Assembly: GCA_041287335.1 (NCBI GenBank)
Contig: JBEULM010000032.1
Coordinates: 1-58,799, forward strand
Direction: 5' to 3'
Source of the DNA: Hydrogenobacter sp.
GTDB taxonomy: Bacteria; Aquificota; Aquificia; Aquificales; Aquificaceae
Length of the DNA: 58,799 bases
The position numbers and the translations under genes were made by a program. Shown here piece after piece: positions 1-58,799 of this stretch; position 1 is the first letter of the stretch, and each line of letters opens with the position of its first letter. The notes beneath the pieces were generated by a model. It was not told the DNA's origin and made no database searches. It saw nothing but the letters and a program-made list of their open reading frames with translations.

Positions 1-1
1 T

Positions 2-223
2 CACAAGTTAGAGCTTCACATGGCTGTCTTTGTCAATAACCTATTTACAAACCAAACACAGAAGATAATGGAAAGCAGTTTGCCTGAAGATGTTAAAAGG
101 CAAACCCTCCAGCTACTTCACAAGAGCCTCAAAGAATACCAGGCTTTGACAAAGGAAGAAAGAAAGGAACGGCTCAAGATAGCCATAAGCCATATTTTTG
201 ATGAGCTAACGGGTAAGGGGTAG
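2..223 (+). CDS. Hypothetical protein, C-terminal part (probably 5' truncated by window edge)
   Basis: The reading frame is open from the first bases of the window, so the first ATG at position 20 may be internal and the gene may begin upstream. From that ATG it encodes 67 residues, largely charged and predicted helical, with a Lys/Glu-rich stretch near the end (KEERKERLK) and the ending DELTGKG. No Shine-Dalgarno sequence is visible before position 20, which favours a truncated longer gene. I do not recognise the family and no function is proposed. It is followed by the repeat-rich non-coding block. Confidence 0.5.
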   Translation, partial: HKLELHMAVFVNNLFTNQTQKIMESSLPEDVKRQTLQLLHKSLKEYQALTKEERKERLKIAISHIFDELTGKG

Positions 224-238
224 GGTATTAACTCCATT

Positions 239-610
239 CCACAGGTTAAAGCATTAAGGGAGTTAAAACCAGTCAAAGCATTGAAAGACAAGGCTTTTAT
301 GCCTTTTAACATGTTAAAACCCTTCCAAGCCTTTACTGGCAAGGCTTTAAGGCATAGTCTTTTAACACCTGCGGGCGGGTTATAGGCTTTTAACACCTGA
401 AAACCCACCTAAGCCTTTACTGACAGGGCTTTCCTGCCATTTCTTTTAACATGTTAAATTAAACCCTCTTCAAGTGCTTGATAGACAAGCTTCAGAAGTG
501 TTAAAGAAAGGTTAAAGATTGGATGTAATTTAGTGGGTCATAATGGGTCATAGTGGGCTATTCAAGTTATTGACTGACAAGGCTTTTAAAAGGAGCTATT
601 TTCAAGGCTT
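239..610. repeat. Repeat-rich intergenic block with short degenerate repeats
   Basis: About 400 bp without a credible gene. It contains recurring words: CTTTTAACATGTTAAA at 303-318 and 443-458 (each holding the 12-bp palindrome TTAACATGTTAA), CTTTTAACACCTG at 359-371 and 387-399, AAGCCTTTACTGGCAAGGCT at 327-346 with a close copy at 411-430, and further ACAAGGCTTTT words near 288 and 578. A direct repeat GGGTCATA lies around 535-552. The AAGCC...GGCTT words can form small hairpins. Spacing is irregular and there are no uniform spacers, so it is not a CRISPR array. Function unknown. Confidence 0.6.
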
Positions 611-630
611 TGAAAGGCAAGGGTTTGAAA

Positions 631-703
631 TCGGGGTGAGGGGACTTGAACCCCTGACCTTCGGCTCCCGAAGCCGACGCTCTACCACCTGAGCCACACC
701 CCG
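631..703 (-). tRNA. tRNA-Pro (anticodon CGG)
   Basis: The reverse strand folds into a full cloverleaf: acceptor CGGGGTG/CACCCCG with discriminator A, D stem GCTC/GAGC, anticodon stem TCGGC/GCCGA with loop TTCGGGA giving anticodon CGG, and a T arm containing GGTTCAAGTCC. No CCA is encoded after the discriminator, so CCA would be added by nucleotidyltransferase. It lies 30 bp downstream of the coaBC stop codon on the same strand and may share its transcript. Confidence 0.95.
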
Positions 704-733
704 GAATAAGTAAAAATTATAAACGTTAAGGAA

Positions 734-1888
734 TTAGAGGGTGTCTATTATCCTTTTTATTATTAACTCCGCAGAGGAAAGCTTTTCACCGAGTTCTATC
801 TGCTCTTCTGTACCATCTTTATATAGTATGTATCCAGTGTGAAAATCTTTATCCATAACTTCCAAAGGGTTGGCAACGATCATGTCTAAGTTTTTTGCCT
901 TCAATTTCTTACGGCTGTTTTCCAGAAGGTATCCTTCCTCTTCAAGGGAAAAACCTACTAAGAACTTCCCATCTTTATGTCTGCCTAATTCTTCAAGTAT
1001 ATCCGGCGTCCTTACAAGCTTGAGTGTTATACTTCCAGACTTTTTCATTTTTCCTTCCTGTTTATTTTCCGGCATGTAGTCAGATACAGCAGCGTTCATC
1101 ACAATTATATCAGCCCACCTTTTCAGTTCCATAACCTTCTGATACATTTCCTGAGCTGACACTACCTTTAGTACTTCAATTTCTGTTGGCTCTTTTGCGG
1201 TTGTAAATCCAGCTACCACTTTCACCTGCGCACCGTACCATCTGAAAACACTCGCAAGGGCAAAACCCATCTTTCCGCTTGACGAATTGGATATAAAGCG
1301 TACGCTGTCTATGTGTTCCCTCGTTGCACCGCACGTGATCAGCACCTTTTTATCCTTTAAGGGTTTTGGTCTTATAGCATATTCTACCCAATCAAGTATC
1401 CTGTCTTCACTGGCGAGCTTTCCCTGACCTTCTTCTTCACACACGAGCTTCCCCTCCTCTGGCTCTATGATAATATGTCCCATAGCTTTTAGCTTTTGCA
1501 CATGCTCTCTTATGAGAGGATTTTGGTACATGTGTGTATTTGCAGCCGGGGCGATCAAAAGTTCACGATTGTGTGCCAAAACTGTTGTAGTGAGCAAGTT
1601 ATCACCTATACCTAAAGCTATCTTGGAAAGAGTATTTACACTGCAAGGTGCTATAACAAAAACATCGCACCACCTTGCAAGGTTTATATGGGCTAAGGGG
1701 TCATCTTGCCAATCTGAGTAAACTTTGTATCCAGTGAGAGCCTCAAAAGTAAGCCTGCTGACAAATCTCTCGGAAAAGGGTGTCATTATTACTCTAACTT
1801 GATATCCTTTCTTCTTTAAGGATCTCACAAGGTCACACGCTTTGTATATTGCTATACTTGAAGAGACACCGAGAAGGACGTTCGTCAT
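734..1888 (-). CDS. coaBC: Bifunctional phosphopantothenoylcysteine decarboxylase / phosphopantothenate-cysteine ligase
   Basis: Coenzyme A biosynthesis in the cytoplasm: couples cysteine to 4'-phosphopantothenate (CoaB) and decarboxylates the product (CoaC). The 384-residue length is normal for the fused enzyme. The N-terminal flavoprotein domain shows [11 protein letters not shown] (7-17), the active-site His in AHINLARW (about 68), [10 protein letters not shown] (81-90) and the substrate-recognition motif [11 protein letters not shown] (114-124). The C-terminal Rossmann-like CoaB domain has GATREHID followed by NSSSGKMG, and NAAVSDYMP with downstream lysines. Its start overlaps the kdsC stop by four bases (ATGA), so the two are translationally coupled. 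Confidence 0.95.
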
Positions 1889-2406
1889 TGAAGATAATAT
1901 TTTAACAAACCCTCAAGCTCTCCTCTTAGCTCAAGCAGGTACTCTATAGCTTCCCGGACAGCTCCGCTACCACCGTTTGCCTTCGTAACATACAGAGCGG
2001 TTTTCTTTACCAAATCCGGCGCATCATTCACCGAAATGGGAAAACCCACCTTCTTCAGTACGGGCAGATCCACGTAATCATCTCCGATAAAAGCTACCTC
2101 TTCGTAGCTCAAGCTGTTTCTACTGATTATATTCTCAAGTAAGGGAAGCTTTTCGTTGTATCCCAAATGTATTTCCTCAACCCCCAGCTCTTTTAACCTG
2201 TTTATCAGTGGTTTTGAATTTCTTCCGGATATGACTCCCGTTTTGATACCTACCTTTTGTAGCATTTTTATACCCAAACCATCTCTTACATTGAAAACTT
2301 TTATCTCCTCACCTCTTTCCGTGTAGTAAAGCTTTCCGTCTGTCAAAACACCGTCCACATCCATAAGGAGCAGTTTTATCCTTTTAGCTTTTTTGACCAG
2401 TTCCAT
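1885..2406 (-). CDS. kdsC: 3-deoxy-D-manno-octulosonate 8-phosphate phosphatase (KdsC-type HAD)
   Basis: Removes phosphate from KDO-8-phosphate on the way to CMP-KDO and lipopolysaccharide core. The 173-residue protein has the capless HAD C0 signature: nucleophile motif [10 protein letters not shown] (Asp16, Asp18), a Thr/Ser in GVISGRNS, and the metal motif GDDYVDLPV; the C-terminal [10 protein letters not shown] matches the KdsC tail that enters the neighbouring active site. The start is set at the ATG at 2406 rather than the TTG five codons upstream, because a TATATT box (2420-2425) lies just before it. Divergent from ccsA with a very short spacer. Occurrence with lptA/lptC in the window fits an LPS-bearing outer membrane. 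Confidence 0.9.
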
Positions 2407-2443
2407 AGTATAATAATTCAATATAACCCTTAGGAGGAAGCGT

Positions 2444-3733
2444 ATGAACCTTTACGAATATGAGGCCTATGATAAGATATTTAGAAAATACGGGATCCCT
2501 ACACCAAAGTATATGTTTGATAACAGTTTAAGTGACAATCTTATCCAATTTATAAACGATTTGGGGGAGTGTGTAGTAAAGTCTCAGGTGCTTGTAGGCA
2601 AAAGGGGAAAGGCTGGTGCGGTAAAGGTGTGCTTTGATCCTCAGACTGCTATTGAAACCGTGGAGACCTTATTGAGATACCCCGTTTACGGTGAAATGCC
2701 TGTAGGAATAATTGTGGCTCAAAAGGTGAACATTCTCAAAGAGCTTTACGCTTCCGTTACATACTCAACGGAAGTTAGATCTCCCGTGCTTACTTTAAGT
2801 TTGGAAGGTGGCATGGATATAGAGGAAGTTCCTCCGGAAAAGGTAAGAACATGGAGCATAAATCCTCTAAAAGGACTTTATCCCCACATGGTGAGAAATT
2901 ACCTTTTAGAGCTTGGCTTTCCTCAAGAGTACATGGGAGTTCTCAGAGAACTTTCGGAAGTTATATCCAACATGTACAGAGCCTTTTGGGAAGCTGAAGC
3001 GCGACTTTTAGAGATAAACCCCCTTGCTATATGTGATGTTGATGGAAAACTGAAGGTCTACGCTCTTGATGCGGTTGTAACTATAGATGATGATGCTCAA
3101 GTACCGCCTTCCAAAATATATGGTGTAAGAACTGCTATGAAGAGACCTCCAACTGAAAGGGAGGTAGAGGCATCCCTGATAGACAGGGATGATCATAGAG
3201 GAAAGGCAGGTTCTTATGTAGAGGTGGATGGTGATATTGCTATGATGACCTTCGGTGGAGGAGGTTCTACGGTTACCATAGAGACTACTTACGCGGTTGG
3301 ACTCAAACCCGCTAACTTCACCGACATAGGTGGGAATCCCCCCGCTGAGAAGATGTACAAGATAACGAGAATAATCTTATCAAAGCCTGGTATAAGGGGA
3401 GTGCTTGTATGCGGTGGAACAGCCAATAATACGAGGATAGATGTAACACTTGGTGAAGGAGTAGCGAACGCTATAAGAGATCTCCATAAGGAGGGTAAAC
3501 TGAATCCCGATTGGATATGGATAGTGCGCAGAAATGGACCGGAAGCTCAGAAGGGTCTTAGGATGCTCTTTGAAGCCTTTAAGGAGTGTGGCGTAAAGGG
3601 GGAGATATACGACTCCTCTCTGCCTTTGACGGAGGCTCCCATAAGACTCAAGGAGTTACTTGACAGATGCTCATCCTTAGAAAAGGAGGATAGACATCTG
3701 ACCGAAGAGCAGGCAAAAGACTTGGGAGTGTAA
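2444..3733 (+). CDS. ccsA: Citryl-CoA synthetase large subunit (ATP-grasp, succinyl-CoA synthetase beta-like)
   Basis: 429 residues: an N-terminal ATP-grasp region ([28 protein letters not shown] near 52-62; LLEINPLAI) and a C-terminal CoA-ligase-like region. It is longer than SucC (about 386-388 residues) and, where SucC has a GGIMRCD motif, it has [13 protein letters not shown], which points to the citrate-specific branch. In Aquificaceae this subunit pairs with CcsB to make citryl-CoA from citrate, ATP and CoA; a separate lyase then cleaves it in the reductive TCA cycle. A strong Shine-Dalgarno AGGAGG precedes the ATG. No ccsB lies in this window. The alternative is an unusual succinyl-CoA synthetase beta subunit. 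Confidence 0.83.
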
Positions 3734-3736
3734 TTA

Positions 3737-4480
3737 TTACCTAACGCCGCACTCGGTGAATTTACTCCTTATTGAGGATAGTATTTCTCCAAACTCTTCG
3801 TCGGAATAAGTGGTTTTGTTAGAAAATGTTGGATCAAGAGTCTTATCAGGGAGGAACTTCTGAAGGTAATATCTCTTCGCTCCTTCTATGATCTCAGCTA
3901 TCTTCATTATATCCTCTTTTGTTAGCTGTTCTTTAACCACGGTAGTTCTAAATTCGTAATCTACTCCAGAACTCATTATGAGGTTTATGCTTTTGTGGAT
4001 CGCCTTAATATCCACCTTTGCCCTAACTACCTCCATATATTTATGGGGAGGTGCTTTTACATCCATAGCAACATAATCAATAAGTCCATCTTTCAAGAGT
4101 TCTTCTATAACCTCAGGCATAGATCCGTTCGTGTCAAGTTTTACAGAGAAGGGAAGCTTCTTAACTTTTAGTATGAAATCTTTAAGCCCAGTATGTATGG
4201 TTGGTTCCCCACCAGTGATGACCACACCTTCGAGTTTTCCTATCCTTAAATTTAGAAATTGGAGGATATCTTCTTCGGGTATGGTTTCTCCGAAATGTTC
4301 TGGAAGAACAAGTTCGATATTATAACAGTAAGGACATCTGAAATTGCATCCTTGGGTGAACACTATACACGAGATCTTACCGGGGTAGTCTATTAGACTA
4401 AACCTCTGAAAGCCTCCTATTTTAAAAAGGCAGTGAGGACTTTTGTTGTTTTCTGAATGTTCCTTGTAACTCCTAAGCAT
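3737..4480 (-). CDS. nrdG: Anaerobic ribonucleotide reductase activating enzyme (radical SAM)
   Basis: Radical-SAM activase that installs the glycyl radical on NrdD. 247 residues; the [4Fe-4S]-SAM motif is CNFRCPYCYN with Cys45, Cys49 and Cys52, followed by the SAM-binding VITGGEPTIH near 87-96. FSLIDYPGKISCIVFTQGC before the cluster is typical of pyruvate-formate-lyase-activase-like NrdG of thermophiles. Its ATG shares one base with the nrdD stop codon (TGATG), so it is co-translated. Its stop lies only three bases from the convergent ccsA stop, leaving no room for a classical terminator. Confidence 0.92.
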   Translation of the reverse strand: MLRSYKEHSENNKSPHCLFKIGGFQRFSLIDYPGKISCIVFTQGCNFRCPYCYNIELVLPEHFGETIPEEDILQFLNLRIGKLEGVVITGGEPTIHTGLKDFILKVKKLPFSVKLDTNGSMPEVIEELLKDGLIDYVAMDVKAPPHKYMEVVRAKVDIKAIHKSINLIMSSGVDYEFRTTVVKEQLTKEDIMKIAEIIEGAKRYYLQKFLPDKTLDPTFSNKTTYSDEEFGEILSSIRSKFTECGVR

Positions 4481-6495
4481 CAGGATATTCTCTCCTTTTT
4501 GAAAGCCCTTCTTAGCTTGAATTCTTCCCTTTTACCTTCATTCCACTGATGGACAGGTCTTAAGTAGCCCACTATCCTTGAATATATTTCCGTTTTTGCT
4601 CCACACAATGGACATACCTCTTTTTCTCCAGATATATAACCATGATTTGGACACACGCTAAAAGTTGGGGTTATGGTAAAGTAAGGTAATCTGTAGTTTT
4701 CGCAAACCTTTTTTATAAAGTTTTTAAGTGCCTTCGTATCGTATATCCGCTCACCTATAAAAAAGTGAAGTACGGTTCCTCCGGTGTACTTGACTTGAAA
4801 CTCATCCTGTAAGTCAAGGGCTATAAAGGGATCGTCCGTATAATTTACGGGAAGTTGAGTGGAGTTTGTGTAAAACGGCTCCGCTCCTTCACGATACCTA
4901 TCCTCATTGGCAACAATTATGTTGGGAAATCTTTTCTTGTCTAGCTTGGCAAGTCTGTAGGCTGTTGACTCTGCAGGTGTAGCTTCAAGATTGTAGTTGT
5001 TTCCAGTCTCTTCTTGAAATTCAAGCAACTTTTCTCTCATAAAGTCAAGTATGCGAAGGGTGAAGGACCTACCTGCGTCCGTATATATAGGTTCACCAAG
5101 AAAGTTCAGGCAAGCTTCATTCATTCCAACCAAACCTATGGTGGAGAAATGATTTTTCCAATACTCGCCAAACCTCTCCTTTACGTTCCTTAGATAAAAC
5201 TTGGAGTAAGGATAAAGCCCTCTCTCCGTGAGATCCTCAATGATCTCTCTCTTTCTCTCAAGGCTTTCTTTGATGAGTTCCATCAGATGGGATAGTCTCT
5301 CAAAGAACTCCTCTTCAGAGCTGGACAAGTAGCCTATTCTGGGCATATTTATGGTAACAACGCCTATTGAACCAGTGAGTGGATTAGCACCAAAATAGCT
5401 TCCCCCCCTTCTCTCAAGCTTCTTTACCTCAAGTCTCAACCTGCAACACATACTTCTCACATCCTCTGGCTTCATTTCGGAATTTACAAAGTTGGCAAAG
5501 TACGGTATTCCATACTTACCGCTCATTTTCCAAAGACCTTCGTAATTGGGATTATCCCAGTCAAAATCCTTGGTAATGTTGTAAGTAGGGATCGGAAAGG
5601 TAAATACCCTTCCTCTGGCATCTCCTTCCGTCATAACCTCAAAGAAAGCTTTGTTTAACATATCCATTTCTTCCTGAAACTCCCCGTAAGTTTCGTTCTT
5701 TATTTCTCCACCTACAAGAACGCCTTGATGCCTGTAATACTCGGGAACCTTTAAATCAAAGGTAAGGTTAGTAAAAGGTGCCTGAAAACCCGTTCTTGTA
5801 GGTACATTAAGATTGTATACAAACTCCTGTATAGCTTGCTTTACCTGCTTGTAACTAAGTCCATCATACCTGATGAAAGGTGCAAGAAGAGTATCAAAAT
5901 TGGAAAAAGCTTGTGCGCCAGTAGCTTCACCTTGCAAAGTATAAAGAAAGTTAACTACCTGACCGAGCGCTGAGCTAAAGTGCTTGGGTGGCTTACTTTC
6001 TGTTTTACCGGGAACGCCTCTAAACCCGGTAGCCATGAGATCCCACAAATCCCATCCTACGCAATATACACTTAAAGCCTGTAGCTGATGTATGTGGAAA
6101 TCGCCTTCCGTATGTGCCTTTTTTATGTCTTTACTGTATATTTTATTGAGCCAATAGTCCCTACTTGCGTGTGACGTTACATAAAAGTTAAGCCCTTGAA
6201 GTGAGTAAGTCATATTACTGTTTTCTCTTACCTCCCAGTCTTCTAAGTTTATGTATTTATCAATGAGTTCAACGTTGCTTCTGTATAGTATAAAGGCTTT
6301 GGCAAGCTTTTTAAAAGGACTTTCCAAAAGCACCTCTTCTACTATACGGAAAAACTCGCTTTCGCCGGGTTGTACATCTCCGACCCGTTTGACCACTTGC
6401 GAAATTATACTTTCTATTTCTTCGTCTTTTATCCCTCCCTCTTCAATTGCGAGATTCCTTATAATACTTACTGCAAGATCTTCTATATCGCTCAT
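4480..6495 (-). CDS. nrdD: Anaerobic (class III) ribonucleoside-triphosphate reductase
   Basis: Reduces ribonucleoside triphosphates to deoxy forms under anoxia with a glycyl radical. 671 residues. The C-terminus shows the zinc site CPNHGY...CPLC (Cys615, His618, Cys628, Cys631) and the glycyl radical motif SRIVGYLRPVHQWN with Gly643. Residues 1-90 resemble a short or degenerate ATP-cone region. Upstream genes end 10 bp before it and no Shine-Dalgarno is seen; a TAAAAT word just before the ATG suggests a near-leaderless start. It fits an organism able to grow at very low oxygen or by nitrate respiration. Confidence 0.95.
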   Translation of the reverse strand: MSDIEDLAVSIIRNLAIEEGGIKDEEIESIISQVVKRVGDVQPGESEFFRIVEEVLLESPFKKLAKAFILYRSNVELIDKYINLEDWEVRENSNMTYSLQGLNFYVTSHASRDYWLNKIYSKDIKKAHTEGDFHIHQLQALSVYCVGWDLWDLMATGFRGVPGKTESKPPKHFSSALGQVVNFLYTLQGEATGAQAFSNFDTLLAPFIRYDGLSYKQVKQAIQEFVYNLNVPTRTGFQAPFTNLTFDLKVPEYYRHQGVLVGGEIKNETYGEFQEEMDMLNKAFFEVMTEGDARGRVFTFPIPTYNITKDFDWDNPNYEGLWKMSGKYGIPYFANFVNSEMKPEDVRSMCCRLRLEVKKLERRGGSYFGANPLTGSIGVVTINMPRIGYLSSSEEEFFERLSHLMELIKESLERKREIIEDLTERGLYPYSKFYLRNVKERFGEYWKNHFSTIGLVGMNEACLNFLGEPIYTDAGRSFTLRILDFMREKLLEFQEETGNNYNLEATPAESTAYRLAKLDKKRFPNIIVANEDRYREGAEPFYTNSTQLPVNYTDDPFIALDLQDEFQVKYTGGTVLHFFIGERIYDTKALKNFIKKVCENYRLPYFTITPTFSVCPNHGYISGEKEVCPLCGAKTEIYSRIVGYLRPVHQWNEGKREEFKLRRAFKKERIS

Positions 6496-6505
6496 ATAAT
6501 TTATT

Positions 6506-7519
6506 TTAATACAGGCTTATCTTCGTTTTCTTTTTCTCCATAAAACCTTTTCTGAGTTGATACCCCTCTTGAGGATAAAGCCCGTAAAATAGGTTTTGTA
6601 CGTGGTTACCCTCTACAAAGAAAGACCATCTTTCTAAAGAGCTTCCAACTAATAAGCTTGCGTATGTGAGAACGTAAAAAGCGTAGTTGTAGTTTTGGGT
6701 TACCAAGGAGTAAAGTACCAACAGTATAGGTAACACGAAGGTAAGTATGTAAGCTATCGGGAGAACGAAACTTAGCATTTCTTTACCCTTTCTGTAGTAA
6801 AACTCTTCCGTACAGTAATTGCTGGTAGTAGTCCCAGTATCAAGTACCCTTATGGATCTGTTGTGTGGAAGGTTTAAAGCCTCGTTTATGGTAGGTCTTT
6901 TGATGTAGAACTGTCTTATGTTAAAGGCAAGCCTGAAGGCAAGACCCAAAGAGAGGAAGAGGAGGGTAAGGAAAAGGTAAGTGTTTATAAACTCAGGTCT
7001 GTAGTGATATGTAAGAGCCAAAAAGGCAGAAGATCCAAGCATCAGATACATGTTAAGGTAGTACAGAACAGTCAAAGAGGTGTTCCACTCAAGCACAAAT
7101 TTGTTAGAGGCGTATATCATTGCGGTGGAAAAGGCAGAAAGCCAACCGAGTATAAAAGTGAGGATGCCAAAGAAGTGAATAATAAAGGGTGAAACCTTAA
7201 GGTAATAGGAAAGACCAAACAAAAGTAGTGTAAAGCCATAAGCTCCGCTAAAAACCGCTTCTCGGGAAAGCCAGGAGGTGTGAAACCTCTTTATAGCCTT
7301 CCAAGCCCTTAGCTTGTGTCCCAAGTGAAAGCTGGCACCTACGGCTCCAAGACCTATGAGGATTAAAGAGACAACCACAGAAACAAGCATAGCCCTTTCT
7401 GGCATTGCGGTTTGTTTGCCAAAGAGGGTTAAAAACTCCATAAAGTAGGTAAAGGTAAATAGTCCTATGGAAGTGCCAGCAGTTAAGAAAAACCATATTA
7501 AAGAAAGGGGTGGATGCAT
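6506..7519 (-). CDS. soeC: DmsC/SoeC-type membrane anchor of a molybdopterin oxidoreductase
   Basis: Integral membrane quinone-interacting subunit, 337 residues with about eight hydrophobic helices and the start MHPPLSLIWFF, which resembles the opening of DMSO-reductase-type anchors such as SoeC. The start was moved 12 codons downstream of a possible TTG because an AAGGAGG Shine-Dalgarno lies directly before the ATG at 7519. It is the last gene of the unit and begins one base after the stop of the Fe-S subunit. Inferred role: passes electrons from the Fe-S subunit to the quinone pool. The symbol is tentative; a polysulfide or other reductase anchor is possible. Confidence 0.72.
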   Translation of the reverse strand: MHPPLSLIWFFLTAGTSIGLFTFTYFMEFLTLFGKQTAMPERAMLVSVVVSLILIGLGAVGASFHLGHKLRAWKAIKRFHTSWLSREAVFSGAYGFTLLLFGLSYYLKVSPFIIHFFGILTFILGWLSAFSTAMIYASNKFVLEWNTSLTVLYYLNMYLMLGSSAFLALTYHYRPEFINTYLFLTLLFLSLGLAFRLAFNIRQFYIKRPTINEALNLPHNRSIRVLDTGTTTSNYCTEEFYYRKGKEMLSFVLPIAYILTFVLPILLVLYSLVTQNYNYAFYVLTYASLLVGSSLERWSFFVEGNHVQNLFYGLYPQEGYQLRKGFMEKKKTKISLY

Positions 7520-7520
7520 A

Positions 7521-8219
7521 TTAGCCTCCTTTATAGTGTTTTTGCATAACCTCAAGAAAGAGAGGGTTTTCTGGCTTTAAGAGGTGGTCATCAAAATGAA
7601 TTTTGGTTTCTGTTCTGGGAAGATAGTGGTTGGCGGGGTTTGTGCCCATATCTGGGAATAGCACAAAGCCGTTGCGCTCCTTTATAACCTTATACACCTC
7701 GCTGTTGGGGTCTTCTATATCTCCAAAGAAGCGAGCCTTTGCGGGGCATGTTAGCACGCAGGCAGGTTTTCTGTGTTCTGGCGGTAAAGACTCATCGTAT
7801 ATCCTGTCTATGCAAAGGGTGCATTTTTTCATAACCTTGTCAGCTTCGTCAAACTCTCTACAGCCATAGGGACAAGACCAGGAGCATAGCTTACAGCCTA
7901 TGCAATCATCGTAATTGACAAGCACTATACCGTCCTGCTCTCTTTTGTAGCTGGCACCGGTGGGGCATACAGGCACGCAGGGAGAGTCCTGACAGTGCAA
8001 ACAAGACTTAGGAAGGTGAAAGACCTGCGTATTTGGAAACTCACCCACTTCATAGGTCATTATCCTGTTATACCACACACCTTGAGGTTCCCTTCCGTAG
8101 GGGTCAAAGTCAGAAAGGGGTCCAAAAGATGCCTGCGTGTTCCACTCTTTGCAGTTTGTAGCACAGGCATGACATCCAACACAGGTGTTTAAGTCTATAA
8201 CCAAGGCATACTGTGGCAT
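7521..8219 (-). CDS. soeB: Four-cluster Fe-S electron-transfer subunit (DmsB/SoeB-like)
   Basis: 232 residues with the four ferredoxin-like Cys groups of the DmsB/PsrB/SoeB family: DLNTCVGCHACATNCKEWN near residues 9-27, CLHCQDSPCVPVCPTGA, CIGCKLCSWSCPYGC, and CTLCIDRI...CVLTCPAKA. This arrangement carries electrons as four [4Fe-4S] clusters between the molybdenum site and the membrane anchor. No signal peptide, in agreement with a cytoplasmic catalytic module. It lies directly after the two Uma2 genes and before the anchor. The start ALVIDLNTCVGCHAC matches what I recall of SoeB-type proteins. Confidence 0.8.
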   Translation of the reverse strand: MPQYALVIDLNTCVGCHACATNCKEWNTQASFGPLSDFDPYGREPQGVWYNRIMTYEVGEFPNTQVFHLPKSCLHCQDSPCVPVCPTGASYKREQDGIVLVNYDDCIGCKLCSWSCPYGCREFDEADKVMKKCTLCIDRIYDESLPPEHRKPACVLTCPAKARFFGDIEDPNSEVYKVIKERNGFVLFPDMGTNPANHYLPRTETKIHFDDHLLKPENPLFLEVMQKHYKGG

Positions 8220-8221
8220 GT

Positions 8222-8776
8222 TTATACCTCCGAAAAGACTTCAGAAATTTCCAATTCAAGCTCTAAGACTTCTGAAAAAACCTTGCCTTTTCCTTCTGCC
8301 CTGCAAAGCATTTTAAAGCCCTCTTGTGTGTTTTTGTATATCCCTACAGACTTTTCTATGGGGTCAATAATCCAGTATTCCCTTACTCCAGCCTTCTCAT
8401 AGACATTCTTTTTTATTTTAAGGTCGTAGTAGGCGTTTGAAGGCGAAAGTATCTCAATAACCACATCAGGAGATCCATAAACACCCTCTGAAGTAATCTT
8501 AGCCTTTGAACCTTTTAGAATTACCATAAGGTCTGGATGGTAGGCATCTTCTTCATCAAGGTATAGGTCAAAGGGTGCGTAAATTACCTCTCCCTTGCCT
8601 GCCTTCTTCAAAAGCCCATAGAGTTTTACAAAAAGTCTTTTAGAATTTTTAAAATGCTCAAAACTTGGGCTTGGGCTCATTACAAGCTCCCCCTCTATCA
8701 GCTCATATGGACTTCCTTCTGGCAGTTTTTCATAATCCTCTACCGTGTATTTCTTTTCCTTTTCCAAAAGCCTCAT
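8222..8776 (-). CDS. Uma2-family (DUF820) PD-(D/E)XK nuclease-fold protein, second copy
   Basis: 184 residues. Shows the Uma2 pattern in order: YTVEDYEKLPEGSPYELIEGELV near the start, YHPDLMVIL (acidic residue of the nuclease core), VVIEILSPSNAYYD, then the lysine-bearing IKKNVYEKAGVREYWIIDP. The family is restriction-endonuclease-like but its cellular role is poorly known. It is a paralogue of the adjacent upstream gene, with whole blocks identical, and its ATG overlaps the stop of that gene (8773-8776). The placement, two bases before the Fe-S subunit start and inside a respiratory operon, is unusual. Confidence 0.85.
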   Translation of the reverse strand: MRLLEKEKKYTVEDYEKLPEGSPYELIEGELVMSPSPSFEHFKNSKRLFVKLYGLLKKAGKGEVIYAPFDLYLDEEDAYHPDLMVILKGSKAKITSEGVYGSPDVVIEILSPSNAYYDLKIKKNVYEKAGVREYWIIDPIEKSVGIYKNTQEGFKMLCRAEGKGKVFSEVLELELEISEVFSEV

Positions 8777-9321
8777 AGCTCTACTCCTTCAAATACCTCT
8801 GAAAGCTCCAGCTCAACGCCAAGAAGCGGGGACAGTATTTTTCCTTCTTCTTTTGCTTCCACAAGGAGCTCAAACCTGCCTTCTCTGTTTGTGTATATCT
8901 CAAGGCTCTTTTTTAATGGGTCCGCTATCCAGTATTCTTTCACGCCATACTTTTCATAGACTTCTTTTTTTATCCTGAGGTCATAGTATGCATTGGAAGG
9001 AGATAGCACTTCTACCACAAGCTCTGGAGCTCCATATATGCCCTTTGCGGTAAGTTTAGCCTTTGAATTCTTCAAAAGCACCACAAGGTCTGGCTGATAG
9101 GCGTTTCTCTCATCAAGGTATACATCCACAGGAGAAAAAAGCACAAGACCCTTTCTTTTCAGTTCCCTTCTGAGTATGCTGTATATATTTCCTAAGACCA
9201 TCTGGTGGTAGGGTATGGGCGCAGGGCTTATTACAAGCTCACCTTCTATCAACTGATAGGGACTTCCCTCCGGAAGCTTTTCATAGTCTTCTACTGTGTA
9301 TTTCCTTTCAAGAAGCTTCAT
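8773..9321 (-). CDS. Uma2-family (DUF820) PD-(D/E)XK nuclease-fold protein, first copy
   Basis: 182 residues with the same motif order as its neighbour: YTVEDYEKLPEGSPYQLIEGELV, YQPDLVVLL, LVVEVLSPSNAYYD, RIKKEVYEKYGVKEYWIADP. The core acidic residues and the later lysine are kept, so it is likely a folded and possibly active enzyme. Its ATG overlaps the stop codon of the molybdopterin subunit by four bases, and its own stop overlaps the next Uma2 start. The pair diverges mostly in residues 35-75. It could be a recent tandem duplication carried into the operon; a role in the operon is not shown. Confidence 0.86.
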   Translation of the reverse strand: MKLLERKYTVEDYEKLPEGSPYQLIEGELVISPAPIPYHQMVLGNIYSILRRELKRKGLVLFSPVDVYLDERNAYQPDLVVLLKNSKAKLTAKGIYGAPELVVEVLSPSNAYYDLRIKKEVYEKYGVKEYWIADPLKKSLEIYTNREGRFELLVEAKEEGKILSPLLGVELELSEVFEGVEL

Positions 9322-12152
9322 GGCTTATACCTCAGCACAGGCACCCATCTTTCTTTAATATAGTCCAGAGGCTCTACTCTAAACTGTGGATATGTCTCTG
9401 GCGTCTGGTCTTCCGCCTTATATACCTTTACCTTAGTGTCAAACCAAGCCAGGTGTCCTGTTATCGGGTCTCCGTAGTATATCTCCTTACCTCCTATCTT
9501 TATGCTGTGGGGTATTACATGGTTCAAGAGAAAACCTTCATGTCCTTCTTCAGCTTCTGGCTTAAGCCCCCATGCTCCCTGCATCTTACCTATGGCATTC
9601 CATGTCCATACAGAGTTTGGCTCTGTGGTTTCTGTTAAAAAGACCTGACACTTGACTTTGCCTATACGGGATTCTACCCACACCCAGTCTAAGTGCTTTA
9701 TACCAAGCTTTTCTGCGGTTTTTGGGTTCATGTACAGGTAGTTTCTTGAAGAAATCTGCCTGAGCCATGCGTTCTGAGAGTCCCAGGAGTGATACATCCA
9801 CTGAGGTCTTTGAGTAAAGGCATAAAGGGGATATTCCTTTCCGGAAACTTCCTCCTCAAAGGGTGGATACCAGAAGGGCAGTGGGTCAAAGTATTTTATT
9901 AGCCTTTCTCTTAGGATTGGGTCGTTGGGTGGCTGGTTCTTGCCTTCCCATAGTCCCTGTCCTGCAAGCCTGAAGGTCTGGAGGGTTTCAAGATAGAAGT
10001 TAAAGATGATGGGAGCCACCTTTTTCATAAAGCCTACGCTTACAGCCCACTCCTGATAGTCCTTATTAACATGCCTGTAATACCTCATATTTTCTGGCAG
10101 TTTGTAATAGAAAAAGCCCTTGTTCTTTATATACATCTCAAGCTGGTTAGGGTTTGGCTCTCCCACAAAGTGCTTGTCACCCTTTTTACCCCTCCAGCCT
10201 GCAAGGGCACCCACGCCAGGACGCACCTGCCAGTTTATGAGAAAGTCCTTAAAGTCTTTATACTTTCTTGAGCCATCAGGATTTACAAAGCCGGGCAGTT
10301 TAAGTCTTGAGCCAAGCTCCACCATCACATCACCCCATCCCTTCACATCGTAGCCGTTTTCTTTCGGGTCTATTATGGGATGCCTGAGAGCATCTACTGG
10401 ACCATCTACAGCGGAGGGCGGTCTGTCAAGAAGCGACAGAGCAAACCACTGCTCAAGATAGGTGGCATCTGGAAACACCAGGTCTGAGTATGCCACCTGC
10501 TCGCTATAAAAGGCGTCAATGGTTATAACCTTTGGTATGATGTAGTTGCCTGCATTGTCCGTGGCGGTAAGTGCTTCTATTATGTAAGGAATGTTCTGGG
10601 AAGAGTTCCAGGCCATGTTTGCCATGTAAATCATTAAAACCTCAATACCGTAGGGATTTTGCTGGTAAGCGGCAGGTATAACATTCTGGATACAGCCGTG
10701 GGCTGTCAGTGGAAACCACCAGCTGTAAGCCCAGTCTATCCTTATGGGATTGCCCTTCTCATCCACAAGGAGGTCATCGGGGTTTTGAGGATACCCAAGG
10801 TGAGGACCCGGATACACTTCTCCATACTTTATCTCATCAGGTTTTGAGATTTTGTAGGGCTTTGGAAGGTCCTCTATGTGTTTTGGATAAGGAGGCTTGT
10901 TCAAAAAGCCCCCGGGCACATCCACCACACCCAAAAGCATCATGAGCAAGAAAACAGTCCTTGCACTCTGAAAGCCATTGCTGTGAGAAGCCACACCCCT
11001 CATCATATGGAAAGAGACAGGTCTTCCTATAACTTTTTTATGTTTTCTGCCCCATACATCCGTCCACTCAATAGGTAGCTCTATGGGATGATAAAGGGCT
11101 ATGGTGCCCATTTCTTTGGCTATTCTTTCTATATCCTTAGCAGATATGCCCGTTATCCTTTCCACCTTTTCAGGGCTGTAGTCCTTTACCAGCCTTTCCG
11201 CAAAAAGGTCAAAGGCTGGTCTTACCCTGTAGCCTTCCGGTGTGGTAAACTCTCCTATTAATGCAGGCTCTAAGTCCTCAGGCACTATGCGGTCTGCCGG
11301 TTTAAAAGTGCCGGACTTTTTGTCAAAGACCATAGGCTTGCCTTCTTCGTTTCTGTAAAAGAGTCCGTCCTTTGAAGTGCCCGGTGCCTGAATTACAAGC
11401 CATGGAGCATTAGTGTATTCTTTGAGAAATTCCCAGTTTATGAGGTTATACTTGAAAAGCACATGCATAATGCCCATGAAGAAGGCACCATCTGTCCCGG
11501 GTTTTATAGGCACCCACTCGTCCGCCACCGCCCCATAACCCCAGCGGACAGGATTTACCACCACAAACTTTCCACCCTTACGTTTCATCTCTTGAATACC
11601 AAGCTTAAAGGGGTTTGATGAGTGGTCCTCCGCCACGCCTATGAGCATGAAGTATTTGGTGTTTTCAAAGTCCGCCTCACCAAACTCCCAGAAGGAGCCT
11701 CCTATGGAGTAAAGACCGCTCGCCGCAATATTTACAGAGCAAAAGCCACCGTGAGCTGCCCAATTAAAGGTTCCCAGCTGGCTTGAAAACCAGCCATTTA
11801 TAGCCTGCATCTGGTCCCTGCCTGTAAAGAAGGCAATCTTCTGAGGTCCCTTCTTCCTCGCCTCTTCCAACCACTGGACAGCTATTTCAAAGGCTTCTTC
11901 CCACTCTATCTCTTTGAACTGTCCTGAGCCTCTTGGTCCAACCCTTAGAAGAGGCTTTCTCAGCCTTGCAGGACTGTACTCTTTCATTATTCCAGAAGAA
12001 CCTTTCGCACAAAGTACTCCTTTATTGGTGGGGTGAGCGTCGTTTCCCTTTATGTAGGTTACCTTGTTGTTTCTCACATATACTTCTATACCGCACCTGC
12101 AGGCACACATATAACAGGTGCTGTATGTCTTTCTGTCGTAAAAACTACTCAT
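9318..12152 (-). CDS. soeA: Molybdopterin oxidoreductase catalytic subunit, SoeA/PsrA-like (putative sulfite dehydrogenase)
   Basis: 944 residues, DMSO-reductase family. The N-terminal [4Fe-4S] site is Cys13-X2-Cys16-X3-Cys20...Cys48 and begins directly at the N-terminus, so no Tat signal peptide is present and the enzyme should be cytoplasmic. The predicted Mo ligand is Cys138 in HGGFCSVNIA, as in PsrA/SoeA types and unlike the serine of DmsA. With a four-cluster subunit and a DmsC-type anchor this matches the SoeABC sulfite:quinone oxidoreductase layout of sulfur oxidisers; polysulfide/sulfur or another reductase is the main alternative. First gene of the operon, with AGGAGG before the ATG and inverted repeats upstream. 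Confidence 0.75.
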   Translation of the reverse strand: MSSFYDRKTYSTCYMCACRCGIEVYVRNNKVTYIKGNDAHPTNKGVLCAKGSSGIMKEYSPARLRKPLLRVGPRGSGQFKEIEWEEAFEIAVQWLEEARKKGPQKIAFFTGRDQMQAINGWFSSQLGTFNWAAHGGFCSVNIAASGLYSIGGSFWEFGEADFENTKYFMLIGVAEDHSSNPFKLGIQEMKRKGGKFVVVNPVRWGYGAVADEWVPIKPGTDGAFFMGIMHVLFKYNLINWEFLKEYTNAPWLVIQAPGTSKDGLFYRNEEGKPMVFDKKSGTFKPADRIVPEDLEPALIGEFTTPEGYRVRPAFDLFAERLVKDYSPEKVERITGISAKDIERIAKEMGTIALYHPIELPIEWTDVWGRKHKKVIGRPVSFHMMRGVASHSNGFQSARTVFLLMMLLGVVDVPGGFLNKPPYPKHIEDLPKPYKISKPDEIKYGEVYPGPHLGYPQNPDDLLVDEKGNPIRIDWAYSWWFPLTAHGCIQNVIPAAYQQNPYGIEVLMIYMANMAWNSSQNIPYIIEALTATDNAGNYIIPKVITIDAFYSEQVAYSDLVFPDATYLEQWFALSLLDRPPSAVDGPVDALRHPIIDPKENGYDVKGWGDVMVELGSRLKLPGFVNPDGSRKYKDFKDFLINWQVRPGVGALAGWRGKKGDKHFVGEPNPNQLEMYIKNKGFFYYKLPENMRYYRHVNKDYQEWAVSVGFMKKVAPIIFNFYLETLQTFRLAGQGLWEGKNQPPNDPILRERLIKYFDPLPFWYPPFEEEVSGKEYPLYAFTQRPQWMYHSWDSQNAWLRQISSRNYLYMNPKTAEKLGIKHLDWVWVESRIGKVKCQVFLTETTEPNSVWTWNAIGKMQGAWGLKPEAEEGHEGFLLNHVIPHSIKIGGKEIYYGDPITGHLAWFDTKVKVYKAEDQTPETYPQFRVEPLDYIKERWVPVLRYKP

Positions 12153-12199
12153 AGAAAAAACCTCCTGATTTAATAAAATACATCAGTATTAATAGCTCT

Positions 12200-12252
12200 A
12201 AAGTTTCAACTTTCTTATGAAATTATAAGAAGAGCTTATAGAAATTATAAGC
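12200..12252. promoter_or_regulatory. Cluster of three inverted repeats upstream of the Soe-like operon
   Basis: Three adjacent palindromic elements lie in the gap between two minus-strand genes: AAAGTT-TC-AACTTT (12200-12213), TCTTAT-N6-ATAAGA (12213-12230) and GCTTAT-N7-ATAAGC (12234-12252). The last two share the core CTTAT...AATT...ATAAG and are centred about 21.5 bp apart, roughly two helical turns, as expected for tandem binding of a dimeric regulator. The arms are AT-rich and no T-tract follows on the minus strand, so a terminator for the upstream gene is less likely. Target gene would be soeA. Confidence 0.5.
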
Positions 12253-12268
12253 TAAGCTTAAGTTTTCT

Positions 12269-13312
12269 TTAACTTTCCTCTTTCCAATATTCTTCAAAGG
12301 CTATCCAAGTTTTTGGGATTATATTATGAAGGTTTTCCCATTTTTTCATATATCTTTTGCGTTTATGGGCAGCTCTGTTGAGAGTAGCTCCGAACACCTC
12401 CTGTGCTTCCTCTTCATAGTCTTCCAACTTACCACAAATCAACGCCTTGCCCGCCATAGATCCAGAAAGTATGGCACTGGCTATACCTCCACCCGTTATG
12501 GGATGACAGAACCCTCCAGCATCACCTACTAAAAGCACATTTCCCCTGACAACATCTAAAAGCCCCTCTGCTGGTATCCAGCCTCCCGTTCTTGATACTA
12601 TACTGTGTTTTACTATACCTATGTCTAAAAGTTCTTTGATAAAGATCTTCAAACTTTCCATGACGTTTATTGGATAAACTGGATCTATACCCACACCTAC
12701 ATTGGCAAATCCACCCTTAGGAAATACCCATCCGTACCCGCCAGGTATGTAGTCTCTGAAGAATATGAGGAGATCCTTCTGCTCTTTCTTGAGTGGCATT
12801 TTAGCTTGAGCGGTAGTCAGAAACTCTTTTGTATGCTGACCAGTCAATTTAGCGACTCTTGAGTGTGGTCCGTCTGCACCCACTATTATGTCCGCTTTAA
12901 CCCAGAACTTTTCTCTGGTATCTATACTTTCAAGCCAGATCTTGCCTTCTTGAATACCCAAAAATATGGTGCGCAGAGAATATTCTGCACCGAACCTTTT
13001 AGCCAGTTGTGCTATATGATGATCGAAGATATCTCTGTTTAATACCAAACCCCTGGAATTCATGGTAATCACTTCCCCCCAAGGAGTGAAGTGAACCATA
13101 TCTTGAACCTCTTGAGAGATGCTATCTTTGGTAAAAAATTCTGGAAAGGAATTAAAGAGCTGTATGGGTACAAACTCTGCACACTGGACGGGAGTACCTA
13201 TCTCTCTCTTGAAATCGACCACCAATACGCTCGCACCTTCTTTTGCTAACGTGTAAGCGCACGAAGATCCTGCAGGACCACCACCCACTATGAGGATATC
13301 ATATTTCTTCAT
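12269..13312 (-). CDS. Geranylgeranyl-reductase-family FAD oxidoreductase
   Basis: 347 residues. Starts with an FAD-binding Rossmann motif (YDILIVGGGPAGSSCAYTL, residues 4-22), followed by a TPVQCAEFVP segment, the middle motif ADIIVGADGPHSRVAKL, and the second dinucleotide motif VLLVGDAGGFCHPITGGGI. This is the layout of the geranylgeranyl reductase / digeranylgeranylglycerophospholipid reductase family, which saturates isoprenoid double bonds. A plausible substrate is the menaquinone side chain, since thermophiles often have partly saturated quinones, but that is inference. The start overlaps the HU-like gene stop by 14 bp; it is the last gene of the pyrB operon. Confidence 0.8.
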   Translation of the reverse strand: MKKYDILIVGGGPAGSSCAYTLAKEGASVLVVDFKREIGTPVQCAEFVPIQLFNSFPEFFTKDSISQEVQDMVHFTPWGEVITMNSRGLVLNRDIFDHHIAQLAKRFGAEYSLRTIFLGIQEGKIWLESIDTREKFWVKADIIVGADGPHSRVAKLTGQHTKEFLTTAQAKMPLKKEQKDLLIFFRDYIPGGYGWVFPKGGFANVGVGIDPVYPINVMESLKIFIKELLDIGIVKHSIVSRTGGWIPAEGLLDVVRGNVLLVGDAGGFCHPITGGGIASAILSGSMAGKALICGKLEDYEEEAQEVFGATLNRAAHKRKRYMKKWENLHNIIPKTWIAFEEYWKEES

Positions 13313-13580
13313 TGAGCTTTTTGAGAAGTTTTTTTGAAGGTTTGAAACTTATCAGATACCTGTCTTCTATGTACATCTCTATACCCGTTTTTGGATTTTT
13401 AGTAAAACGTCCGTTCCGTCTTTTGAGTTTGAACACACCAAATCCTCTGATCTCCACCCTACCTTCTTCTGCTGTCTTCTGGACTATCCATGAAAGAACT
13501 TCCTCAACAAGTTTTTTTGCAACATCCAAAGATATATTGTGATCCTCCGAGAGCTTATTTATTATTTCCGACTTTCTCAC
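13299..13580 (-). CDS. HU/IHF-family DNA-binding protein
   Basis: 93 residues, the usual length for HU/IHF. Helical N-terminal half (MRKSEIINKLSEDHNISLDVAKKLVEEVL is the dimerisation body) and the family signature in VEIRGFGVFKLKRRNGRFTKNPKTG, where GFGVF and the arm with the RN-P-TG pattern contact the DNA minor groove. It compacts or bends DNA as a dimer. The start lies 26 bp inside the end of lptA and the stop 14 bp inside the next gene. Which of HU or IHF-alpha/beta it is cannot be decided from this sequence alone. Confidence 0.9.
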   Translation of the reverse strand: MRKSEIINKLSEDHNISLDVAKKLVEEVLSWIVQKTAEEGRVEIRGFGVFKLKRRNGRFTKNPKTGIEMYIEDRYLISFKPSKKLLKKLNEEI

Positions 13581-14007
13581 CTTTCTCCTCCACGTAAAAA
13601 GTCCTCACTCTCTTACCCTTACTTAAGGCTATTGCCCTGTCTTCTCTCTTATAGTACACTATCTCATCAGCTTCAACAAAGTTTTTATTATCTTCCACCT
13701 TTGCGTTTCCGTAAAGTTTTATCACATCACTTTGAAAATCGTATTCAGCTTTATCCGCAAAAGCTCTTCTGCTGCCTTCTATGTACTTCACGTGTCCCTC
13801 AGCTTCTGCCCTCTTTGCCTTTTTGTTTTCATCCAAGTATATGATCACCTTATCGGCTGTAAGCACACCGTTACCCTTTGTTAGCTTCACGTTACCCGTA
13901 TATACGATTTTATCTTTCTCGTAAGTCAGACTGTCCGCTTCCCCCAGTATAGGTTGGGAAAAGGCAACATAGACTGAAAAAAGCCACATGATCAGCAAAA
14001 TTATCAT
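13555..14007 (-). CDS. lptA: LptA/OstA-like lipopolysaccharide transport protein
   Basis: 150 residues with an N-terminal hydrophobic signal (about residues 2-18, ending near VAFSQP), then repeated short beta-strand units of the OstA fold: EADSLTYEKDKIVYTGNVKLTKGNGVLTADKV, then RAEAEGHVKYIEGSRRAFADKAEYD, then KLYGNAKVEDNKNFVEADEI. This periplasmic protein bridges inner-membrane LptC to outer-membrane LptD in LPS export. The start overlaps the lptC stop by four bases. It is a little shorter than the E. coli protein but covers the expected repeats. Confidence 0.82.
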   Translation of the reverse strand: MIILLIMWLFSVYVAFSQPILGEADSLTYEKDKIVYTGNVKLTKGNGVLTADKVIIYLDENKKAKRAEAEGHVKYIEGSRRAFADKAEYDFQSDVIKLYGNAKVEDNKNFVEADEIVYYKREDRAIALSKGKRVRTFYVEEKGEKVGNNK

Positions 14008-14501
14008 CCCATTCTCACCTTAGCTTTTTTAATTATAATCTTTAGGGGTCTTAGCTGCACTTGAAAGCCTGTGCCTGTCGTTTCTTTACTCCCTTCCCTC
14101 AAAAGTATATATCCGTCACCCCACACTTTACCTTCTTTGAGATCAAGTTCGGCTCTTTCTGTTCGTGCGTAAAAGTCTTCACCGAATAGTTCTACATTTC
14201 CTTCCACATATCCTCTGAGCGTATCTCTGTTTATAAAGGCTCTATCAGCCTCTATCCTTTCCTTATCGGTTTGCATAAGAGCGTTATTGAGCATCACGTC
14301 CCTGCCTTCTATGGAAAGACTTTTACCTTTCAACGTCCATTCAAATCCGGATTTGCCATATGCCCTTATACTTATATCCTGAGCGGTACCTTTATTTTCT
14401 TCTGTGCTCCTGGGAATATTTTGATAAGTTTCGTTCACATATAGATTCAAAAAAGTGAAAAGGACTATCAGCGACACACTAAACAGCAGTATTCTAATCA
14501 T
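14004..14501 (-). CDS. lptC: LptC-like LPS export protein
   Basis: 165 residues: one N-terminal transmembrane segment (about 3-20) followed by a periplasmic beta-jellyroll with the LptC pattern, including SEDISIRAYGKSG-like opening (DISIRAYGKSGFEWTLKGK), then ADRAFINRDTLRGYVEGNVELFGEDFYARTERAELD. LptC sits on the LptBFG transporter and hands LPS to LptA. It overlaps the pyrB stop by 8 bp and the lptA start by 4 bp, so the LPS genes are embedded in the pyrimidine operon. Assignment rests on order (lptC then lptA) and topology as much as on motifs. Confidence 0.78.
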   Translation of the reverse strand: MIRILLFSVSLIVLFTFLNLYVNETYQNIPRSTEENKGTAQDISIRAYGKSGFEWTLKGKSLSIEGRDVMLNNALMQTDKERIEADRAFINRDTLRGYVEGNVELFGEDFYARTERAELDLKEGKVWGDGYILLREGSKETTGTGFQVQLRPLKIIIKKAKVRMG

Positions 14502-15378
14502 CTTTTAAAGCTTTGTATAGCACAGCCATACGTGTATAAACCCCATTTTGTACCTGCCTTAGAATAAGGGATTTTTCAGAGTAAACTACGTTGGCGTCTA
14601 TATCCACGTTTAGGTTGACGGGACCAGGGTGCATGAAGTAGCCCTTCAGTTTATTGTGACGCTCTAATGTAAGTCCGAACTGTGAAAAGTAACTTTCTTT
14701 TGACGGTACGTACCTCTCTTTAAATCTTTCCTCTTGAAGTCTCAAGCATATTACCAGATCAGCCCAACTTAAAGCATCTTCGTAATTATCAAAAACCATT
14801 TCCACACCGAAAGGTTTGAGATCCTCCGGTATAAGGGTTTTTGGTCCAAACACACCTACCTTTGCAGAATACATGTTGAAGAGATAAGATCCTGACCTGA
14901 ATACCCTGCTGTGAGCTATGTCACCTACGTATAAAACCCTAAGTCCCTCCACAGACCCGTAAACTTCCATAGCGGTGTAGAGATCTAAAAGTCCTTGCGT
15001 AGGATGCTGGTGAGTACCATCACCAGCATTTATGAGCGATATACCCTCGTCAAGATAGGCACTGTAAGGGAAAAGTACAAAAGGCACTCTAAAGACTAAA
15101 GCTTTGAAGCCCAAGGAAGACAAAGTCCTTATAGTATCGTAAAAGGTTTCCCCCTTTTCTAATGATGTTTCTTTAGTTCCCGCAAAATAAGTCCTGAGAG
15201 AAAGGTTTCTGCAAGCTTTCTCAAAAGATAGCCTTGTTCTCGTTGAACTCTCCAAAAATAGGAGAGCTACATCTCCTTCAAGCACTTCTCGTCTGCCAGC
15301 TTTAAACTCCGTAAAAAGCCTAAAAAGCTCATCTACTTCATCTTTTGTGAGGTTAAAAACGCTTATAAGGTGTTTCAT
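14494..15378 (-). CDS. pyrB: Aspartate carbamoyltransferase catalytic subunit
   Basis: Second step of pyrimidine synthesis: carbamoyl phosphate plus aspartate to carbamoyl aspartate. 294 residues. Carbamoyl-phosphate loop FLESSTRTRLSFEKA (about 42-56), HQHPTQGLLDLYT (His and Gln substrate contacts), the domain-linking VLYVGDIAHSRVFRS, and near the C-terminus the HPGPVNLNVDID loop. All catalytic motifs are present. First gene of a five-gene minus operon. A TATACT box at 15389-15394 ends 10 bp before the ATG, so the transcript is predicted to be almost leaderless. Confidence 0.95.
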   Translation of the reverse strand: MKHLISVFNLTKDEVDELFRLFTEFKAGRREVLEGDVALLFLESSTRTRLSFEKACRNLSLRTYFAGTKETSLEKGETFYDTIRTLSSLGFKALVFRVPFVLFPYSAYLDEGISLINAGDGTHQHPTQGLLDLYTAMEVYGSVEGLRVLYVGDIAHSRVFRSGSYLFNMYSAKVGVFGPKTLIPEDLKPFGVEMVFDNYEDALSWADLVICLRLQEERFKERYVPSKESYFSQFGLTLERHNKLKGYFMHPGPVNLNVDIDANVVYSEKSLILRQVQNGVYTRMAVLYKALKDD

Positions 15379-15421
15379 CGGTAGTTATAGTATATCAGAA
15401 AGTGTATATCCGAAACTACCG
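15379..15421. promoter_or_regulatory. Inverted repeat between pyrB and dnaJ
   Basis: Perfect 8-bp arms CGGTAGTT (15379-15386) and AACTACCG (15414-15421) are separated by 27 bp. One arm touches the pyrB start codon and the other covers the expected -35 area of the pyrB promoter, with the -10 box (15389-15394, minus strand) between them. The layout would suit an operator pair or a cruciform controlling pyrB; no known consensus is matched. Confidence 0.4.
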
Positions 15422-15427
15422 GAAAAC

Positions 15428-15456
15428 TTGACAATAACATACTAAAGTTTAATATA
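15428..15456 (+). promoter_or_regulatory. Predicted promoter of dnaJ
   Basis: A consensus -35 TTGACA (15428-15433) is followed after 17 bp by AATATA (15451-15456); TATAAA two bases later is an alternative -10. A strong Shine-Dalgarno AAAGGAGG lies at 15467-15474 before the dnaJ ATG at 15480. No CIRCE element and no clear HAIR (HspR) inverted repeat is seen. Confidence 0.55.
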
Positions 15457-15479
15457 AATATGATGTAAAGGAGGAAAAC

Positions 15480-16622
15480 ATGGCACAGTCTGCAAAGAAG
15501 GATTACTACGAGATCTTAGGTGTACCCAGAAATGCAACACAAGAAGATATAAAAAAGGCTTATAGGAGGCTTGCAAGAAAGTATCATCCCGACTTTAACA
15601 AAGATCCGCAAGCTCAAGAAAAGTTTAAGGAGATAAACGAAGCCTATCAGATACTTTCAGATCCTGAAAAGAGGAAGCTTTACGATCAGTACGGACATTC
15701 TGCTTTTTCTGCACAGGGAGGTGAAGGTTTTGCTCAAGAAGTCTTCAGCACAAACATAGGTGACATACTTGAGGAAGTTTTCCGAGGTTTTGGCTTTGAA
15801 GATATCTTTGAGAGGGCAACCAGGGAAAGAAGAAAAGCTTACAAAAGACCGATAAAGGGTGAAGACATTTACTACACAGCGCAGATCACCCTTGAAGAAG
15901 CTTTTACAGGTACCACTGTAAAGATACCGCTACTTCGTGAAGTGGCGTGCGATGTATGTCAGGGAAGTGGATACGATCGGTCTAAGGGTGAAAGGGTATG
16001 CCCTACCTGCGGAGGTAGGGGAGAAATATACCAAAGGCAGTTTTTCGTTACCATATCCCAGACATGTCCGACTTGTGCAGGTGAAGGTATCATAAGGGAT
16101 ATATGTTCTAAGTGTAAAGGTAGGGGAAGCTTACCGATAAAAGAAGAGCTTACCGTCCGTATACCACCTGGTGTGGACAACGGTTCTAAGATACTCTTTG
16201 AAGGCAGAGGGCATGCGGGAAAAAACGGCGGTCCTTATGGCGATCTTTACGTAGTAGTGAAGGTTCTACCACACAAGATTTTTGAGAGGAAAGGCGATAA
16301 CCTTTACGTAGATGTGAATGTTAAATTTACAGAGGCTGTTCTTGGAACCGAGATAGACGTTCCTACTTTGTCCGGAGATAAGATAAAGGTAAAGATACCA
16401 CCCGGTACTAAGGAAGGTGATATAATTCGTGTTTCAGATCAGGGCATGCCAAAACTTAGGGGGAACTCAAAAGGTGACCTTTTCGTTCGTGTACACATAG
16501 ATGTACCAAAGTTAGGTCTTATGGACAAAATGTTCGGAAACGGAAAAAGAATAAAACACATACTTGAGGAACTTGACAAACTGCTTCCTGAACCCAGCAG
16601 AATAAAGGAGAGGGAAACATGA
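15480..16622 (+). CDS. dnaJ: Chaperone DnaJ (type I Hsp40)
   Basis: 380 residues, typical for DnaJ. J domain at 7-72 with the HPD motif (36-38) that stimulates the DnaK ATPase; a short, glycine-poor G/F linker (about 75-90); a zinc-finger domain with four repeats [32 protein letters not shown]; then the substrate-binding C-terminal domains. No dnaK or grpE lies nearby. The last four bases overlap the start of the MerR-type regulator, a dnaJ-hspR order also known from other bacteria. Confidence 0.96.
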
Positions 16623-17023
16623 AAGAGAGGAAAAGGTATTATACCATAGGTGTGGTTGCACAAATGTACAGCATTCATCCACAAACTCTTAGACTTTACG
16701 AAAAAGAGGGACTTTTAAAACCATCAAGAACAAAAGGTAAAACGAGGCATTATACGGACGAAGATCTCCAGAAATTGGAGTTCATACTCACGCTTACCAG
16801 GGATCTCGGTGTTAATTTGGCAGGCGTTGATGTGATACTTCGTATGAAGGAGCAGATGGAGGAAATGGAAAGGCAGATAGAGAAACTCGTTGAGTTCATA
16901 CAGAAGGAGATGTCTAAAATATACGGTGAAGACGAAAATATAAAATCCATAGTACTTTCGGAGAGGAAAAAGGTCGTAAGGATACAGGATATAATAGGGA
17001 AGAATGAAAGTAAGAGAGACTGA
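16619..17023 (+). CDS. hspR: MerR-family regulator, HspR-like
   Basis: 134 residues: N-terminal MerR winged helix ([31 protein letters not shown], about 8-38, then TRHYTDEDL), followed by a coiled-coil segment (about 78-105, rich in Glu/Lys). HspR represses dnaK/dnaJ-type heat-shock genes in several phyla and often lies directly after dnaJ, as here with ATGA overlap. No cysteine metal site is visible in the C-terminal part, so a metal-sensing MerR is unlikely. Probably autoregulates this operon; its operator could not be identified with confidence. Confidence 0.85.
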
Positions 17024-17489
17024 CCTGCCTGGTATAGGCAAAAAGTATGCGGTAACGCTATCTGAGGGAAGGGATCTGGTGATCATTATCTACAATACGG
17101 GCAAAAGGGAGATATACCTAATGGATCAGGAAGAACCTGTTTGCTCCTTTGAGCTGACAGACGAAGAGGCGAAAGAGCTGGGCTTTTTAGTTGCGGGCGT
17201 ACTTTATCAACCCATAAAAGTTGAGAAGATGGAGCTTATACTTAAAGAGGTACTAATTGAATGGATTAAGGTGGAGCAAGGATCTAACTTTGTGGGAAAA
17301 ACCATCGCCGATCTTCAGATAAGAAAGCTCACAGGTACATCGGTGATAGCCATAGACAGAAGTGGTAGAATAATACCTAGTCCAGACCCTTATAAAGAAA
17401 AGGTAGAGGTGGGGGACATTCTCATAGTGGTTGGTACTCGCCAACAAATAAAGCATCTTTTAGAACTTTGTGGCAGGTGTAGTACGTAA
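17004..17489 (+). CDS. khtT: KhtT-like regulatory subunit of a K+/H+ antiporter (TrkA-C domain)
   Basis: 161 residues, soluble. The N-terminal part ([22 protein letters not shown]) is characteristic of KhtT/YhaT proteins; the C-terminal part (about 85-155) is an RCK-C/TrkA-C domain with GKTIADLQIRKLTGTSVIAI and VEVGDILIVVGT. Such subunits bind c-di-AMP or cations and gate the paired CPA2 antiporter. It overlaps hspR by 20 bp and shares one base with the antiporter start, so the subunits are co-made. Confidence 0.85.
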   Translation: MKVRETDLPGIGKKYAVTLSEGRDLVIIIYNTGKREIYLMDQEEPVCSFELTDEEAKELGFLVAGVLYQPIKVEKMELILKEVLIEWIKVEQGSNFVGKTIADLQIRKLTGTSVIAIDRSGRIIPSPDPYKEKVEVGDILIVVGTRQQIKHLLELCGRCST

Positions 17490-18655
17490 TGTCTCACAGT
17501 ACGGATCTTACTTATGCAGGTCTCATTCTGCTTTTTATGTTCTTTTTAGCCTACAGCTTGAAAGCTTTAAAGTTTCCTTACATAGTTTCTTTTATGCTTT
17601 CTGGCTTTGCTCTAAGACCCTTAGTACCAGAGAGTATTTCGGATTTTCTTTTGGTATTTGAACACTCAGCTGTTAGTCTCCTTTTTTTCTTTGTAGGGCT
17701 TGAGTACTCCTTTGAGAGGCTTGCTGGGATGATCCGTATTGTAAAAGCTGGCTTTATAGATCTTTTTATAAATTTCGTGCCTGTATTCGTCATATCCTAC
17801 CTCTTTACGGGGGATCTTATTCTTTCCTTGGTGATCTCCTGCGCGATATACCCTTCAAGCACCGCTATAACCGCAAAACTCTTTATGGATTACAAAAGAC
17901 TTATATATCCGGAAGTGGATCTTCTCATAGGTATTCTCATATTTGAAGATCTCGTTAGTATAATTCTTTTATCTCTCTTGGCAGGCTTTTTATATTCAGG
18001 TAATTTGAGTGTGTACTCGGTTGGTAAATCCATGCTTTTTTTATTCTCGATCTTTTTGTTTTTTTACTTTCTTAAGGATATTACAAATAGATTGCTTGAG
18101 TTTCTTGCCAGAAAAATTGATGAAAGTATGCTCATCTTTCTCACTCTGGGAACTTTAATGATGTTCAGCGGTATAGCTATACAATTTCATATGTCTGAAG
18201 CCCTCCTTGCCTTCATTCTTGGTGTATTGGTACCTGAAGATTCAAAGATTTTCAAAAACATACAAAGCTCTCTTTCCTCTCTGAAGGAATTATCTGTAGG
18301 TCTTTTCTTTTTTTTCTTTACATACAAAGCGCATCTGAGTTATTTGGTAAATACATCTTTTATAGTTATTCTGATCTTCACATCTTTACTTTTTAAACTT
18401 ATTTCCACGTACATCTCCTCGCTTCTGTATGGTTTTGATAGGAAAGTTTCGCTTAGGGCATCCCTATCTTTCCTGCAAAGGGGAGAGTTCTCCCTCATAT
18501 TTGCGAGTCTGTATCAGCCGGCTCAAGCTGTTACCTTTCTCCTCATACTCATCACATCTTTGATAGGTAGTTTCAGTTTTGTACTCGCTCCAAAACTGGC
18601 TGACCTCGTTTTTCCAAGGAGGAGATCCTCAAAAGCTCCTCCTCAAGTTCCATGA
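17489..18655 (+). CDS. khtU: CPA2-family K+/H+ antiporter membrane subunit (KhtU/KefB-like)
   Basis: 388 residues with about 11-13 hydrophobic helices. Family marks include FFFVGLEYSFERL, the discontinuous-helix region AIYPSSTAITAKL, and ILIFEDLVSIILLSL with the conserved Asp of the ion site. It lacks a C-terminal TrkA-N domain, in line with regulation by the separate KhtT-like protein encoded just upstream. Its last 83 bp overlap, antisense, the 3' end of the DUF374 acyltransferase gene. Linkage to dnaJ/hspR suggests co-expression in heat or osmotic stress, which is inference. Confidence 0.87.
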   Translation: MSHSTDLTYAGLILLFMFFLAYSLKALKFPYIVSFMLSGFALRPLVPESISDFLLVFEHSAVSLLFFFVGLEYSFERLAGMIRIVKAGFIDLFINFVPVFVISYLFTGDLILSLVISCAIYPSSTAITAKLFMDYKRLIYPEVDLLIGILIFEDLVSIILLSLLAGFLYSGNLSVYSVGKSMLFLFSIFLFFYFLKDITNRLLEFLARKIDESMLIFLTLGTLMMFSGIAIQFHMSEALLAFILGVLVPEDSKIFKNIQSSLSSLKELSVGLFFFFFTYKAHLSYLVNTSFIVILIFTSLLFKLISTYISSLLYGFDRKVSLRASLSFLQRGEFSLIFASLYQPAQAVTFLLILITSLIGSFSFVLAPKLADLVFPRRRSSKAPPQVP

Positions 18656-19232
18656 CCTTTTGTACCGTGCTATCTTTGCTTTCCACTTTTATAGGCTTTC
18701 CCACAAGTACCCTACCCTTTGTAAAGGGCAGAGGTATGATAAGACTGTCCCACGAGTTTAGCTTTATGTATCTGTTAAACTCCGCAAAGGCTGGAAGTAT
18801 GACAGCGGAGGTTTTTTGGGCGAGAAAGATTACTCCTTCTTTCACTTTAAAGGCTGGTCCTTTGGGTCCATCAACGGTTATAGCTACGTTTCCACCCCCT
18901 TTTATGACTTTCACGAGCTTTATGATACCAGATCTACCACCTTTCTCAGTTCTACCCTCTTCCGTTGAACCTCTTATCACTCTGTATCCAAGACTTTCAA
19001 GAAGGTACGCGGCTATATCTCCATCCCTTGATCTGCTAACCAAGGTGTATATGCCTCTGTCCATACCAAAAAGCGCGATGCCTAAAGCGTTTCCATGCCA
19101 TATGGCGTATATTTTGCCTCTGTCAAGATCAAAATCGTACCTCTTTTCCCATCTTATAGTTCTTCCCAAGATGCGCACCAAAAGTGCAATGAGAGGTAAA
19201 AGTAGTTTAATCAAGATAGGCTTTATACTCAT
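18573..19232 (-). CDS. DUF374 / LPLAT-family acyltransferase
   Basis: 219 residues, an N-terminal hydrophobic helix (about 5-22) and the DUF374 signature: IYAIWHGNALGIALFG (His of the acyltransferase motif), TLVSRSRDGDIAAYLLESLGY, VIRGSTEEGR, and AITVDGPKGPAFKVKEGVIFLAQKT. These proteins resemble lipid A or lysophospholipid acyltransferases and probably move acyl chains to LPS or phospholipids at the inner membrane; the exact substrate is unknown. Last gene of the nuoE operon, overlapping the upstream peptidase gene by four bases and the convergent antiporter gene by 83 bp. Confidence 0.8.
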   Translation of the reverse strand: MSIKPILIKLLLPLIALLVRILGRTIRWEKRYDFDLDRGKIYAIWHGNALGIALFGMDRGIYTLVSRSRDGDIAAYLLESLGYRVIRGSTEEGRTEKGGRSGIIKLVKVIKGGGNVAITVDGPKGPAFKVKEGVIFLAQKTSAVILPAFAEFNRYIKLNSWDSLIIPLPFTKGRVLVGKPIKVESKDSTVQKVMELEEELLRISSLEKRGQPVLERVQN

Positions 19233-20542
19233 TGTGTACTAAAAACCCTCTCTATTCTGGTCTTTATCCACTTTGCGTCAAGCCACTCTTTTGGATTTAC
19301 CTCAATACCATGAACAAGGATGCCAAAGTGCAGGTGGTCACCGAGAGCTAAACCTGTGCTACCTGTGTTTCCTATAATATCACCCTTCTTTACAGTTTGC
19401 CCTTCCTTTACTGTTACACGAGAAAGGTGACCATACAGACTCATAAGACCTAAACCGTGATCTATGACAACAGCATTTCCGTATATACCCAACTTTCCCG
19501 TAAAAACAATGACGCCATCGTTACTCGCAGGCACAGGAGATTCCTGAACAGATGCAAAGTCATATCCCATATGTCTGCTTGTGCTTATTTCCTCACCTTT
19601 GTAGTAATAGTACCTTATATCTCCGAAAGTGGATATAACTTTACTGTGAGGAAGCTGTAAAAAGTTACCGTTCCAAAGCTTTTTTCCTTCACTTCCCAGA
19701 CCTATACGCATAAGCTTTTCTACATCCTTTTTCCTCCACACTTCATTTACCTCCTTAAATGCCAAAGCGGGAGGCAAATGTTTTCCGATTAAGGGCATTA
19801 TAACTTTATCTATAAACTCATCGCTGAGCTTAATCCTGTCCACTCTAAAAATACCTTTACCTATTCTGGTTTTTAAATCTAATGTGGAAATATTCCCTGC
19901 ATTATCAAAAGCTACCACCCTAATAGGTGTGGACGGATCCTGATCAACTTTAACAGGGTATAGTGTAAAGAACTCCCCATTACCTACCGGATACATAGGG
20001 TACTTATCCTGCCCTACATAAAGGTATACGTAAGCCCCATCCTTCACTTTTACCTTTACTGCTCCCGTTCCGCCTTGAGGTACGTACTCAGTGTAACTCA
20101 GCAGATTAACGGTGGGTGGAACGGTATCAATGTTTGCATCCACACTGTAGGTTCTCCTACCTATTAGACCGTATCTCAAGCTTATAAGTACCTGTGCTTT
20201 ACCATCTTCAAGTCCCATCTGTTTGGGAATAATCTTCAGACGAACAGTACCATCTTTGGCGGGCGCAGAATTATACAAAACAACTTCCTTTTGCCCCTGA
20301 AAGATTTTTACACTTACTTGCTTTATACCAGACGATGGTTCCAGCTTCAGAACCACTTGTTTATGCGCAGGTATTTCGGTAAGGGAGCTTAGATCTTTCA
20401 CCCTGGGCTTTTGAAATACGAAGATGTTTATAGTATACAAAATGACTCCCAAAGTACTCAGAAGAAGTATGAGTCTCACAAATTTTTTACCCTTAGGCTT
20501 TCTGCTTTCCCTCCTTTCTAATTTGTACCCTTTATATCTCAT
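19229..20542 (-). CDS. M23-family (LytM) peptidase, membrane anchored
   Basis: 437 residues. Basic cytoplasmic N-terminus, one membrane helix at about residues 22-42 (FVRLILLLSTLGVILYTI), a long beta-rich periplasmic region, and a C-terminal LytM domain with the zinc motifs SRHMGYDFA (H-x3-D) and GDHLHFG (HxH), all ligands present, so it is likely an active murein endopeptidase. The start is placed at the ATG at 20542, which overlaps the prmA stop (ATGA) and follows GGTGGAG, rather than eight codons upstream. DNA replication or division links are not evident. Confidence 0.88.
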   Translation of the reverse strand: MRYKGYKLERRESRKPKGKKFVRLILLLSTLGVILYTINIFVFQKPRVKDLSSLTEIPAHKQVVLKLEPSSGIKQVSVKIFQGQKEVVLYNSAPAKDGTVRLKIIPKQMGLEDGKAQVLISLRYGLIGRRTYSVDANIDTVPPTVNLLSYTEYVPQGGTGAVKVKVKDGAYVYLYVGQDKYPMYPVGNGEFFTLYPVKVDQDPSTPIRVVAFDNAGNISTLDLKTRIGKGIFRVDRIKLSDEFIDKVIMPLIGKHLPPALAFKEVNEVWRKKDVEKLMRIGLGSEGKKLWNGNFLQLPHSKVISTFGDIRYYYYKGEEISTSRHMGYDFASVQESPVPASNDGVIVFTGKLGIYGNAVVIDHGLGLMSLYGHLSRVTVKEGQTVKKGDIIGNTGSTGLALGDHLHFGILVHGIEVNPKEWLDAKWIKTRIERVFSTQ

Positions 20543-21264
20543 TGCTCCACCACCACTCCGTACCAACCCTTTAACTTTCTTATTTTAGTAACTCGAAGAC
20601 CTTCAAGCATATCCAGAAATTCATCAAGTTCATCCTTTCCGTATATACCCGAAAATACAGCTCGCCTTTTAAAAAGAGGTAAAAGGTGTTTCATTTCACT
20701 TTTGAAAATATCCAGCTCCAAATTTGCGGTGAGGAAGTCAAAACTATCTTTTATGTCTTTTGGTGTTGCCTGGAAACACTTTATCTTCAATCTGTTGACT
20801 TTCGCATTTTTTTTGCACTCTTTTATGGCTTTTTCATCTACATCTATCGCTAAAACCTCGCTTGCCAAACACTTTTTAAGAGCTAAGGCAAGGATACCAC
20901 TTCCACAACCCACGTCTATAGCGCTCCATCCCTTTTTGAAAAACTCCTCTATAAGCATAAGACTTAACTGCGTTGTAGGATGGAGTCCTGTACCGAAAGC
21001 CATACCGGGATTTATAATGAGTATCTTCATTCGTGGAGGCACAACCAGAAAATTTCCCACTTTGACGGATTTTAATATACCTTCTGGAGATTTTACTGAA
21101 AGCTTTTCAACCTTCAAAGGTTCTTGATCTTTTAACTCTTTGTATGTGGCAAAAAACACCATCTTGCCTTCCCTTTTGATAACCTCAACACCCTCAGAAT
21201 AATCAGCTAAGAATTGGTAAAAATCCTCCTCAGATAGTGAGTACATGTACCTTGTATATATCAC
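20539..21264 (-). CDS. prmA: Ribosomal protein L11 methyltransferase (PrmA-like)
   Basis: 241 residues, shorter than the 290-residue E. coli enzyme because the N-terminal substrate domain is reduced. SAM-binding motif I is AIDVGCGSGILALALKK, preceded by PGMAFGTGLHPTTQLSL, a PrmA hallmark, and followed by VLAIDVDEKAI. Motif IV appears as FDFLTANLELDIF, close to the NPPY-like NIL motif. It methylates L11 lysines and N-terminus in the cytoplasm. Start overlaps the isochorismatase-family gene stop by four bases. Confidence 0.88.
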   Translation of the reverse strand: MIYTRYMYSLSEEDFYQFLADYSEGVEVIKREGKMVFFATYKELKDQEPLKVEKLSVKSPEGILKSVKVGNFLVVPPRMKILIINPGMAFGTGLHPTTQLSLMLIEEFFKKGWSAIDVGCGSGILALALKKCLASEVLAIDVDEKAIKECKKNAKVNRLKIKCFQATPKDIKDSFDFLTANLELDIFKSEMKHLLPLFKRRAVFSGIYGKDELDEFLDMLEGLRVTKIRKLKGWYGVVVEQ

Positions 21265-21818
21265 TTTATGCGCTTAGATATAGCTTTAAACTCTTCAGTA
21301 CCTGCAACTTGAAGGTGTTGAAAGAGTACAGTTTCTGTACATGTTATAACAGCTCCAGCATCTCTCATGAACTCAAGTCCTGCACGATGGTTTTCATAAG
21401 AGCGTGAGCATACCGCATCTGAGACTATATGCACCTTATAGCCTTCCTTTAAAAGTCCCAAAGCTGTTTGAAGTACGCATATGTGCGTTTCCATACCAGT
21501 AAGGATTATACTTTTCCTGCCGTAGCTCTCTATTGCCGAAATAAATTCTCTTTCGTTACAGCAGTTGAAACTTAGCTTCTCTATAGGTCTGTATTCGGGA
21601 AGAGCGGTCTTTATTTCCTCAACGGTCTGTCCAAGTCCTTTCGGGTATTGTTCTGTGAGTATTATGGGAATAGAGAGTAGCTTAGACATCTCCACAAGGT
21701 GAAGTACATTGTCAATTACGCTCTGTCTCTTTTCCATAACTCTGGCGAGCCTTTCTTGAATGTCAATGATCACAAGTAAACTATCTTCCTTGTTCAGGAA
21801 AAACCTATCTAAGTTCAT
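21261..21818 (-). CDS. Isochorismatase-family cysteine hydrolase
   Basis: 185 residues from the ATG at 21818, preceded by GGGAGG. The Asp-Lys-Cys triad of the family is visible: Asp19 in VIIDIQERL, Lys81 in EKLSFNC, and Cys114 in [13 protein letters not shown]. The protein resembles the small bacterial hydrolases of the YcaC/nicotinamidase superfamily; substrate cannot be told from sequence. The start overlaps the ahcY stop codon (ATGA), placing it firmly in this operon. A link to NAD or methyl-cycle metabolism is possible but unproven. Confidence 0.85.
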
Positions 21819-23080
21819 GTGCCAACCTCCCACGAGGATAGATATGTGACCTGCTCTTGAGTAAGGCTATCTATATGAACGCCCATACTTCTAAGTTTTA
21901 ACTCAGCTATCTGTCTATCTATATGATCCGGTACTTTATACACATTCTTTTGCAGTTTGTCATGATTTTCAAGTATATACCTTGCTGAAAGCGCCTGATT
22001 GGCAAAAGACATATCCATAACCGATGCAGGATGACCTTCCGCACTTGCGAGGTTTACAAGTCTTCCTTGAGCCAAAAGGTAAATCCTCCTTCCGTCTAAA
22101 AGTTCATACTCCTCTACGAATTTCCTTATTTCCCTCTTTTTTACGCTCATCTTCTCAAGGGCGAGTATGTCTATTTCTACGTTAAAGTGCCCCGCATTAG
22201 AAATGATAGCACCATCTTTCATAACTTTGAAATGTTCTTCCCTTATGACTGATGTGTTACCCGTCACAGTAACAAAGAAATCTCCTAACTTTGCTGCCTC
22301 CATCATGGGCATTACCAAAAAGCCGTCCATTTTTGCCTCAAGCGCTTTTATAGGATCTACTTCGGTGACTATCACCGTAGCACCCATACCTTTTGCTCTT
22401 TGAGCTACACCTTTACCGCACCATCCGTAGCCAGCAACTACAAAGTTGGAACCAGCTATGAGCCTGTTGGTAGCTCTCATGATAGCGTCAATGGTAGATT
22501 GTCCTGTCCCATACCTGTTGTCAAACATATGCTTTGTATACGCATCGTTTACAGCTATAATGGGAAATTTCAGAACTCCCTGTCTTGCCATAGCCTTGAG
22601 CCTTATTACACCTGTGGTAGTTTCTTCCATACCACCAAGCACCTTCATAGAAAGCTCAGGATAATCTTTGTGAAGGGTAGATATGAGGTCAGCGCCGTCA
22701 TCTATAACTATGTGAGGTTCTTCTTTTATGACTTGGTGGAGATGCGTGTAATAAGTTTCCGTGTCCTCACCCTTTATGGCAAAGACTGGTACTTGATAAT
22801 ACTTTACGAGCGCCGATGCTACATCATCTTGTGTGGAAAGTGGATTAGAAGCTGTCAGATATACCTCAGCGCCACCTTCCTTAAGGGTAATTACCAAGTT
22901 GGCTGTTTCTGTAGTGACGTGAAGACAGGCTGAGATCCTAATACCCTTTAACGGTTTTTCCCTTGAGAAGCTTTCCCTTATGCTCCTGAGAACAGGCATA
23001 TCTTTTTCTGCCCACTCTATCCTACTTTTGCCTTCCTGTGCGAGAGAGAGATCTTTAACGTGGTATTCCATACCTTTCAT
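21815..23080 (-). CDS. ahcY: Adenosylhomocysteinase
   Basis: Hydrolyses S-adenosylhomocysteine to adenosine and homocysteine, removing product inhibition from methyltransferases. 421 residues, the compact form lacking the insertion of the eukaryotic enzyme. Seen: [35 protein letters not shown] with catalytic Lys/Asp, the NAD-binding [21 protein letters not shown], and VTVTGN. The start shares one base with the UDG-like gene stop. It sits beside prmA, a SAM user, in the same transcript. Confidence 0.96.
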
Positions 23081-23736
23081 TATAACCTTTCCAGAAGCTC
23101 TTTGATCCTTTTCATGTCCTCGGTAAATTCCTTGTCCGCAGAAGGGTTTCTCAGCACGTAAGCGGGATGATAGGTGAGAAAAACCTTTATGTTCCTGTTA
23201 TACGGGTACTCAAAGAGTTGTCCACGATGCTTGGTTACTGGAAGGCTCTTCCCCAAGAGACCCTCAAGGGCTGTAGATCCTAAACACACTAAAAGCTTAG
23301 GCTTTATTATATCTATCTCCTTTCTCAGATAGGGAAGACAGCTCATCATCTCTTCCTTAGTAGGCTTTCTGTTACCAGGCGGTCTTGATTTTACTACATT
23401 GGTTATATAAACTTCCTCCCTTTTGAGTCCAACCTCTTCAAGCTTTGTATTTAAGTATCTTCCAGCCTTTCCTACAAAGGGTCTCTTTTGCCTGTCTTCT
23501 TCCTCACCAGGTGCTTCCCCTACAAAAACTACAGGAGAATCGGGATTTCCGTCACCGAACACGTAACCTCCACTGCCTTCGTAAAGGATGCATTTTTTCT
23601 CCGCACTCAACCTTTTAAAAAGATCCTCAAGCATGATTTTTTTGTCAGGTTCTTCCGCTTTACTTTTAAACCCGTAAATCTCGTTTATACCTATCTCTTC
23701 AAGGGATCTCAGCGTTGCAAGAAATTTTCTATCCAT
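23080..23736 (-). CDS. Family 4-type uracil-DNA glycosylase-like protein with reduced Cys ligands
   Basis: 218 residues. UDG motifs are clear: motif 1 [22 protein letters not shown] (72-92, GEAPG with the catalytic Glu), [11 protein letters not shown] (113-123), and motif 2 [11 protein letters not shown] (187-197). Family 4 enzymes hold a [4Fe-4S] cluster with four cysteines; here only Cys49 and Cys133 align with them, while the first position is Glu46 and the NVVKC position is Ser117. So it may lack the cluster or bind it differently. The start lies within the small Cys-rich gene upstream. Function in base-excision repair is expected but not certain. Confidence 0.82.
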
Positions 23737-23957
23737 GATCTTTCAAAGCAAGCACTACCTTCTTCGTAAGTTTGGCTCTTGTCTATGCAATCTCTCAGCT
23801 TCTCAAGTTTGTACAGAGTGGCTTTTTTACATAAAAACCAGGCATATTTGCACCAATCGTGATCCTTTAAAGGATTTGTATTACAGCTCTTTTCCTCTCC
23901 GAAGGACAGTCCAAAGGTAAGTATCAGACAGAGACAAGTTTTCTGTATCTTTCCCAT
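23709..23957 (-). CDS. Small cysteine-rich exported protein
   Basis: 82 residues from the ATG at 23957: a short basic start, a hydrophobic signal segment (about 6-19, CLCLILTFGLSFG) and a predicted mature part with five cysteines (SCNTN, WCKYAWFLCKK, RDCIDK, ACFERS). It overlaps nuoF by 34 bp and the UDG-like gene by 28 bp, so it depends on overlapping frames; its signal peptide and coupling argue that it is real. Not recognised as a known family. The odd number of cysteines is compatible with disulfides or metal binding. A longer upstream frame exists but lies antisense-free inside nuoF and is not favoured. Confidence 0.55.
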   Translation of the reverse strand: MGKIQKTCLCLILTFGLSFGEEKSCNTNPLKDHDWCKYAWFLCKKATLYKLEKLRDCIDKSQTYEEGSACFERSWIENFLQR

Positions 23958-25195
23958 TCCTGTGGAAACTTTTTCATCGTTTGTCTTATAAGTCTTCCCG
24001 CTACTGCACCCAGACCGCATATGGAAGTAGGTTGTATGAACCTGTTTACGAAATCGAAGCCTTCCCAATCTCTCTCGGTTGCTCTGCCTTCTACTATCCT
24101 TTCCAGAAGATTTGCCTGTTCGTAAGTTCCTACTCTGCAAGGCGTACACTGCCCACAGCTTTCGTGAGCATAAAACTCAGCCACCTTCAGACACATCTTG
24201 ACTATATCATCTTCTTCGGTAAGTACTATTACTGTACCAGTTCCACCAAAACCTAAAGGTGAGTAATCCATAGGTGTATCCAGCTCATCAGCCGAAAAAC
24301 AGTCCAGAGCGCCCGAAAATACCGCCTTTACCTTCTTGTTGTTTATTGTACCGCCCGCATATTTATAAACCACTTCCCTAAGCGTTGTATTCATCGGAAG
24401 CTCATAAACTCCGGGTTTTTTTACCTTACCGCTTACGGGGAAGAGTTTGGGTCCCGGGTAATCACTCGGTCCTATATACCTGTACTCCTCCCATCCGAGC
24501 TTTATTATAAAGGGTATGTTACATAAAGTTTCTACGTTATTGACAACCGTCGGTTTCCCAAAAAGTCCATACTGCACTGGAAAGGGAGGCTTGGTCCTAG
24601 GAAATCCCCTTTTACCTTCCAAAGACTCTATCAGCGCACTCTCTTCACCACATATGTATGCACCTGCACCCCTTGCTACGTATATCTCAAGATCAAAACC
24701 GCTCCCCATTATGTTCCTTCCAAGAAAACCTTTCTTCTTTGCCTCCTCTATGGCATCTCTGAGTATATAGTAACCTGCTGGATACTCTCCCCTGATGTAT
24801 ATGAAGGCTTGATTTGCACCGAGTGCGTAAGCTGATATGATCATGCCTTCTAAGAGGAGGTGTGGGTCTCTCTCTATAAGCACTCTATCTTTAAAGGTAC
24901 CCGGTTCGGATTCGTCCGCGTTGCATATAAGGTATCTGGGAGGTGGATTCTGAATAGCGAACTTCCATTTTCTCCCTGTAGGGAAACCTGCCCCGCCACG
25001 ACCCCTTAACTGACTCCTATCTACCCACTCTACTATCTCCTCAGGCTTCATGTTGAGAGCCTTTTCAAGAGCTTGATATCCACCATCTTTGAGATAATCA
25101 TCTATAAAATGGACTCTCGGCTTTTTTGCTCTCTTCAGAAGCATATCAAGTGTGGTTTCTGTGTATATGTTAGGTGTAACGGGATAAGATCTCAT
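23924..25195 (-). CDS. nuoF: NADH-quinone oxidoreductase subunit F (NADH/FMN-binding)
   Basis: 423 residues. Glycine-rich FMN/NADH-binding motif SQLRGRGGAGFPTGRKW, ICNADESEPGTFKDR, YICGEESALIESLEG, and the [4Fe-4S] N3 site ESCGQCTPCRVG with a further Cys in SICGLG. It accepts hydride from NADH in complex I or a related soluble module. The start is set at the ATG at 25195, seven bases after AAGGAG; a longer frame has no such site. It overlaps nuoE by 26 bp. NuoE, F and G here lie apart from any membrane-arm genes. Confidence 0.95.
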   Translation of the reverse strand: MRSYPVTPNIYTETTLDMLLKRAKKPRVHFIDDYLKDGGYQALEKALNMKPEEIVEWVDRSQLRGRGGAGFPTGRKWKFAIQNPPPRYLICNADESEPGTFKDRVLIERDPHLLLEGMIISAYALGANQAFIYIRGEYPAGYYILRDAIEEAKKKGFLGRNIMGSGFDLEIYVARGAGAYICGEESALIESLEGKRGFPRTKPPFPVQYGLFGKPTVVNNVETLCNIPFIIKLGWEEYRYIGPSDYPGPKLFPVSGKVKKPGVYELPMNTTLREVVYKYAGGTINNKKVKAVFSGALDCFSADELDTPMDYSPLGFGGTGTVIVLTEEDDIVKMCLKVAEFYAHESCGQCTPCRVGTYEQANLLERIVEGRATERDWEGFDFVNRFIQPTSICGLGAVAGRLIRQTMKKFPQEWERYRKLVSV

Positions 25196-25634
25196 GGAGT
25201 TTCTCCTTGTTTTCAAACTTATACGAATCCTCGTCTATCATAAAGAAGGGGGCTTCGGAGCATGCACCCAAGCACTGTACCGCTATAAGTTTAAAGCGCC
25301 CATCCTTTGTTACCTCGCCAAAGTCTATGCTGAGAAGCTCTTTAAGAGCCTTTATCAGTTTATCCTTGTTCATAAGGTCACATACTATACTTGTACATAC
25401 CCTTATTCTGTGTCTCGCAGGTTCCCCTCTGTCAAACATATCGTAAAAGGACACCACATCTTCTACATGGTTCAAAGGTAGATCAAGAAGCTTAGACACT
25501 TCCTCAAGAGCAAACTCAGGTATTTTCCCGTAGTAGTCTTGGACTTCATGCAGGCACATAAGTATAGCTTGCTCTTTTTTGGGAAAGTAAGCTGCATGAT
25601 CCTTGAGTTTTTCAAGGAGCTTTTCTTCAAGCAT
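25170..25634 (-). CDS. nuoE: NADH-quinone oxidoreductase subunit E ([2Fe-2S])
   Basis: 154 residues from the ATG at 25634. Thioredoxin-like fold; cluster N1a ligands are RVCTSIVCDL (C-x4-C) and VQCLGACSEAP (C-x3-C). N-terminal helical region includes LMCLHEVQDYYGKIPE, typical of NuoE. First gene of the long minus operon. The start is chosen because a TTTACA / 18 bp / TATAAT promoter lies immediately upstream, so a TTG further 5' would lie within the promoter. Divergent from nuoG across a 106-bp gap with a 14-bp palindrome. Confidence 0.93.
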   Translation of the reverse strand: MLEEKLLEKLKDHAAYFPKKEQAILMCLHEVQDYYGKIPEFALEEVSKLLDLPLNHVEDVVSFYDMFDRGEPARHRIRVCTSIVCDLMNKDKLIKALKELLSIDFGEVTKDGRFKLIAVQCLGACSEAPFFMIDEDSYKFENKEKLHEILSRYT

Positions 25635-25644
25635 AACTTGATAG

Positions 25645-25674
25645 ATTATACCTTCACTTTTGATCAAGTGTAAA
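25645..25674 (-). promoter_or_regulatory. Predicted nuoE operon promoter
   Basis: On the minus strand, -35 TTTACA (25669-25674) and -10 TATAAT (25645-25650) are separated by 18 bp. The -10 box ends 10 bp before the nuoE ATG, so the message would have a leader of only a few bases. Confidence 0.7.
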
Positions 25675-25680
25675 CTTTTT

Positions 25681-25694
25681 ATGATTTAAATCAT
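25681..25694. promoter_or_regulatory. Perfect 14-bp palindrome, FNR/CRP-like, between nuoE and nuoG
   Basis: ATGATTTAAATCAT is a perfect palindrome of the form TGAT-N4-ATCA, close to the FNR-family consensus TTGAT-N4-ATCAA. It lies at nearly equal distance from both predicted divergent promoters (centre about 13.5 bp upstream of each -35), so one dimer could act on both. The same ATGAT-N4-ATCAT half-sites recur at 48255-48268. Confidence 0.5.
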
Positions 25695-25700
25695 AATAAG

Positions 25701-25729
25701 TTGGAGGATTAAGAAAGATGTGATATCTT
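25701..25729 (+). promoter_or_regulatory. Predicted nuoG promoter
   Basis: TTGGAG (25701-25706) and TATCTT (25724-25729) with a 17-bp spacer, 11 bp before the nuoG ATG. Weaker than the divergent nuoE promoter. A GGAAG word before the ATG may serve as a weak ribosome site. Confidence 0.45.
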
Positions 25730-25740
25730 AACTGGAAGCC

Positions 25741-27639
25741 ATGGAAAAAAAGGTGAAGATAGTCATAGATGGAAGAGAGATAGAGGCTCAAGAAGGTAAA
25801 ACTTTGCTTGAGGTAGCCCTTAAGGAAGGTGTTAGTATTCCATACTTTTGTTATCATCCCAAACTTAGAATCATAGGTGCGTGCAGGATGTGCATAGTTT
25901 ATAACGAAAAAACGGGAAGACTCATAACTTCCTGTAACACAAAAGTTGAAGATGGTATGATCATATCCACACAGCACGAGCTTGTCAAAAGTAATCAAAA
26001 GTATTTACTTCAAGCTTTTATGACGAGACATCCTCTTGATTGCCCCATATGTGACAAAGCTGGTGAGTGTGACCTTCAAAATTATGGCGCTATCTTCGGA
26101 CCTCAAAGGCAGATCGTTCCAGTTTCTGCCCTTGAAAAAGAGAGGCATTATACAGACTGGGAGAGCGATTTTCTTGAGTACTACACAAATAGGTGCGTTG
26201 TGTGTTATAGATGCACGAGGGTGTGCGATGATATAAATGGAGCGCGCGCCCTCTACGTTGAAGAGAGGGGTTTTCACGCTAATATAGTGCCTACTGTGAG
26301 ACCTATAGACACATCCTCGTGTGAGATGTGCGGTTTGTGTGTGCATGTGTGTCCGGTGGGAGCTATAATTTCTAAACCTTTCAAGTACTGGACAAGAAGC
26401 TGGCTGCTCAAAAAGGAAAAAACCGTATGTAACGTGTGTCCCGTAGGATGCGAAGTTCAGGTGGAGTACGGTATAGGTGACTGGCGATCCAAGAAGAAAG
26501 TTTACAGAACTAAGCCTACAGATGATCTCAATATATGTGCAAAAGCTTTCTTCGGCTATGACGTTTTAAACAAAAACAGACTTTTAAAGCCATACATATA
26601 CGAAAGGGAAGAAACAACGGGGAACGCCGTAAACTTCCTGTCCCATCTTTTTAGAACTAAAGGGGAAGAAACCGCTTTAGTGCTTTCTTCATACCTTACA
26701 AACGAGATCCTCGCTAACCTGAAAGAAATAGCTTTAAGGAGCGGTTGTTTTGTTAGTTCACCGCTGACTGCTGACTTTTACACCTTTTTGGAAGGCTATG
26801 GTGATTATACACCTATGTACATACGAGAAATAGAAGGTGCAAACCATTACATACTTGTAGGAGACGATATTACTTCCACTGCCCCAGTTTTATCTTACTA
26901 CATAAAGGGAAAGGTGTACAAGTATGGCAGGACTTACAAAGATGCCAAATTTAACCCTAAATATCTGAAAGATCTTGAGGAATTGTGGGATGTGGTTGAT
27001 AAAGGTAGCGTGCTTGTAATAAACACTACAGGTATGGGAAAGGAAGGTACAGACATAGGCACTCTGATAAGAAAACTCTCTCAAGAGAGAAATTGTAAAG
27101 TACTTTTACTTCACAAGGATACAAACTACTTGGGTATATACAAAACCTTTGAAAAGGATATGCTTTCCCATCTGGGTAGTATTATGGAGGGGGTCAAAAG
27201 GGGTAGTATAAAGAACCTCATTGTGTTTGGTGAGGATCTCCTTGACTACTACGAAATGGAGGAACTTGAAGAGATCTTTAAAGGGCTTGAGAATCTTATA
27301 GTCTTCTCTCCTTTTGCCGATGGGCTTTCGGAAATTGCGAACGTAAAAATTCCTATGTGTCTTTATGGTGAGGTGGAAGGTAATTATTATACGATTATGG
27401 GTGTACGAAAGTCAAAAAGATTTCTCCCTTGGGCTTTTAAAGAGGAAGATTTTTATAAGGATATACTTGAGAACATGCCAAAAGAGAAAAGAGGGGTTAA
27501 AGTGTTAAAAGGGTATAATCCCCACACGAAGCGCAACGTTCACCTATACAGAAGTAACTGGATAACACAAAGGAGCGAAAATCTCACAAGGCTTTACGAA
27601 AAGAACGCTTATTTAGAGACGAGCAGATATCCCGCTTAA
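25741..27639 (+). CDS. nuoG: NADH-quinone oxidoreductase subunit G (NuoG), short form
   Basis: 632 residues, much shorter than E. coli NuoG. N-terminal [2Fe-2S] ferredoxin domain with Cys37, Cys48, Cys51, Cys65; the His-ligated N5 site [14 protein letters not shown] (His97, Cys101, Cys104, Cys110); two [4Fe-4S] groups in [11 protein letters not shown] and [11 protein letters not shown]; then CNVCPVGC...NICAK, the pattern for cluster N7. The rest is a shortened molybdopterin-oxidoreductase-like domain without evident cofactor motifs. It is transcribed divergently from nuoEF and probably completes the NADH-input module. A soluble NAD(H)-linked module is an alternative use. Confidence 0.9.
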
Positions 27640-27670
27640 GAGTTTAAAATATAAATTTTCGGAGGCTAAG

Positions 27671-29653
27671 ATGGAAAGGGATCAGACTGTCATAAATACC
27701 ATAAGGTTTTTGAGTGTTGATCAAGTAGAAAGAGCCAAATCTGGACATCCTGGTATGCCTTTGGGTGCTTCACACATAGCTTACATCATCTTTGATAGGT
27801 TTTTAAAGTTCAATCCCAAAAATCCAAACTGGATAAATAGGGACAGGTTTGTACTTTCTGCAGGTCATGGAAGTGCTATGCTGTATTCTCTACTTTTCGT
27901 CATGGGGTATGACATCAACCTTGAAGACCTTAAATCTTTCAGACAGCTCGGAAGCAAAACACCTGGACATCCGGAAAGCCATCTCACACCTGGTGTGGAA
28001 GCAACCACCGGACCTCTCGGACAAGGCATTGGCAATGCGGTAGGAATGGCTATAGCTGAGAGGTATCTTTCAAGCTATTTCAACAGGGAAGGCTTTCCTA
28101 TAATAGATCACTACACTTTTGCCTTAGTAAGCGATGGGGATCTCATGGAAGGAGTTTCGTGTGAGGTAGGGGAGCTTGCTGGACACTTTAAACTTGGAAA
28201 GCTCATAGTACTTTGGGATAACAACGGAGTATCTATCGACGGTCCCACATCCCTCGCGTGGTCGGAGGATGTACTAAAGAGATTTTCAGCTTTTGGGTGG
28301 CATGTGCAACATATAGAAGATGGATACGATCTGAAGAAGTTAGAAAGAGCTATAAGGGAAGCTATAGAGGAAAAGGAGAGACCATCCTTTATTTCCGTTA
28401 GAACTCACTTAGGATACGGCAGTCCAAAGCAAGATGATGCGAGCGTTCATGGATCACCTCTTGGTAGGGATTTGGTTCTTGAAACTAAGCGTAGATTTGG
28501 TTGGAATGAAGAAGATTTTTACGTACCAGAGATGATTTATGAATACAGAGAAGAAAAAATACGGAAGGGTAAAAAAGCGGAGGAAGAGTGGAATGAACTT
28601 TTTAGAGAATACAGCGAAATTTACCCGGACCTCGCAAAAGAGCTTTCGGATGTCTTTAGAGGAGATTGGAATAAGAAGTATAAAAATCATATACCCATAT
28701 TTACACAGTCTATGGCAACACGTCAAGCCAGCGGTAAGGTGCTGAACGCTATTGCAAAGCACATACCTACGATGATAGGTGGATCGGCTGATCTTTCCGA
28801 GTCTAACAATACTTACCTTCACGGGATGGGAGATTTTCTAAGTGACAATCCACTTGGTAGAAATATACACTATGGTGTAAGAGAACACGCCATGGGTACT
28901 ATACTCAACGGTATGGCTTACCACGGTGGTGTACTGCCTTACGGAGGTACATTTTTAATATTTTCCGACTACATGAGACCTACTATAAGACTCGCTGCCA
29001 TGTCTAAACTTCACGTTATATACATTTTTACCCATGACTCCGTCGGTTTGGGAGAGGACGGACCAACGCACCAACCTATAGAACAGCTAAGTTCTCTGAG
29101 ACTCATACCTAACCTCTGGGTACTGAGACCTGCAGATGCCAATGAGGTTAGTGTTGCGTGGGATATAGCTATTGAGAGAAAAGATGGTCCTGTAGCTCTT
29201 GTACTTTCAAGACAAAAGCTTCCTATTATAGATAGAAGCAAATATGCGTCTTTTGAAGGTGTAAGAAAAGGTGCGTATGTGCTTGCCGATACGGAAGGTA
29301 CACCGGATGTAATCCTGTTTGCGAGTGGTTCGGAGATTCATCCATCCTTAGAAGCCAAGCATCTCTTGGAAGAGGAAGGCATAAAGGTAAGGCTTGTGAA
29401 TATGGTCTCCTTTGAACTTTTTGAACTGCAGGATGAAAATTACAGGAAGGAAGTTATACCATCGGAAGTCAAAAAAAGGGTAGCGGTTGAGGCTGGAAGG
29501 AGCTTATGCTGGTACAGATACGTAGGGTGTGAAGGTTTAGTTATAGGTATAGATGAGTTTGGGAAATCCGCACCCGGTGATATCCTCATGGAGTATTTTG
29601 GATTTACAGCTGAAAATATTGCCAAAAGGGTAAAGGAGTTTTTCTTCAGATAA
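27671..29653 (+). CDS. tkt: Transketolase
   Basis: 660 residues, the usual length. Contains [11 protein letters not shown], the TPP/Mg motif [20 protein letters not shown]...[12 protein letters not shown], the catalytic region [34 protein letters not shown], and the C-terminal domain. Moves two-carbon units between sugar phosphates; in this autotroph it mainly supplies pentose and erythrose phosphates. GGAGG precedes the ATG. Starts 31 bp after nuoG, probably the same transcript, and its end overlaps the convergent pth gene by 8 bp. Confidence 0.97.
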
Positions 29654-30218
29654 TAGGTGCGTTACAAAAATTTATGGCACTTTCAGGTGAAAACTCGACG
29701 CATCTCAAAAGACATTCTTTTGAGCGATCAAGTACTTTGTAAAGGAGAGCTTCTTCCTCCTTATTAAAGGGAGAGAGGACATAACTGACTACTTGATTCT
29801 TATCTTTTGGTCTGCCTATACCCACTTTGAGTCTGGGAAACTTCTCCGTCTTTATCTCTCTTATGATGGACTCAATGCCGTGGTGTCCCCCACTACTCCC
29901 TTCGAGTTTGAGCCTTAACTTGCCCAATGGCAGATCAAGATCATCGTATATGACTATCATCTCCTCCGGTAGGATTTCATACTCTTCAAGCAAATTAACA
30001 ACTGCAAGACCGGAGTTATTCATGTAAGTTTGAGGTTTTGCCAAGATCACTTCCCTCCCGTCTATCTTCGTCTTGTATAGATGTGATAAACACTCTTCCC
30101 GATGATCCTTCAGCTTGAGCTTTTTAATAAGCTCGTCAATAATCATAAAACCTACATTGTGACGTGTCTTTTCATACTTTTTACCGGGATTTCCCAGACC
30201 TACAAGTAGCTTTATCAT
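29646..30218 (-). CDS. pth: Peptidyl-tRNA hydrolase
   Basis: 190 residues. Recycles peptidyl-tRNAs that drop off ribosomes. Family motifs: [22 protein letters not shown] with the catalytic His in [13 protein letters not shown], and [30 protein letters not shown]. The start codon shares one base with the rplY stop (TGATG). Downstream it overlaps tkt by 8 bp. The rplY-pth order is common in bacteria and supports both calls. Confidence 0.96.
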
Positions 30219-30796
30219 CAGGCGGATGCTTCTTCGGTTGTCGTTTCCTCCACCTCTGGTTCAAGGACTACAGCAAGCACTTCTTCAGGTGAGTCCATTA
30301 TTACGCATCCAGTTGGAGGTGCTATGTCTCTTACGTGAAGCACATCACCCAACCCCATATAGCTTACATCAACTGTAATTTTATCAGGTATACTGTCTAC
30401 AGGTGCTTTCACCGTTAAGGTGTGCATCATGATCTCAAAAGTACCACCAAGCCCTACACCTGCAGGTACTCCAGCAAACTCTAAAGGCACTTCTACTTCA
30501 ATCTCCTTAGTGTGAGATATGTCATAAAGGTCTACATGCATCGGGTTATCTCCCAGATAACCCATCTGGATATCCCTTAATAAACACACCTTTTTATCCC
30601 CGTCTATTTCCGCTTCTATAAGAAAGGCCTCTCCGTGAGGCAAAGCCATAAGTTCTTTCAAACTCACATAAGCGTGCTTATTTTCCACATCCTTACCATA
30701 AATTTCTACAGGTACGTAACCTTCCCTTCTCATGTTTTTTAGCTCGCTTTTTTTACCCAACCTTCTCGGGATCAACTTAAGCGATACCTTTTTCAT
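30218..30796 (-). CDS. rplY: 50S ribosomal protein L25, general stress (Ctc) form
   Basis: 192 residues: an N-terminal L25 domain that binds 5S rRNA (about 1-95) and the C-terminal TL5/CTC beta domain (about 96-180, with VEVPLEFAGVPAGVGLGG and LHVRDI), then an acidic tail VEETTTEEASA. This long form is usual in thermophiles. A run GGAGGT lies before the ATG. It begins 18 bp after prs, and the prs-rplY-pth order is widespread. Confidence 0.95.
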   Translation of the reverse strand: MKKVSLKLIPRRLGKKSELKNMRREGYVPVEIYGKDVENKHAYVSLKELMALPHGEAFLIEAEIDGDKKVCLLRDIQMGYLGDNPMHVDLYDISHTKEIEVEVPLEFAGVPAGVGLGGTFEIMMHTLTVKAPVDSIPDKITVDVSYMGLGDVLHVRDIAPPTGCVIMDSPEEVLAVVLEPEVEETTTEEASA

Positions 30797-30814
30797 GTTT
30801 ACCTCCTTGTTTTT

Positions 30815-31750
30815 TTATGCAAATAGCGAACTTACCGATTCGCCTTCGTGTATCCTCTTTATAGACTCTGCAATGAGGGGAGCAACAGAAACTACCCTCA
30901 GCTTTTCGCACCGCTTTCCTTCTGTAGGAATAGTGTTGGTTACAATTACTTCCAGCAATGGAGAGGTATTTATTCTCTCTACAGCTGGACCCGACAGTAT
31001 CGCGTGGGTGGCAACTACCGAAACGCTTACAGCACCCTTTGATATGAGTAAATTCGTTGCGGAGACTATCGTTCCAGCTGTATCTATCATATCATCAATT
31101 ATTATAGCTTTTTTCCCATTAACATCACCTATGAGATCAAGCACTTCAGCTACGTTTGGTTCTGGTCTCCTCTTGTATATTATCGCTATACCACATCCAA
31201 GCTTGTTGGCAAGTCTCCTCGCCCTTTCCACACCTCCAGCATCTGGAGAAACCACTACCGTATTTTCGTCAACTTTATCTTTTAGATACTCGTAAAGAAC
31301 GTTCAGAGCGTAAAGGTTATCAACGGGTATGTTGAAAAAACCCTGTATTTGGGGAGAATGAAGATCCACTACCACGAGTCTTTGAGCACCTGCAACCGTT
31401 ATGAGATCAGCCAAAAGCCTCGCACTTATAGGTACACGTGGTCTGTCCTTTCTATCCTGCCTTGCATAAGCGTAGTACGGTATAACCGCTGTTATCCTAC
31501 CTGCCGAAGCTCTTTTTAAAGCGTCAAGTATCAAAAGAAGCTCCATAATGTATTCGTTCACCGGAGGGCATAAGGATTGTATTATAAAAACATCCTCCCC
31601 TCTCATAGACTCGTTTATCTGAACCCTTATCTCACCGTCACTGAAACGGGAGACGATCATGTCTGATACGGATATACCGAGGTGATCGGCTACCTCCTTA
31701 ACCAAAAGAGGATTACTGTTACCAGTCAAGAGCTTTATATTGCCCACCAT
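30815..31750 (-). CDS. prs: Ribose-phosphate pyrophosphokinase
   Basis: 311 residues. Makes PRPP for nucleotide, histidine and NAD synthesis. Visible: ATP-binding YARQDRKDRPRVPISARL, the metal/ribose motif VVVDLHSPQIQGFF, the catalytic flexible loop KRRPEPNVAEV, and the PRPP loop IIIDDMIDTAGTI. GAGGTGATACT precedes the ATG. It lies 24 bp after the tRNA-Gln on the same strand, so tRNA and mRNA probably come from one precursor. Confidence 0.97.
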   Translation of the reverse strand: MVGNIKLLTGNSNPLLVKEVADHLGISVSDMIVSRFSDGEIRVQINESMRGEDVFIIQSLCPPVNEYIMELLLILDALKRASAGRITAVIPYYAYARQDRKDRPRVPISARLLADLITVAGAQRLVVVDLHSPQIQGFFNIPVDNLYALNVLYEYLKDKVDENTVVVSPDAGGVERARRLANKLGCGIAIIYKRRPEPNVAEVLDLIGDVNGKKAIIIDDMIDTAGTIVSATNLLISKGAVSVSVVATHAILSGPAVERINTSPLLEVIVTNTIPTEGKRCEKLRVVSVAPLIAESIKRIHEGESVSSLFA

Positions 31751-31774
31751 AGTATCACCTCATAGTTTCAAAAG

Positions 31775-31847
31775 CTGGGGTGCCTGGACTCGAACCAGGA
31801 ACCCCCGGATCCAAAGTCCGGTGCTCTGCCAGTTGAGCTACACCCCA
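31775..31847 (-). tRNA. tRNA-Gln (anticodon TTG)
   Basis: Reverse strand cloverleaf: acceptor TGGGGTG/CACCCCA with discriminator G (as expected for glutamine), D stem GCTC/GAGC, anticodon stem CCGGA/TCCGG with loop CTTTGGA giving TTG, and a T arm with GGTTCGAGTCC. No encoded CCA. Its first ten bases overlap the end of ispE, whose TAG stop codon lies inside the tRNA gene, so tRNA maturation would cut the 3' end of the ispE message. Confidence 0.95.
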
Positions 31848-32650
31848 TCACAGCTTTTAACCTCGTAAAGTCGCCATCCGCGAAGGGCTGCACCTCTTTT
31901 TACCTCTTGAGAAGCTTCACCTATATAAAATATACACGAACCGCTACCACTCACCATAGGTCTGTAACCCAGGTACTTAAGAAATCTATAAGCTTCCTTC
32001 ATTTCGGGAAATATCTCCATAGCGATCTCACCCAAACGATTTTCCATCACCTCAAAATTACCCTCTACCAAGCTCCTTATTATTTTATCATCGTCAATTT
32101 CGTGTGTCAACGAAGTATCTCTCACGGCATTGTAAACCTGTGAAGTAGAAACAGCTATATTCGGATACACAATAGTAATTTTCAGATCAAGATGATCAAT
32201 AGGCTGCACTATGTCTCCCCTACCTCTTCCCACCGCTGTGCCACCATATAGAAAGAAAACCGCGTCGGATGAGATTTTTTTAGCTATTTCTTGGAGCTCC
32301 TCCATACTTAAAGGTTCTCCCAATATCTTGTTAACAGTTTTGAGAACTACTGCACAGTTGGAAGAGCCTCCTCCTAAGCCTGCGCCTTGCGGTATATTTT
32401 TCTGAATGTATACGCTCAGCTCAAGCTCTTTCCCGAGATATCTCTCCATGACTTTTAAAGCTTTGTAAACGAGATTCTCTTCCTGCGGTATTGAGTTACT
32501 CGTCTGAACCCTTAATGGTCCCTCTTTTATGAATATCTCATCAAAAAGAGATACACTGTGGTACACGGTGAATATTTCATGATAGCCATCAGTCCTCTTT
32601 TCCAAAAGCCATAAACCAAGATTTACCTTAGCAGGGGATAAAACCCGCAT
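31838..32650 (-). CDS. ispE: 4-diphosphocytidyl-2-C-methyl-D-erythritol kinase
   Basis: 270 residues from the ATG at 32650 (the longer open frame upstream is rejected because it would run into the divergent gene). GHMP kinase of the MEP isoprenoid pathway: SPAKVNLGLWLLEKRTDGYHE at the N-terminus, ATP-binding PQGAGLGGGSSNCAVVL (about 87-103), and the C-terminal MVSGSGSCIF. It supplies precursors for quinone side chains and undecaprenol. A TATAAT box at 32661-32666 ends 10 bp before the ATG. The stop lies in tRNA-Gln. Confidence 0.95.
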   Translation of the reverse strand: MRVLSPAKVNLGLWLLEKRTDGYHEIFTVYHSVSLFDEIFIKEGPLRVQTSNSIPQEENLVYKALKVMERYLGKELELSVYIQKNIPQGAGLGGGSSNCAVVLKTVNKILGEPLSMEELQEIAKKISSDAVFFLYGGTAVGRGRGDIVQPIDHLDLKITIVYPNIAVSTSQVYNAVRDTSLTHEIDDDKIIRSLVEGNFEVMENRLGEIAMEIFPEMKEAYRFLKYLGYRPMVSGSGSCIFYIGEASQEVKRGAALRGWRLYEVKSCDGV

Positions 32651-32655
32651 AGCTA

Positions 32656-32667
32656 TATATATTATAT
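32656..32667. promoter_or_regulatory. Back-to-back promoter core for ispE and the YkgJ-type gene
   Basis: The 31-bp divergent gap holds an AT island in which the minus-strand TATAAT (32661-32666, for ispE) overlaps plus-strand TATATT words (for the gene at 32682). Two polymerases could not occupy it at once, so the two genes may be mutually exclusive at initiation. Confidence 0.5.
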
Positions 32668-32681
32668 TTAGGGCTTGAGAT

Positions 32682-33389
32682 ATGACGAGACTTTTTTCGG
32701 ATGTACGCTTCCTTGATCCACAAAAGCACGGACAACTCAATTGGGAATGTTTAAAATCACGCTGTCCTTCAAGTTGTTGCAATGTTCCCGATCGCACTTT
32801 TGTGGTTCTTGAAGAGTTAGTACGGCTTTCAAAATACTTTCCTATAGTTATAACGGTAGAAGTGGATCATATAGGAAGGGAAGAAAAACTCCTATGCGCC
32901 TATTTCAGGCTCAAAGAGGACAAGAAGGGCTGTGTGTACTTGAAGGAAGGTTTAGGTTGTTTGATAGAGGAGGAAAAGCCATACACTTGCAGGCAGTACC
33001 CTTTCTTAATAAGAGAAAATTATCTGGCTGCGGACTTTACGTGTCCGGGATTTTCTCAAGACGTAGGCACACCTGTGTGGAATAAAGAAAGCATAAATCC
33101 ATATTTTGAAAGCGATTTCTTCTTATACTCTCTGAAGCTTGAGGAAGGTAAAGCGCAAACTGAGGAATTCCTAAAGACACTTTTTGATCTTGACCTTATA
33201 GTAGGAGGAAAACTCACATACGAGACTATAGATGTGTCTTTCAATATGGTAGATGAAAAAAGGCTTTTGGAACTTCCAAAGGATATACTGAGGGAGTTTT
33301 ATCATAGAGGATACTTGCGCCTGGTGTATGCACACCTCAACTCCCTTCAAAATTGGGAAAAGCTCATCAAAAGGTACCTAAAGCCTTGA
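32682..33389 (+). CDS. YkgJ-family cysteine cluster protein (putative Zn/Fe-binding)
   Basis: 235 residues. The cysteine pattern of the family is visible: NWECLKSRCPSSCCN near the start (C-x4-C-x3-CC), GCVYLKEGLGCLIEEEKPYTCRQYPF in the middle, and FTCPGF. Such proteins are thought to bind Zn or an Fe-S cluster and are related to flagellin-lysine methylase-like proteins, but the role is not settled. The C-terminal part is helical and lacks recognised motifs. Divergent from ispE; its end overlaps the convergent SCO gene by 12 bp. Confidence 0.72.
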   Translation: MTRLFSDVRFLDPQKHGQLNWECLKSRCPSSCCNVPDRTFVVLEELVRLSKYFPIVITVEVDHIGREEKLLCAYFRLKEDKKGCVYLKEGLGCLIEEEKPYTCRQYPFLIRENYLAADFTCPGFSQDVGTPVWNKESINPYFESDFFLYSLKLEEGKAQTEEFLKTLFDLDLIVGGKLTYETIDVSFNMVDEKRLLELPKDILREFYHRGYLRLVYAHLNSLQNWEKLIKRYLKP

Positions 33390-34085
33390 TCTGCTTTTCC
33401 ATAAAAAGATGTTTAGCATCAAGGCCAAGGAGAAAGAGACAAAAGCGGGTACGAAGAGTATATACATCCCAAAACCGGTATGCCATCTTCCTTTATAGTA
33501 ATTAAAGCAACTCAAAGGACCTTTCTCCACAGGAATGGTGAAGACTGTTATTCCTCCGCTAAGTTCCCTCAGAAATATATCAAGAAGCTCAAGGTTTTTT
33601 ATTCCATCTATTTCCCAGAGTATATTACCTTTTGCATCTACACCTACAAGGAGAAGATCATGTTCGTATGCTCTTTTCGCTCTGCTCCACGAGTAGTGAA
33701 AGCCTACACGCTGTAAAAGCTCAGGAAGATTTTCTTTATCAATTACACCAAAAAACCAGTTTTTCTCTTTGTCCATATTTAATTCATAAGCCATCCTTTG
33801 CATATCCTCCAGATTGTCTCTTATGTCAAAACTCAAAACAACAAAGTTCACATTTTTCATATCTCTCACCTCATCCTTTATCATCAAAACATAGGGATAG
33901 CAAGCACCTGTGCATTTTGTATATACAAAGGTCAAAACCGCAGGGAGTAACTTCCTTAAACTTATATTACCGTAAGGTGTTTTTATAACATACTCACCTA
34001 CGCTCTTCATGTAATAAGCTTCCCTGTTTAATCCCGCATATTCACCGAAAGACAAAGAAAAAAATAAAAGGAAAAACAGAAGCAT
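33378..34085 (-). CDS. SCO1/SenC-like copper chaperone with C-terminal membrane helix
   Basis: 235 residues: signal peptide (about 1-14), a thioredoxin-like SCO domain with the copper ligands Cys58 and Cys62 in TKCTGACYPY and the conserved His142 in YEHDLLLVG, then an extra C-terminal transmembrane helix (about 207-230), which is not usual for SCO. Known SCO proteins load the CuA centre of subunit II. Its position as the last gene after the CuA subunit and the heme-copper subunit indicates that it matures this enzyme. The start is one base from the subunit I stop. Confidence 0.88.
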   Translation of the reverse strand: MLLFFLLFFSLSFGEYAGLNREAYYMKSVGEYVIKTPYGNISLRKLLPAVLTFVYTKCTGACYPYVLMIKDEVRDMKNVNFVVLSFDIRDNLEDMQRMAYELNMDKEKNWFFGVIDKENLPELLQRVGFHYSWSRAKRAYEHDLLLVGVDAKGNILWEIDGIKNLELLDIFLRELSGGITVFTIPVEKGPLSCFNYYKGRWHTGFGMYILFVPAFVSFSLALMLNIFLWKSRSRL

Positions 34086-35492
34086 TTATTCCCTCATGAT
34101 CTTTAAACTTTTGCTAAGGGAGTAAATAAGGAATATAGCTGAAGATATAAATACTAAAAGGGCAAATCCAGCTCCCCAAAAGGCAAGAGTAGGTCCTACA
34201 TGTATAAAATCCGGATACTTATCGACCCTTCTCATCACGGAAAAGGCACCCCCTAAATAGAACATAAATACAAAACCTGTACCACCTACTATATACATAG
34301 GTAAAAGTAGCTTAGGCGGTGAAAATTCACCAGCGTTTTCCCTTATAAACCAAGTTATGAAAGCTAAACTAAAAAGTACGTTGCCAAGAAGGTTGTAAGT
34401 GTGGAAGTGTGCAGGTACCCAAAGGGTATTGTGAAGCACAAAATTATTCATTATTGTGGCATCAAGGATCGCACCTATACCTCCAATAGCCCAAAAGAGG
34501 GTACCTAAGAAAAAAAGGGACATAGCTAAATTCCATCTTAAACCAGAACCATAAACTGTCGTTAACACGGTGAAAATAGTAACAGCAGCGGCAGGTATAG
34601 GTGCTACCCAAGAAGCTATCTGCCCTATGAATTGAAAGGGTAAAGGTTGTACAAAATCCATGTAAAGGTGATGAAAGTAGGCTAAAAGAACTATGAGAAG
34701 AACGGCGTTCCATGCTAAAGCTACATAACCTTTAATTTTGTAAGGTGGCTTACCCACAAGAAGTGGAAAAAGTTCGTAAAGGGTTGCTATACCAAAATAA
34801 AGCATTTCATTAACGAGAGTGTGACCAAACAGGAATGTAAGGTTTTTGGCAAGCAAAGCATCGCTTTTTACACCAAAGAAATACTGAAGGTAAAAGAGGA
34901 TAAGAAGTATAACACCAGCTATCAGGCAAGCGATTACCCCAATTAGGGTTACTGTAGTTATGAGTATAAAAGGTGGTGTATCGCTCTTTTTGCCAAATAG
35001 AGCTGACCACGCAAGGGCTGAAGATAAGGAATACTTTCTTAAAATGGAAAAAAGCATAGCTAAAGACCATACGAACCATCCTAAACCTAAAAAGGTAAGA
35101 GATAGTATAAAAAGTGGTAAAGACCAACCTGCACCTTTTGTGTAAAAAGGTAAGGGATACAAAAAGTACCAGCCTGGATGTTCACCGCCTAAAAGGAGAG
35201 AGAATATGAGGAGTAACGCACCTGAAAGTGTCATTACGTATGCAAAGGCGTTGGTAAGTATAGGTGGATCTGTATACTTGCTCATAAGATAGTTAACCCC
35301 TGCCATGCTCATTACAAACCACACACCTGCCATTAAAAGTCCATGGGCAGACATGAGTGAGTAAAATATGTTTGGAGCTAACTCGATAAGGTTAGCTTGA
35401 TTTAGCCTCATGAGTATTCCCATAAAAATGGCAAATAAGAAAACCGAAAGAGTAGTCAGTATCCATAAGAAGGTTAATCTTTTGAGACTCAC
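34086..35492 (-). CDS. Heme-copper superfamily subunit I, NO-reductase-like (lacks cross-linkable Tyr)
   Basis: 468 residues, about 12 helices. Low-spin heme ligands His50 (MSAHGLLM) and His364, high-spin ligand His362 (WVPAHFHTYN), and active-site metal ligands His224 (GHTLVNEM) and His274/His275 (YFHHLY). In A- and B-type oxygen reductases the residue four after the first of these (HPEVY) is the tyrosine bonded to His; here it is Asn228, with Glu229 next. So it is unlikely to be an ordinary oxidase. With a CuA subunit, narGHJI and narK in the same operon, a CuA-type nitric oxide reductase related to the B (ba3) family is the best guess. Overlaps subunit II by four bases. Confidence 0.82.
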   Translation of the reverse strand: MSLKRLTFLWILTTLSVFLFAIFMGILMRLNQANLIELAPNIFYSLMSAHGLLMAGVWFVMSMAGVNYLMSKYTDPPILTNAFAYVMTLSGALLLIFSLLLGGEHPGWYFLYPLPFYTKGAGWSLPLFILSLTFLGLGWFVWSLAMLFSILRKYSLSSALAWSALFGKKSDTPPFILITTVTLIGVIACLIAGVILLILFYLQYFFGVKSDALLAKNLTFLFGHTLVNEMLYFGIATLYELFPLLVGKPPYKIKGYVALAWNAVLLIVLLAYFHHLYMDFVQPLPFQFIGQIASWVAPIPAAAVTIFTVLTTVYGSGLRWNLAMSLFFLGTLFWAIGGIGAILDATIMNNFVLHNTLWVPAHFHTYNLLGNVLFSLAFITWFIRENAGEFSPPKLLLPMYIVGGTGFVFMFYLGGAFSVMRRVDKYPDFIHVGPTLAFWGAGFALLVFISSAIFLIYSLSKSLKIMRE

Positions 35493-36046
35493 GGTACCAC
35501 CTCCATCTTAGCATTCATATAAGCATGGGCAATTCCGCAGTATTCCAAACACTGGATGGTATATATGCCTACTTTTTTAAAACGATACCTAAGCCTGTTT
35601 ATGTATCCTGGCATAGCTTGTACCTGAGCTATAAGCCTACCTTCTGGATCGTAAATACCAAAACCGTGGTTAACGTCAAAGCTCGTAACCCTGAACTCAA
35701 CAACTTCACCCTTTTTTACCTTCACCTCATTTCCTAAACTTCTGCTGAAAGTTTCTTCATCAGTTATAGGAAACCCGCTTATCGCAAAGCTGAATTGCTT
35801 TGCTACCACGTGCAGTACTCTATCAGGGGGAGATTGGGAGAAGGCAAAATAAGGTGCTTTTGGTAGAGTAAGTATGAGGTATATTGCTACTGTGATTGAA
35901 AGGAGTAAGAAGAAAAAGAATCTGAACTTTTCAGAATTTTTTAATATTTTTTCTTTAAAAGAGGACAGCGCCACATAAAGGTAAACGGAGGCTATAACTG
36001 TAGAGGATATCAAAAATGCTAAAAAGACAATCCATTGAAGACTCAT
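35489..36046 (-). CDS. CuA-containing subunit II of the heme-copper enzyme
   Basis: 185 residues with two N-terminal membrane helices (about 4-28 and 42-62) and a periplasmic cupredoxin domain. The full CuA set is present: His127 (DVNHGFGI), Cys166, Glu168, Cys170, His174 and Met177 in CLEYCGIAHAYM. Cytochrome c or another periplasmic donor would deliver electrons here. No subunit III is encoded next to it, as in ba3-type and CuA NO reductases. It sits two bases after narK and overlaps subunit I. Confidence 0.93.
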   Translation of the reverse strand: MSLQWIVFLAFLISSTVIASVYLYVALSSFKEKILKNSEKFRFFFFLLLSITVAIYLILTLPKAPYFAFSQSPPDRVLHVVAKQFSFAISGFPITDEETFSRSLGNEVKVKKGEVVEFRVTSFDVNHGFGIYDPEGRLIAQVQAMPGYINRLRYRFKKVGIYTIQCLEYCGIAHAYMNAKMEVVP

Positions 36047-36048
36047 CT

Positions 36049-37353
36049 TTACCCTCCTCTAAACCTCTTAAGCAGTACGGTCACAAAAATAGCTATAAGA
36101 GAAAGTATAACATAAATCACAAACCCCTTTGCGTAGCCGGAACTTCCCATGAATTCAACAAAGGCACCGAGGATGGGTGGAGCTACAAAACCGCCTAAAG
36201 AACCAAGCCCACCTACCCACCCTGCTGCTCCTCCAACCGCTTCAGGTACATACTTAGATACAAGTTTAAACACCGCAGCATTGGCAAGTCCCACACCTGT
36301 ACCTAACAGAATAGTGCCTATTAATCCAGTATAGAAGTTACCTGTTAAGAAAACGATCGTGGAACCCACAAGCATGAAAACAAAACCTAAAAGTGCTACC
36401 TTTTCACCACCTGTCTTGTCACTTAGGTATCCCCCTAAAACCCTTACGAGAGAGGCTAATATAGAGTAGCCCAGGGCGGTTAATGTACCTGCAATAACTA
36501 TAGATACACCGTGATATATAGACCAGTAGGCGGGTAGCCAAGCGGTCAATCCCAGAAAGCCTGCTCCGAAACATACCGCATAAAGAAATACGAGTATCCA
36601 TGTTCTGAAATTTTTGGCTGAGTGTGTTAGAGCCGCAAAGAAACCGCCTTTGGGTATAAGCTCCTGCCCCAGCTGTTTTGCTATGTTCACTGCACGTTCC
36701 CTGGGAACACCCTTGGATGTCAGCTGAAAGTAGCATGCATCAACGGCAAATACAGCGTAAAGTAAAGTACCTATTAAAAGGAAAACAAACCATGCAAGGT
36801 AAGCTCTGGGTAGCCCCCATGCGGATATGGCTATAGGTAAAACAAGGGCAAATATACCAGCAGCTGTATTCCCAATACCTGCATAAATACCAAGAGCCGT
36901 ACCCTGTTTACTTTTCGGATAGCAGTACGAAACCTGAGCTATACCTACAGAGTAAGTGGCTATACTGCATCCGCTTAGCACACCTAAGAGCAGTATAACT
37001 GGATAAAATTCTTTACTCATTCTGTCAGGGTAGTAGGAAAACAAAAGGAAGGTGAGCCCCCCCATGCCAAGTATAGAAAGGAATAGTAGAGTAAGCATAG
37101 GTTTTTTCCCACCGACCTTGTCCACCCACGCTCCAAAGGGTAATCTCAATAAAGAACCTGTCAAATAGGGTACGGACACCAAAAGCCCAAGCTCTATGCC
37201 TGAGAGGTGTAAAAGTCCTTTAAAGCTCTTCGCGGCAGGTCCATACAGAGAAACTGCAGCAAAACCTACAAAGAAGGCGAACGTTGCCCATATAAGACCA
37301 AGAGTGGGGTTATTTACAAGCTTTAACTCTATCTCTACTATGAGCCTTTCCAT
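36049..37353 (-). CDS. narK: NarK-type nitrate/nitrite transporter (MFS)
   Basis: 434 residues, 12 predicted helices, from the ATG at 37353, which is preceded by AAGGAGGT; an ATG six codons upstream overlaps narI but has no such site. NarK marks: RLPFGAWVDKVGGKKP in the first half, NTAAGIFALVLP, and the nitrate signature region GLANAAVFKLVSKYVPEAVGGAAGWVGGLGSLGGF. Either nitrate/proton symport or nitrate/nitrite exchange; sequence alone does not say which. It links nitrate supply with the reductase genes upstream. Confidence 0.93.
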   Translation of the reverse strand: MERLIVEIELKLVNNPTLGLIWATFAFFVGFAAVSLYGPAAKSFKGLLHLSGIELGLLVSVPYLTGSLLRLPFGAWVDKVGGKKPMLTLLFLSILGMGGLTFLLFSYYPDRMSKEFYPVILLLGVLSGCSIATYSVGIAQVSYCYPKSKQGTALGIYAGIGNTAAGIFALVLPIAISAWGLPRAYLAWFVFLLIGTLLYAVFAVDACYFQLTSKGVPRERAVNIAKQLGQELIPKGGFFAALTHSAKNFRTWILVFLYAVCFGAGFLGLTAWLPAYWSIYHGVSIVIAGTLTALGYSILASLVRVLGGYLSDKTGGEKVALLGFVFMLVGSTIVFLTGNFYTGLIGTILLGTGVGLANAAVFKLVSKYVPEAVGGAAGWVGGLGSLGGFVAPPILGAFVEFMGSSGYAKGFVIYVILSLIAIFVTVLLKRFRGG

Positions 37354-37367
37354 CTTTGTTACCTCCT

Positions 37368-38066
37368 TCATCTCTTAAGAGCCTGAAGTCTTCTGAAGTT
37401 TATATAAGGTCTCCACAGGTAGCTTAAAGGAAATGTTACCGAGTGTACGAGCTTAGTAAAAGGGAAGTATGAGAAAAATATGAGAGCAAAAATTATGTGG
37501 AGTTTGTTTGTAAAAGGTATACTCGCCGAGAACGTCGCATTAGGCAAGAACTTAAGTATGCTACTCAGCCAAGGACCTACCGCATAGGACACTCCAAAAA
37601 CACCTTTTATTACAGACTGATACATACCTAAGGAGGTTATTATTAAAAGAAAAAGCAAAACAGCATAATCTTCAAAGGTGGACATGGACCTGATCCGAGG
37701 GTTACTGATCCTTCTCCACAACGCAACTAAAAGTCCCCAAAGAAGCATAACACCTCCTACAATACCAATCCAGCGGAAAAAGTCCACAAGATAAGTAAGT
37801 CCGTACGCACCTCCCACAAATCCCACCACATGAGCTATAAACAGGGTTAGCAATCCCCAGTGCATGTTGAGAGACGCTACTCCTATGGAAGACCTACCAA
37901 AGAAGCCTGAAGAGCGCGTCGTCCAAAGTAAGTCTCCGCGAGCTGTTATATCCCACTTTCCCCTATAGCTTCCCTTAAATCCACTGAAGAGTCTGTAAAA
38001 TATACCCCCAAAAAATAGGAACAAAGCCACATAAGGTAAAGCTATAAATAGGAAGTTTTCCATCAT
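37368..38066 (-). CDS. narI: Respiratory nitrate reductase gamma subunit
   Basis: 232 residues with five membrane helices and histidines for two b hemes, e.g. in LNMHWGLLTLFIAHVVGFVGG and the late NKLHIIFALIFFSYFPFTKLVHSVTFPL, the latter very typical of NarI. It oxidises quinol and passes electrons to NarH. Starts with ATGA overlap on narJ and is followed by narK 15 bp later. Confidence 0.94.
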   Translation of the reverse strand: MMENFLFIALPYVALFLFFGGIFYRLFSGFKGSYRGKWDITARGDLLWTTRSSGFFGRSSIGVASLNMHWGLLTLFIAHVVGFVGGAYGLTYLVDFFRWIGIVGGVMLLWGLLVALWRRISNPRIRSMSTFEDYAVLLFLLIITSLGMYQSVIKGVFGVSYAVGPWLSSILKFLPNATFSASIPFTNKLHIIFALIFFSYFPFTKLVHSVTFPLSYLWRPYINFRRLQALKR

Positions 38067-38626
38067 TTTTTCACCTCCTCTTTTTGTATGTCAAGTTTTA
38101 AAAGTTCTGCAAGCACGTCAAAGAGCAGAATGTAGTATGAACCGAGTTCTTGGAGTCTTTCGCGCATACGTTCAAGGGCTGGCAGTATATACTCCTGTAT
38201 ACACCTTCCCCTTACTTGGTCTTCTTTTCTGTCCGCTGTTAATGCAAGAAATTCAAGCACCATAGGGAGAAAATCAGGCAACTCTTTACTATCAGGCTTT
38301 AGCCCAAAGTATTTGTAAGCACCAAGAAGGTCTATCATGTAGTCGTTCCTATCGGATACACCTGCTTGCGCGCAGGTATTTGATTCTTCAAAGAGATGAG
38401 CGCCGAGATAAAGAGGGCATTTGGGGGAAAGCTCAAAAAGGTCAATATACTCTTCTGCTGACGGTGGATAAAAAGTTAAAAAATCCAGAAGTTTTTCGGA
38501 TAACTCATTTCCAAGAGTATAAAGATAGGTTGCAAGAAGATATCCTTTCTTCTTTACATCTTCTACAGCCACCTCCTCTGGGTTACAGAAAAGTTCCGAT
38601 AAAAGTAAGTACAGTTCCTTCATCAC
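38063..38626 (-). CDS. narJ: Nitrate reductase assembly chaperone NarJ
   Basis: 187 residues, all-helical TorD/NarJ family. FLTFYPPSAEEYIDLFELSPKCPLYLGAHLFEES is the recognisable core; the remainder is divergent, as is usual for the family. It helps insert the molybdenum cofactor into NarG and is not part of the final enzyme. Overlaps narH and narI by four bases each. Confidence 0.88.
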   Translation of the reverse strand: MMKELYLLLSELFCNPEEVAVEDVKKKGYLLATYLYTLGNELSEKLLDFLTFYPPSAEEYIDLFELSPKCPLYLGAHLFEESNTCAQAGVSDRNDYMIDLLGAYKYFGLKPDSKELPDFLPMVLEFLALTADRKEDQVRGRCIQEYILPALERMRERLQELGSYYILLFDVLAELLKLDIQKEEVKK

Positions 38627-40173
38627 AACCCCTCCGTTGCGTGATAGGATTTTCTTCTATTTACGGGTGACCAAGGATTCATGATGTCAAAGCCTGTCAT
38701 CCCTCTTTCCGTGTATGGGTCAATTTCCGCCTTTTCTCTCCTCGTTGTAGGAAGAACAAAGCGCTCGTTATAAAAAGCAAGAGACACACCTCTCAAAATA
38801 CTCTTAGCATCTTCTTCACTTAACCCAACCCTTTTGAGAATTTCAGTATTTGGTTTACCATCAACTTTTAAGCTTCTAAAGTAGTGCCTTACTGCAAGCT
38901 GTCTCCTTATGGACTTTTTGACTTCCTCCTCGTTTCCTGCTGCAAACATATTGGCTAAGTATCTTATGGGTATACGCATTTTATCTATATCTTCTATATC
39001 TGGCAGAAAACCTCCATTCTCAGGTTTTTCCATATCAAATATGTCCGTATCAGAAGGAGAGCTTTTGCCTTTCGCTGTGGCAAGCGGACTTAAAGGTGGT
39101 ATGTAAAAAACCATTGGAAAAGTTCTAAACTCAGGGTGAAGGGGAAGCGCAAGTTCCCATTTTTTAAAGAGTTTGTAAACGGGTGAGCGTTGCGCAGCAT
39201 CTATCCAATCATCCGGTATTCCTTGTTTTTTCGCCTCCTCTATCACTTTCGGGTCAAAGGGATCAAGGATAACCTCTCTTTGAGCTTTGACAAGGCTGCG
39301 CTCATCAGCCAAAAGCGCTTCCTCAAGCTTTTCCAAATCGTAAAGGACCAAACCAAAAGACCTTATTCTACCTACGCATGTGTGGAAGCAAACCGGAGGA
39401 AGCCCTGTTTCAACTCTGGGATAACATAGTATACACTTCTCCATCTTCCCAGTTCTCCAGTTATAGTACGGTTTTTTGTAAGGGCATGAGGATACGCAGT
39501 ACCTCCAGTTTCTGCATCTCACTTGGTCTATGAGGACTATGCCATCTTCTTCCCTTTTGTAAGCTGCACCCGATGGACAGGCACCCACGCAAGCTGGATT
39601 AAGACAGTGGTTGCATATTCTTGGAAGATAAAAGTAAAAAACGTTTTTAAAAGTGAGGAGTGCTTCCACTTCTTCCTTGCTCATACCTTTGAAGTTCACA
39701 TCGTATTTACCCGTTACGTGTGTACCACCAGCATTGTCTTCCCAGTTTACGTTCCAAGTTATAGGTATGTCCTCCTCACCTGTCACCATTGATTTGGGTC
39801 TTGCTACGGGCTGTTGTTTCTTTTGCTCTTTTGTGTGTAGTTCTTCGTAAGTGAAAGTGTAAGGATCTTCGCCGTAGTAATCCTTCATTTCGGGTATATG
39901 CGGATTGAAAAAAAGGTTAAGAAGCATATAAGATTTCCCACCATAGCGCAATTTCAGTTTGTTGCCTTTTTTAACCCATCCTCCTTTCCACAGCTCTTGG
40001 TCTTCCCATCTTTTTGGATATCCTATACCCGGCTTCGTTTCTACATTGTTCCACCACATGTACTCTGCACCTTCTCGGTTTGTCCACACATTCTTACATG
40101 CGACGGTGCATGTGTTGCATCCTATACACTTTTCAAGGTTAAAGGTCATACCAAACTGTGCCTTTACTCTCAT
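38623..40173 (-). CDS. narH: Respiratory nitrate reductase beta subunit
   Basis: 516 residues. Four cluster groups: Cys16-Cys19-Cys22-Cys26 in KCIGCNTCTVACK, CNHCLNPACVGACPSGA, CRNWRYCVSSCPYKK (Trp in place of one Cys, diagnostic of the [3Fe-4S] cluster), and CILCYPRVETGLPPVCFHTCVGR. Cytoplasmic electron relay from NarI to NarG. Starts 11 bp after narG behind AGGAGGT. Confidence 0.97.
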   Translation of the reverse strand: MRVKAQFGMTFNLEKCIGCNTCTVACKNVWTNREGAEYMWWNNVETKPGIGYPKRWEDQELWKGGWVKKGNKLKLRYGGKSYMLLNLFFNPHIPEMKDYYGEDPYTFTYEELHTKEQKKQQPVARPKSMVTGEEDIPITWNVNWEDNAGGTHVTGKYDVNFKGMSKEEVEALLTFKNVFYFYLPRICNHCLNPACVGACPSGAAYKREEDGIVLIDQVRCRNWRYCVSSCPYKKPYYNWRTGKMEKCILCYPRVETGLPPVCFHTCVGRIRSFGLVLYDLEKLEEALLADERSLVKAQREVILDPFDPKVIEEAKKQGIPDDWIDAAQRSPVYKLFKKWELALPLHPEFRTFPMVFYIPPLSPLATAKGKSSPSDTDIFDMEKPENGGFLPDIEDIDKMRIPIRYLANMFAAGNEEEVKKSIRRQLAVRHYFRSLKVDGKPNTEILKRVGLSEEDAKSILRGVSLAFYNERFVLPTTRREKAEIDPYTERGMTGFDIMNPWSPVNRRKSYHATEGL

Positions 40174-40184
40174 GTCAGACCTCC

Positions 40185-43100
40185 TTATTTGGCAGGTAAT
40201 TTGTTCATCTCCTCCTCTTTATAAATGACCTTCTTTCTACCTTCGGCGTGAGGCATTTTGCGTATGAGAACGCAGTGATCTCTTTCGGAAGGTGATGTTC
40301 CCCAATAGTTGGTATAATAAGAAAATTGAGCGTACCCTCCTATCATAGTACCAGGATTCATCAATATCCTCGTAGTTGCGTTGTTGTTTCCTCCCCTAAG
40401 GTCAGAGCATTGGTATTTTTTAGCTAAAGGTGAGAAGGGTATATTTACGTGTCTTTCCACCTGGTGATAGGTTATCGCCATACCCCTCGGAACCTGATGA
40501 CTCACCACAGCTCTAACTACCTCTATACCGTTTTCGTTCCACATCTCCACCCAATCGTTGTCTTCTATATCCATCTCTTTGGCATCTTCCGGATTGAGCC
40601 ACACTGTTGGTCCACCCCTTGATAACTGCATCATAGGCCAGTGGTCTCTAAAAGAACTGTGTATCTGCCACTTTCCGTGAGGTGTTATAAAGCGAAGCAC
40701 TTTTGACTTAGGCTCAATTCTTTTTAGGTTTATGTCGCCAAGCACCACCGTATCCAGAGGAGGCTTATAAGTAGGTAAGGCTTCTCCAAGCTCTCTAAAG
40801 CCTTGATGGTCGTAGTATATCTCTTGCCTACCAGAAAGTGTGTGCCATGGTTTAAGTCTCTCCACATTTAACGTCCAAGGTGCAAAGGTTCTCTGTTTCC
40901 CATCTTCGTTTATAAGTATGGCTCCCCACTGGGGTGTAGTGTGTATCCTCCTTGGTTGCGAAATGATATCCTTGTAATGAACCTTTCTGTCTTTCACTGG
41001 CTCTACAAGATCCGTCAAAGGTAAGCCTACCTTTTTTTCCATTTCCTTGAAGAACATGTAAGCTAACCTTCCATTTAGCTCTGGAGATATCTGAAGTATG
41101 AGTTCACAGATTTGTTCGGGCTTTTCAAAATAGATCTTTCCATTTCTAACCTCCAAAACCTCGTTGTTTTTAAGCTCCTCCACTATAGGTGTAAGGTCCA
41201 CATAGTGACCTTTTGAACCATAACCTTTAGGCTGGCATACAAGAGGACCCAAAGAGACAAGCTTGTCATATATCTTCGTGTAATCCCTTTCAACTATCGT
41301 AATTTTGGGGAATGTCTTTCCTGGCACAGGTTCACACTCTCCGTATTTCCAATCTTTCACTTCACCTTTAGGTTGTGCGAGCTGGTCAGGTGAATCCATG
41401 AAGAGGGCTGTAACCACAACATCTTTTACTGGTTTAGGAAAGTGCTTTTTAGCAAGTTCTGAAAACTTCTGAGCTATGAGCTTGAAGGCTTCCCAATCAT
41501 GCTTTGCCTCCCACGGGGGTTGTATTGCTGGTGTCAAAGGATGTACAAAAGTGTGCATATCTCCAAAGGTTACATCGTACTTTTCGTACCAAAAGGCAGC
41601 TGGAAGTACTATGTCTGCATAATTTGCGGTTGAATCCATCCTTATGTTGAGATTAACGAGAAGGTCAAGCTTGCCTATTGGAGCTGGCTCTCTCCACTCT
41701 ATCTCCTTTATGAGTCCCTTTGCAGGCTCTTCTTCCCAAAGTACATTGTGGTGAGTTCCAAGAAAGTGTTTAAGCGCTATCTCCTGTCCCCTCATACTTG
41801 TACCTATGAGGTTGCCTCTCCAAACTATAAGTACTTTAAGATGGTTTTCTTTGGCATCCGGGTCGTGTATTGCGAATCTGTACCTGCCCTCCTTAAACTG
41901 CTTTACGATCCAGTTTACGACTTCTTCATCAGTCCTGCATCCCGCTTTTATGGCTTCTTCATAAACTTCCAGAGGGTTTTTCTTATCAAAAGTTGGATAA
42001 AAGGGTAACCATCCAAGCCTTACAGCTAAGGCATTCATATCCGCAGCGTGGTTGTATCTTTCTTTCATCTTCGTATTTTCAGCCCATTGGGTATCAAAGG
42101 TCATAGGGTCGTATCTCCACTGACCTGTGTGGAAATACCAGAAAGATGTAGAGTTCTGCATTCTTGGCGGTCTCGTCCAATCAAGGGCACCACCTAAATT
42201 TACAAAAGCTGCGTGTAGTCTCGTGTGCTGTGTACCTACATAATGGTTAAAGTTGCCACCATTCCTTCCGTTGCATCCACAAAGAGCGAGCATAACAGCT
42301 AAGGCTCTGTAATAAAGAGGTCCGCCATGGTAAAAGTGTAAAAGCCCAGGACCCGTTATAACCATGGATCTACCTTGGGTTTTTTCTGCATTTTCTGCGA
42401 ACTCTCTACCTACCTGTATGGCAAGGTTCCTGCTAACCCCAGTCTGAGACTCCTGCCACGCAGGAGTAAAAGGCTTAGGATCATCGTAATCCTTGGGATA
42501 ATCACCTCCTAAACCTCTTGAGACACCTACCTGTGCCATGAGAAGGTCAAAGGCTGTTGTCACGATGATTTCTTTACCGTCTTTACCCTTTATAACCTTT
42601 GCTGGAACATCTCTTATTATCTCTTTGGGTGGCTTGCCCTTCCCTTCAGTCTTCCCTGGGAATATACTGAAGGTATCAGTGAAATCGTAAAAAATCACGG
42701 GACATCTCAGGTTCTCATGGTCTAATAAAGAAAGGAGCGGATCAAAGTCCTCCCCAGTTTTTGCATTCTTCAGCTGAAGGTTCCACCTACCCGTGGGTTC
42801 TTTTTCCCATCTGAAACCTATACTACCCATAGGCAGTTGAAGCTTTCCATTTTTATCCATCATAATGAGCTTCCAGTCAGCATTCTCTTCGTCTGAGTAT
42901 TCATACAAGTCAGAAGCTCTCAAAAATCTACCCATGCGGTATTTGTTTCCGTCTCTATCAAGCATTACGAGAAAAGGAAGGTTTGTGTACCTTTTTACGT
43001 AATCCTTAAAGTAAGGTACCTCCCTTTCGACAAAGAACTCTTTGAGAATTACATGAATACACGCCATGAAAAAAGCACCATCGCTACCCGGAATTAGGGG

Positions 43101-43931
43101 TATCCATAAGTCAGCGTATTTGGTAACATCCGAGTAGTTTGGTGAAACGCTCACTATCTTTGTCCCTCTCATTTTTGCCTCAGGTATGAAGTGACAGTCT
43201 GCTGTTCTCGTCATATTTAGATTTGTCCCCGCTATTATGATGTAAGTGCTTTGATACCAATCCGAGCTTTCACAGTTTTCCGTTTGGTCACCCCACATAG
43301 CGGGAGAATTGTGCGGAAGGTCATGATACCATTCGTAGTAACTGCAGTATATACCACCCAAAAGGTTGTTATATCTTTGCCCGGAGATAAAGCTCACAAG
43401 GCTCATAGCGGGTATAGGTGAAAAGGAAGCTATATGATCAGGTCCATACTTCTTTATAGTGTATATTTGAGCACCAGCTATTATTTCAGTAGCTTCATCC
43501 CACGTTACCCTCTTCCACCCCCCTTTACCTCTTGCGGATTTGTATCTTTTAGATCTCTCTTCATTTTCAACTATGCTTGCCCATGCCTCCACAGGGTCCT
43601 TACCTTTCTTTTTTTCTTCATAGTACATATCCCATAAGACCTTACGCACATATGGATACTTAGGTCTTAATGGTGAGTAGGGATACCATGAGGCAGTCAC
43701 ACCTCTCTGACAGCCTCTTGGTTCTACATTGGGAACATCTGGCTCTATCTGAGGATAGTCTACTTTCTGAAGTTCCCAAACTATCATGCCATCTTTAACA
43801 AACACCTCCCAGCTACAAGCCATGGAACAATTAACACCGTGCGCAGTTCTCACGCTGTAGTCATAGGACCATCTTTTTCTGTAAAACTCTTCCCACGACC
43901 TTGAATCTTCCGTTTCTCTGAACCACCTCAT
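40185..43931 (-). CDS. narG: Respiratory nitrate reductase alpha subunit (molybdenum)
   Basis: 1248 residues. N-terminal His/Cys cluster FS0 (His31, Cys35, Cys39, Cys74) and Mo-coordinating Asp204 in WYHDLPHNSPAMWG, the equivalent of E. coli Asp222. The start MRWFRETEDSRSWEEFYRKRW resembles the remnant leader of membrane-bound NarG, without a functional Tat signal, so the active site faces the cytoplasm. Reduces nitrate to nitrite with bis-MGD. Overlaps the cytochrome c gene by four bases. Confidence 0.98.
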   Translation of the reverse strand: MRWFRETEDSRSWEEFYRKRWSYDYSVRTAHGVNCSMACSWEVFVKDGMIVWELQKVDYPQIEPDVPNVEPRGCQRGVTASWYPYSPLRPKYPYVRKVLWDMYYEEKKKGKDPVEAWASIVENEERSKRYKSARGKGGWKRVTWDEATEIIAGAQIYTIKKYGPDHIASFSPIPAMSLVSFISGQRYNNLLGGIYCSYYEWYHDLPHNSPAMWGDQTENCESSDWYQSTYIIIAGTNLNMTRTADCHFIPEAKMRGTKIVSVSPNYSDVTKYADLWIPLIPGSDGAFFMACIHVILKEFFVEREVPYFKDYVKRYTNLPFLVMLDRDGNKYRMGRFLRASDLYEYSDEENADWKLIMMDKNGKLQLPMGSIGFRWEKEPTGRWNLQLKNAKTGEDFDPLLSLLDHENLRCPVIFYDFTDTFSIFPGKTEGKGKPPKEIIRDVPAKVIKGKDGKEIIVTTAFDLLMAQVGVSRGLGGDYPKDYDDPKPFTPAWQESQTGVSRNLAIQVGREFAENAEKTQGRSMVITGPGLLHFYHGGPLYYRALAVMLALCGCNGRNGGNFNHYVGTQHTRLHAAFVNLGGALDWTRPPRMQNSTSFWYFHTGQWRYDPMTFDTQWAENTKMKERYNHAADMNALAVRLGWLPFYPTFDKKNPLEVYEEAIKAGCRTDEEVVNWIVKQFKEGRYRFAIHDPDAKENHLKVLIVWRGNLIGTSMRGQEIALKHFLGTHHNVLWEEEPAKGLIKEIEWREPAPIGKLDLLVNLNIRMDSTANYADIVLPAAFWYEKYDVTFGDMHTFVHPLTPAIQPPWEAKHDWEAFKLIAQKFSELAKKHFPKPVKDVVVTALFMDSPDQLAQPKGEVKDWKYGECEPVPGKTFPKITIVERDYTKIYDKLVSLGPLVCQPKGYGSKGHYVDLTPIVEELKNNEVLEVRNGKIYFEKPEQICELILQISPELNGRLAYMFFKEMEKKVGLPLTDLVEPVKDRKVHYKDIISQPRRIHTTPQWGAILINEDGKQRTFAPWTLNVERLKPWHTLSGRQEIYYDHQGFRELGEALPTYKPPLDTVVLGDINLKRIEPKSKVLRFITPHGKWQIHSSFRDHWPMMQLSRGGPTVWLNPEDAKEMDIEDNDWVEMWNENGIEVVRAVVSHQVPRGMAITYHQVERHVNIPFSPLAKKYQCSDLRGGNNNATTRILMNPGTMIGGYAQFSYYTNYWGTSPSERDHCVLIRKMPHAEGRKKVIYKEEEMNKLPAK

Positions 43932-44380
43932 ACTTTAACCTCCACAGATTTTTTGCTGAAAAGAAAAGCCAAAAAGCTTAACATAATGGCTAAACCCGTC
44001 CCCAAAGCCAGCGAAATGTAGTAGGTAAAAGTGCGGTTCGTAGTCCTACTTTCTTCAGGAGACTTAAGATAGTTAACCAAAGCGTTCACCTCATCGTCGG
44101 TGAGTCCAAGATCTGGCATAGGGGTGCCATACTCCTTTAATAAGGAAAGAGCAACGTTATCCTTTGCATTAATAAGACTTGTAGGTGACTTAATGAACCT
44201 CTTCAACCACTCTAAATCCCTCCGCTCTGACACGCCCTTCAAGTCCGGTCCTACCAGCTTTCCCTTGCCAATGGTATGACATGCTGAACACTTCTGCTCA
44301 AAAATCTTTCTACCTATATCATCCGTACCGTAGGATGACACTATACAGAGGATGAGGAGTAAAAACAGAATTTTATTCAT
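43928..44380 (-). CDS. Membrane-anchored monoheme cytochrome c heading the nar operon
   Basis: 150 residues: signal peptide (about 1-18), heme site CSACH (Cys31, Cys34, His35) with a likely axial Met in GTPMPDLG, and a C-terminal membrane helix (about 118-142). The second of two close ATGs is preferred because AGGAGGT lies six bases before it and directly abuts the first. It may carry electrons between the quinol side and periplasmic acceptors, such as the CuA subunit encoded later in the operon, comparable in position to NarC of Thermus, though that protein is diheme. Confidence 0.9.
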   Translation of the reverse strand: MNKILFLLLILCIVSSYGTDDIGRKIFEQKCSACHTIGKGKLVGPDLKGVSERRDLEWLKRFIKSPTSLINAKDNVALSLLKEYGTPMPDLGLTDDEVNALVNYLKSPEESRTTNRTFTYYISLALGTGLAIMLSFLAFLFSKKSVEVKV

Positions 44381-44402
44381 ATTCATACCTCCTAATTCAG
44401 GA

Positions 44403-44431
44403 AATTTAAAATATTATGACCTTTTTGTCAA
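44403..44431 (-). promoter_or_regulatory. Predicted promoter of the nar-CuA operon
   Basis: Minus strand TTGACA (44426-44431), 17-bp spacer, TAAATT (44403-44408), 22 bp before the cytochrome c ATG; the leader carries AGGAGGT. Three TGAT words lie just upstream (about 44440-44470) but do not form the ATGAT-N4-ATCAT palindrome seen elsewhere in the window. Confidence 0.6.
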
Positions 44432-44533
44432 ATATATTAGGTAATCAGAATATCAATATATTTTTATCAAACTAACTTGACTTGGGAGGATTTGCGTTTA
44501 TCTTTTGAAGGAAAACTTTCCGGAGGTATAAAG

Positions 44534-45643
44534 ATGGAAATAGCCGGGATTTTAGAGCGTATCTCGGATAAGAATTTGAGATATATAGGAGAAAAGGTCC
44601 TAAAAGGTGTGAGGCTCTCTCCGGAGGACGCACTCTATATGTTCAGCTCACATGAACTTACTTTTATAGGAGCGCTAGCTGAATACGTAAATAGAAAGAA
44701 GAACGGCATGTTCGCTTACTTTATCATAAACAGGCAGATAAACCCTACAAATGTGTGTGTGTATCAGTGTAACTTCTGCGCTTTTGGGGTTACTAAATCC
44801 GATCAGAGAGCTTATGAGATGAGTCTTGAAGATATACTCAAAAAGGTAGGGGAAATATATGCGCAGGGTGGTAAGGAGGTTCACATGGTTGGAGGTATTC
44901 CACCCCATTGGAAGGTGGAAGATTACGTAAGACTCGTAAGAGAGATAAAGAAAGCCTTTCCTCAAATTACAGTAAAGGCATGGACAGCTATAGAAATACA
45001 TCATATGTCCAAAATATCGGGAAGGTCTTACGAGGACATACTTAAAGAGCTAAAAGATGCAGGTCTTGAGGTTATACCCGGAGGTGGTGCTGAGATCTTC
45101 TCCGAGCGAGTAAGGAAAATAATAGCGCCCTATAAAGCCAATGCGAAAGAATACCTTGAGGTACACAGAACCGCTCATAAACTTGGTATACCTACCAACG
45201 CTACTATGCTCTACGGACATATAGAAACTTACGAAGATAGGGTGGATCATATGCTAAAGCTCCGAGAACTTCAAGACGAAACTGGAGGTTTCCAGGTTTT
45301 CATACCCTTAGCCTATTGGCCAGAAGGCACAAAGTTGGGTGGAAACAGAACATCCTCCGTTGATGATCTAAAAACCTTAGCAATATCAAGATTATTTCTT
45401 GATAACTTTGAACACATAAAAGCCTATTGGGTGACACTCGGTGAAAAAGTAGCTCAGATAGCTCTCAATTTTGGTGCTGATGATCTTGACGGTACGATAC
45501 AGGAGGAAAAGATAGTACATTCTGCAGGTACAAAGTCAGCTTATGGACATTCAAAGGACAGACTTATAAAGCTTATAAGGAACGCTGGAAAGATACCTGT
45601 AGAGAGAGATACCTTTTACAGACCTGTATGTATATATTCATAA
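44534..45643 (+). CDS. mqnE: Aminofutalosine synthase (radical SAM, menaquinone)
   Basis: 369 residues from the ATG at 44534, which follows CGGAGG; a GTG/ACT-region upstream start lacks a site. Radical SAM motif Cys75-x3-Cys79-x2-Cys82 (CVYQCNFC), then [21 protein letters not shown], and the C-terminal [20 protein letters not shown], which fits MqnE rather than MqnC. It adds SAM-derived radical chemistry to the enolpyruvyl benzoate precursor to make aminofutalosine. Menaquinone is the likely electron carrier for Nar and Soe-like enzymes here. Ends 6 bp inside the convergent carB1. Confidence 0.88.
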
Positions 45644-47317
45644 TTGATCCTCGTCAAGTATACATTCCCCATCAATAGTGTAGTAAGGTCTCTCGTAGGT
45701 GGAGTAGTAATAGGGCGTATAAGCAACAAATTCGCCTGCGCATGTATCTACACCTTTAAAGGCAGGCACTATATAACTCTTTCCCCTTAGTTCTCTCACA
45801 TCATCCTCTTTTAGGTTCTTTAGCTTGGCTATCTCAAGATCGGAGTATCCAAGTTCTTTGGCACGCCTGAGAGTCTCATTATCAAGCTCACTTTCTATGA
45901 GCACTCTTTCAAAATCCACGATCTGTTTTACGTTATGTAGAAACCATCTGTCTATCTTGGTGTATTCGTAAACATCCTCCACCGAATAGCCTCTTCTGAA
46001 AGCCTCAGCTATGTACCAAACTCTGTCCGGATTTGGAACTCTCAAGTTTCTTACGAGCGTATCATCCGGAACACGATCAAGGTAAGGGTAAGTAAGACCA
46101 TATGTATCTATCTCAAGACTTCTGATAGCTTTCATAAAAGCTTCTTTAAAGGTTCTACCTATTGCCATAACTTCTCCTACGGATTTCATCATTGTTGTAA
46201 GAGTCCTATCCGTTTGGGGAAATTTGGCAAAGTCAAATCTAGGCATTTTAACCACTACGTAATCTATTGAAGGTTCAAAGGATGCAGGAGTATACTTTGT
46301 TATATCGTTTTTAAGCTCGTCAAGGGTGTAACCTATTGCAAGTTTTGCAGCCACTTTCGCTATAGGAAAACCAGTAGCCTTAGAGGCAAGAGCCGAAGAC
46401 CTTGACACTCTGGGATTCATTTCTATTACATAAAAGTCTCCATTTTCAGGACTCACCGCAAACTGTATGTTTGATCCTCCCGTATCCACACCTACTTCTC
46501 TCATAATCTCTATACAGGCATCGCGTAACACCTGATACTCCTTATCGGTGAGAGTTTGAGCGGGTGCTACAGTAATTGAATCTCCTGTGTGAACACCCAT
46601 AGGATCAAAGTTCTCTATTGAGCAGACTATAATGACGTTGTCCTTTGAGTCCCTTATTACTTCAAACTCGTATTCCTTCCAACCTATCAGGGATCTATCT
46701 ATGAGAACCTGATGAATGGGGGAAGTCTTGAGAGCTGTTTCAAGCTTTTCTCTGAACTCTTCAATGTTGTATGCTATAGAGCCTCCGGTACCACCTAAGG
46801 TAAAAGCTGGTCTTAGTATAGCGGGAAAGCCTATCTCCTTTATGGCACTTAGCCCATCTTCAGTAGAAGATATCACAGCGCTTTCTGGCACTTTCAGTCC
46901 TATTTTTCTCATAGACTCCCTGAATAATTCCCTATCCTCGCCTTTTTTGATAGCCTGATAGTTCGCACCTATTAGTTCCACACCGTGCTTTTCTAAAATG
47001 CCTTCTTCGTAAAGCTTTACAGCCAAATTGAGAGCTGTTTGTCCCCCTAAGGTAGGAAGAAGGGCGTCGGGTCTTTCTATTTTTATTATTTCTTCAAGTA
47101 CATCCGCACTCAAAGGTTCTATGTAGGTTCTATCGGCTACGCTTGGATCCGTCATTATGGTAGCTGGATTTGAATTAACAAGCACTATACTGTAACCTTC
47201 TTCCTTCAGAGCCTTACAAGCCTGAGTACCAGAGTAATCAAATTCTGCAGCTTGACCTATCACTATGGGACCAGACCCTATTATAAGTATCTTTTTTATG
47301 TCATTTCTCTTCGGCAT
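45638..47317 (-). CDS. carB1: Carbamoyl-phosphate synthase large subunit, N-terminal half
   Basis: 559 residues, about half of a normal 1070-residue CarB. It has the first ATP-grasp unit ([89 protein letters not shown]) and the oligomerisation domain, and stops after [22 protein letters not shown], where the joint to the second half lies in fused proteins. Split large subunits are known in Aquifex; the second half must be elsewhere. Makes carboxyphosphate and carbamate for pyrimidine and arginine synthesis. Confidence 0.93.
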
Positions 47318-47326
47318 TTTATAAAA

Positions 47327-47530
47327 TTATAAACCTTTCTCCTCTCTGCTCTCCAGCACCTTTTTTGCTTCAGATAGAAATTCGTTGAGGTCTAAACTGT
47401 ATTCTTTAGCGACTTCTTGAAGGGTTCTGTGTCCCCCACAACAATAGTCTATGTAATATCTGTCAAAGAGAGACTGTAGCTCAGGATAGGTTCTTAAAAG
47501 CTCGTTTAAAGTGATATTTTTGTCCAGCAT
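47327..47530 (-). CDS. DUF542 / ScdA-N-domain protein
   Basis: 67 residues that correspond to the N-terminal domain of RIC/ScdA/YtfE proteins, with the signature DYCCGGHRTL (Cys30, Cys31, His34). In full-length RIC the following hemerythrin-like diiron domain repairs Fe-S clusters damaged by nitric oxide; here that domain is missing and the small domain stands alone, as also seen in other bacteria. Third gene of the small operon from 48218. It starts behind AAGGAGGT. Confidence 0.87.
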   Translation of the reverse strand: MLDKNITLNELLRTYPELQSLFDRYYIDYCCGGHRTLQEVAKEYSLDLNEFLSEAKKVLESREEKGL

Positions 47531-47543
47531 GCCATACCTCCTT

Positions 47544-47843
47544 TTAAGGTGCAGGGGCTATGGTAGCTATAACCACCATATCCATATCGGCTTTCATGCC
47601 GTGAGTTTCCAAAGGCTCACAAGCGACCAGATCACCTTCCTCCACCTGTATCCATTCTTCGCCTTTGAGAAATTTGCCACTACCCTTTGCACAGTAAAGG
47701 AGAACCCTTGAGGGGCTTGTGTGAGGAGGTATTTCACTTTCTGATGGCATATAAAAGATTACTATCCTTACTTCTTTGGAATCGTATGCGAGTCTGTGTC
47801 TGAACTGCGCTTGATCTGAAACCTTCAAAAGATTCGTCTTCAT
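47544..47843 (-). CDS. Small cupin-domain protein
   Basis: 99 residues, single-domain cupin: motif 1 about PPHTSPSRVLLYCAKGSGKF (His but few other usual ligands), then EEGDLVACEPLETHGMKA, with the His of motif 2. Two to three possible metal ligands remain, so metal binding is likely but not certain. It sits between the membrane protein and the DUF542 protein with gaps of 3 and 13 bp. Cupins of this kind occur beside nitrogen-oxide-responsive genes in other denitrifiers; a sensory or protective role is inference. Confidence 0.75.
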   Translation of the reverse strand: MKTNLLKVSDQAQFRHRLAYDSKEVRIVIFYMPSESEIPPHTSPSRVLLYCAKGSGKFLKGEEWIQVEEGDLVACEPLETHGMKADMDMVVIATIAPAP

Positions 47844-47846
47844 CTT

Positions 47847-48218
47847 TTACCTCCAATTCATGCTTTTTAAGATGTTAAAGAGATACATGACAACGGATAA
47901 AAAGAGCAGTAAAGACCCAAGGTTTTTGAAAAATAAGCTATTTGTTAAAAAGCCGTAAACCTGAGTTAAAAGCCCTACATTTAGAAGGGTAGTGTGTAGG
48001 TATCCGAGCTTAAAGCTGTATATTTTACCTCTGCTCAGCATGGGGACTACGTGGTAAGTAACGCCTATTATCATTTGAGTAACAAATCCTATCAGCTGGA
48101 TGTGTGCATGAACAATAGAGGGAAGCGTTTGTCTAATACTGAGTATCAGCCCTAAGGAACTTCCTAAGAGAAGGTAAAGAAAGCTCAAAAGTAAGTTCAT
48201 TCGTGTAAGCGGATTCAT
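47847..48218 (-). CDS. Small heme-copper-oxidase-like membrane protein
   Basis: 123 residues, four predicted helices (about 8-27, 34-61, 72-91, 96-116). Helix 2 carries IVHAHIQLIGFVTQMIIGVTYHVVPML with His37, His39 and His56, which resembles the histidine-bearing helix of cbb3 subunit I / NorB proteins and of NnrS-related proteins. A complete oxidase is impossible at this size; heme binding or a signalling or chaperone role is conceivable. First gene of a three-gene operon with a cupin and a DUF542 protein. A near-leaderless promoter and an FNR-like box lie directly upstream. Confidence 0.7.
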   Translation of the reverse strand: MNPLTRMNLLLSFLYLLLGSSLGLILSIRQTLPSIVHAHIQLIGFVTQMIIGVTYHVVPMLSRGKIYSFKLGYLHTTLLNVGLLTQVYGFLTNSLFFKNLGSLLLFLSVVMYLFNILKSMNWR

Positions 48219-48226
48219 GCTTATGT

Positions 48227-48255
48227 ATTGTAAGTGTTTTTTTTTAATATGTAAA
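48227..48255 (-). promoter_or_regulatory. Predicted promoter of the DUF542 operon
   Basis: Minus strand -35 TTTACA (48250-48255), 17-bp spacer rich in A, -10 TACAAT (48227-48232), ending 8 bp before the ATG at 48218. A start about seven bases after the -10 box gives an almost leaderless mRNA. Confidence 0.65.
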
Positions 48256-48268
48256 TGATTACTATCAT
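48255..48268. promoter_or_regulatory. FNR/CRP-family-like operator (ATGAT-N4-ATCAT)
   Basis: ATGATTACTATCAT contains perfect ATGAT/ATCAT half-sites with a 4-bp spacer, one mismatch per half from the FNR consensus TTGAT-N4-ATCAA. Its centre (48261.5) lies about 41.5 bp upstream of the transcription start predicted from the -10 box, the classical class II activator position. It directly abuts the proS stop codon. Confidence 0.65.
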
Positions 48269-48270
48269 AA

Positions 48271-49980
48271 TTACGCTTTGTCCCTCTCCACCAGATCCCT
48301 GACCGTTTTTATAGCCTCCTCTATGGGAATATCTATCCTCTCTCCAGTATGACGCTTTTGAAGCTCCACCTTACCATCCTTTATCTTTTTACCTATAACT
48401 ATTCTGTAAGGAAAACCGCAAAGATCAGCATCGGCGAATTTAAAACCTGCGCTTTGTTCCCTATCGTCGTATATAACATCCAGATTATATTCCTGAGCTA
48501 AGTAATAAAGCTTTTCAGCAATTTGTTTCTGCTCTTGGTCAGCCGTGTTAAGACATATAATATCAAGCTCAAAGGGAGCTACCATCGTAGGCCACTTTAT
48601 ACCAAACTGGTCACTGTACTGTTCCACTATGGCTGACATACATCTTGATATACCTATGCCGTAACACCCCATAAATATGGGCTTGTCTTCCCCTTGCTGG
48701 TCTTTATAGTAAGCTTTCATCGGCTGAGAGTATCTTGTACCAAGCAAGAATATGTGTCCAAGCTCAAGCCCTTTACTCACTTTCAGCGGAGCATGACACT
48801 TAGGACACGGATCGCCTTCTATAACCTGTGCCACGTCAAAAAACTCTCCATAAGAGAAATCCCTTCCCGGGTTTGCGTTTACGCAGTGATAGTCAGGTTC
48901 GTTAAAGGCTACCGTCATATTTTTTATACCAAAAAGGGAATTATCCCATATTACCCTAACACCTTCCGGTAAATTGAGAGGACCTATAAAACCTCTCTCC
49001 GTTTTGAGATGCTGGTAAGTTTCCTCATCGTTGGCAAGTCTAAAGTTCTCAGTTCCCAAAATAGCTTCAAGCTTACTTTCATCTACCTCCCTATCACCTC
49101 TTATGAGGACTAAGACGGGCTTGCCTTCAACTGTATAAAGTACCGCTTTGAGTATCTTCTTAGGAGGTACACCTAAAAACTGTGAAAGCTCTTCTATGGT
49201 TCTTATACCGGGTGTATGAACACGCTTTAAAGGTCTTTCCTCTTCTATCTCCTCCTCACCCTTAGGGAGTTTTACTATCTCCGCGTTTGCTGAGTATCCA
49301 CAGCTTTCGCAGTAAGCAACTCTCGCTTCACCGTATTCAGTGAGTATTACAAACTCGTGAGAACTGATCCCTCCTATGCTACCAACGCTCGCTTCTACCA
49401 TAAGCGTATTGAGTTTGAGCTTTTTAAATATCCTTTCGTATGCGAACTTCATAGTTTCGTAAGAGAGCATAGCTGAAAATTCATCCGTATCAAAAGAGTA
49501 TGCATCCTTCATTATAAACTCCCTTCCCCTTATGAGTCCGAATCTGGGTCTCTTTTCGTCTCTGAACTTTACCTGTATCTGGTAAAGTATGAAAGGTAAT
49601 TGTCTGTAAGAATTCACAAAGGTTCTTACGAGATCCGTGACTTCCTCTTCATGAGTAGGACCAAGACAGTAATCCCTTCCATGCCTGTCCCTAAGTGTAA
49701 ATAGCTCCCTACCGTAAAGATCCCATCTTCCCGTCTCTTTCCATAATTCCGAAGGATTAAGCACCGTTAGTAGTATCTCTTGCGCACCGCTTCTGTCCAT
49801 CTCCTTTCTTACTATGTTTTCTATCTTTTTTATCACTTTGTATCCTGGTGGTGTGATGGCGTATATACCTGATGCCACCTGCTTTATAAAACCCCCCTTA
49901 ATTAGATACCTGTGGGATGGCGCTTCAGCATCCGCGGGATCTTCCTTTGATGTATGCCAAAAGTATTTGCTCCAACGCAT
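48271..49980 (-). CDS. proS: Prolyl-tRNA synthetase (bacterial type)
   Basis: 569 residues. Class II motifs: motif 1 around EILLTVLNPSELWKETGRW, motif 2 with RDEKRPRFGLIRGREFIMKDAYSFD, the editing INS domain in the middle (TIEELSQFLGVPPKKILKAVLYTVEGKPVLVLIRGDREVDE), and motif 3 in GCYGIGISRCMSAIVEQ. The INS domain indicates that it can hydrolyse mischarged Ala-tRNA. A TATAAT box on the minus strand (49992-49997) ends 11 bp before the ATG and no Shine-Dalgarno is seen. Confidence 0.97.
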   Translation of the reverse strand: MRWSKYFWHTSKEDPADAEAPSHRYLIKGGFIKQVASGIYAITPPGYKVIKKIENIVRKEMDRSGAQEILLTVLNPSELWKETGRWDLYGRELFTLRDRHGRDYCLGPTHEEEVTDLVRTFVNSYRQLPFILYQIQVKFRDEKRPRFGLIRGREFIMKDAYSFDTDEFSAMLSYETMKFAYERIFKKLKLNTLMVEASVGSIGGISSHEFVILTEYGEARVAYCESCGYSANAEIVKLPKGEEEIEEERPLKRVHTPGIRTIEELSQFLGVPPKKILKAVLYTVEGKPVLVLIRGDREVDESKLEAILGTENFRLANDEETYQHLKTERGFIGPLNLPEGVRVIWDNSLFGIKNMTVAFNEPDYHCVNANPGRDFSYGEFFDVAQVIEGDPCPKCHAPLKVSKGLELGHIFLLGTRYSQPMKAYYKDQQGEDKPIFMGCYGIGISRCMSAIVEQYSDQFGIKWPTMVAPFELDIICLNTADQEQKQIAEKLYYLAQEYNLDVIYDDREQSAGFKFADADLCGFPYRIVIGKKIKDGKVELQKRHTGERIDIPIEEAIKTVRDLVERDKA

Positions 49981-50066
49981 GAATGCCTCTTATTATATCA
50001 TAAACTTTTTTTGTTTGGTTATATATTATAATGATATAAGCATGTCCTTATTTAGGAGGAGAAGCC

Positions 50067-50264
50067 ATGACTATGGATAGGGCTTTGAGACTCACATCAG
50101 GTGTATTTCTTTTGATCGTTTTTCTTTTTGGCATAAGAGGTTCGGATGTTCATTGGTTTTGGAAGTTATTTCTACTGTTTATGTCTCTAAATCAGATACA
50201 GTCAGCTTTTACAAACTGGTGTCCTATAATGAGCCTATACAGGAGGTTAGGGATTAGGGACTGA
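50067..50264 (+). CDS. DUF2892 small membrane protein
   Basis: 65 residues with two membrane segments (about 10-24 and 30-45) and the DUF2892 ending FTNWCPIMSLYRRLG, in which the CP motif is conserved. This domain is often fused to rhodanese (YgaP) or found alone next to sulfur or redox genes; its role is uncertain. AGGAGG lies before the ATG at 50067, and a TATAAT word lies near 50028. Divergent from proS and followed by rnhC. Confidence 0.8.
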   Translation: MTMDRALRLTSGVFLLIVFLFGIRGSDVHWFWKLFLLFMSLNQIQSAFTNWCPIMSLYRRLGIRD

Positions 50265-50289
50265 TCAAGTGATAAAATATTAAACTGTT

Positions 50290-51066
50290 TTGAATATAAG
50301 CTTGAGACTTCCAGAAGAGTATTACGAAGAGATATTTGAAATCTTAAGGAGTTTGGGTTTTTATCAGAGGGAGGTAAAAAACGCTTTATGGTCTGTATGT
50401 AAGGAAGGTACGTGCGCAACGCTTTATCCTTCAGGTTCTCTGCTTTTGCAAGGTGAAAAGTCTCAACATATCAGAGATCTTGTACTTTCCTTCATAAAAA
50501 TACCGAAAAATGTGCAGATAGGTTGTGATGAATCGGGTAAGGGAGACGTATTTGGTCCACTCGTGGTGTGCTGTGCTGTTATATCCCCATCTTCATACAA
50601 AGAAGTGCTTTTAGCGACTCCGAAGGATTGTAAACTTTTGAAGGATGATGAGCTTTTAAAGAGGGTACAGAAACTGTCTTTGCTTGTAGAAGCGAGATGT
50701 GTCATTTACGAACCGGAGCTTTTGAATGCTCTTTACGAAGAGGTTAAGAACTACAGCAGGATAATGGATAGAGCTTACGGTACGCTTATAGAAGAACTGC
50801 GTAAAAACTATGACGCTAAAATACATATAGATGCTTATTCATCACATAATCCCTTTGGAAGGGATGTAGTATTTGAGCGCAAGGGTGAGAGGGAAGTTGC
50901 AACTTCAGTAGCGAGCATGTTTGCGAGGGCTAAGTTCCTCCTCTGGTTAGAGGAACATAACCTTCCAAAAGGTTCGGGTAGTAAGGCTATGTATATGGCA
51001 AAGGAACTACTCAAAAAGGATCCTCAAAAGGCTAAAAAGCTCGTAAAGATCTTTTTTTTAGATTGA
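50290..51066 (+). CDS. rnhC: Ribonuclease HIII
   Basis: 258 residues. N-terminal TBP-like substrate-binding domain (about 1-70) and a catalytic domain starting with GCDESGKGDVFGPLV, where Asp80 and Glu81 are metal ligands, with further acidic residues in CKLLKDDELL and HIDAYSS. It cleaves RNA in RNA/DNA hybrids. The start is a TTG with no ribosome site; a TAAAAT word at 50273-50278 suggests a near-leaderless message. Its last 35 bp overlap the convergent znuB-like gene. Confidence 0.92.
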   Translation: MNISLRLPEEYYEEIFEILRSLGFYQREVKNALWSVCKEGTCATLYPSGSLLLQGEKSQHIRDLVLSFIKIPKNVQIGCDESGKGDVFGPLVVCCAVISPSSYKEVLLATPKDCKLLKDDELLKRVQKLSLLVEARCVIYEPELLNALYEEVKNYSRIMDRAYGTLIEELRKNYDAKIHIDAYSSHNPFGRDVVFERKGEREVATSVASMFARAKFLLWLEEHNLPKGSGSKAMYMAKELLKKDPQKAKKLVKIFFLD

Positions 51067-51859
51067 GAAACACCTTCCAGATGGTAAATATTAAAAATAT
51101 AAACACCATAGATAGTACCACAGAACCACTTGGTGGTATATCTAATCGCAGTGAAAGTAAAATTCCAAAAACTGTGGCAATAAAAGATACGCTCACAGAT
51201 ACCATCATGGTGGAAAAAAAAGAAGTGCAGATGAGTAGCGCAGACATAGGAGGTATCGCTATGAAAGATGAGGCAAGGATCAGTCCAACAGCCTTTATTG
51301 CAAAAACTATGTTTATGGATGCTACACTTACAAGCATATAGTTTAATACACGTACCTTTACACCTCTTAAGGTGGCTATTTCTTCGTTAAAACTTATTAG
51401 TAAGAGCTTTCTGTAATTGATAAAAATAAACAAAAAAGTGAATATTGATGTGGCTACCGCGCTAAAAAGTTCGGTATCCGAGACGGTGAGTATGCTCCCA
51501 AAGAGATAAGAGTATACGTTAGTTCCGAGATTTTGGGTGATGCCCAAGATGACAACAGCCAAGGCTACTCCTACAGAAAAAAATAAGGATATCACTGTAT
51601 CCGCGGGGAGTCCCTTGCTTTCTATGAGGTACTGGAGGATAATTCCGGAAAGCAGTGTATAAAACACTGTAAAAAGTGTCGGGTCAGCATTAAAGAGTAT
51701 AGCTAAGGCTATACCACCAAAGGCTGCGTGAGAAAGCCCAGCTCCTATGAGGGATAACCTCTTCATAAGCAGAAAAACACCGATAAGTGCTGTAGAAGCG
51801 CTAATTAATAAACCGCTTAAGAGTCCCTTCCATATAAAGGTGTAATCTAAAAGAGTCAT
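51032..51859 (-). CDS. znuB: Metal ABC transporter permease (ZnuB/MntB family)
   Basis: 275 residues, eight or nine helices of the ABC-3 family. Recognisable segments are MKRLSLIGAGLSHAAFGGIALAI and VLNYMLVSVASINIVFAIKAVGLILASSFIAIPPMSALL. Forms the membrane channel for Zn, Mn or Fe(II); family members differ in metal and this cannot be settled by eye. One base separates it from the ATPase gene. Convergent overlap of 35 bp with rnhC. Confidence 0.88.
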   Translation of the reverse strand: MTLLDYTFIWKGLLSGLLISASTALIGVFLLMKRLSLIGAGLSHAAFGGIALAILFNADPTLFTVFYTLLSGIILQYLIESKGLPADTVISLFFSVGVALAVVILGITQNLGTNVYSYLFGSILTVSDTELFSAVATSIFTFLFIFINYRKLLLISFNEEIATLRGVKVRVLNYMLVSVASINIVFAIKAVGLILASSFIAIPPMSALLICTSFFSTMMVSVSVSFIATVFGILLSLRLDIPPSGSVVLSMVFIFLIFTIWKVFLNLKKRSLRAF

Positions 51860-51860
51860 G

Positions 51861-52538
51861 TCAGTGGAGTCTGTAAAGTTCTTTTAGCATACTCTCAAGA
51901 TCCTGAGCCTTTACAAGTCTACATTCGTGCATACCCAAGCATAGGATCCTGCTTGAGTTCCTTACGATAAATCCTACGTCGTGAGAAACCACTATAACCG
52001 TTCTCCTTTGGCTTATTTCCCTGAGTATGCTTTCTATATGCTCTTGAGCATGTATATCAAGACCAGTGAGTGGCTCATCAAGTATCAAAAGATCGGGATT
52101 TGTTGTAAGGGCAAGAGCGAGAAGTACCTTTTGCTGTTGCCCACCAGATAGATGAGTGAAAGGCTTTCTCAGTATGTCCTCAAGGTGAAGGTAAGCTATG
52201 ATCCATCCTACCTTTTCCTTAGGAGCTATAGCTCTGAAAAGCTCACCTACTGTTCCGGTAAAAGCTCTCTCCACATAAAATCTCTGAGGCACATACCCTA
52301 TCTTCTCCCAATTTTTGAAACTTTTTATGTCTCTTCCGAAGATCTCCACGCTACCCTCAAGAGGTTTTAAAAAACCAAGCATGATCCTAAGAAGGGTGGT
52401 TTTACCAGAGCCGTTTGGACCGAGTATACCGAAAAACTCCCCTTCAAATACGGAAAAGTTTAAGTTTTCAATTAAAGGCTCTTCCTTTCTATAGCGAAAG
52501 GTGAGGTTTCGCACAGTTAATACTTCCCTCATCTGCAT
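51861..52538 (-). CDS. znuC: Metal ABC transporter ATP-binding protein (ZnuC/MntA family)
   Basis: 225 residues. Walker A GPNGSGKTT, Q-loop VPQRF, signature LSGGQQQKVLLALAL, Walker B LLILDEPLTGLD, and switch His in VVSHD. Energises uptake through the adjacent permease. Two ATGs (52538 and 52532) both overlap the end of the binding-protein gene; the second forms ATGA with its stop codon. Confidence 0.92.
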   Translation of the reverse strand: MQMREVLTVRNLTFRYRKEEPLIENLNFSVFEGEFFGILGPNGSGKTTLLRIMLGFLKPLEGSVEIFGRDIKSFKNWEKIGYVPQRFYVERAFTGTVGELFRAIAPKEKVGWIIAYLHLEDILRKPFTHLSGGQQQKVLLALALTTNPDLLILDEPLTGLDIHAQEHIESILREISQRRTVIVVSHDVGFIVRNSSRILCLGMHECRLVKAQDLESMLKELYRLH

Positions 52539-53359
52539 TGCAATCCCTCTTTCAGAACTTTGAGATTTTCTTCCATAATGGTAAAGTAGTTATCGGAATA
52601 TCGTCTTGGAAAAAGTGATGAGTTGAGCAAAAGCACTTTGGCACCTGTCTGACTTGCTATAAAGTCTGCCACTTTTTTGTCTTGACCAAGTTCCGCAAAT
52701 ATGTACTTTATCCCTTCCCTCTTTACTGTCTGTATTATCATCATTATTTCCGAGGGTCTTGGTTCTTCCTCCGCATGCACACCTGTGAGACTAACGGTTC
52801 TCAGATTATAATCCTTAGCTAAGTAATCCCACGCTCTGTGCGTGCTTACTATAGTTCTGTATTTGCAGTTTTTCAAGGTGTTTGCAAAGGCTCTTTCAAG
52901 CTTTACAAGTTTTTGCATATATTCTTCGTACCTTTTTTGGTAGTATGCTTTACTTTGAGGATCATATCTCAAGAGGGCTTCCTTCACGTTTTTTATGAGG
53001 ATGGCATACTCTCTTGGAGAGAGCCAAATGTGTGGGTCCGGGAACTTTCCGTACTTTACAAAGCTTATACCATCTTTTAATAAAACCACTCTTCCCTTAG
53101 GAAGATCCCGAAGGATGTTTTCTTCCCAACCTTCCACACCTAAGGTAAAAACAAGGTCGGCTTCGATTAGCCTTTGGGCATCTTTCGGTGTCAGCTCGTA
53201 GTGGTGAGGATCTGCCTGCGTTTTTATCAATACATCTACATTCTGTCTTCCCTTAGCTATGTAATATAGAGGGTAATATACGGGATAAGTGGTAGCTATA
53301 AGCTTATGGGAAAAGGAGAAGCTAAGCGCAACTAATAAGGTTAGAACCACTCTAAGCAT
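52529..53359 (-). CDS. znuA: Metal ABC transporter substrate-binding protein (ZnuA-like)
   Basis: 276 residues from the ATG at 53359 with a signal peptide (about 1-17, LLVALSFSFS). Metal ligands of the A-1 cluster: His52/His53 in DPHHYELTP, His110 in PDPHIWLSP, His174 in VSTHRAWDYL, and an acidic residue late in the chain. The His-rich loop typical of some zinc-specific ZnuA proteins is absent, so Zn versus Mn/Fe stays open. A longer GTG-start frame is rejected because it would precede the signal sequence with six residues and the TAAAAT word. Confidence 0.86.
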   Translation of the reverse strand: MLRVVLTLLVALSFSFSHKLIATTYPVYYPLYYIAKGRQNVDVLIKTQADPHHYELTPKDAQRLIEADLVFTLGVEGWEENILRDLPKGRVVLLKDGISFVKYGKFPDPHIWLSPREYAILIKNVKEALLRYDPQSKAYYQKRYEEYMQKLVKLERAFANTLKNCKYRTIVSTHRAWDYLAKDYNLRTVSLTGVHAEEEPRPSEIMMIIQTVKREGIKYIFAELGQDKKVADFIASQTGAKVLLLNSSLFPRRYSDNYFTIMEENLKVLKEGLQCR

Positions 53360-53379
53360 AGGTGCTAATTTTACCACAC

Positions 53380-54141
53380 TTACTCTATAATGCGCCTGAA
53401 GCTCAGTGAAGATATAACAAACATCACGACATCAAAAAGAAAGATCACAGCCATATCAATACCAAGGTGTGAGATATTACCTGTGATGAGAAGCCCTCGC
53501 ACGGCGTCAACTACGTAAGTGAGTGGATTGATTATGGATATCTCTTTCACAATAGGGGGCATAAGCTCAACTGGGTATAAAGCGCTGCTGGCGAAGAACA
53601 GAGGCATTATGATCGCCTGTCCTATTCCCATAAATCTCTCCCTCGTTTTCATAAAGGAAGCTACGAGTATGGACACAGATGCAAAACCACCTGACGAGAG
53701 AAATATAACTGTGATCGCCAATAGAAAGTAGAAGGGATTAGATACAAACCTGACACCTATAATGTAAGCTATCGGTACGATGATGAAGACTTGAAATAGT
53801 GATCTCACACCTGATGCCATAGCTCTGCCTATAACTATGGAGTGCCTTGATGCGGGTGTGACGAGAAGTCTTTTGAGTATTCCCATATCCCTTTCCCAAA
53901 CCATCATAAGCCCATAAAAAATGCTTACAAAAGTAGTTGATTGTACAAGAATACCCGGAGTTATAAAGTCGGTGTAAGGTACTCCTTCGGTGGGTATTGC
54001 CCTTACACTGCTCATGACAGGTCCGTATATGATAAGCCAGAGCAAAGGCTGAACCGCTCTAAAGTATATCTCAGTTCTGTCATGTTTGAGTCTCCTAAGC
54101 TCTAACTCAATCATAATGAGGATATTTTTAAGAGTATTCAT
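53380..54141 (-). CDS. ABC-2 family transporter permease
   Basis: 253 residues, six helices, ABC-2 pattern with a long hydrophobic C-terminal half including FFASSALYPVELMPPIVKEISIINPLTYVVDAVRGLL, the family hallmark. Exports a lipid, polysaccharide, drug or similar compound together with the ATPase encoded one base upstream. The cargo is unknown. Ends 20 bp before the znuA start, so the importer genes may be read from the same transcript. Confidence 0.88.
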   Translation of the reverse strand: MNTLKNILIMIELELRRLKHDRTEIYFRAVQPLLWLIIYGPVMSSVRAIPTEGVPYTDFITPGILVQSTTFVSIFYGLMMVWERDMGILKRLLVTPASRHSIVIGRAMASGVRSLFQVFIIVPIAYIIGVRFVSNPFYFLLAITVIFLSSGGFASVSILVASFMKTRERFMGIGQAIIMPLFFASSALYPVELMPPIVKEISIINPLTYVVDAVRGLLITGNISHLGIDMAVIFLFDVVMFVISSLSFRRIIE

Positions 54142-54142
54142 C

Positions 54143-55135
54143 TTATGTCCTAATGAACATCTGTCTTGTACGCCTCACATCGCTTATTCTTTCCGCACTC
54201 TCAAACTTGGTTCCCGCATACTTCAAGAATACATCCTCAAGTGTTGGTTTAGAAACGGAGACCCTTTTCACACTTATCCCTGTATCTCTGAAAAACTCCA
54301 TGATAGCAGGCAAAGATCCTTCCGCATCGTCAACGAGAATTCTCAGCTCATTCTCTTGCATATAAACCTCTTTAACCGCCTGTACCTTCTTTAGAGGATC
54401 CAAATTTGTGTAAGAATTTGCTAAATGAAGGATTATCATCTCACCACCAAGTGAGCGTTTTAGCTCCTCGCAGGTTCCACTGACAACTATACAGCCGTTG
54501 TTTATTATGGCTACACGATCGGCATACATATCCGCCTCATCCATATAGTGTGTGTTGAAAAATATAGTCACACCAAACTCATTTTTAAATTGGTTGAGTT
54601 TTTCCCACACCCTCTTCCTCGCGGCAGGATCAAGCCCAATAGTAGGTTCGTCCAAAAACATGACCTTGGGTTGTATAAGCATGGCACAGGCTATCTCAAG
54701 TCTCCTTATCATACCACCCGAAAAGGTGTTTACCAGCTCGTCCTTGACCTCTTTAAGATCCATATCTTCCAAAACCCTATCTATGACCTTACTCCTTTTC
54801 TCTTTTGGAAGACCGAAAAGTTTTGCATATATTAGGAGATTCTCGTAGGCTGTTATGTCCGTCCATACGCTCATCTCCTGAGGCACGTAGCTTATGAGTC
54901 TCCTTACTTGAGCGCTTTGGCGCTCTACATGATAGCCCAGTATGTATGCTTCCCCTGATGTGGGCTTTATTTGAGTTGTGAGTATACGCATGAGGGTAGT
55001 CTTACCAGCACCGTTCGGACCGAGCAAAGCAAAAGCTTGCCCTTCTTCAACCTTAAAGCTTATACCGTTAAGGGCATGCACTTTTGCGTCATAAACTTTA
55101 AAAAGATCCTTTACCTCAACAGCGTAAAGGGACAT
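54143..55135 (-). CDS. ABC-2 transporter ATP-binding protein (DrrA/NodI-type)
   Basis: 330 residues. Walker A GPNGAGKTTLMRIL, Q-loop VPQEM, signature FSGGMIRRLEIACAM, Walker B VMFLDEPTIGLDPAAR, switch FFNTHYMDEADMYAD, then a C-terminal extension (about 225-325) typical of DrrA-like exporters. A TATAAT box on the minus strand (55144-55149) ends 8 bp before the ATG. Divergent from pheT with 38 bp between start codons. Confidence 0.93.
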   Translation of the reverse strand: MSLYAVEVKDLFKVYDAKVHALNGISFKVEEGQAFALLGPNGAGKTTLMRILTTQIKPTSGEAYILGYHVERQSAQVRRLISYVPQEMSVWTDITAYENLLIYAKLFGLPKEKRSKVIDRVLEDMDLKEVKDELVNTFSGGMIRRLEIACAMLIQPKVMFLDEPTIGLDPAARKRVWEKLNQFKNEFGVTIFFNTHYMDEADMYADRVAIINNGCIVVSGTCEELKRSLGGEMIILHLANSYTNLDPLKKVQAVKEVYMQENELRILVDDAEGSLPAIMEFFRDTGISVKRVSVSKPTLEDVFLKYAGTKFESAERISDVRRTRQMFIRT

Positions 55136-55143
55136 TACACAAA

Positions 55144-55167
55144 ATTATAGCTTCACTTTGATATAAT
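55144..55167. promoter_or_regulatory. Divergent leaderless promoters for pheT and the ABC exporter
   Basis: TATAAT on the plus strand at 55162-55167 ends 6 bp before the pheT ATG, so transcription should start at or next to the A of the ATG. TATAAT on the minus strand at 55144-55149 ends 8 bp before the exporter ATG. Neither has a good -35 and neither gene has a Shine-Dalgarno. Confidence 0.6.
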
Positions 55168-55173
55168 GGTTGT

Positions 55174-57489
55174 ATGAAAGTCCCTTACAGCTGGCTATCA
55201 GAATTCACAGACGTACATGACATATCTCCAGAAGATGTAGCCAGAGAACTAACTTTGAGGAGCGTTGAGACAAGCTTAATTAAGCTTGATACGGATATGG
55301 ATGGGGTGGTTTTTGGAAAGGTGGTTGATATAAAGCCTCATCCTTCAAGACAAAACTTATTGATCTGTGCTATAGATGTAGGTAGCGGATACTGTCCTAA
55401 GGTAGTTACAGCTGATAGATCCCTCAAAGTGGGGGATGGTGTGATTTTGGCGCTTCCTAACGCAAGAGTAGGCAATATGTGTATAAGCAAAAGAGAGTTT
55501 GACGGAATTGTTTCTGAAGGTATGCTACTTTCGGCTGGAGAACTGGGACTTGAAGCTTATTCAGAAGGCGTGCTGAAGATCTGGGAGGATTTAAGTCCAG
55601 GTATTTCAGCTTACGATCTTTTAGGCTTTGGCGAATATCTGCTGGAGATTGAAGTAACTCCCAACAGAGGTGATATGCTAAGTGTGAGAGGATTGGCAAG
55701 GGATATATGCGCAATTTTTGGAAGGGAGTTTAAAGAGGGAGAGAGAGTTGGCTTTGAGGACACAAACGACATAAACATAGAGATACTTGATGAGGATTGC
55801 AAAAGATACAGAGGCGCACTCATAGAGGGAATCACAGTAAGGGAGTCACCTCTGTGGATAAGGAAGAGATTATGGCAATGCGGAGTAAGGAGCATAAATA
55901 ACGTTGTAGATATTACCAATTATGTGATGTTACGTGATGGTCAACCTCTTCACGCTTTTGACGCAGACACACTAAAAGGCGGTATAAAAGTAAGAAGTGC
56001 GAAGCCAGGTGAAAGGATCCTTACACTTATGAATTCTGAGAGGGAACTCACCCAGGAGAATTTAGTTATAGCTGATGAAGAAAAACCTATCGCTATTGCT
56101 GGAGTGATAGGTAGTGCAAATACGGCTGTCAGCTGGAATACAAAGAGAATACTCCTTGAGTCCGCTTACTTTGAGCCTTACAGGATAAGAAGGTCTTCTA
56201 AGGTGTTGAGCATACAGACGGATAGCTCTTACAGATTTGAAAGGAGTGTGGATATAGAAGGGGTCAAGAAGTATCATGACTTAGCTATAAAACTCATACT
56301 TGATACCGCAGGTGGAGTATTAACCGCTGTGAGGGATGTGTATCCCGTACCTTACAGACCTAAGAGCATCTTCTTGAGCATAGAAAAGTATAAAAGATAC
56401 GCCGGTGAATATATGGACAAAAAGGAAGCCTCACAAATACTCACAAGACTTGGCATACCAAATACAGCACTCAGATGCGGAATTGAAGTACACATACCAT
56501 CCCACAGGAGTTTTGACATACAAAGGGACGTGGATATAATAGAAGAAGTTCTTAGGATAAGAGGATACGATCGTATACCTTCGCAGGTGCTTACCCTTCC
56601 CTCCATACCTTTTCGCTGTAAAAAAAGCTTAGATGAGGTAAGGTCTCTTCTAAAAAGCAGGGGTCTTTTTGAGATCATCTCTTTCTCCTTTGAAGATACA
56701 GATATGTACGAGCTTTTGGGCATAGAAAAACCCAGTGTAGAGATAACAAACCCCCTTGTTAAAAGCCAAGCTTACATGAGGACATCTCTTTTGCCGTCGC
56801 TCATAAAGGTGTGCCTTTACAACCAGAGACAACACAATCATCACATGGCACTCTTTGAAGTAGGAAAGGTTTACACACGTGAAGGAGAGGAGGAGATGCT
56901 GGGTATACTTCTCATGGGAGCGCGAAGGCTTTATCCCAAAGAAGAGTATACAGCTTACGATTTACTTAGCTTGCTTCTTGATGTTGGAAGGCTCTTTGGA
57001 GTAACTTTCCAAAGTGATGTAGTTTCTTACGATTTCTTACATCCTCATGTGCGGATTGGACTGAGGTTAGAGCAAGAAAAGGTGGGCTTTGCAGGACAAC
57101 TAAGTCCCAAACTTGCGGAAAGTTTGGAGTTGAAAGGGAAAGTGTTCATAGGGGAACTGAGACTATCCGTTATCAAAGAGGGCGTTAGACAATACAGACC
57201 CTTTTCTAAGTTCCCACCCATCATAAGAGACCTTTCCCTGATCGTGGACAAAGACCTGCAGGTGGATAAATTAATATCACATATACGGAACTTACTTAAG
57301 GAGAAGTTAGAAGAAGTGAAAGTGTTCAGTGTTTATACAGGCTCAGATGTTGGGGAAGGCAAGAAGAGTGTAAGTTTTAGGTTGGTATTTAGAAGTTTTG
57401 AAGGTACCATGTCCGATGGGGAAGCTAACAGTTTGGTGAATACGTTGGTGAGTTCCCTTGAGGAAAACTTTGGTGCGCGGCTTAGATAG
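55174..57489 (+). CDS. pheT: Phenylalanyl-tRNA synthetase beta subunit
   Basis: 771 residues. N-terminal EMAP/tRNA-binding domain (about 38-150, KVVDIKPHPSRQNLLICAIDVG), B3/B4 editing domain (EVTPNRGDMLSVRGLARDI, then NNVVDITNYVMLRDGQPLHAFDAD), B5 domain, class II-like core (LVKSQAYMRTSLLPSLIKV), and the C-terminal FDX-ACB domain (FSKFPPIIRDLSLIVD). pheS is not adjacent. It is directly followed by the 6S RNA region. Confidence 0.97.
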   Translation: MKVPYSWLSEFTDVHDISPEDVARELTLRSVETSLIKLDTDMDGVVFGKVVDIKPHPSRQNLLICAIDVGSGYCPKVVTADRSLKVGDGVILALPNARVGNMCISKREFDGIVSEGMLLSAGELGLEAYSEGVLKIWEDLSPGISAYDLLGFGEYLLEIEVTPNRGDMLSVRGLARDICAIFGREFKEGERVGFEDTNDINIEILDEDCKRYRGALIEGITVRESPLWIRKRLWQCGVRSINNVVDITNYVMLRDGQPLHAFDADTLKGGIKVRSAKPGERILTLMNSERELTQENLVIADEEKPIAIAGVIGSANTAVSWNTKRILLESAYFEPYRIRRSSKVLSIQTDSSYRFERSVDIEGVKKYHDLAIKLILDTAGGVLTAVRDVYPVPYRPKSIFLSIEKYKRYAGEYMDKKEASQILTRLGIPNTALRCGIEVHIPSHRSFDIQRDVDIIEEVLRIRGYDRIPSQVLTLPSIPFRCKKSLDEVRSLLKSRGLFEIISFSFEDTDMYELLGIEKPSVEITNPLVKSQAYMRTSLLPSLIKVCLYNQRQHNHHMALFEVGKVYTREGEEEMLGILLMGARRLYPKEEYTAYDLLSLLLDVGRLFGVTFQSDVVSYDFLHPHVRIGLRLEQEKVGFAGQLSPKLAESLELKGKVFIGELRLSVIKEGVRQYRPFSKFPPIIRDLSLIVDKDLQVDKLISHIRNLLKEKLEEVKVFSVYTGSDVGEGKKSVSFRLVFRSFEGTMSDGEANSLVNTLVSSLEENFGARLR

Positions 57490-57490
57490 A

Positions 57491-57650
57491 GCCTACCCTG
57501 TTGGTGGTAGAGAGGTTTAAATTGGGGTCCACAAGGTGAGCCAATAGGGAGCTCGGTCTCCGGAACTGTCTGCAAGGCGTTCCGGGAGAGCACCCACCTC
57601 AAGAGCAGGGGGCCCACCGATACCTCCTCGCCACCGCACGGGTGGGTTTC
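57491..57650 (+). ncRNA. ssrS: 6S RNA (transcription regulator), upstream of fau
   Basis: The 193-bp gap between pheT and fau has unusually high G+C and folds into a long rod as in 6S RNA. Closing stem: CCTACCC (57492-57498) pairs with GGGTGGG (57640-57646), GGTGG (57503-57507) with CCACC (57631-57635), GAGG (57512-57515) with CCTC (57623-57626). A strong apical stem pairs about 57557-57566 with 57579-57589. The ssrS-fau linkage is widely conserved, and 6S RNA has been reported in Aquifex. 6S binds the housekeeping RNA polymerase. Both ends are approximate. Confidence 0.78.
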
Positions 57651-57652
57651 TT
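57631..57652 (+). terminator. Possible terminator hairpin at the 6S RNA 3' end
   Basis: CCACC-GCACG-GGTGG (57631-57645) can form a 5-bp hairpin followed by GTTTCTT. It competes with the 6S closing stem, in which the same two segments pair with the 5' end, so it may be a transient co-transcriptional fold or an attenuator before fau. Confidence 0.4.
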
Positions 57653-57659
57653 GCCTTCC

Positions 57660-57676
57660 CCTCCTGAGAAAGGAGG
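57660..57676 (+). promoter_or_regulatory. Hairpin that covers the fau ribosome-binding site
   Basis: CCTCCT (57660-57665), loop GAGAA, AGGAGG (57671-57676) form a perfect 6-bp stem that would hide the Shine-Dalgarno AGGAGG, 6 bp before the fau ATG. It suggests control of fau translation by RNA structure or by processing of a joint 6S-fau transcript. Confidence 0.5.
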
Positions 57677-57682
57677 CGGAAG

Positions 57683-58258
57683 ATGAAGGTTTTGAAGAAA
57701 GGTGAGTTAAGAAAGGAATTTTTAAATAGAAGAGAGGCAATGGGAGAGGAGGAGGTAGTACTCTACTCGGAGAAAATAAGGGCAGGGCTGAAGAACCTAT
57801 CAGACTTTAAAAACGCCAAAAGGATACTTCTTTACTGTCCTATAAAAAAAGAGCCTGATCTTACATCTCTTATATGGGAATCCGTATCACTCAAGAAAGA
57901 AGTGTTGCTTCCAAAAGTGGCACACGATAGGTTAAGGCTTTACAGAATACAAACCCCTCAGCAACTCAAACCGGGTTCTTTCTGCATACCCGAGCCGGAT
58001 GGAGGCGATGAAGTAGATCCTCAACAAGTGGAGCTTGCCGTTGTGCCGGGAATAGTCTTTGACACGAGGGGTTACAGAATAGGCTTCGGAAAGGGTTTTT
58101 ATGACAAGTTGCTAAAGGGGGTAAAGGGAGTAAAGGTGGGAGTAGCTTATAGCTTTCAGGTGCTTGAAGAAATACCCATTGACGAATGGGATCAGCCTGT
58201 AGATGTGTTGGTCACCGAATTATACATCTTAAAAGGAGGTAAGAAGTATGAGTACTGA
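57683..58258 (+). CDS. fau: 5-formyltetrahydrofolate cyclo-ligase
   Basis: 191 residues. Converts 5-formyl-THF to methenyl-THF with ATP. Family pattern: N-terminal KKGELRKEFLNRREAM, ILLYCPIKKEPDLTSLI, and the diagnostic VVPGIVFDTRGYRIGFGKGFYDKLL with the Gly-rich ATP site. It follows 6S RNA, the same order as in many other bacteria. Overlaps the rny start by 11 bp. Confidence 0.94.
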   Translation: MKVLKKGELRKEFLNRREAMGEEEVVLYSEKIRAGLKNLSDFKNAKRILLYCPIKKEPDLTSLIWESVSLKKEVLLPKVAHDRLRLYRIQTPQQLKPGSFCIPEPDGGDEVDPQQVELAVVPGIVFDTRGYRIGFGKGFYDKLLKGVKGVKVGVAYSFQVLEEIPIDEWDQPVDVLVTELYILKGGKKYEY

Positions 58259-58799
58259 AGCGATATTAGTGATAATTATAGCTTCCTTAGTCTCACTTTT
58301 TATTGGTTTTGCCATATCAAAGTTTTTCAGGAAAGAAGTAGGCTCAGCTTTATCTCAGGTGGATATAGAAAGGGTAAAGCTTGAAGCTCAGCAGATGATG
58401 CAAAGAGCTCAACTTGAGGCAGAAAAGATAAGGCAGGATGCGAAGGATGAAACCGAAAGACTCATAAGTGTAGCCAAAGAGGAGGTGGAAAGGTACAGAA
58501 AACTTGCCATAGAGGAAGCACAAAGCATACTTACCAGAGCGAGGGAAGAGGCGTCAAAGATCAAAGAGGATATAGAAAAGAGGAAAAGGGAAACGGAAGA
58601 GTATATAGCGGAAAAGAGGATGGAGATCCAAAAAACTGAACAGAACCTCATACAGAGGGAACACCAGATTGAAAGGAGACTTGAAGTTTTGGAAAGGAGA
58701 GAGGAAGAACTATACAAAAGGGAAAAGGATATAAGGGAGATGGAGAAGCAAGTGGAAAAGTTACAGAAGGAAATGGAAGAAAAGTTGCAAAACCTCGCA
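58248..58799 (+). CDS. rny: Ribonuclease Y, N-terminal part (cut by window end)
   Basis: Open to the window end, 184 codons seen. Starts behind AAGGAGG with one membrane helix (about 3-24, EAILVIIIASLVSLFIGFAI) and a very long charged coiled coil (from about 45 onward: repeated EEAEKIR/REEASKI-type heptads). The KH and HD domains lie beyond the window. RNase Y starts mRNA decay at the inner face of the membrane. The small overlapping minus-strand frame is an artefact of the coiled coil. Confidence 0.9.
   Translation, partial: MSTEAILVIIIASLVSLFIGFAISKFFRKEVGSALSQVDIERVKLEAQQMMQRAQLEAEKIRQDAKDETERLISVAKEEVERYRKLAIEEAQSILTRAREEASKIKEDIEKRKRETEEYIAEKRMEIQKTEQNLIQREHQIERRLEVLERREEELYKREKDIREMEKQVEKLQKEMEEKLQNLA

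Follow-up and report, generated by a model that had tools for sequence, protein, structure and literature searches.

Gene organization of the locus

Examining a 58,799-nucleotide stretch of Hydrogenobacter sp. DNA (contig JBEULM010000032.1; the whole stretch is hereafter called the window), we found on its minus strand the genes of a CuA-carrying subunit II, a heme-copper subunit I and an SCO/SenC-like protein arranged in tandem behind genes of nitrate respiration (Table 1). From the gene of a membrane-anchored cytochrome c through narGHJI-narK to the two subunit genes and the SCO/SenC-like gene, neighboring genes are separated by gaps or overlaps of only a few bases, and the nine genes therefore look like one operon, of which the subunit II-subunit I-SCO/SenC tandem is the apparent 3' end. 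A sigma-70-like sequence, TTGACA-17-TAAATT (a consensus match only), is positioned at 44431-44403, upstream of the cytochrome c gene, whose product is a candidate electron donor. The last codons of subunit II share 4 nt with the beginning of subunit I, and subunit II itself carries two N-terminal transmembrane (TM) helices and a complete CuA motif, CLEYCGIAHAYM.

The plus-strand reading of the subunit I region is full of stop codons, the open reading frame being that of the minus strand. Its product has about 11-12 TM helices, and NCBIfam oxidase models scored it far under their cut-offs. An AF2 model calculated without hemes (pLDDT 88, pTM 0.90) adopts the heme-copper oxidase fold, and comparison of folds gave Z values of 34 to aa3 and 31.7 to the NO reductase RdNOR (4xyd). 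Elsewhere in the window, positions 47847-48218 of the minus strand encode a 123-aa COX1-like mini-protein with several hydrophobic helices and a weak PF00115 match (26 bits), located between carB-like and proS-like genes and beside a small cupin-like ORF (47544-47843).

Table 1. Genes and residues of the apparent nitrate-respiration operon, positions as in the window
Feature	Position	Strand	Basis and remarks
Membrane-anchored cytochrome c	43928..44386	minus	CSACH heme motif, C-terminal TM; first gene of apparent operon
NarG-like nitrate reductase alpha subunit	40185..43931	minus	1248-aa ORF upstream of narH; named by sequence features and position
NarH, nitrate reductase beta subunit	38623..40173	minus	TIGR01660, 676 bits, over cut-off
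NarJ chaperone	38063..38626	minus	TIGR00684, over cut-off
NarI, nitrate reductase gamma subunit	37368..38066	minus	PF02665
NarK-type nitrate/nitrite transporter	36049..37371	minus	MFS_1; TIGR00886 under its cut-off
Subunit II (NorS-like, CuA cupredoxin, 185 aa)	35489..36046	minus	COX2 PF00116, 37 bits
Subunit I (NorY-like, catalytic heme-copper)	35492..34086	minus	GTG start, 468 aa; COX1 PF00115, 156.8 bits
N228 and E229 of subunit I	codons 228 and 229, counting down from 35492	minus	
SCO/SenC-like copper chaperone	33378..34085	minus	CxxxC (CTGAC), C-terminal TM; directly behind subunit I

Active site of subunit I

The active-site segment of subunit I reads G223-H224-T-L-V-N228-E229-M-L-Y232; translation of the minus-strand ORF thus confirms the T-L-V-N-E that an earlier note on this DNA had placed after His224. 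The six heme and metal His residues reported there are likewise all seen in the alignment, H50 and H364 as ligands of the low-spin heme, H362 as that of the high-spin heme and H224, H274 and H275 as those of CuB. N228 aligns onto the cross-linked Tyr of the aa3 (SHPAVY) and ba3-type (GHPLVY) oxidases encoded in the same genome. With the six His kept and Asn on the Tyr column, the view of an intact enzyme with no His-Tyr cofactor at the usual place holds. The P-E-V-Y that had been given for A- and B-type oxidases does not extend to every B-type enzyme, as this genome's own has P-L-V-Y. Among 103 aligned subunit I sequences (the window protein and 102 others), the residue in this column is Asn in 83, Tyr in 19 and Phe in one, indicating that N228 is a conserved family trait and neither chance nor a sequencing error.

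In C-type (cbb3) oxidases the active-site Tyr is located on TM7, six residues ahead of the HH pair, where it replaces the Tyr of TM6. A Tyr on another helix, which the earlier note had named as a possible stand-in, is absent at the sequence level from this C-type position (HH minus 6, position 268), which holds Val, Ile or Leu in all 83 Asn-family members. Y232, Y239 and Y366 are invariant across the aligned sequences, and Y277 is present in all but one of them. Y232 and Y239 were rejected as standard cross-link partners, since helix geometry would position them two or more turns below H224.

Relatives of the window protein

Relatives were collected by a scan of 84,980 species genomes, from which the best 80 of 468 were kept, a sample biased to the window protein's own branch. 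The search patterns were placed on TM7 and TM10, leaving the Asn of TM6 unselected, and Asn228 was therefore not forced by the way in which relatives were chosen. These best 80 of 468 share 44-61% identity with the window subunit I and originate mainly from Bacteroidota, and also from Kapabacteria, Binatota, Methylomirabilota, Acidobacteriota and Proteobacteria. Asn228, Y232 and Y239 are invariant in the 83 Asn-family members sampled (83/83), and the HHLYMDF block at the CuB pair is almost so. COX2 adjoins subunit I in 76/80 loci examined, and in the four loci with no COX2 match, all of the type carrying Glu at position 229, the locus sequence starts within 0.2 kb of subunit I. The full CuA motif is present in 75 of the 76 COX2 proteins, and SCO was found in 76/80 loci, mostly at the same place. 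A Pfam search of the window SCO/SenC-like protein itself yielded no match; by phmmer it is similar to the SCO proteins equally placed at 56/56 Glu-type loci, a representative of which matches PF02630.

A protein search of plasmids recovered the sNOR of Ruegeria (ex Silicibacter) pomeroyi with 95% of the query covered, an E value of 2e-48 and 33% identity to the window subunit I (33-35% over our comparisons); its locus, carried on a megaplasmid, has the same COX2-COX1-SCO order as the window. The same search detected a relative in Thermomicrobium roseum (37% identity). On plasmid pW43B of Parasedimentitalea marina, an unannotated sNOR subunit I (4908-6364) is divided between two overlapping frames, reflecting a frameshift or a sequencing error.

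Glu229 and residues that vary with it

Position 229 is Glu in 59/83 Asn-family members and Leu, Ile, Val or Ala in the remaining 24. Of the motif GHTLVNE, for which the earlier note had proposed a search of homologues, the Asn (83/83) but not the Glu is a family-wide residue. A tree built without the trait columns parts the two groups by a single branch (support 100/98), with Glu229 marking one side (59/59, mostly Bacteroidota) and Leu, Ile, Val or Ala found in 24/24 sequences of the sister branch, which includes the Ruegeria pomeroyi reference sNOR. The oxygen-reductase outgroup is attached by very long branches and roots the Asn family only loosely, such that Glu229 may have been either gained or lost. 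Further positions vary together with Glu229. In the Glu branch, positions 367 and 349 are Asn in 59/59 and position 371 is Asn in 57 and Gln in two, while the sister branch carries mainly hydrophobic residues at all three.

On TM10, N367 follows the heme ligand H362 by five residues, the same distance at which E229 follows H224 on TM6. TM6 and TM10 are two central helices of the fold and run in parallel, and given the equal spacing from the ligands, E229 and N367 should share depth. N349, positioned in the loop ahead of TM10, is probably outside such a cluster. In Ruegeria pomeroyi, sNOR carries Ala at 229 and Glu at 371, a lone instance consistent with the two positions being close to each other. 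It is as though the acid had switched helices between TM6 and TM10. We tentatively suggest that Glu229 together with Asn367 and Asn371 may form a buried polar or protonatable cluster specific to one sNOR branch, perhaps tuning proton delivery. The further-reaching proposal, that Glu229 is a second, undescribed acid near the active site, locked with Asn367 and Asn371 into a cluster that acts as proton donor and defines a functional subtype across a large, mainly Bacteroidota branch, we consider rather doubtful. If true, the cluster would take the proton-donor role of the Tyr or of the cNOR glutamates, possibly with electrogenic proton uptake, and the Glu-branch enzymes would constitute a functional subtype that databases conceal under the label of cytochrome c oxidase. 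The Glu and Asn positions of the proposed cluster are specific residues on which mutagenesis could probe the proton route in NORs with no Tyr.

Distribution, origin and genomic background

Within the window's phylum, Asn-type subunit I was found in 3/136 genomes, that of the window and two of another genus, both of the latter carrying an Asn-aliphatic type (GHTLVNITMY). One Asn-aliphatic locus, in a relative of the same family (G017:C15), immediately adjoins a nar operon that runs the opposite way, and its SCO gene is followed by an additional small membrane ORF. In the tree, the window subunit I groups with Kapabacteria, HR21 and Binatia (support 100/98), apart from the sNOR of its family's other genomes, and a topology uniting it with the family's other member was rejected (AU p 0.0005). 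This grouping suggests that the gene was probably acquired horizontally, with two separate acquisitions in the phylum as the simplest reading. Given the 3/136 genomes, it is unusual for a nitrate-respiration operon of this phylum to include such a gene, which appears to have been acquired.

The genome (1.67 Mb in 64 contigs) also contains genes for aa3 and ba3-type oxidases and for a cNOR, plus a nos cluster. The norB of this cNOR is split over the ends of contigs C8 and C52, and NosZ is represented by a 5' fragment only (its first 78 residues) at the end of contig C62, such that denitrification genes seem to break the assembly. Searches of the genome for NirS and NirK yielded a weak beta-propeller match or nothing, none of which passed; either these genes fell into gaps of the assembly or NO has another source. 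On contig C54 (4624-5616), a nos cluster (the end of nosD, nosF, nosY and a cytochrome c) is followed by another CuA subunit and then by a further heme-copper subunit I, of which the contig includes only the beginning before it ends. Contig C5 (3261-4445, plus strand) encodes a COX1-like protein of 431 aa beside ctaB-like genes. This protein has kept the first His of CuB (GHIQQF) as well as the H-x-H of the heme, lacks the CuB HH pair and has Phe at the Tyr site; it is possibly a non-catalytic or sensor-like paralogue.

Function and alternative readings

Five features place the window protein with sNOR: Asn228, the six His, the CuA subunit II, the SCO/SenC neighbor and kinship to sNOR sequences. 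We conclude that it is very probably the catalytic subunit of a nitric oxide reductase of the sNOR type, in a norS-norY-senC arrangement that ends a nitrate-respiration operon. The earlier note had thought of a distinct active-site variant; distinct it is, but it had already been described as sNOR. In Table A4 of PMC8756737 the residue at the Tyr site is Y in oxygen reductases, E in cNOR and qNOR, N in sNOR and CuANOR, Q in eNOR and D in gNOR; the Asn hallmark of sNOR follows Hemp & Gennis 2008 and Stein et al. 2007, and Silicibacter (now Ruegeria) pomeroyi is among the sNOR holders. Asn at the Tyr site, the core finding, was thus known, and the Glu/Asn sub-lineage is the only part that is possibly new.

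From gene anatomy, residues, kinship and operon context we infer NO as the substrate, NO reduction being the likely function of the enzyme. Electrons would flow from cytochrome c to the CuA of subunit II, from there to the low-spin heme (H50/H364) and on to the binuclear center of high-spin heme (H362) and CuB (H224/H274/H275), at which two NO would be converted to N2O, while SCO/SenC would supply the copper. The change of Tyr to Asn228 would remove the His-Tyr radical cofactor required for one-step O2 splitting and would leave a polar group for NO chemistry, as a hydrogen-bond partner. CuA-type NORs of Bacillus carry the Tyr to Asn change as well, and among them is a match to the NO reductase purified from B. 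azotoformans (PMC3475470), an electrogenic enzyme (PMC5826923); published support for the function of sNOR itself is indirect.

The surroundings of the relatives' genes point the same way. RIC iron-sulfur repair (NO-stress) proteins, Rrf2 regulators, nitrite-family transporters and nar genes recur near several of the loci, and NarG-like homologues adjoin other sNOR loci. NosZ was present in 40/47 Bacteroidota carriers of the Glu type, compared with 84/247 genomes of a class-wide draw, or 79/241 once six carriers were taken out (40/47 versus 79/241, Fisher p 2e-11, phylogeny and sampling source ignored). In 26/47 of these carriers no cNOR/qNOR homologue was detected at E 1e-8, using as query one NorB fragment from the window's genome, by which divergent homologues may be missed.

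A heme-copper fold and a CuA site are common to oxidases, and the sNOR of Nitrosomonas europaea, which resembles B-type oxidases and is up 2.7-10.8 fold under O2 limitation, has been argued on the basis of transcription to be a possible high-affinity O2 reductase (PMC6967387). By analogy, the window enzyme could reduce oxygen at low O2 with no Tyr cofactor, NO reduction being a side reaction. However, the Tyr is missing in 83/83 members with no substitute at the C-type position, the loci are linked to nar, RIC and nitrite transporter genes, NosZ is enriched in carriers, and the genome has aa3 and ba3-type oxidases of its own, all of which render oxygen reduction an improbable main function. 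Weighing against the sNOR reading, besides the N. europaea transcription data, are the cNOR encoded in the same genome, the searches of that genome in which no NirS or NirK passed, and the placement of the reference sNOR in the branch with no Glu229.

Two other readings concern Glu229 and the branch that it marks. The earlier note had likened Glu229 to the glutamate of cNOR and qNOR; acting in that way it would bind a non-heme metal, which would then be Fe instead of Cu, and a carboxylate no more than five residues from the first metal His that is invariant in its own branch (59/59) would suit such a role. The cNOR glutamate, however, occupies His+4, the place of Asn228 here, whereas a residue at His+5 points ~100 degrees away; moreover, Glu is missing from 24/24 of the sister branch, and the CuA subunit and SCO neighbor suit a copper enzyme. 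We conclude from the alignment that Glu229 is not a cNOR-style metal ligand, the contrary being very hard to reconcile with these positions. It is less far-fetched, yet still unlikely, that the Glu branch lies outside sNOR and corresponds to a different NOR family, such as nNOR, for which a name already exists in Murali et al. 2024, who reportedly list nNOR as an additional family. The fully supported split (100/98) and the fixed differences at 229, 349, 367 and 371 would agree with this, and under the newest published family profiles the branch may prove to bear a different name. On the other side, Asn228, Y232, Y239, the HHLYMDF block and the gene order are common to the Glu and sNOR branches, and a Ca. 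Methylomirabilis protein falls in the Glu branch, sNOR being the name published for the enzyme of that genus (PMC6094997), which may differ from the protein in our tree.

Pfam, NCBIfam and PLSDB annotation assign Asn-type subunit I genes to cytochrome c oxidase subunit I, and a capacity to reduce NO and produce N2O is consequently overlooked. This bears on the Bacteroidota carriers in particular, as the 26 with no other NO reductase detected belong to a set of 47 in which, nevertheless, 40 encode N2O reductase.

Comparison with known systems

The window enzyme shares fold, ligands and a CuA subunit with the Thermus-type ba3 (B-type) oxygen reductase. Its conserved Y239 and T305 match, in the alignment, what we take to be Y248 and T312 of the Thermus K-path, whereas the cross-linked Tyr237 is replaced by Asn228 and Tyr244 by Ile235. 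Asn228 thus stands where A- and B-type oxygen reductases have a cross-linkable Tyr at His+4, and also where eNOR and gNOR have Gln and Asp. With cNOR and qNOR the enzyme has in common the overall fold (RdNOR 4xyd, Z 31.7) and the proposed reaction of 2 NO to N2O; unlike them, it carries Asn at His+4 in place of Glu and a CuA subunit in place of NorC or a quinol fusion, and those enzymes use FeB.

The bNOR/CuANOR of Bacillus azotoformans (type I, PMC3475470) resembles the window enzyme in being B-type-like with Tyr changed to Asn, a CuA site and a SenC neighbor, and has been shown biochemically to be an NO reductase. It differs in its subunit I of ~568 aa, with 13 TM helices for bNOR, and in a third subunit of 46 aa (length from PMC3475470). 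The window subunit I, with 468 aa and about 11-12 TM helices, is 100 residues shorter and fits type II/sNOR, characterized by a short subunit I and a two-TM subunit II. The closest likeness is to sNOR (NorSY-SenC), with which the window shares Asn for Tyr, the six His, a CuA subunit II, an adjoining SCO/SenC and a subunit I of ~470 aa. Compared with the Ruegeria branch of sNOR, the window protein has Glu229, Asn349, Asn367 and Asn371 at positions that are mostly hydrophobic there, and its locus, unlike that of Ruegeria, closes a nar operon and has no third small subunit gene after SCO.
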